IMG/VR virus record: IMGVR_UViG_3300036832_000857
Coordinates: 1-20,916 of that record
From: a virus
Strand: one strand, 5' to 3'
Length of the DNA: 20,916 bases
This document shows positions 1 to 20,916 of this stretch, piece after piece. The notes beneath the pieces were generated by a model. The model did not search any database and had not been told where the DNA came from. It saw only the letters and a list, made by a program, of their open reading frames with translations. Position 1 is the first letter of the stretch; the number at the start of each line of letters is the position of its first letter. The position numbers and the translations under genes were made by a program.

Positions 1-58
1 GTGTCTGCCGTGGAGCCCAGACAAAAAATCGTTGACCGGTCGCGCATTGATCATGGCT
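1..58. other. Non-coding left edge, probable cos/packaging region (part 1)
   Basis: This stretch lies downstream of the HNH stop codon and has no credible gene. It contains an A6 run (T6 on the minus strand) and the short palindrome GACCGGTC. Joined to the 49 non-coding bases at the right edge it would form a 107-base gap between the HNH and terminase genes, the usual place for a packaging site in HNH-encoding phages. The joined ends would also create the palindrome ACACGTGT across the junction. That the ends are contiguous is inferred, not shown. Confidence 0.4.
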
Positions 59-307
59 TCACCATCTTGACTCATGCACTGCCGCCCCGCCACCGCGGTT
101 GCCGTTACATTTTTCACAACTTGCGCGCAGGTTGTGTGGCTGGTCGCCTCCACCGTTGTGTCTTGTCTGTATGTGATCTACTTCTGTTGCCTCACCCAGG
201 CAGCCGGGCAGCCGCAGCTGGCAACGGTAGCCATCACGTGCCAGTATCTGCGCACGCAGTGTGCGCCAACGCGTGGTGCTGCCACGCTTACTCAGTGCTG
301 ATGCCAT
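59..307 (-). CDS. HNH homing-type endonuclease, probable packaging partner of terminase
   Basis: This is a small HNH nuclease of 82 residues from the chosen ATG. The visible motifs are Cys29 and Cys36, the Asp-His pair at 44-45, the H-N-L stretch at 58-60 and a Cys64-x2-Cys67-Asn pair, i.e. the normal HNH core with a structural zinc site. In many cos-type phages an HNH protein encoded beside the terminase is needed for cos cleavage. Here the gene is last in the minus-strand order, and the terminase would follow it if the ends join. An in-frame start at 367 would overlap the upstream membrane-protein gene by 80 bases; the start at 307 reduces this to 20, so it is preferred. The family call is firm; the packaging role is inferred from position. 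Confidence 0.85.
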   Translation of the reverse strand: MASALSKRGSTTRWRTLRAQILARDGYRCQLRLPGCLGEATEVDHIQTRHNGGGDQPHNLRASCEKCNGNRGGGAAVHESRW

Positions 308-566
308 CGTCTGTGTCTTCTGTATTCTCTGGGGGGGATTTGCTGGCCAGGTTATTCCGGCCACCAAGATACGTGGCTATCGCACCGATCACGGCACCGA
401 AGGCCGTACTCAGTAGCGTGGCTGCCTCAGTGTCCAGTGGTGACTCATGCACACTGGCGATGCTCCAACCACTGGCCAAGGTGAGCACCACCACGGCAAT
501 GGCAATGGCAGTGGCCAGGATGATAGCCACCCTGCCACGGTCCACTTCACCGATCGATGGTGCCAC
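288..566 (-). CDS. Two-helix membrane protein, holin candidate
   Basis: The 92-residue product has a hydrophobic segment at about 13-34 and a second at about 49-68, followed by a polar, acidic tail rich in Asp, Glu and Thr. It starts with GTG five bases after the stop of another small membrane protein, and both lie directly downstream of the amidase. Two membrane segments, a charged tail and this position fit a phage holin or holin-like partner that lets the endolysin reach the wall. No family signature was recognised, so the function rests on topology and context. The G7 run (minus C7) near its 3' end is in-frame and shows no sign of a frameshift. Confidence 0.7.
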   Translation of the reverse strand: MAPSIGEVDRGRVAIILATAIAIAVVVLTLASGWSIASVHESPLDTEAATLLSTAFGAVIGAIATYLGGRNNLASKSPPENTEDTDDGISTE

Positions 567-570
567 TGAC

Positions 571-750
571 TCAGTGGGTCAGCAAGGCCAATGCGAAGAA
601 GCCAAGGCCCAATGCCATGGCAGCCTTCCATATATCACGGCTCCAGCCAGCCACCGTGGCAGCCACTGCGCATAGCACCACGGCCGCTATCAGGTAGATC
701 TCTGGTGTGCCGTTGGGACGGTTGGCCAGGTAGGTAGCCAGGATCGCCAT
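571..750 (-). CDS. Small two-helix membrane protein, holin candidate
   Basis: This 59-residue ORF starts at an ATG that overlaps the amidase stop by one base (TGATG), so the two are probably translationally coupled. The predicted protein has a hydrophobic stretch at about residues 18-35, a short polar turn (Trp-Ser-Arg-Asp) and a second stretch at about 43-58. It begins with a more polar segment containing Asn-Arg-Pro-Asn. The size, two helices and location between amidase and a second membrane protein are typical of a phage holin or antiholin pair. Which of the two neighbours is the true holin cannot be told from sequence. The reading frame is tightly packed between its neighbours, which supports it being real. 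Confidence 0.7.
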   Translation of the reverse strand: MAILATYLANRPNGTPEIYLIAAVVLCAVAATVAGWSRDIWKAAMALGLGFFALALLTH

Positions 751-1625
751 CAGTACGTGCCACTGTTGACTATGCCACTGCCATTGCGTGGGAAGTCATA
801 CGATCTGTATCGGAAGCCGGTGCCGTCCGCTGACTGATCACCTTTGCCCGCGCCCCAGTCCAGGATGATCCGGTACCCATCATTGTTGGGCCTGAGATCG
901 ATACCCACACATGGGTACTTGGCTGCGTTGGCTGCCGTGTTATTGGTGCCACCTAAGAAGGGTGCACCACCGATTGTGTATATGGCTCCTTCACGTGAGG
1001 CCACGCACCACGTTCCGCCACTGACTGGATCTACACAGATCAAGTTGTCATCTCCTGTTGTGCTCGGTGGTGTTGGTGGCAACGGCTGGCTACCACCGGC
1101 AGCCATGCTGATCACCTGATCGATAGGGAAGCCGTTGCCTAGATCCACGTGGCCACCACCCCACGCACCAAGATCAGAGTGCTGGCACACTCCACGGCCG
1201 TTGCCTTGTGCCTGCGCTGGTGTCAGCCTGACGATCGGTATGCCGAAGGCTGCGGCCTCCTCCGCGATCCATGACGCAGTGTTGGCCAGCATGGTTGGTC
1301 TGGCATTCCAGTCTTGTGCGCTCCAGCTGCCTGATGCACCGTTGGGCGCGCATAGCTCCGTCTGGATTGCCACTCTGTTGGCGTTACCGGCCGTCCAGGC
1401 TGATCCGGATCTCTGAACGTATTCACCGATGACGCCAAGTTGGGAATCGTCTATGCCGGTGTGTGAGCTAACCGGATTGGAGCCACCTTGGGTACCTTGG
1501 AAGAAGGAGCCCAGGTTCCGGAATGTCAAGGCTCCTTCGGTGGCATGCAGCACTATCAGCCGCACACTCTGGCCGCTACGGCTGGAGAAGTTGGTGGTTG
1601 GTATGGCGATGCGGCTAAGCGTCAT
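750..1625 (-). CDS. N-acetylmuramoyl-L-alanine amidase (endolysin)
   Basis: This 291-residue endolysin has an N-terminal Amidase_2/PGRP domain at about 5-170. Expected zinc and catalytic residues are visible: His27 in VLHATEG, Glu90, His149 in QHSDLGAWGGG and Asp161 in HVDLGNGF. A Pro/Ser/Thr-rich linker at about 179-192 leads to a C-terminal region of about 100 residues with the motif GAIYTIGGAPFLGG. That motif resembles the 'VASDGGVFAFGDAxFxGS' repeats common in actinobacterial surface proteins, so this part is probably a wall-binding unit. The enzyme would cut the amide bond between MurNAc and the stem peptide. The start overlaps the upstream acidic ORF by 11 bases and has no strong Shine-Dalgarno, so coupled translation is likely. 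The amidase call is firm; the binding role of the tail is inferred. Confidence 0.9.
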   Translation of the reverse strand: MTLSRIAIPTTNFSSRSGQSVRLIVLHATEGALTFRNLGSFFQGTQGGSNPVSSHTGIDDSQLGVIGEYVQRSGSAWTAGNANRVAIQTELCAPNGASGSWSAQDWNARPTMLANTASWIAEEAAAFGIPIVRLTPAQAQGNGRGVCQHSDLGAWGGGHVDLGNGFPIDQVISMAAGGSQPLPPTPPSTTGDDNLICVDPVSGGTWCVASREGAIYTIGGAPFLGGTNNTAANAAKYPCVGIDLRPNNDGYRIILDWGAGKGDQSADGTGFRYRSYDFPRNGSGIVNSGTY

Positions 1626-1731
1626 CGTCCGGCTTGGCCCACGGCTCTGACGGCTCCACTTCTGGATCTTCGGACGGCTCCGGCCATTCCTGCGTATCGT
1701 CTTCTTCTGGCTCTGGCTGCACGTCTGTCAT
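1615..1731 (-). CDS. Acidic Pro/Glu-rich 38-residue peptide
   Basis: This very short ORF encodes a 38-residue product dominated by Glu, Asp and Pro (PEPEED, PEPSEDPEVEPSEP) with two Trp and almost no basic residues. It is probably real: an AGGAG Shine-Dalgarno lies five bases before the ATG, and its end overlaps the amidase start by 11 bases, suggesting that translation through it feeds the amidase. The Shine-Dalgarno overlaps a family A palindrome at 1739-1754, so a protein bound there, or an RNA hairpin, could affect this gene and amidase. No homologous family was recognised. It could be a disordered tail-associated protein or simply a coupling leader. Confidence 0.6.
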   Translation of the reverse strand: MTDVQPEPEEDDTQEWPEPSEDPEVEPSEPWAKPDDDA

Positions 1732-1738
1732 GATTGCT

Positions 1739-1754
1739 CCTGTCTTAAGTCAGG
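1739..1754 (-). promoter_or_regulatory. Family A palindrome, copy 1
   Basis: On the minus strand this reads CCTGACTTAAGACAGG, with one mismatched pair in an otherwise complete 16-base dyad. It supplies the TAA stop of the upstream gene (1745-1747) and overlaps the AGGAG ribosome-binding site of the 38-residue ORF. It is one of six dispersed copies sharing CTTAAGACAG and is likely an operator or stoperator-like site. Confidence 0.6.
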
Positions 1755-2080
1755 TTGGGGATTGGTGTTCCGTCTTCTTCAAAGTAGAGGCCAGCCACTA
1801 CCTGCCAGTTGGCTTGCACACTGGCCAGGATGTCTTCATCAGCGATCCTGGATTGATCCGGTGGATCTCCAGCCGTGTCAGCCATACCGGGTCCGGCGGC
1901 AGCCAGTCTGGTGAATGCGTTGGTGGTCACTCCCCCACCGCGCAGCACATCGTCAGCCAGAGCCACGAAGGCTGGCCTGGCGTCATTCTGGAATGTCTCG
2001 GCTTGCTGAGTGCAACAGGCACGGATACGGCCGTTGAATAGTGCATCCTGGGTCAGCTGGTCGATTGTTGAGAAAGACAA
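1745..2080 (-). CDS. Conserved small tail-region protein, function unknown
   Basis: The 111-residue product opens with SFSTIDQLTQDALFNGRIRA and is predicted to be mostly helical, with no membrane segment or catalytic motif. From memory, similarly sized proteins beginning with a comparable 'STIDQLTQD..F..R' stretch are common in tail regions of actinobacteriophages without a known role. It starts with TTG, supported by an AGGAG ribosome-binding site five bases upstream. It sits between the fibre-like gene and the lysis cassette, so it may be a minor tail or baseplate component. Its stop codon lies inside family A palindrome copy 1. Function is not assigned. Confidence 0.75.
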   Translation of the reverse strand: MSFSTIDQLTQDALFNGRIRACCTQQAETFQNDARPAFVALADDVLRGGGVTTNAFTRLAAAGPGMADTAGDPPDQSRIADEDILASVQANWQVVAGLYFEEDGTPIPNLT

Positions 2081-2090
2081 CTTGGCTCCT

Positions 2091-2816
2091 TTAGGGGATT
2101 CCGAGATCTTCTAGGGACATCTCGCACTGGCTGGCACCCACCTGGAGCGTTCCACCGTTGGTGGTGCCTGTCATGGTGAATGTGCGCGCGCCCGTAGCCA
2201 CTGGGCTGACCAGTGCTGACGATCCCCCACCTACGCTGGCATTGGCTACGGCCACGTAAGACTCAAGCGGCCTGAAGTTGGCAAGGTCAGCCGTGGTGGC
2301 CACGAAGATCACCAATCCAGCTGCCGTTTGCTGGACACCCCGCGCGTAGCAATAAAGCCGGTACTTGCGTCCGGCTACCACGTTGGCCGTAAGTGTGCAT
2401 ACCGTCTGTGAGGCCGTTACCACCAGAGTGGAAGCCGGACCGGTAGCAGATCCAATGAGGCCACGTGGTGGTGACTTCCAACCGAGAGTGGCCCGGTATT
2501 GCCAGAAGGATTGAGTGTCCACCGTGTAGCACATGGCCCCATCAGTTGGCGTAGGCCACTGGGCATCACGATCCGATGTGGACGCGAAGCACTGAATGGA
2601 CTGGTTCCATACCGGATTGCCCCAGGAGCTAGACGCGATCGTCTGGCCAGGAGAGACAGTTACGTGGCCCAGTGGTGTGCCAGCCAGCGCGTTGATCTCC
2701 TGGCCCAGTGCATTCACGATCGGCCTGCGTGGCTTAGTGGCCATAGCGGCTTGCACGGCAGCGATGAAGGCTGGATCGGTGGCTAGCTCCGCGATGGATT
2801 GGTCTGTGTCTGTCAT
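2091..2816 (-). CDS. Minor tail / receptor-binding fibre-like protein
   Basis: The protein has 241 residues. The N-terminal helical part (about 1-60) resembles the attachment end of small tail fibres. It is followed by a segment with the pattern DAQWPTPTDG...Y...FWQY...GW (about 85-115), seen in many actinobacteriophage fibres. The rest (about 120-241) is Thr/Val/Gly-rich and predicted all-beta, like a receptor-binding beta-sandwich. The ATG overlaps the upstream tail gene stop (ATGA), giving translational coupling. Its place after the tail hub and before the lysis genes suits a host-recognition protein. The general call is good; the actual receptor and trimeric state cannot be read from the sequence. 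Confidence 0.75.
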   Translation of the reverse strand: MTDTDQSIAELATDPAFIAAVQAAMATKPRRPIVNALGQEINALAGTPLGHVTVSPGQTIASSSWGNPVWNQSIQCFASTSDRDAQWPTPTDGAMCYTVDTQSFWQYRATLGWKSPPRGLIGSATGPASTLVVTASQTVCTLTANVVAGRKYRLYCYARGVQQTAAGLVIFVATTADLANFRPLESYVAVANASVGGGSSALVSPVATGARTFTMTGTTNGGTLQVGASQCEMSLEDLGIP

Positions 2817-4063
2817 ATGCTCCAGGCTCCGTTATCCCAAGTGTCTGTATCCCACGCTCCACCAAGCCAGAGAGTCACATCACTCAGCACCAGCGATCCA
2901 GTCAGGCTGGCTCTGGTCAGTGTCAGCATGTAGCCCACAATCACACACAAGAAGGCTTGGCCGCTATCACGCACGTGGATGGCCTCTCCGATCAGCGCTC
3001 CGAGAAGGAGATCAGCCACGCGCGCGTCTGTGTTCACGTCCAGATCGGCTGACTGAGGGTGCATGGCTGGCCACGCGCCACCTTGTAGCACAGCTGCGGC
3101 AATCGTCGCGCCCCACGCGTCAGATTGGTTGATCAGATCGTCACGGCTATAGGTGGATGTGCCGAAGCGCTTTATAGACGGTGGATCGGTGGCCGTCTGG
3201 GTGACTGGTGTGTCACCATCCACGGCTGGATCAGCGGCGCGGGTGATGCTGACACTGTTGCGCACCACCACCGGATCATTGTTGGCAAAGGTCAGTACGC
3301 ATAGCTGGTTAGGGTCCGGTCCGGAGTGCCAGTCCACCAGGATCTCCGGCCGGTAGGTGGGAAACCAGCCACCAGCCTGGCCTACCGGCAGGTAGGTGAT
3401 CATGCCGGTACGATCCACGAACATGAGGCCGATACCGGTATCAGCCGCAGTGTCCAACAGATCCCATGCCTTGGCTCCGAGGGTGGTAGAGATCACCGGA
3501 TGCAGATCAGTGGCGATGCTCCACCTGGATGGGTCGACGTTGGCAGCCGTGAGAATCCGATTCATCCGCGCTGAGATCGTCTCACCCTGGCCTACCGGTA
3601 CGGCCAGCGTTGGCAGATCCAGGTTGGCCAATCCTCCGGTGGCATCGATGATCGACACAGACGAGATCTCCGCGATCCTGTCATAAGACCAGACATCCAC
3701 CACGCCAGTGAATGCGTAGATCCAGCTGGTATCCCCTACATGACGCCACCTGATGTCCACTGCCAGATCTGGAGTGAGCATGCCAGCCCACGGACCGGAC
3801 CACGGATTGTAATCGGAGCCGTAGACAGTCAGGCCACCACTGGTGCCGTTGATCTGAGTGATGAGGCCATCAGCCGAACTGGCTCCGCTGGTGATGTCAA
3901 TCTCGGTGACATCACAAGTGATGTCCACCATGGCTCCCACCGCTGGATCTCCCCACCGATCGAAGTCCCATGTGGCCTGATCCCATGGTGGCGTAGCTCC
4001 ACCCACGGCAATCTCCACCACGATCTCCAGAGAGCCGGTTGGATAGGTCAGTATGGCGCTCAC
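2813..4063 (-). CDS. Minor tail protein, probable tail hub/baseplate component
   Basis: This 416-residue protein directly follows the tape measure gene and overlaps its stop by GTGA. It has Trp/Asp-rich repeats at both ends (PPWDQATWDFDRWGD near the N terminus, WDTDTWDNGAW near the C terminus), a pattern common in tail-tip proteins of actinobacteriophages. The middle is beta-rich with a helical insert at about 170-215 (GQGETISARMNRIL), reminiscent of gp27/hub-type folds with their LysM-like insert. It likely forms the ring at the tail tip on which the fibre protein is mounted. The region and role are well supported by order; the fold assignment is inferred. Confidence 0.75.
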   Translation of the reverse strand: MSAILTYPTGSLEIVVEIAVGGATPPWDQATWDFDRWGDPAVGAMVDITCDVTEIDITSGASSADGLITQINGTSGGLTVYGSDYNPWSGPWAGMLTPDLAVDIRWRHVGDTSWIYAFTGVVDVWSYDRIAEISSVSIIDATGGLANLDLPTLAVPVGQGETISARMNRILTAANVDPSRWSIATDLHPVISTTLGAKAWDLLDTAADTGIGLMFVDRTGMITYLPVGQAGGWFPTYRPEILVDWHSGPDPNQLCVLTFANNDPVVVRNSVSITRAADPAVDGDTPVTQTATDPPSIKRFGTSTYSRDDLINQSDAWGATIAAAVLQGGAWPAMHPQSADLDVNTDARVADLLLGALIGEAIHVRDSGQAFLCVIVGYMLTLTRASLTGSLVLSDVTLWLGGAWDTDTWDNGAWSI

Positions 4064-5859
4064 GTGGTCAGCCCGGCAATCGGTCCGTTAGCTCTCACGT
4101 AGGCTCTCAGCGCTTGCACGGTGTGTCTGCCTACTTCGGCTGGATTGGCCGTCACCGGCACGTTTATGTGTAGGTGAACGTCTCCCCCACTGCCAACGAT
4201 CTGACGTAGCAACTTCTCCGGAGTGACGATCTCACGGCCAGCTTCACCGATCACACCAAGTGTGGCCTGATCGAAGACTCCACCTTGGGCGAAGGTTGGC
4301 AGGTGGAGTGGTGGCCTCCAGTCGAAGCCTTTACCAGCCAGGCCAGCGGCCTTGGTGATGAAGTTGGTGGGCACCCTGATGGATAGGTGGATGCTGTTGA
4401 GCGCGCGGGCAAACGGATTCCAGATGGAGGTGATGCCACTGAAGACCGTATGGAAGTCACTCTTTATGGTGCTGATGGCGTGGGATATGGGCGCGAACAC
4501 ATGCGCGCTGATCCACTGCCAGGCTGCCTGGAATGGTGAGATTATGGCTTGGGTGAGGCCAGCCAGATCACGCTCCACTGTGCCTACGAAGCCGGAGAAG
4601 AAGCCGGTGATGGCCCGCACGGCTGATGATGCTGCGGCTTCCACGTCATGCCACACGCTGGCCAGAGCCGTGCGTATGGTTCCCCAGTTGCGAATGATCA
4701 GGTAGACGGCCGTAGCCACCGGCCCCAACAGGATGGCCACCAGTAGAGGCCAGTTGGCCTTTATCCAGTTGAAGGCATCTATGAAGGCCTGACGCACGGC
4801 CTTCACCTTGATAATCAAGACCACCAGCACGGCTACCACCACCACGATGGCCGTAATCAGGATCACCAGCGGATCGGCCTCTATGGCGGCATTCAGGAGC
4901 CACTGGGCTGCCGTGGCCAGCTTGGTCACTCCGGTCCAAATGGTAGTAGCCACCTTGGCTGCCGCTAGCAGGCCATTCCAGATGCGAAGGGTGATATTCA
5001 CGGCTGCCACCGCTCCACCGAGCACTCCGATACCGATAGCCAGTGGCCCGAGCCAGTTACTGTTCTGAAGTACCCAGTTGACGAAGCCGAGAAGATCAGC
5101 CTTCAGGGTGTTCACGGCCGGTAGAAGCTTGGTGCCAATCTTCACCTGCGCTTCTTCCCACGCCACACTCATCTTGGATGAGGCCGTGGCCGTGGCAGCC
5201 GCAGTGCCACCAACGGCCTTGTTCACGTCACCCAGTAAGACCTTCTGGGCTCCGAGCAAGTTGCCTTGCTTCTCCATGGTGATGATCTGTTGCTGTTGCG
5301 CAGCCGTCAGCACCACCCCGGAGCGCTTCAGGATGGCAAAGCCTTTGGCCGGATCGGAGAGAGCCTTACCCAGTAGCTTGGCATTACCGGTGAGGGTGCC
5401 GAAGCCAGCTGCCGCCAGATCAGCCGCGGCCTTGGTGGCTCCGTTGAATATGCCAGCCTGCCTGGCACTCGCGCTGGAGACGCTATGGAAGGTGGCAAGG
5501 ATGCCTTGCGCACCTTCGATCAGTACCGGTGCCACGCCAATCTGCTTACCCAGTGCCTCTGCGTAGTCTTCGGCTGCTTTGGCCGCTTCGGCTCCTCCGG
5601 CACCGGTCTTGACAAAGATGGCAGCCAGCCGGTTATTGGCCACGGCCGCGTTGGTGGCTGCGTTCACGGCCTCCTTGCCGAAGTCCACCACCTTCTCCAC
5701 TGCGTAGGCTCCAGCGATGGCATGGCCCAGTGTGGCCAGCTTGGATGCACTGGTGGAAGTTTTCTTAGCCGTATCCTCAGCCGTGGTGGCTACCTTCTTC
5801 AGGCCCACCACGGCCTTGGTGGCGTTCATCACCACATCTACGGTGAGGGTGGCAGCCAT
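4060..5859 (-). CDS. Tail tape measure protein
   Basis: At 599 residues this is the longest gene product and sets tail length; at about 0.15 nm per residue the tail would be roughly 90 nm. It is Ala-rich and helical, with three hydrophobic segments at about 270-295, 330-350 and 370-392 that probably insert into the host membrane during DNA injection. The C-terminal part has GGDVHLHINVPVTANP and a final helical segment typical of tape measure ends. It follows the tail assembly chaperone genes (TAA then ATG with no gap) and overlaps the next tail gene by GTGA. There is no obvious muramidase or peptidase domain. The assignment rests on composition, size and order, which agree well. Confidence 0.9.
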   Translation of the reverse strand: MAATLTVDVVMNATKAVVGLKKVATTAEDTAKKTSTSASKLATLGHAIAGAYAVEKVVDFGKEAVNAATNAAVANNRLAAIFVKTGAGGAEAAKAAEDYAEALGKQIGVAPVLIEGAQGILATFHSVSSASARQAGIFNGATKAAADLAAAGFGTLTGNAKLLGKALSDPAKGFAILKRSGVVLTAAQQQQIITMEKQGNLLGAQKVLLGDVNKAVGGTAAATATASSKMSVAWEEAQVKIGTKLLPAVNTLKADLLGFVNWVLQNSNWLGPLAIGIGVLGGAVAAVNITLRIWNGLLAAAKVATTIWTGVTKLATAAQWLLNAAIEADPLVILITAIVVVVAVLVVLIIKVKAVRQAFIDAFNWIKANWPLLVAILLGPVATAVYLIIRNWGTIRTALASVWHDVEAAASSAVRAITGFFSGFVGTVERDLAGLTQAIISPFQAAWQWISAHVFAPISHAISTIKSDFHTVFSGITSIWNPFARALNSIHLSIRVPTNFITKAAGLAGKGFDWRPPLHLPTFAQGGVFDQATLGVIGEAGREIVTPEKLLRQIVGSGGDVHLHINVPVTANPAEVGRHTVQALRAYVRANGPIAGLTT

Positions 5860-6281
5860 TTACTTGCGCTTGTTCTCTCGCGCTATGTCTTCGTAGACGC
5901 GTACGGCCGTCATCATGGCGGCTGGATCAGAGAGCCACACAAGGTGGCTGACCCCAGTGTTAACGGCCAGGATCACGGCTAGCTCTCCATATCCCCCGCG
6001 AGGGTAGGGTCCAGCGCGTCGGCTTCTTCCGCGTCTAGATCATCGATGTCATCGAATAGCTCCAGAAACTTGGCCCAGTTGCGCGCCATCGGATTATCCG
6101 GATAGGTGCGGGTGAAGGCATTGAAAGCCACCCGCGCTTGAAGTGTCAGTGGTGAGGCCAACACCTCCAGCTTCTCCCTACCGATGGCTTGCTCTGCTTT
6201 CAGCTGGTCACTGGCTGAAGTGGTGACTTCGTAGCGCTCACCATCCAGGGTGATGCCTATGCGTCTACGGAATGTGGACAT
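5860..6281 (-). CDS. Tail assembly chaperone G-T fusion made by -1 frameshift
   Basis: The first 96 residues are those of the 100-residue chaperone; a -1 slip on the five-G run then opens a frame without stops for 44 further residues, ending with TAA one base before the tape measure ATG. The extension begins GYGELAVILAVNTG and contains WLSDPAAMMTAVRVYEDI, which looks like the C-terminal 'T' extension of lambda-type G/GT chaperones. The total would be 140 residues. In siphoviruses such fusion proteins bind the tape measure and recruit the major tail protein. The T region has no good start of its own (only a GTG codon at about 5976), so frameshifting is the best explanation. The efficiency and exact slip site are inferred. 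Confidence 0.75.
5979..6281 (-). CDS. Tail assembly chaperone (G-like short form)
   Basis: This is the non-frameshifted 100-residue product. It has a short beta-rich N terminus (RRRIGITLDGERYEVTT), a helical middle and a strongly acidic end (LFDDIDDLDAEEADALD). These features and its place just before the tape measure gene are typical of the short tail assembly chaperone, which keeps the tape measure soluble while the tube is built and is not part of the mature particle. The ATG follows the previous stop directly and has GGAG five bases upstream. Its last four residues lie after the slippery run, so a fraction of ribosomes probably continues into the T frame. Confidence 0.8.
   Translation of the reverse strand: MSTFRRRIGITLDGERYEVTTSASDQLKAEQAIGREKLEVLASPLTLQARVAFNAFTRTYPDNPMARNWAKFLELFDDIDDLDAEEADALDPTLAGDMES
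5991..5999 (-). promoter_or_regulatory. Putative -1 frameshift slippery site
   Basis: The minus-strand codons here are GCG GGG GAT, giving a run of five G (5993-5997). A glycyl-tRNA on GGG can re-pair with GGG one base back, entering the frame GGA TAT GGA GAG CTA and onward without stops to 5860. The zero-frame stop comes only three codons later. No downstream pseudoknot was identified by eye. Confidence 0.6.
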
Positions 6282-6659
6282 TCACTCTCCTTGTACTGAG
6301 TCCAGGATCTTCTGTAGCGACTTTTCATAGTCATGGAGCCATTCCGGCTTGGTGACAATGGCCGCTCTGGTCACAAACGGATTTGGCCAGATGTGGCGCT
6401 TTGGCCAGCCCCAGTGGATCGGTGGTGCGTAGATCAGGTTGGAAGTAACGCGCGCTCTAGCCTGCGTGCGTGGAGTGCGCAATGATCCAGTCAGGTTGCC
6501 GCTCCGATGGGGTCCGGTAGATCTGGCTCTAGAGGCCACCGTATTGGCTGCCTTGACGTTGGCGTCCTTCATATCCGCCATGTTGGCTCCAGCGGCCTTC
6601 ATGGTGCGCACGAATCTGGAGAGGCCATCGATGCTGACCTTGGCGTCAAGTGCTGCCAA
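6282..6659 (-). CDS. HK97 gp10-like head-tail joining protein
   Basis: The 125-residue protein fits the HK97-gp10 family: an N-terminal amphipathic helix region, the ARSTGPHRSGNLTGSLRT segment (the family usually carries 'aP..tG.Lr.si') and the conserved Y-A/P-x-H-W-G-W...NPF...A stretch near residues 77-100. These proteins join the head connector and tail. The likely start is TTG at 6659, overlapping the major tail gene by 14 bases, with GGAG about ten bases upstream. In most siphoviruses this gene precedes the major tail gene; here it follows it, so either the order has been shuffled or this homologue acts in the tail. Confidence 0.75.
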   Translation of the reverse strand: MAALDAKVSIDGLSRFVRTMKAAGANMADMKDANVKAANTVASRARSTGPHRSGNLTGSLRTPRTQARARVTSNLIYAPPIHWGWPKRHIWPNPFVTRAAIVTKPEWLHDYEKSLQKILDSVQGE

Positions 6660-7119
6660 CGCTCACCGGCTCCTTGGCTGCCGTGGCTGCCAGCGCGGCT
6701 GGATAGGTGAATACCGGCGCGTCCTGCATGTTCCAGGAGAAGTCAGAGGTGAGGGTGGCATTCACGTCACCACCGTAGGTAGCCGAAGGCACCTCGATCA
6801 TCACCGTCCCAGTGATGACAAGGCCGGAATCGTCTGGCGTATAGGTGAAGGCCACCGTCTGGAGATCGTTATCCCAGATGTAGACGGTGATGCCGAGAGG
6901 ATCGTCCCAGTCCTGGACAAAGGTGCCGTCCAGTGAGCGGCCGTCCAGCTTCCTACCGGCTGGCTTGGTGTCTCCACATAGCGTGGTGACGGCATTGCCG
7001 TCATCGGAGTAGTTGCTGGTAATCAGGACGTTGGTGATCTGGCAGGACATATCCACGCCTCCGGTGGTGGGTCCAAGCTGAAGCTCACCATTGGTGACGC
7101 GTGATGCCGTGATTGTCAT
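6646..7119 (-). CDS. Major tail (tube) protein
   Basis: The 157-residue protein is predicted mostly beta and has segments such as DMSCQITNVLITSNYSDD and ATYGGDVNATLTSDFSW that resemble phage tube-forming proteins. It would polymerise around the tape measure to build the tail tube. The ATG overlaps the previous stop (ATGA) and has GAGGAG six bases upstream, the best ribosome-binding site in the tail block, consistent with a highly made structural protein. The gene lies two genes before the tape measure. The call rests on size, fold impression and order rather than on a diagnostic motif. Confidence 0.75.
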   Translation of the reverse strand: MTITASRVTNGELQLGPTTGGVDMSCQITNVLITSNYSDDGNAVTTLCGDTKPAGRKLDGRSLDGTFVQDWDDPLGITVYIWDNDLQTVAFTYTPDDSGLVITGTVMIEVPSATYGGDVNATLTSDFSWNMQDAPVFTYPAALAATAAKEPVSVGST

Positions 7120-7469
7120 ATTGGCTCCTCAAAGGTGCATACGTAGGATGGGAAGGAAGTCATGTGAGCCGCGCCCGGCCGATTGAACGGCTGAGATCGG
7201 CTTCTCTCGATCGGTAGGACGGCTTCCACGGCCTCTACCAGTGTCTCCAGGATGCTCCAGGCCGTACGGTCCCAGTTGCCTGGAGCCGGTGCTATGCAAT
7301 CGATCGACCACGTAACCGTGACTCCACAAGTCAGATTGTTCACTCGATCGGTAGGCAGGTTGACCAGCACGGCTGGCAGGTTCAGTGCGCCTATGTCGGT
7401 GGTGGCCCTGATGCCAGCGGCCTCCAGCTTGCTCACGATCTCCTCAGCGCGCGTCAGGGAAGCTGGCAT
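7116..7469 (-). CDS. Probable tail terminator / tail completion protein
   Basis: The 117-residue product has an N-terminal helix (RAEEIVSKLEAAGIRATTD), a beta segment ending in NLPTDRV, a strand with VTVTWSIDCIAP and a long helix (SILETLVEAVEAVLP), then PSYVCTFEEPI. The helix-strand-strand-helix order and length match tail terminator or minor tail U-type proteins that cap the tail tube and join it to the head. It lies between the adaptor and the major tail gene, the usual position. The ATG is inside family A palindrome copy 2, which may influence initiation. The fold call is an inference without a diagnostic motif. Confidence 0.6.
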   Translation of the reverse strand: MPASLTRAEEIVSKLEAAGIRATTDIGALNLPAVLVNLPTDRVNNLTCGVTVTWSIDCIAPAPGNWDRTAWSILETLVEAVEAVLPIERSRSQPFNRPGAAHMTSFPSYVCTFEEPI

Positions 7470-7483
7470 CTGTCTTAAGCCAG
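7470..7483 (-). promoter_or_regulatory. Family A palindrome, copy 2
   Basis: On the minus strand this is CTGGCTTAAGACAG, carrying the conserved half CTTAAGACAG and a weaker left half. It contains the TAA stop of the adaptor gene and abuts the ATG of the tail terminator gene. Its placement at a stop/start junction is the same as in copy 1. Confidence 0.5.
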
Positions 7484-7801
7484 GACGGTGGCCAGGTAGG
7501 GGCCTAGTAGCCGTTTGATATCGGAGTCTGACGGCAGGATCACGGCCGTACCCAGATCGGAGACACCGACCACGCCATCAGGACTGTTGCGACGTGACAG
7601 AAGCCGATTCACCAGGAGGAGCCCGGCTTCTGTCACGTCAGCTGATGGCACCTGACCGTCAGCGAACACCTGATTACGTAGAAGGATCGTGAACTTGGAT
7701 ATGACGGCTGCCACTGCCTGATCGATGGCGTCATCATCAGTGGTATCCGTGATCCGCGCCCATGCCTTGTACATATCAGAGGTGAGCCAGTCAGATGCCA
7801 T
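7475..7801 (-). CDS. Head-tail adaptor (gp6/gp15-like connector)
   Basis: The 108-residue, mostly helical protein follows the capsid gene. It begins ASDWLTSDMYKAWARITD and continues with alternating helices (DDDAIDQAVAAVISKFTILL; ADVTEAGLLLVNRLLSR), a layout typical of phage gp6-like adaptors that bind below the portal. The predicted C-terminal strand includes VSDLGTAVILPSDSD. The start ATG is four bases after the capsid stop, so translation is probably coupled. No separate 'stopper' gene is evident next to it. The assignment comes from size, helix pattern and position. Confidence 0.65.
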   Translation of the reverse strand: MASDWLTSDMYKAWARITDTTDDDAIDQAVAAVISKFTILLRNQVFADGQVPSADVTEAGLLLVNRLLSRRNSPDGVVGVSDLGTAVILPSDSDIKRLLGPYLATVLA

Positions 7802-7805
7802 GGCC

Positions 7806-9086
7806 TTAGCTACCTGCCTTGCTGGTGCTGGTCTTGCTGGTGCTGGTAGCCGCCAGTGGTGCGATTGGCGTGAATGTCACCTTGACGAAGGAGCCAGGAT
7901 CAGTGTTCAGCGCTGAAAACATGCCAGCCACGCCAATGTTGTAACCCAGTACGCCAACGTCCAGCACTGAGAGCCTTACCGGCGCGTCAGCATTTTCGTA
8001 AAACTCCATAGCGGTGGAATCCCCCACGATGAAGGTATTGGGATCGATGAAGGGATCGATCACCGGATTCAGGCCACGCAGGCTGGACAGGAAGCCAACC
8101 ACGTTAGAAGTGCCTGGAGCATTCTGGGGAGCCAGGTTGGGGAAGATCGGCCTCCCATCGGTATCCACCAGTGAAGCGATGGCGGCATAAGCGTTGAGGC
8201 CAAGCCATACCGTGTCAGGGAACATGTTGTCTACGCTCTGTTGGGCGCAGAGCACCGAAGCCTCAGCCAGCATCGTCATCAGGTTGGCAGCCGTACCGTC
8301 CCACGCCAGTGGAGATCCGGTGTTGGTGATGCTGTTGGCCATGATGGTGGCCCCGACATTGTTGGATGCCCGCGCGTAGACGGCCGCGAAGTCGGAGAAG
8401 ATCAGATCGATAGCGGCCGGTGAAGCACGCTCCACCAGCTGCCAGGAGACATCCACGGCACCGGCCCACGTTTGGAGATCGCACTTCAGGAGATCCACCT
8501 TGAAGTCTCCGGAGGCCACCTGGGTCTTCTCTGCGGTCTGTTGGCCCACGATCACATGCTGAAGGATGTGCGGCCTCTGAACTTCCATGCCCACGGCAGG
8601 CAAGGTGGGATGGCTGAAGCTGTTGACGGTGGGCCTGGCTGTCAGCCACTGGCCGATCAGTGGCCCGATGACTTGTGGTGGCACCAAGCCGGGAGCGTCC
8701 GAAGTGGTGACATCGGTGAGAGCCCGCTGGAGCCGTGATCTGGCCTGATGGTCACCATGCTGCATACGCATGTAATCCATGGCGTACTCACCAGGAGAGC
8801 GATATACCGGCTGGCCAGCGATACCTACTCCGGCCGGTGGATCGGTGGCACTGCGGGTGATCCGGGCAAGGGTGGCAGCCGCGCGTTGGTCTAGCTCCTC
8901 ACGGCTGGCCAGCACGGTAAGCCGCTCTGCGTAGGTTTCAGCCTGCGCCCGTAGCTCATCCCACGTGGCTTGCTCTGCTTCGGATAGTTCGTCTCGGCTC
9001 TCGGCTGCGGCTAGATCTTCGATCCCCCGCATACGGCCTTGTGTCTCGTCAAAACGATCTCGGATCGTCTCAATCATGGATGGCAT
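7806..9086 (-). CDS. Major capsid protein, HK97 fold with N-terminal delta domain
   Basis: The protein has 426 residues from the chosen ATG. Residues 1 to about 85 form a helical coiled-coil segment (MIETIRDRFDETQGRMRGIE, then several Glu-rich helices) that looks like the scaffold-like delta domain normally removed by the prohead protease. The rest has HK97-type capsid features: a PPQVIGPLIGQW stretch, an E-loop region, a P-domain helix and a WLGLNAYAAI segment. It builds the icosahedral shell. An in-frame GTG at 9122 exists, but the ATG at 9086 has a GAAGG ribosome-binding site about eight bases upstream, so it is preferred. The C terminus carries a short STSK tandem repeat. A candidate promoter for this gene lies at 9231-9259. 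Confidence 0.9.
   Translation of the reverse strand: MPSMIETIRDRFDETQGRMRGIEDLAAAESRDELSEAEQATWDELRAQAETYAERLTVLASREELDQRAAATLARITRSATDPPAGVGIAGQPVYRSPGEYAMDYMRMQHGDHQARSRLQRALTDVTTSDAPGLVPPQVIGPLIGQWLTARPTVNSFSHPTLPAVGMEVQRPHILQHVIVGQQTAEKTQVASGDFKVDLLKCDLQTWAGAVDVSWQLVERASPAAIDLIFSDFAAVYARASNNVGATIMANSITNTGSPLAWDGTAANLMTMLAEASVLCAQQSVDNMFPDTVWLGLNAYAAIASLVDTDGRPIFPNLAPQNAPGTSNVVGFLSSLRGLNPVIDPFIDPNTFIVGDSTAMEFYENADAPVRLSVLDVGVLGYNIGVAGMFSALNTDPGSFVKVTFTPIAPLAATSTSKTSTSKAGS
7818..7847 (-). repeat. Two tandem 15-base repeats in the capsid C terminus
   Basis: A perfect 15-base unit (CTTGCTGGTGCTGGT on the plus strand) occurs twice in a row. It encodes the repeated Thr-Ser-Thr-Ser-Lys end of the capsid protein, likely a disordered tail on the shell. 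Repeat number could vary by slippage without changing frame. Confidence 0.8.
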
Positions 9087-9230
9087 GTGCGTCACCTTCT
9101 CTGTAGTGGCTTCTGGGTCCACTCAGTGGTGACGATCCGGCTAGCTCACGGTGGCGATCTCACTCCGATGGGCTGGCTGGTGTTCCGGCCAAGCTATGTC
9201 ACCGGCAACGGTAGCACCGAAGCCGAGAAT

Positions 9231-9259
9231 ATCCTAGGAATCTGAGGTTTTCCTGTCTT
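9231..9259 (-). promoter_or_regulatory. Candidate minus-strand promoter for the capsid/tail operon
   Basis: On the minus strand AAGACA (9254-9259) is followed after 17 bases by TAGGAT (9231-9236), fitting -35 and -10 elements with an actinobacterial TAnnnT -10. Transcription would begin near 9224, about 140 bases before the capsid ATG. The -35 element lies inside the perfect family A palindrome, so a bound protein would block it. The intervening 9123-9230 has no credible gene. Confidence 0.45.
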
Positions 9260-9268
9260 AAGACAGGA
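9251..9268. promoter_or_regulatory. Family A palindrome, copy 3: perfect 18-base operator
   Basis: TCCTGTCTTAAGACAGGA is a perfect 18-base palindrome and the best copy of family A. It lies between the divergent capsid and metalloprotease genes, covers the -35 region of the minus-strand promoter and sits at the -35 distance from the plus-strand -10 element. This is the position expected of an operator that controls both directions. Confidence 0.75.
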
Positions 9269-9283
9269 GATCTGCCGTATACT
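9255..9283 (+). promoter_or_regulatory. Promoter of the metalloprotease gene, probably leaderless
   Basis: A strong -10 hexamer TATACT (9278-9283) lies six bases before the ATG at 9290, so the transcript should start at or next to the start codon. The matching -35 position (9255-9260, GTCTTA) is poor and lies within the perfect palindrome. There is no real Shine-Dalgarno. Leaderless genes are common in Actinobacteria, which fits the presumed host. Confidence 0.6.
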
Positions 9284-9289
9284 AGAGAT

Positions 9290-10219
9290 ATGACATCCAC
9301 TCAGGCAACCACCACCCTCCATGATCACTACGCCAACAACGCGCTGGCCTGCGGCCATGCCCCTACCTGCCAGAAGGTCACACTTGAGCGCAACTGGCCC
9401 ACCATCGTCAGCCATCCAGTCTGTGATTGCGGCCATGGTGAGATCTGGAGCCGTACCACCTTCCACCAGCTGCGCCAAGCCACTGGGGCCAAGAAGGCCA
9501 CGGCTCCGATCATGGAGCTAGGGGCCGATCTCTCACCGGCCGTAGCCGCCATTGAGAAGGCCTACCGTATGTTTCAGAAGGCTTACGCTGACGCCCCTGC
9601 CGTAACCATCGTGGTGAAGCGTGACTCCAAGGCATGGGGTCACACCACCGTGGCCAAGGTGTGGGCTCCGGCAGCCACCGAAGCCGCAGCCGATCGTTTT
9701 GAGATCATGATCTCCGGTGAGAATCTGCGCCGCGGAGCCGATCACGTGGCTGCCACCCTCCTGCACGAGGCCGCTCATGCTCGCAACCTGAACAAGGGGA
9801 TTCTGGACACCGACACCACCGGCCGTCATAACAAGATCTTCAAGGCCACGGCTGAGGAGCATGGCCTGTCTTGTGAGTGCGCTGGCTGGCACGGCTGGAC
9901 GGTTACGGCTCTCACCGATGACGGCCGCAAGCGCTGGAGCCAGATGATTGCTCTGATCAGCCGTGGCCTGGCCAAGTCAGCCGCTACGGCCATGCCTTCG
10001 GTGGATCACCTGCCGGTGGCTCCCACGGTGGAGGGTGGCAGCCCGGTAGCTCCTCCGGTCGGCAAGGGTGGCGTACGGATCGCTCCTCCTCGCCGTGGCA
10101 ATCACAACCTGATCAAGGCCGTTTGTGAGTGCGGCTACTCGATCCGGGCCAGCAAGGGGGTGCTGGACAAGGCCGCTCCGGTGTGTTCGGAGTGCCACTC
10201 AGCCTTCGTGGCCAGCTAG
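9290..10219 (+). CDS. SprT-like zinc metalloprotease with C-terminal zinc ribbon
   Basis: This is the only plus-strand gene. The 309-residue product has a metalloprotease signature HEAAH at 159-163 with a likely third ligand at His180 (GRHNKIF), as in SprT/Spartan-like domains. A C-terminal zinc ribbon uses Cys279, Cys281, Cys299 and Cys302. Extra Cys/His pairs near residues 21-27 and 45-49 may form another small zinc site. A basic Pro-rich linker (about 240-272) joins the domains. SprT-like proteins often act on DNA-bound proteins, so it may cut a DNA-bound protein such as a repressor or host factor; that is inference. It has its own promoter, a perfect palindromic operator and a terminator, so it is a separately controlled unit facing against the structural operons. 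It could be a lysogeny-expressed cargo gene. Confidence 0.85.
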   Translation: MTSTQATTTLHDHYANNALACGHAPTCQKVTLERNWPTIVSHPVCDCGHGEIWSRTTFHQLRQATGAKKATAPIMELGADLSPAVAAIEKAYRMFQKAYADAPAVTIVVKRDSKAWGHTTVAKVWAPAATEAAADRFEIMISGENLRRGADHVAATLLHEAAHARNLNKGILDTDTTGRHNKIFKATAEEHGLSCECAGWHGWTVTALTDDGRKRWSQMIALISRGLAKSAATAMPSVDHLPVAPTVEGGSPVAPPVGKGGVRIAPPRRGNHNLIKAVCECGYSIRASKGVLDKAAPVCSECHSAFVAS

Positions 10220-10225
10220 CCTGCC

Positions 10226-10250
10226 GGATGGGGAAAGGGAAGCCCCATCC
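10226..10250 (+). other. Hairpin just after the metalloprotease stop
   Basis: GGATGGGG (10226-10233) pairs perfectly with CCCCATCC (10243-10250) around a nine-base purine-rich loop, seven bases after the stop codon. There is no T-run, so it may protect the 3' end or aid the stronger terminator that follows. Confidence 0.5.
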
Positions 10251-10251
10251 A

Positions 10252-10440
10252 CTAGCCAAGATCCCCTGATCCGTCCTGTCTCAGATGGATCAGGGGATCT
10301 TTTATGTCATGGGTTCCGGCATGGGACACCAGTAGCTCCAGGAGAACCGTTGTGGCTTCGTCTGTGTGCCATTCCGCTCCGCACGTGCGGCAAACCAGCT
10401 TGCCGGGCTCCTGGGGCATTCTGGAGGCCTCCGAAGGCAC
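10252..10440 (-). CDS. Small zinc-finger-like protein
   Basis: The 62-residue product contains CRTCGAEWH followed by a helix (TTVLLELLVSHAGTH), giving Cys-x2-Cys plus two or three His that could bind one zinc ion. It starts with GTG one base after the stop of another Cys-rich small ORF, so the two are probably cotranslated. The last 13-15 codons run through the terminator hairpin of the convergent metalloprotease gene, so the coding end and the hairpin share sequence. Function is unknown; small zinc-finger proteins of this type in phages are often DNA-binding or host-modulating. It is the last gene of the portal-protease operon. Confidence 0.6.
   Translation of the reverse strand: MPSEASRMPQEPGKLVCRTCGAEWHTDEATTVLLELLVSHAGTHDIKDPLIHLRQDGSGDLG
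10258..10303 (+). terminator. Strong intrinsic terminator of the metalloprotease gene
   Basis: A perfect 15-base stem (10258-10272 with 10287-10301), a 14-base loop and a T4 run (10300-10303) follow the metalloprotease gene. It lies between convergent genes and might also stop minus-strand transcripts, though no T-run of that length follows on that side. The stem includes GATCCCCTGATCC, and the loop contains the half-operator-like CCTGTCT. Confidence 0.8.
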
Positions 10441-10441
10441 T

Positions 10442-10621
10442 CTAGCGACGCGTCCCTAAACTGTCGTTAGGGGCTACACCGGCATAGGGCTGCCAAGCGG
10501 CAACGTTTTCGTCGTAACGCCACCAAATCCCGCAGGGGCAGGGATTCCGGTAGTTGATCTGAGCGGCGGCATGCGGGCAGTTCTGTGCCATAACACGCAC
10601 AGAGTCGGCGTTAGGTGTCAT
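10442..10621 (-). CDS. Small Cys/Trp-rich protein
   Basis: This 59-residue ORF starts with ATG overlapping the stop of the preceding small gene (ATGA). It opens MTPNADSV and contains CPH (15-17), then NPCPCGIWWRYDENVAAW (26-43), so Cys15, His17, Cys28 and Cys30 could form a zinc site. It ends one base before the GTG of the next zinc-finger-like gene. No family was recognised. Its first five residues and the 16 bases encoding them are identical to those of the preceding gene, which points to a copied translation start. Tight overlaps with both neighbours support it being expressed. Confidence 0.6.
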   Translation of the reverse strand: MTPNADSVRVMAQNCPHAAAQINYRNPCPCGIWWRYDENVAAWQPYAGVAPNDSLGTRR

Positions 10622-10778
10622 GTGTCACCACTGTCGATATGTGCCAGGGCCTCAACCAATGATCTGGCCTTCCCGTCAAGGACTAGCTGTGCAGCGGCCC
10701 TGTGATCAAGCCATTCCTGCTTCGTCATCACGGCCTTGACGATGGGGTGGGTGTCTTCATATTCGGCGTTAGGTGTCA
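10605..10778 (-). repeat. Direct repeat of 16 bases at two successive gene starts
   Basis: TGACACCTAACGCCGA (minus strand) occurs exactly at 10763-10778 and 10605-10620, 158 bases apart. Each copy forms the stop/start overlap and first codons (Thr-Pro-Asn-Ala) of a small gene. A shorter relative (CCCTAACGAC) lies near 10465. This may be a recombination boundary that moved or duplicated small genes. Confidence 0.75.
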
Positions 10779-10779
10779 C
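10618..10779 (-). CDS. Small hypothetical protein downstream of the prohead protease
   Basis: The 53-residue ORF begins with GTG, overlapping the prohead protease stop (GTGA). It reads MTPNAEYEDT and then a mainly helical part (VMTKQEWLDHRAAAQLVLDG, then ARSLVEALAHID). No known motif or membrane segment was seen. The ATGA overlap with the next gene places it in a run of three small coupled genes between protease and the convergent metalloprotease gene. The fit of overlaps on both sides argues that it is translated. Its role is unknown; this position in other phages can hold scaffold- or head-associated proteins, but nothing specific supports that here. Confidence 0.6.
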   Translation of the reverse strand: MTPNAEYEDTHPIVKAVMTKQEWLDHRAAAQLVLDGKARSLVEALAHIDSGDT

Positions 10780-11351
10780 CTGCGTATACGGCCAAAACGG
10801 TCCATGAGATCTTGCCTGGCCTCCGCTAGCTCGGTGAGTGTACGCACGGCTTCGGAGCGCTGACCGGTGACTCCGGCCATTTCATAGGCAGGGAAGGTGC
10901 ACAAGCTGACTTCACGTAGGCGTACTTCGGTGCGCTCCACCAGCTTGCGGCCTTCGGCTCTGGAGCGGCCTGGAGTCTCCACCCCATCCAGTGGGCTGAA
11001 GCCGATCGACAGGCCAGACAGGACGCCATCACGCACCAGGGTGGAAGCCTCACGGCCTCGATCGGTATCCGATAGCCGCCACTCCCCTCTGAGGCCGTCT
11101 GGAGTCTCCTGGAGATCCTTGGTGGCTCCGATCCCCCAATCTCTGACTTCATGGGACTTGATCAGGGGAATCCGGTTCATGCGCTCCCTGATGGTCTTGG
11201 TGAACGCGCCGAAACGGAACATCTCGTCATACGGTGCGCCACCGAAGTCAGAGACGGTGGCTATCCGGTTGAACGGCATGGCCAAGCCGTAGATTGTCAT
11301 GCCGTCATCGCTGACGGCATCGATGGCAAAGTCTCTTTCCAGCTGTCTCAT
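10776..11351 (-). CDS. HK97-family prohead maturation protease (peptidase S78/U35)
   Basis: The 191-residue protein shows the prohead protease layout: an N-terminal strand pair with GLAMPFNRIA (about 22-31), an FRFGAFTKTI motif (45-54), the catalytic His67 in KSHEVRDWG and Ser115 in GLSIGF, then REVSLCTFPAYE (146-157). It cleaves the delta domain of the capsid protein after procapsid assembly. It overlaps the portal gene by ATGA upstream and the next small gene by GTGA. In most HK97-like phages the capsid gene follows directly; here three small genes and an opposed metalloprotease gene come between. All expected core motifs are present. Confidence 0.93.
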   Translation of the reverse strand: MRQLERDFAIDAVSDDGMTIYGLAMPFNRIATVSDFGGAPYDEMFRFGAFTKTIRERMNRIPLIKSHEVRDWGIGATKDLQETPDGLRGEWRLSDTDRGREASTLVRDGVLSGLSIGFSPLDGVETPGRSRAEGRKLVERTEVRLREVSLCTFPAYEMAGVTGQRSEAVRTLTELAEARQDLMDRFGRIRR

Positions 11352-12712
11352 CCCACCGGCTCCTTGTTCGTGGCTTGCGCTTGCGGCGCGGCATTACCAA
11401 CCGTCTGGGTTCCGGTGCCAAGTGGTAACGGTGCCGGAATGATGACTGGTGTTTGCGTCTCGTCTACGTTGCTGGCATCGCTCGGACCGATTCCAGGCCC
11501 ACCGTCAGCCGGATAGCCCATTAGCTCTCTGGCTTCACCTTCGGTGAGTAGGTGCGCAGCGAAGCCACTGATGGCCATGGTGAATCTGGCTGCCGCTTCT
11601 GGCCGTAGCAGGTTACGCGTATCGAAGTTGGCCTCATTGCCGCGCGGCAGAAGCTGAAGGCTGAACTGTTGCTCCAGTGGCACCAGTAGCCGCATAACGG
11701 TGGTCCGGATGAAGCGGCCAAACTCGTTCTCAGCGTTGGTATAGGTGTGCCTCTGGGTTTCGATCCCCAGCATGAACGGCGGAATGCCCAGAGCCATGGC
11801 TACCACCTGGCTATTCCACTGCCTGGCCTGGACCAGCTGCGCATTGTCGGCATCAGACACCAGAGGAGTGAAGGTGGTGGACGTTGGCAGCACGATCGGA
11901 GTGCGTTGGCGTCCACCCACCGTGCGCAGCCAGGCAGCCTTTAGCTCGTCCGCTTGATCTTGGGTGAGATCCGGCCTGGAATCGTTGATCACCCCGGTAG
12001 GGATGGCTGATTCATCGAAGTAGCGGCCTGCGTACTCCTCTGCCGCTTGCGCGCCCATCAGGCCAGCGGCCATGGTGGGTATCAGCCCACGCCCGATGAT
12101 CTCCCCGGAGCGCTTGTCCAGAGCCACATGGAGCAACTGGGAGCCGTCCAGTGGCTCTTCACCGGCATAGGTATAGGCCAGCCGCCCACTGTTTTGCCGG
12201 ACCACTGAAACCTTGGTGACATCCAGCGGCAGGATGGATGAAGGCCAGCCGGTGGAGTCTGGCTCTCCGATCAGCGATACGTGGTTGCCGTAGAGAGCCA
12301 TATCGCTCACGTAGCCGTCTACAAAGGTGGCCAGAGTGCCGTTGTCAGCTGGAGCCGGATTGGCCACCACCGTGGCTGGTGGGATCACTTCGGCCTCTCC
12401 CCGGTACTGGCGTAGCGGCAGCTGCATCACCACGCCAGAGATCAGCCGGAGGCCAGCCGTGAGCGGAATGATGCCGCGCGCTCTCCACTCTGAGATCCAA
12501 GGGAATGGGTAGAGGCCAGGAGTCCAGCCAGTGGAGTTGATCTGGGTTTGCTCGAACATCCTTCGGGCCATATCAGCCGCGCCGTACAGATCGCCAGTGA
12601 TGCCGGAATCCGGCAGCCCACCCCCCAGAGCCTGGCTACCACGGCCAGCGGCCAGGCTGAAGGCTCTGAGAGCCAATCCGGCCTCTGTACGCACCCTATC
12701 TAGCCAGGCCAT
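11348..12712 (-). CDS. Portal protein (HK97 family)
   Basis: The 454-residue product matches the size and features of phage portals: an N-terminal region with FPWISEWRARGIIPLTAGL, an LYGNHVSLIG segment (about 138-147), a stem/wing region ending in ADELKAAWLRTVGGRQRT, the conserved VAMALGIPPFMLGI motif (about 305-318) followed by YTNAENE and a long helix (FIRTTVMRLLVPLEQQF). Twelve copies would form the DNA channel at the capsid vertex. The ATG has GAGG four bases upstream and overlaps the preceding zinc-ribbon gene by 17 bases. Unlike in most phages the terminase gene is not its upstream neighbour. The C-terminal 40 residues are Pro/Thr/Gln-rich and probably disordered. Confidence 0.93.
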   Translation of the reverse strand: MAWLDRVRTEAGLALRAFSLAAGRGSQALGGGLPDSGITGDLYGAADMARRMFEQTQINSTGWTPGLYPFPWISEWRARGIIPLTAGLRLISGVVMQLPLRQYRGEAEVIPPATVVANPAPADNGTLATFVDGYVSDMALYGNHVSLIGEPDSTGWPSSILPLDVTKVSVVRQNSGRLAYTYAGEEPLDGSQLLHVALDKRSGEIIGRGLIPTMAAGLMGAQAAEEYAGRYFDESAIPTGVINDSRPDLTQDQADELKAAWLRTVGGRQRTPIVLPTSTTFTPLVSDADNAQLVQARQWNSQVVAMALGIPPFMLGIETQRHTYTNAENEFGRFIRTTVMRLLVPLEQQFSLQLLPRGNEANFDTRNLLRPEAAARFTMAISGFAAHLLTEGEARELMGYPADGGPGIGPSDASNVDETQTPVIIPAPLPLGTGTQTVGNAAPQAQATNKEPVG

Positions 12713-13151
12713 TGGCCTCAGAGCGTAACGCTTGGCGCAGCTTCGGTGAGGTGAATGGCCTCTTAGCGATCCTGATCATGTGGCCTCCGCAACCGTGGTT
12801 GCCATCGTCGCCACCTGGGACCATCTTGCAAGCCACTCCCTTCTTGGCCTCCGTCAACCGTGGTTGCTGGCATGAATCACATACCAGCCATTCATTGCCG
12901 TACAGCTGGCCTTGGATGGCCCATCTGACGAGGATGATAGCCATGGCGTCGAAATCAGTGGCTTGGCAAACGGCCTTGATTGTGTTCAATGCCAGCCGAT
13001 CAAGCCGCGCGTAGAGGAGATCGGCTCCGGCCAGCCACCGCAGCTTCTCAGCCAGACTGGCCATACCCAGATACCCAGAATCTGAGGCCAGGGGGGGTTC
13101 TACTTGCCTCAGATTCTGGGTATCTGGAGTCACGGTAAACGCATTTTCCAT
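12696..13151 (-). CDS. Zinc-ribbon protein between replication and head genes, function unknown
   Basis: The protein is 151 residues from the first ATG. A helical part (SLAEKLRWLAGADLLYARLD and onward to about 85) is followed by a Cys91-x2-Cys94...Cys108...Cys121 set with nearby His119 and His124, likely one zinc ribbon. It overlaps the helicase gene by 22 bases and the portal gene by 17. An alternative start (Met30, ATG at 13064) would place the 22-base inverted repeat entirely upstream of the gene; the choice is open. Position at the junction of the replication and packaging blocks suggests a DNA-binding switch or a terminase-small-subunit substitute, but nothing proves either. No family was recognised. 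Confidence 0.65.
   Translation of the reverse strand: MENAFTVTPDTQNLRQVEPPLASDSGYLGMASLAEKLRWLAGADLLYARLDRLALNTIKAVCQATDFDAMAIILVRWAIQGQLYGNEWLVCDSCQQPRLTEAKKGVACKMVPGGDDGNHGCGGHMIRIAKRPFTSPKLRQALRSEANGLAR
13067..13127 (-). repeat. 22-base perfect inverted repeat (long hairpin)
   Basis: Two arms (13067-13088 and 13106-13127) are perfect reverse complements, separated by 17 bases with a seven-G run. It starts two bases after the helicase stop codon on the minus strand and ends two bases before an in-frame ATG at 13064. The arms contain AGATACCCAGAATCTGAGG. RNA from this point would form a very stable hairpin that could end or slow transcription, or hide a ribosome-binding site. No T-run follows, so a standard intrinsic terminator is doubtful. 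Confidence 0.85.
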
Positions 13152-14614
13152 CCACTTCGTGCCTCTCCTTCGGATCTCCGCACTTGTCGTGCCACCACGC
13201 CTAGTCTGTTGCGCGCCTCTTGAACCGTCTTATTGTTGAAATGCCACTCCTTAATCTCATCCAATACTTCATGAGACCAGCGCTCACCATCAGCCAAGAT
13301 CTGTCTTAAGACAGACATACAAAACTCGATCTCAGTAACCTTCACCACTGAATCTTCACTTGGCTCCGGTGCCTTCGGTGCTGCGCCAAGATCGTCAGCC
13401 CGCAGAGCTACCGGACCGGTCCAGGTGACGTAGGCCACGCCAAGCTGATCGTGAGGAGTGAGCCGGAATCCGAGAGCCTGCGGCCGCTCCATCAGATTGG
13501 ACTTGGTACAGGCCAGCACGCGCATGCTCTCGTCATCTGGGTTAACTCCGATAAGCCAGCCCGCGCGCGCCGCGCCCACAATGCCAATCGATCCCCCGCC
13601 GCGGTAGATGGCCTTGGCCCCACCTTCTTTGCGTAGGTGGCGCAGCATCACTATGGCGCAGCCGGTACGGCCAGCCACCTGGCGTACATGCCTGAGAGTG
13701 CGTCTGATGTCGGAATCCTTGTAGGTGTCCACCCTGGCTGATAGGTACTCAGCCAGGACATCCACGATCACCAGCCGCGCCCCGGTAAGCCTGATCTTGG
13801 CCTCCAGGAGATCCAGATCGGTAGGGATGTCAAACGGTGAATCCAGGCTGGCCAGAGTCACCCCATCGATGAAATGCACTCGATCCAGATCGGCCGCAGC
13901 TGCGTTCAGCCGGTTAATGATCGTGTCATGTACGTCATCTTCACCGGCCAGCAAGATCACTCCAGCCGGATCGGAGCCACCAGAGCCATCCGGCATCTTG
14001 GCTCCGTTGGTGATACGGCTGGTGAGATCCAGGAGCATGGTTGACTTGCCCGCGTCCGGATCACCATCACAGATCACCAGCTTTCCGGCTGGCAGCCACC
14101 CTGGCCAGATCCACTCCACCTGCCTGGCCTTGATCTCTGACAACTTGTAGGCCAGCAACATGCGTGGTTGGCTGCCAGAGGCCTCTGACGGCTTCGGAGA
14201 GCCGTTGGCCGTGAGATCGGTGATGCCTACGGCCGTCAGGTGGCCGTGAGCCTTCACAAAGTCACCGTGGAAAACCAGCCAAGTCCAGAGGCCGAAGGCA
14301 TCGCGCGGCGATCTGGTGGGTATGCCTGTCTCGGCTGCCACCGTCTCTGACCAGACGGCACAGAAGCCGTCATCGCCATAGACGGTGGCACTAGGGGTGT
14401 CAGCCGATTGGCTGGAGTGCGGAGAGTGCCAGTGTTCATCACCGTTTCGATCCTGACGCACCAGATTCCAGCCCAGAGCGGCCAGGATCTCCGAGCAAGT
14501 AACCAGCTGGTTAAACCGGCTGCCAGCCAGGTGGCCAGTGTAAGCCTTGGTTTGCTCTGTTGACTCTGGCAGTGGTGGCAAGGTTTCGATCAGATCAGAC
14601 CATTGGTAGGGCAT
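13130..14614 (-). CDS. RepA-like AAA ATPase, replicative helicase or loader
   Basis: The 494-residue protein has a central P-loop domain of the AAA_25/RepA type: Walker A GDPDAGKST at 184-192, a GEDD motif near 224-227, Walker B LVIVDV at 281-286 and a sensor-like MLRHLRKEGG near 323-332. The N-terminal 130 residues carry a segment often attached to such ATPases (SATVYGDDGFCAVWSE). The C-terminal region is helical (EVLDEIKEWHFNN...ARNRLGVVARQ), probably a winged-helix for DNA binding. It would unwind DNA at the phage origin with the primase encoded upstream, whose stop overlaps its start (TGATG). A family A palindrome lies inside its 3' part, and a long hairpin follows its stop. Confidence 0.88.
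   Translation of the reverse strand: MPYQWSDLIETLPPLPESTEQTKAYTGHLAGSRFNQLVTCSEILAALGWNLVRQDRNGDEHWHSPHSSQSADTPSATVYGDDGFCAVWSETVAAETGIPTRSPRDAFGLWTWLVFHGDFVKAHGHLTAVGITDLTANGSPKPSEASGSQPRMLLAYKLSEIKARQVEWIWPGWLPAGKLVICDGDPDAGKSTMLLDLTSRITNGAKMPDGSGGSDPAGVILLAGEDDVHDTIINRLNAAAADLDRVHFIDGVTLASLDSPFDIPTDLDLLEAKIRLTGARLVIVDVLAEYLSARVDTYKDSDIRRTLRHVRQVAGRTGCAIVMLRHLRKEGGAKAIYRGGGSIGIVGAARAGWLIGVNPDDESMRVLACTKSNLMERPQALGFRLTPHDQLGVAYVTWTGPVALRADDLGAAPKAPEPSEDSVVKVTEIEFCMSVLRQILADGERWSHEVLDEIKEWHFNNKTVQEARNRLGVVARQVRRSEGEARSGWKMRLP
13300..13315. promoter_or_regulatory. Family A palindrome, copy 4, inside the helicase gene
   Basis: TCTGTCTTAAGACAGA is a perfect 16-base palindrome within coding sequence, encoding the Met-Ser-Val-Leu-Arg-Gln part of the helicase C-terminal region. 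An intragenic copy is not a normal promoter operator. It fits a roadblock or stoperator-type site, or another genome-wide role such as DNA organisation. Confidence 0.6.
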
Positions 14615-15228
14615 CAGTGTTGGCTCACTCTCATTGTCACCGGCACTTGACAGCCGATCTTCCAGTTAATCGATCCAGGCAGCCGCATCAGCCTGTCCAG
14701 TGTGAATACGTCATCCAGGTGGACGCGCGCCTCTCTAGCCAGTTGTTGCCACAACAGACGCCACCTAGCCATCACTCCTTGTGCATCAGCGGCCTCTAGT
14801 GGCTCCGGAGCCGTCCAGTAGCACTGGACGCCATAGCCGGTGTTAACCACGATGTCTGGCCGGTATGGGTACCGTCTGATCAGCATGGCCGCTTCTGCCA
14901 GATCCTTTGGCAGGTTGGGGATCTGGTGTGCTGGCCCGGCAATGTCCACATCGATCCAGAGCGCGGGGATGGAGTGGCACTCAGCCACTCCACCACGCTT
15001 ACCGTCCGGCAGGATCTCGCGCCTAGGTGCCACCCCTAGCCATAGGTTGCCAGCTTCACCGTGTCTCACGATCAGTGGCCGTAGCGTCTCTAGCTCCCCG
15101 ATGGCAGCCCACTCCGTCTTGCGTCTACCGGTGGAGCAATCCTCAGCAAACAAGGTGACGTATCCGGTATCGGAGTGTGCGTATAGCCTGCTCAGAAAAT
15201 CAAGCGCGAGATCTGCGTCTACGTTCAT
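14614..15228 (-). CDS. AEP-superfamily primase (RepB/prim-pol type)
   Basis: The 204-residue protein has the small primase core of the archaeo-eukaryotic primase superfamily. The metal-binding DVD (93-95, in ALWIDVDI) is motif I, the GYGVQCYW segment (131-138) corresponds to the motif II strand, with Gln where many members carry His, and LDRLMRLPGSINWK (177-190) is the conserved motif III region. It would lay down primers for the neighbouring RepA-like helicase, an arrangement known from small phages and plasmids. It overlaps the SSB-like gene by ATGA and the helicase gene by one base. No separate polymerase gene is present, so elongation is expected to use the host replisome. Confidence 0.85.
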   Translation of the reverse strand: MNVDADLALDFLSRLYAHSDTGYVTLFAEDCSTGRRKTEWAAIGELETLRPLIVRHGEAGNLWLGVAPRREILPDGKRGGVAECHSIPALWIDVDIAGPAHQIPNLPKDLAEAAMLIRRYPYRPDIVVNTGYGVQCYWTAPEPLEAADAQGVMARWRLLWQQLAREARVHLDDVFTLDRLMRLPGSINWKIGCQVPVTMRVSQH

Positions 15229-15599
15229 GAAGCGAAAAGATCTTCTTGCTTCGATCCAGCCTGAACGTCCACCCGAAAGATCTTCGCTGGCTGCGGCTGG
15301 CCGGTTGGCCGTAGTTCTATTAGCTCCACGTCTATGCGATCTCCTTTCACTGGCTTGGCTGCCATCAGAGCGGCCTTCAGATTCTTGGTGCCTGCCGGTA
15401 GCTCCACCTTGTCTTTTGTAGTGACGTTGCCGTACTGGGACAAGGTGGCATTCACCAGTGCATAAAGCAGGTAAGAGCCGAACTGACCTTCCTGCACCTT
15501 CACCTCAGAGACGGTGCCTTGCACTCGATCGCCAATCTGGTTAAAGCCAACGCGGTCAGTGGCTAGGCGTGGATCTTCATACGGATTGCTTAGACTCAT
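15225..15599 (-). CDS. Probable single-stranded-DNA-binding (OB-fold) protein
   Basis: The 124-residue product is predicted mainly beta (DRVQGTVSEVKVQEGQFGSY, then YALVNATLSQYG, RIDVELIELRP), as in an OB fold, and ends in a short acidic-hydrophobic tail (QEDLFAS) that recalls the SSB tail used to recruit replication partners. The start at 15599 is preferred over GTG at 15608 because GAGGAG lies eight bases before it. It sits between an exonuclease and a primase, overlapping both, so a role in replication or recombination is likely. It could also be a dedicated exonuclease partner. The fold call is inference; no signature motif is visible. Confidence 0.65.
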   Translation of the reverse strand: MSLSNPYEDPRLATDRVGFNQIGDRVQGTVSEVKVQEGQFGSYLLYALVNATLSQYGNVTTKDKVELPAGTKNLKAALMAAKPVKGDRIDVELIELRPTGQPQPAKIFRVDVQAGSKQEDLFAS

Positions 15600-16548
15600 C
15601 TTCTTCACTCCTCATTTCATACAGTTGGATAATCGCAAACGTCTTCTCTAGTTCGTCGTCTGTCATGTTGGGTAGTGGTGCTCTGATGCCAGCTTCGATG
15701 CAGAGCGCTGATAGTTCTAACCGTTGCTCCGTAGTCATGGCTGAGATCCGATTCTTGATCAGATCGAGTGTCCAAGAAGTCTCGCGCGGCAATGGATCAC
15801 CAATGCCAACCTTGGAGGCTTCCCACCGTCTGATCTCAAGCGCAGCCAAGAAGCATCTTCGGTGCGCCACATCATGCGGAATGGGCCTTAGTTCGTAGGT
15901 GCCGTCTCCTTTCAGGTGAAGGATCGCTGAAGTCTTCGGGACACTCCAAGCGATCTCGCGTTGATCTGAATCAAGTGTGTACTCACCACCGAGTGAGTAA
16001 CCACCTACCACTTGCACTGCCATATCGGGCCAGAGGCCTTTTCCGGTCTTGTAGTCCACCAGTGTCAGCCCTAGCTCTGGGTATGCCTTGAATCGGCACA
16101 AGAGATCTGCCGTGCCTGCGTGAAGGTGTGTCTCATTGAATAGCGTGCGCTCCATCCAGATCGGCTCCGGTCCACACTCAGCCATCCAGCTGCGCGCCGC
16201 GCGCACGTAGCCGTCCACTTCGGCTTCCACCGAGTAGTCAGCACCACCGAGCATCTTTTCCACAATGGCGTGGATCTCAGATCCCATGTTGGCCGCTGCG
16301 TCTCGTTTGGCCCATGGACGATTCTTCAGCCAGGTAACGGCTTCCATGGCTGGCTTCTCACGCCACTCCTCCAGATCGGAAACGGCTGCCAGTGCTACTT
16401 CGTAGGCAGCCCAGAAGGGTATGGCTGGCTTCGGCACTGCGTTAGAGACACCAGTCACCCCAAGGTAAACCGGGCTCCCACCGTGCCTGCCTGGGTTCAC
16501 GTAGAACCTAGTGCCGTTCACGTCTCTGGAGTACTTCGGATTCGTCAC
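15577..16548 (-). CDS. PD-(D/E)XK exonuclease (Cas4/RecB-like)
   Basis: The 323-residue protein carries a RecB/Cas4-type nuclease core: GSEIHAIVE (89-97) with the first acidic and His residues, Asp148 in GTADLLCRF, the Asp165-Tyr-Lys167 of LVDYKTGKG and Gln179 in QVVGGY, which is the QxxxY-like motif. A helical C-terminal domain (about 240-323) with MTDDELEKTFAIIQLYEM follows. Phages often pair such an exonuclease with an annealing or SSB protein for recombination and DNA processing, and here the SSB-like gene overlaps its end. The start is GTG, overlapping the preceding small gene (GTGA). No iron-sulfur Cys cluster is seen, unlike in Cas4 proper. Confidence 0.85.
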   Translation of the reverse strand: MTNPKYSRDVNGTRFYVNPGRHGGSPVYLGVTGVSNAVPKPAIPFWAAYEVALAAVSDLEEWREKPAMEAVTWLKNRPWAKRDAAANMGSEIHAIVEKMLGGADYSVEAEVDGYVRAARSWMAECGPEPIWMERTLFNETHLHAGTADLLCRFKAYPELGLTLVDYKTGKGLWPDMAVQVVGGYSLGGEYTLDSDQREIAWSVPKTSAILHLKGDGTYELRPIPHDVAHRRCFLAALEIRRWEASKVGIGDPLPRETSWTLDLIKNRISAMTTEQRLELSALCIEAGIRAPLPNMTDDELEKTFAIIQLYEMRSEEDESKQSV

Positions 16549-16712
16549 CGGCTGAACGCTTCCAGGATCAGCGACACTTCTCGATCGTCAGAGCCGAGAG
16601 TGAAGGCCAGCGTTACCGAGACATCGTGAGACTGGCCTTCACCAGTGTGAGTGAACGCAAGTTGATAAGGCCCCAGAGCCATCACTTGGCGCGCAGGCAT
16701 GGTGGTATCCAC
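16545..16712 (-). CDS. Small hypothetical protein upstream of the exonuclease
   Basis: This 55-residue ORF has a GTG start with GGAG five bases upstream, and it ends in a GTGA overlap with the exonuclease gene, so it is very probably translated. The product (MDTTMPARQVMALGPYQLAF and onward) looks mostly beta with a final strand-helix (EVSLILEAFS). It has no Cys, membrane helix or known motif. A family A palindrome (16729-16742) lies 17 bases before its start, so it may be the first gene of a regulated segment covering exonuclease, SSB-like protein, primase and helicase. Function unknown. Confidence 0.65.
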   Translation of the reverse strand: MDTTMPARQVMALGPYQLAFTHTGEGQSHDVSVTLAFTLGSDDREVSLILEAFSR

Positions 16713-16728
16713 TTCTTCTCCATTCCTT

Positions 16729-16742
16729 CTGTCTTAAGTCAG
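16729..16742 (-). promoter_or_regulatory. Family A palindrome, copy 5
   Basis: On the minus strand this reads CTGACTTAAGACAG, with the conserved CTTAAGACAG half. It lies in the short gap between a small ORF and the 55-residue gene that leads the exonuclease-replication run. No clear -10 hexamer follows at the proper distance, so it is better seen as an operator or roadblock than as a promoter. Confidence 0.55.
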
Positions 16743-16746
16743 TACG

Positions 16747-16860
16747 TCAAAGCCAGCCGCGCGCTTGCCAGTCATAGAAGTGAAGGATCACCACGTGGCT
16801 CCGTTGCTCCTCCAGCTGGTGCGTGTGCCTACGCGTGATGAAGGCTAAGAAGCTGCGCAT
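16747..16860 (-). CDS. Possible 37-residue ORF
   Basis: An ATG at 16860 inside the 3' end of the nuclease gene opens a 37-codon frame (MRSFLAFITRR...HQLEEQRSHVVILHFYDWQA). It overlaps the upstream gene by 32 bases and has no good Shine-Dalgarno. It fills an otherwise empty gap and looks protein-like, but the evidence is thin. A shorter version starting at one of the two GTG codons near 16794 is also possible. Confidence 0.35.
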   Translation of the reverse strand: MRSFLAFITRRHTHQLEEQRSHVVILHFYDWQARGWL

Positions 16861-17179
16861 AGAGATCCACAAACACTCTCACTGGCGTGGTGGCATACCA
16901 GTCACCTGGATTGCCTCTGCGTGGCCTCTTGTGCATCACCACGAAGAATGGAGTACCGGCACGCTCCGATTGTTCAGCCGTCTCATCTACCCAGGTGGAC
17001 AAGGCCAGAGCCTTGCAAGCCTTCACCTGGATACAGAGATCAGGCACTCCACGCAGATCACCTACATCAGCATGGCCAGCCAACGGATTCCGGCTGACAC
17101 CTGGGAAGGTGGGAGCCAGGTAATCACGTAGCTTGGATTCACCTTCGGTGCCGATCTGGCGTGGTCTACGTGGTGCCAT
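16829..17179 (-). CDS. VRR-NUC-like small nuclease (Holliday-junction-resolvase-type fold)
   Basis: The 116-residue protein starts MAPRRPRQIGTEGESKLRDY, followed by a segment with GHADVGDLRGVPDLCIQVKACK. The order Glu14, Asp41, Pro46-Asp47 and Gln51-Val-Lys53 follows the PD-(D/E)XK pattern of phage VRR-NUC or resolvase-like nucleases; the usual Glu of the ExK motif is Gln here. The end includes FFVVMHKRPRRGNPGDWYA. An upstream in-frame GTG at 17218 would overlap the preceding gene by 53 bases; the ATG at 17179 overlaps it by 14 and matches the usual N terminus, so it is preferred. It likely processes branched replication intermediates. If the Gln is truly in the active site, activity could be altered. 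Confidence 0.7.
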   Translation of the reverse strand: MAPRRPRQIGTEGESKLRDYLAPTFPGVSRNPLAGHADVGDLRGVPDLCIQVKACKALALSTWVDETAEQSERAGTPFFVVMHKRPRRGNPGDWYATTPVRVFVDLYAQLLSLHHA

Positions 17180-17405
17180 CTTTGGCCATCCTTGCCCGCG
17201 CCATGGCCTCAGCTTCACGATGCTTCAGCCGCTTGGCCAGGGTGCGTGATGGCATGGTGCCATCAGGATCGATCTCCTGACGCCACTTGGCCAGCTTGGC
17301 CTCTCTCAGCTTGACGTTTTGCCCATGGCCACTGGATCTGGCCCACCTGGCATGAGCGGCTAAGCGCGCCCGCTCCTTGCGCCACTCCGGATCTTCGTAG
17401 CCCAC
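17166..17405 (-). CDS. Small basic protein, possibly DNA-binding
   Basis: The 79-residue product is very rich in Arg, Lys and Ala and is predicted almost wholly helical. It begins GYEDPEWRKERARLAAHARW, a pattern seen at the start of many small actinobacterial regulatory proteins, and later has SRTLAKRLKHREAEAMARAR, which could be a second DNA-contacting helix. It starts with GTG three bases after the XRE regulator's stop, so the two genes are probably cotranscribed. It could be an excisionase, a Cro-like partner or a small terminase subunit; none is proven. No known family was recognised with confidence. Confidence 0.6.
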   Translation of the reverse strand: MGYEDPEWRKERARLAAHARWARSSGHGQNVKLREAKLAKWRQEIDPDGTMPSRTLAKRLKHREAEAMARARMAKDGTT

Positions 17406-17408
17406 CGG

Positions 17409-17654
17409 TTAAGCCTGCAAGTAGTGGCCAGGCTGGCCACCCAACGTCTTGGCCAATGCCACGCGATGGCACTGTTTCTCTGGTGCCGCCTTGCCTGTCT
17501 CCCACCGAGATACCGTCATGCCGCTTACGCCAATGGCTTGGCCCAGTTCATTCTGGCTGAGGCCAAGTCTGGCGCGGATGCGCCGTATTTTCCTGGCCAC
17601 TGGGCCAAGTGGTGGGCCGTCAACTTCGTTAGCTGCACTAATGCCCATGGGCAT
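17409..17654 (-). CDS. XRE-family (Cro/C1-type) transcriptional regulator
   Basis: The 81-residue protein has one classic helix-turn-helix: KIRRIRARLGLSQNELGQAI (helices 1-2) followed by GVSGMTVSRWETGKAAP (turn and recognition helix 3). There is no C-terminal peptidase or dimerisation domain, so it is Cro-like or a minimal repressor. A stop codon lies just two codons upstream, which fixes the start at or after 17654. The start codon is inside a 14-base palindrome, and a family B palindrome lies 76 bases upstream, both possible autoregulatory sites. It is the only recognisable sequence-specific regulator in the window, so it is the leading candidate to bind family A and/or family B sites. Confidence 0.85.
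   Translation of the reverse strand: MPMGISAANEVDGPPLGPVARKIRRIRARLGLSQNELGQAIGVSGMTVSRWETGKAAPEKQCHRVALAKTLGGQPGHYLQA
17641..17654. promoter_or_regulatory. Palindrome covering the XRE start codon
   Basis: ATGCCCATGGGCAT is a perfect 14-base palindrome whose first three minus-strand bases are the XRE start codon. It could act as an operator or as a small hairpin that hides the start. It also encodes Met-Pro-Met-Gly, so chance is possible. Confidence 0.4.
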
Positions 17655-17729
17655 GGGTTACTACCGGGCGGATCTACTGCACAAGTACTTCTTGAAATGG
17701 CATCCTGACCAGCCACGATACGTTCAACA

Positions 17730-17746
17730 TTAACGCCAGACGTTAA
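17730..17746. promoter_or_regulatory. Family B palindrome, copy 1 (upstream of XRE)
   Basis: TTAACGCCAGACGTTAA is a 17-base site with perfect six-base arms and a five-base spacer. A second copy at 19409-19425 differs by one base only, even in the spacer, which marks it as a specific protein-binding site. It lies 76 bases upstream of the XRE gene. Confidence 0.65.
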
Positions 17747-17816
17747 CCACTGCCACCCAGGGTGTTTACCTGGGTCTAACCTTCGTCACCGCGACTCTCA
17801 CCCTGCGTGGCAGTGG
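17747..17816. repeat. Nested inverted repeats in the integrase-XRE gap
   Basis: CCACTGCCAC (17747-17756) and GTGGCAGTGG (17807-17816) are perfect 10-base inverted repeats. Between them ACCCAGG and CCTGGGT (17755-17775) form a seven-base hairpin with a seven-base loop. The inner hairpin might end integrase transcripts; the larger structure could form a cruciform. No gene is present in 17655-17866. Confidence 0.6.
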
Positions 17817-17842
17817 ACAAGATGTGGATAAGATGTGGACCG
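17812..17842 (-). other. Three in-phase DnaA-box-like sites, candidate replication origin
   Basis: On the minus strand CGGTCCACA, TTATCCACA and TTGTCCACT follow each other at exact 11-base spacing (plus-strand starts 17812, 17823, 17834). The middle one is a perfect E. coli-type DnaA box, and the last differs by one base from the actinobacterial TTGTCCACA form. An AT-rich palindrome adjoins them, as in many origins. They could also be arm-type integrase sites. Confidence 0.5.
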
Positions 17843-17868
17843 AATTTGCAAGGCTTTAATTCAAATTC
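17842..17868. other. AT-rich inverted repeat: origin unwinding element or attP core candidate
   Basis: GAATTTG (17842-17848) and CAAATTC (17862-17868) are perfect seven-base inverted repeats around a 13-base spacer that ends at the integrase stop codon. The stretch contains three AATT tetramers, which I did not see elsewhere in the window. Its position next to integrase suits an attP core; its position next to DnaA-like boxes suits an unwinding region. Confidence 0.4.
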
Positions 17869-18802
17869 AGCTTGGACGGCTGATCCGATCCACCATTGAA
17901 TGCTTACGGCCGCTCTGGATGGCTCTGCGCTCCACCGTGCCGCGGCCGTAGTGCTCCAGCATGGCATTGGAAGACCAACCGGCCAGCTTCTTGATCTCAT
18001 CCGGCTGCATGCTGGCCTCCAGTGCGTTGGCAGCCCAGGTGTGGCGCAGCTGGTGAGCGTGAACGTGGCCAACTCCAGCCTGGGTGGCTCTGCGCTGGAC
18101 TATCCGGTTGACTCCACCACCAGTCATGGGGCCACGGTTGCCAAGCCAGAGCCGGTCAGTACGGTTGGCGTACATGTGCCGTTGCCGGGCGCGTAGGTAG
18201 CGATCCAGAGCCAGAGCCGTCTCCTCACCGATCACCACCTGGCGCGGCTTGGAGCCTTTACCCATCACGCTCACGGTGCCAGCTTCGATGTCCACATTGC
18301 TCACGGTGATGGTGGCCACTTCGTTTCTACGGCAGCCGCTATCGAACATGAAGCGAAGCAGAGCGGAATCACGACGCGCGGTGAAGGTATTGCCGCGGCA
18401 GGCTTCCACCATGGCCACGGCCTCACGATCGCTGATCACCTCCACGGCCTTCTCCGGTATGACCGGTACTGACATCTTGGCCATGGGGTGACGCGCGATC
18501 TCCTCCTCGTCAGCCAGGTAGCTGAAGTATTGCTGGAGTGCCTTGTGAGCGGTGGCGATGGTGGAAGCCGCATAGCCACGATCAGCCATGCTCACTTCGT
18601 AGGCTTCCACCACGGGACGGCTGACGGTGTGCACATCGGTGGAGAGCCCTTCGGCCTCCAGCCACTCCGAGAAGAAGCGCACCAGCCGCAGATAGGTGGC
18701 TCTGGTGAGATCGGCCTTGCCGGTGGAGCGCATGCGCAGATTCCAGCCGGTAAAGGTGTCGGTGATCTTCAGTTGGGTAGCGTCTGGCACGGCTGGCTCC
18801 AT
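17867..18802 (-). CDS. int: Tyrosine site-specific recombinase (phage integrase)
   Basis: The 311-residue protein has an N-terminal SAM-like core-binding domain (about 15-110) and a C-terminal catalytic domain. The catalytic set is complete: Arg158 in GCRRNEV, Lys182 in GKGSKPR, His250-x2-Arg253 in HAHQLRHTWA, Trp276 in AGWSSN (in place of the more usual His) and the nucleophile Tyr285 in MLEHYGRG. It would recombine attP with a host attB to insert the genome. Its length and the lack of a clear AP2/arm-binding domain match simpler XerC/D-like phage integrases. It is transcribed in the same direction as all phage genes. The ATG is preceded directly by GAGG, too close for a good ribosome-binding site. 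No tRNA fragment was seen to hint at the attachment site. Confidence 0.93.
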   Translation of the reverse strand: MEPAVPDATQLKITDTFTGWNLRMRSTGKADLTRATYLRLVRFFSEWLEAEGLSTDVHTVSRPVVEAYEVSMADRGYAASTIATAHKALQQYFSYLADEEEIARHPMAKMSVPVIPEKAVEVISDREAVAMVEACRGNTFTARRDSALLRFMFDSGCRRNEVATITVSNVDIEAGTVSVMGKGSKPRQVVIGEETALALDRYLRARQRHMYANRTDRLWLGNRGPMTGGGVNRIVQRRATQAGVGHVHAHQLRHTWAANALEASMQPDEIKKLAGWSSNAMLEHYGRGTVERRAIQSGRKHSMVDRISRPS

Positions 18803-18864
18803 CCTCAGTGGTAGTCGGCTGCCTCTGGAGGTTTTGCCTGGCCTTCAGAGGCGCGCCCGCAGTT

Positions 18865-18870
18865 ATCGTA
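18865..18870 (-). promoter_or_regulatory. Possible extended -10 promoter for integrase
   Basis: TGGTACGAT on the minus strand reads as an extended -10 (TGn plus TACGAT). The -35 position is poor. It would give a leader of about 60 bases before the integrase ATG. This is a weak, pattern-only call. Confidence 0.25.
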
Positions 18871-18991
18871 CCAAACCTTGTCTTGCTAGGTGGTCCAGCG
18901 CCCCATTTATGCCCTCTGACCAGGACTTTTACCTGTTTCCGGGCTCGGGGATTCCGGCACTAGTACTGCCAGATCTGATGGGGATCGTGTC

Positions 18992-19034
18992 ATGCTAGAA
19001 GTGCTGGTGAGCGTGGATTTTGCCCTTCTAGCAT
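18992..19034 (-). terminator. Hairpin after the DUF3846 gene, possible terminator
   Basis: ATGCTAGAAG (18992-19001) and CTTCTAGCAT (19025-19034) are perfect 10-base arms around a 23-base loop, starting 18 bases after the DUF3846 stop on the minus strand. No T-run follows, so termination is uncertain. Alternatively it is an inverted recombinase-binding site. Confidence 0.4.
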
Positions 19035-19052
19035 CCTGTCTTGCTTCATGTT

Positions 19053-19403
19053 CTAGTGCGCGGATGAGATCGCCAGGTAAGCCAGGAGTTCGGCTGCCAC
19101 CTGCGCTGGCACTCCTGTTGTCTCCCCTTCTGGATCGGCACCACCGCTGAAGACCACCGGACCCACGATGTAGTCACCGGCCATCAGGTGGCAGCCATGG
19201 CTACGCATGAAGGCTTCAGCCACCGGATTGGCTGGCAAGCGCTTCAGCTTGCCTTCTTCGTCCACCCAGGCCACGTAGCCGTCTCCGTAGACGGCCTCGA
19301 TCCAGCCGCCCAGCTGATCACGCAGCCAGACATATGGGATCTCCGCTGGATGGCTGAAGTCGAACCACGTGCCGTCAGGCCTGATGACGAAGGTGCGCAG
19401 CAT
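19053..19403 (-). CDS. DUF3846-family protein
   Basis: The 116-residue product matches DUF3846: an N-terminal strand (TFVIRPDGTW), the LGGWIEAVYGDGYVAWVDEE motif region, KLKRLPANPVAEA, then a GDYIVGPVVFSGG strand. The family is widespread in phages and plasmids of Gram-positive bacteria and has no established function. The gene lies between the terminase and integrase genes. A family B palindrome ends five bases before the ATG and leaves no room for a Shine-Dalgarno, so expression is probably controlled at that site, or the transcript is leaderless. The family call is made from motif memory, without a search. Confidence 0.8.
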   Translation of the reverse strand: MLRTFVIRPDGTWFDFSHPAEIPYVWLRDQLGGWIEAVYGDGYVAWVDEEGKLKRLPANPVAEAFMRSHGCHLMAGDYIVGPVVFSGGADPEGETTGVPAQVAAELLAYLAISSAH

Positions 19404-19408
19404 GCCGG

Positions 19409-19425
19409 TTAACGCTAGACGTTAA
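19409..19425. promoter_or_regulatory. Family B palindrome, copy 2 (in front of DUF3846 gene)
   Basis: TTAACGCTAGACGTTAA matches the copy upstream of XRE at 16 of 17 positions. It overlaps the terminase TAA stop and ends five bases before the DUF3846 start. TAGCGT within it (minus strand) could be a -10 element for a near-leaderless transcript, which a bound regulator would occlude. Confidence 0.65.
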
Positions 19426-20867
19426 AAGGCACTCCAGCTAGCGGGCTGGACCTTGGTGATCTTCCTACCGGCCTCGAGGTGAGCCAGCAAGGTGGCTCTG
19501 GCTGCATCGATGTCAGCCGTGCGGCTTCTTCTCTGCGGAATGTCTCCAGGTGAGTCAGCCGAAGCCAGAGCCAGAGCGGAATCCAAGACCGGATCTCCCA
19601 TGTGCACCACCAGCCGACCGATACAGCCTTCGTAGAAGCCAGCTGATGCCCGTTGTAGGTCAGCTGCGTTGATATTGGCCACTTCGGTGCGTCCAGAGCA
19701 CACGCGGTTAACCAGAGCCTCTACCGGAGTCCTGGCTGCCACGGCTACTACCGGAGGCTTCCAGCGCTCAAGTAGCTCATCCAGCCGTGCTGCCAGCAAG
19801 GCCAGTACTGATCCTTCGGATTCGTCGAAGCTGGCAGCCAGATCCACCCCAGTGCGCTCATCTTCTCTGATCCAGGCCACGGCTATGGAGCCATGGCGTA
19901 GCTCCGGTCCGGCATCCACCCCTAGACAGATCATCCCCGGAGTGTCAGGCAGCGGCGCGCGATGCTCCAGACAGGCAGCCCAGATGCCTTCAGGTAGATA
20001 AGGGTGCATCACCATCACCGGTCGGCACAACACTTCTGTCTCGAATACGTCAGGTGGATCGGTTCGGTACTCCTGCTCGATCGTCTCCAGATCGATCAGG
20101 TAGCCCAGAGCCGGATTGGCTTGCACCCACCCTCTGGGGTCGGAGCGTTCATAGTCAGGGGATGCGCTCCAGGAGTAGAAGCCGATCGGTGAGGCCGCAT
20201 CAGCCATCCAGGCTTCACCTTGGGCAATGAGGGTGCGCAGCACGATCGATGACATATCCCCTTCATTGGAGATGCTCCAAAACTGGCTGGACGGCCGTGC
20301 TCGTCTGGTCTTCTCCAGAGCGGCATACGCTCTCCAGTCGGTGGCCTCACGTAGCTCATCCAGCACCACCAGATCACCATGCAAGCCCCTACCGGCTCCG
20401 CGGGTGGAAGCCGTCACCTTGTAGCGGCCTTTGGCTCCGATTCGGAATGACTCCCTACCATTCTGGTGGTGAACGTCCCACGGATCTAAGCCAGCTTCGG
20501 TGGCCGTCTCTAGCGCATCAGTCCAAGACTCCAGAGCCACATCACGATTCTGGGCGGCACCAATGATCTCCTCACCCCAGAGGCACATGCCACCAAGTAC
20601 GCGCATCGTGGTCAGCTTGGTCTTGCCATTCTGCCGGGCTGCCAAGGCCAGCACCGTGCGTCTACGCCACTTGCCAGCCGAAGTCTCCAACGCTTGGTCT
20701 AGCAACCACTGTTGCCATGGCAGGATGTCCAGGCTTAAGACAGATTTACAGAAGAAGACTAGCTCCGGACCCATTGATTTGCCACGGCCTCTGCGCGTTC
20801 CCACCCGCGGTTCAGTGCTGCCGTAGATCGTTGGTTTCCGTTTGATTGCTGGACGTTTTGCCGGCAT
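19422..20867 (-). CDS. Terminase large subunit
   Basis: The 481-residue protein has an N-terminal ATPase domain with Walker A ARQNGKT (78-83, variant form common in actinobacteriophages), Walker B LVVLDE (166-171) and a downstream coupling region near SNEGD (200-204). A C-terminal RNase H-like nuclease domain begins near GVDAG (Asp318). It pumps DNA into the procapsid and cuts the concatemer. The first 35 residues are basic (KRPAIKRKP, RRGRGK). No small terminase gene was recognised next to it. If the ends join, the HNH gene is its upstream neighbour; its downstream neighbour is DUF3846, not portal. A degenerate family A site lies within its 5' part. Confidence 0.93.
   Translation of the reverse strand: MPAKRPAIKRKPTIYGSTEPRVGTRRGRGKSMGPELVFFCKSVLSLDILPWQQWLLDQALETSAGKWRRRTVLALAARQNGKTKLTTMRVLGGMCLWGEEIIGAAQNRDVALESWTDALETATEAGLDPWDVHHQNGRESFRIGAKGRYKVTASTRGAGRGLHGDLVVLDELREATDWRAYAALEKTRRARPSSQFWSISNEGDMSSIVLRTLIAQGEAWMADAASPIGFYSWSASPDYERSDPRGWVQANPALGYLIDLETIEQEYRTDPPDVFETEVLCRPVMVMHPYLPEGIWAACLEHRAPLPDTPGMICLGVDAGPELRHGSIAVAWIREDERTGVDLAASFDESEGSVLALLAARLDELLERWKPPVVAVAARTPVEALVNRVCSGRTEVANINAADLQRASAGFYEGCIGRLVVHMGDPVLDSALALASADSPGDIPQRRSRTADIDAARATLLAHLEAGRKITKVQPASWSAF
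20730..20743 (+). promoter_or_regulatory. Family A palindrome, degenerate copy 6
   Basis: CAGGCTTAAGACAG keeps the conserved CTTAAGACAG half on the plus strand, while the other half has two mismatches. It lies inside the terminase gene (the codons for Ser-Val-Leu-Ser-Leu). It is the only copy with the conserved half on the plus strand, so it may be chance. Confidence 0.35.
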
Positions 20868-20916
20868 TCTCTACCATTCCACTAGCATCGATTGAATCGG
20901 GCGGAAAAATGAACAC
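20868..20916. other. Non-coding right edge, probable cos/packaging region (part 2)
   Basis: These 49 bases precede the terminase start on the minus strand and contain an A5 run and no gene. A weak GGTAGAG may serve as the terminase ribosome-binding site. Together with bases 1-58 this would form one 107-base gap between HNH and terminase. Confidence 0.4.

Follow-up and report, generated by a model that had tools for sequence, protein, structure and literature searches.

Introduction

Several described systems come close to the locus studied here. The stoperators of the Cluster A mycobacteriophages (L5, TipsytheTRex) are asymmetric 13-bp sites, and their repressor is a monomeric HTH protein (PMC9283540). 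Phage phiC31 also has a dispersed inverted repeat. In the ImmA/ImmR and IrrE/DdrO systems, an HExxH protease is linked with a regulated promoter. Finally, the SPRTN/Spartan and SprT proteases (PF10263, phrog_6361) share a zincin fold, with an HExxH motif, a distal histidine, and a C-terminal zinc ribbon. Structural homology has been reported to place proteins of the SprT-like kind in many mycobacteriophages, where they are widespread (PMC12363180). A tested function for them in phages was not found in the literature searched. A link between a phage SprT-like protein and a repressor is apparently undescribed there too, in a mainly open-access literature.

We analysed a virus record of 20,916 bp (the window). 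It contains a SprT-like protease gene, of the DNA-repair (Spartan) type, with a dispersed palindrome over its promoter. As in the Cluster A phages, the sites are short, dispersed over the genome, often intragenic, and predicted to act together with an early-promoter operator. In contrast, they are palindromic, linked to a protease gene, and common to unrelated phage groups. Compared with phiC31, the operator sequence differs. The phiC31 repressor is not SprT-related, and the idea that it might be a SprT fusion was rejected for this reason. Likeness to ImmA/ImmR and IrrE/DdrO stops at the protease linked with a regulated promoter. Here the protease is of another family, there is no adjacent repressor gene, and the protease gene itself would be under the operator. 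Compared with SPRTN and SprT, the window protein falls below the Pfam cut-off, is encoded by a phage gene under a dispersed operator, and has an extra N-terminal Cys/His extension that it shares with one relative (L011).

Results

The SprT gene, its promoter, and its terminator

All window genes with family matches (ORF calls and profile searches) are on the minus strand, except the SprT gene. Thus, it is the only recognizable plus-strand gene, as an earlier note on this DNA had stated. The minus-strand set is of the actinophage type: terminase, portal, prohead protease, capsid, tail genes, endolysin, and HNH. Other minus-strand genes encode an integrase, an XRE protein, a RusA-like resolvase, an exonuclease, and a primase/helicase. 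The latter (13130-15228) consists of two ORFs, and its counterpart in L011 is a single ORF of 725 aa. Rfam gave no match in the window.

The earlier note described a near-perfect -10 element placed for a leaderless transcript. The spacing of TATACT is indeed consistent with a leaderless start at the ATG, and the SprT mRNA is probably leaderless. A sigma-70 scan of both strands did not report this promoter, because the palindrome occupies the position of the -35 hexamer and the -35 is poor. The strong terminator was also recovered, with a predicted stem longer than the 15 bases first claimed (Table 1). A small Cys-rich ORF (10252-10440, minus strand) overlaps this terminator, and a weak match is similarly placed in L011.

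The same note read the intergenic region as a bidirectional switch, with the palindrome also lying on the -35 of a capsid promoter. The results support the part in which the palindrome gives the protease gene its own control; they do not support the capsid side. The sigma-70 scan was empty there on both strands, and by eye no obvious conserved minus-strand -10 toward the capsid gene was seen in the syntenic phage L011. The bidirectional capsid promoter was rejected on these two results. The capsid start was re-read as the ATG at 9086, not the GTG of the ORF at 9122.

Table 1. Features of the SprT locus and palindrome copies in the window.
Feature	Coordinates	Strand	Remarks
SprT/SPRTN-type zinc metalloprotease gene	9290..10219	+	309 aa; ORF call, profile matches
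N-terminal Cys/His-containing extension	9290..9514	+	about residues 1-75; low model confidence
Predicted zinc site H159-E160-x-x-H163 + H180	9764..9829	+	invariant in 16 relatives aligned
C-terminal zinc ribbon C279-x-C281 ... C299-x-x-C302	10124..10195	+	invariant in 16 relatives aligned
-10 element TATACT	9278..9283	+	6 nt to ATG at 9290; leaderless-type spacing
Perfect 18-bp palindrome TCCTGTCTTAAGACAGGA, core TGnCTTAAGnCA	9251..9268		over SprT -35 region; proposed operator
Intrinsic terminator	10258..10301	+	18-bp stem, -33 kcal/mol, z -6.1, short T run after
Major capsid gene	7806..9086	-	divergent from SprT gene
Prohead protease gene	10776..11351	-	other flank of SprT gene
81-aa XRE-type HTH protein	17409..17654	-	adjoins integrase; possible phage repressor
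Palindrome copy, 2 mismatches	1738..1755		intergenic, upstream of endolysin
Palindrome copy, 3 mismatches	3676..3693		within tail gene
Palindrome copy, 3 mismatches	7468..7485		start of gene 7116-7469; equivalent-place site in L277
Palindrome copy, 4 mismatches of 18, core perfect	13299..13316		within AAA/primase gene
Palindrome copy, 3 mismatches	16727..16744		upstream of exonuclease gene; comparable L011 site
Palindrome copy, 4 mismatches	20728..20745		near terminase gene start; comparable L011 site

Palindrome copies in the window

The best copy of the palindrome covers the SprT -35 region, as first noticed, and it is perfect over 18 bp. Its centre is at about -30 relative to the predicted SprT start. 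The window has 7 copies with at most 4 mismatches in 20.9 kb, compared with 0.1 in dinucleotide shuffles. A lone perfect palindrome of this length is not rare (at least 18 bp in 4 of 60 shuffles). It means that the repetition of the palindrome is above chance, and not the one perfect copy. The conserved motif extends beyond an AflII restriction site (CTTAAG) and is enriched, and a restriction-site reading was rejected on these grounds.

Family and fold of the protein

The profile PF10263 (SprT-like) matches the window protein with an E-value of 0.001 and a score of 19.4, below the cut-off of 25.6; phrog_6361 matches at 5e-30. PF10263 matches 15 of the 16 aligned members (best E 2e-7), and two relatives pass the cut-off. 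The N-terminal Cys/His extension is present only in the window protein and L011 among the aligned relatives. The AlphaFold2 model is confident at about residues 80-110 and 140-230, and the N-terminal extension is poorly modelled.

The best solved-structure match of this model is SPRTN 6mdw (Z 9.0, rmsd 4.0, 111 residues aligned). The next match has Z 7.0, and IrrE/PprI reach Z 3.8-4.5 with the same aligner. Foldseek gave no significant match for the model, and a PDB sequence search with the protein gave zero matches; the assignment to the SPRTN fold comes from the second-look aligner and Pfam. The Pfam family M78 (ImmA/IrrE) matches only 1 of 16 members, with E 0.078. On the model and the profiles, the window protein is classed as SprT/SPRTN-type and not as ImmA-type. 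The analogy with ImmA raised before is functional only, and the family of the protein is SprT/SPRTN.

Relatives of the window

Related viral contigs were gathered by protein search. One of them, L011, has a record of 22.2 kb; it shares synteny with the window, and identity is about 40-70%. The earlier note had pointed to the divergent arrangement as something related phages might share. In L011, L004/L006, and L005, the SprT gene is beside the capsid gene on the opposite strand. The prohead protease is on its other flank in L011 and L004, and the L005 and L006 records end earlier. In L003, the SprT gene sits among replication genes. In L012, it adjoins a divergent gene for a ParB-like HTH protein (L012:3657-4337), with palindromes in between.

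The core TGnCTTAAGnCA, exact or with one mismatch, is on the SprT promoter in L011, L004/L006, L005, L003, and L012. It is present in every SprT-bearing relative of this clade, the second group described below included, with several to 27 copies and fewer in short fragments. The earlier note would have given up its reading for relatives that carry the gene without the palindrome; none appeared within this SprT clade.

By eye, -10-like hexamers are located 6-7 nt before the ATG in L011 (TACACT), L003 (TACAGT), and L012 (TATCAT). In L004 and L005, the SprT gene is preceded by a leader that includes a ribosome site, instead of the leaderless-type spacing. L004 and L005 also carry a promoter module 5 times. 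Relative to the -10, its CRP-like site is at -49/-50 and its palindrome at -19 to -22, followed by CATACT. Repeats of the module precede small plus-strand genes downstream of SprT (L004:10835-10890; L005:5270-5325 and 5675-5730). The distance from the palindrome to the -10 varies among the window-type relatives.

A second group of actinophages with the same palindrome

A scan with the DNA motif led to L036, a 40-kb record with many palindrome copies that encodes a SprT relative. Using this protein as the search start, we obtained 55 loci of actinophages of about 40 kb (group B). Their palindrome density is 12.9 per 10 kb (861 sites in 666 kb), compared with a background of 0.46 in 76 control loci. 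Of 54 loci tested, 53 have a site or near-site (at most 2 mismatches) no more than 140 bp upstream of the SprT match. The combined pattern of catalytic site and zinc ribbon is found in 52 of 55 loci.

The gene map of this group is conserved. The divergent arrangement is found here too, on the terminase side, with SprT divergent from the terminase gene. The terminase resembles those of Streptomyces phages. One such phage, Romero, in which SprT was not found, has 0 exact and 2 near sites in 46 kb. Four loci were read at 20 kb. Their sites concentrate on the SprT side (L106, 24/27; L130, 24/24; L095, 18/19; L088, 21/24), and the operator-rich region begins with the SprT gene or close to it. By eye, sites are also located downstream of a promoter of the TTGACA...TACCTT type. 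An exact copy of a CRP/GlxR-like sequence, TGTGA-n6-TCACA, occurs upstream of SprT in 40 of 53 loci (L106:9874-9889; same region in L080-L134), and a control pattern in none.

By phmmer, the SprT-like protein is the only one clearly common to both phage groups. A profile search adds one clear cross-group match, a common nuclease family (best E 6e-6). Profiles run on ORFs of at least 30 aa from both groups recognized no shared DNA-binding protein that could be a phage repressor. The XRE protein and the ParB-like protein of L012 were considered as shared regulators, and profile search did not find them across the set.

Control searches and relatives without SprT

SprT homology was the means of gathering the window-kind contigs (group A), and their half of the association is in part an effect of ascertainment. 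Among 77 loci picked only by the exact 14-mer CTGACTTAAGTCAG, at least 3 exact sites occurred in one, L250, which is the SprT-bearing phage of L011. In scans by motif alone, dispersed arrays were found solely in SprT phages or their fragments. A scan for tandem sites gave, besides these, only 15-nt tandem repeats. Those of L148, L158, L162, and L169 mimic the motif in otherwise unrelated phages and were read as unrelated. L013 has an array without SprT, and it is uninformative either way because its record appears to stop short of the corresponding place.

A portal-protein search yielded two relatives by virion genes. The 16.9 kb read of G212 (portal 70% identical), a record without SprT, has zero sites even at two mismatches. 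The 20.5-kb record of G213 (portal 78%), also lacking SprT, has one exact site and three with a single mismatch; one of its sites is at the place equivalent to window 7471. Therefore, the array is not strictly dependent on SprT. The array goes with SprT, and it can persist sparsely without it, or the G213 record may be incomplete, with the SprT gene outside it.

Other SprT phages have other repeats. In phiAsp2 (L266), a different dispersed palindrome, TTGAC-n8-GTCAA, has 30 copies with at most 1 mismatch, compared with 0.2, and one copy overlaps the SprT promoter. Samy (L175), annotated as partly phiC31-like, has a dispersed inverted repeat CGCGT-n10-ACGCG; a copy that differs at one position lies 74 bases upstream of the SprT start. 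Its SprT gene directly precedes a gene annotated as immunity repressor. A -10-like hexamer is seen by eye 6-7 nt before the SprT ATG in both phages. The same repeat-finding method recovered in phiC31 15 copies of TACTC-n4-GAGTA, presumably the conserved inverted repeats already described for this phage. The motif of the window is absent from the SprT homologues of phiAsp2, Samy, and Attoomi. It is also absent from the SprT-like genes of actinobacterial plasmids (L270-L274), several of which have parA and/or ssb nearby. SprT control by a dispersed operator of the phage's own may be a wider habit, for which two cases are no proof.

Discussion

Our preferred reading, which we consider somewhat probable, is that the window is from a small actinophage in which the SprT gene is early and under an operator. 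It would be repressed via the dispersed, stoperator-like palindrome, and its product would act on DNA-bound proteins. A regulator on TGnCTTAAGnCA would cover the -35 region and keep the SprT promoter off. The scattered sites would put the SprT unit in a genome-wide regulon of the stoperator kind. Once the site is freed, a short, probably leaderless mRNA would be transcribed in the direction opposite to the virion genes, ending at the hairpin. The Spartan-type protease with its zinc ribbon would then digest proteins bound or crosslinked to DNA. Its candidate substrates are replication-blocking crosslinks, host or defence proteins, and the regulator itself.

The gene, the promoter-like elements, the putative operator copies, the terminator, the fold class, the co-occurrence, and the conserved arrangement are shown by the sequences. 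We infer that the palindrome represses rather than activates and that the substrates are DNA-bound proteins; the early timing of SprT is deduced from gene position in other phages. The variable distance from palindrome to -10 and the sites downstream of the promoter fit an operator better than a -35 box, and they favour repression. Activators can bind near -30, as T4 MotA does, and an activator of this type would also fit the geometry in the window.

The protease and the palindrome are found together in actinobacterial viruses that are otherwise unrelated, which points to a single regulatory system comprising both. The candidates for the binder are SprT itself or an unrecognized phage repressor, and we favour a phage protein on the sequence evidence. 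A bolder version is more doubtful: the Spartan-type protease would itself be the sequence-specific binder of the palindrome, or a protease dedicated to the protein that binds it, and the operator would have moved with the protease between unrelated actinophages.

Among the narrower explanations, it is unlikely that the SprT-like protein is itself the sequence-specific binder of TGnCTTAAGnCA, as an autoregulated early protein that returns to shut early transcription. SprT is the only strongly shared binder candidate found in the present comparison, being the sole strongly shared protein of two otherwise unrelated groups with the same operator. The site is nearly always on the promoter or leader of the SprT gene itself, and the zinc ribbon of the protein is conserved. 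The arrays found by motif only and the lack of both gene and array in G212 point the same way. Nevertheless, G213 with its sparse array is the main evidence against SprT as the sole binder. The homologues in phiAsp2, Samy, Attoomi, and plasmids do without this motif, and SprT near other repeats in phiAsp2 and Samy means that the binder need not be SprT. To our knowledge, no sequence-specific DNA binding is known for SprT proteins.

A regulator encoded by the host is a less probable binder. SprT would then either belong to the regulon of this host protein or serve to remove it by proteolysis. This could account for one operator in phages that share no other strongly similar protein, and the CRP/GlxR-like sites on the promoters of several relatives mean that host factors may act there. 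However, the extended site CTGNCTTAAGNCAG had 8 matches in 198 Actinomycetota genomes, compared with 9 for the reversed control. With no excess, a widespread host regulon is unlikely, and we rejected it. Relatives and other actinophages without SprT also mostly lack the site.

We give an equally low probability to a moron-type cargo gene whose own promoter happened upon a phage operator. The gene has its own promoter and terminator, on the opposite strand within the late block, and it is absent from the G212 and G213 records, which may be incomplete. In contrast, the operator is linked to the SprT promoter in many divergent phages, and SprT opens, or nearly opens, the operator-rich region in the four loci of the about 40-kb group. 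The earlier note had allowed equally for a host-benefit or anti-defence cargo gene. Pure host benefit is now less likely because of the link of SprT to a regulatory palindrome; an anti-defence role may still apply.

It is very improbable that the protease works as an ImmA-like switch, cleaving a palindrome-bound XRE repressor while the same site controls capsid transcription: the XRE gene beside the integrase has a diverged relative in L011 and the palindrome lies between divergent genes, but this sole recognized XRE gene is 7.2 kb from the SprT gene and not adjacent, no counterpart was detected in the about 40-kb group with the same operator, M78 matches a single member and the IrrE/PprI Z values are well below that of SPRTN, and no capsid promoter was detected. 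The XRE protein as an ImmR-like target, which the earlier note suggested testing, found no specific support here, although the protease may still act on it.

The preferred reading, an early SprT gene under a dispersed phage operator, ties one SprT clade to a defined operator, TGnCTTAAGnCA. This gives a direct route to testing the function. The palindrome is also a simple marker of this gene set in environmental phage genomes. If the bolder version were true, the regulatory system would be built around a protease and differ from CI/LexA, ImmA/ImmR, and the L5 stoperators. A protease that either binds the palindrome or removes what binds it would represent a new way of controlling a phage genetic switch.
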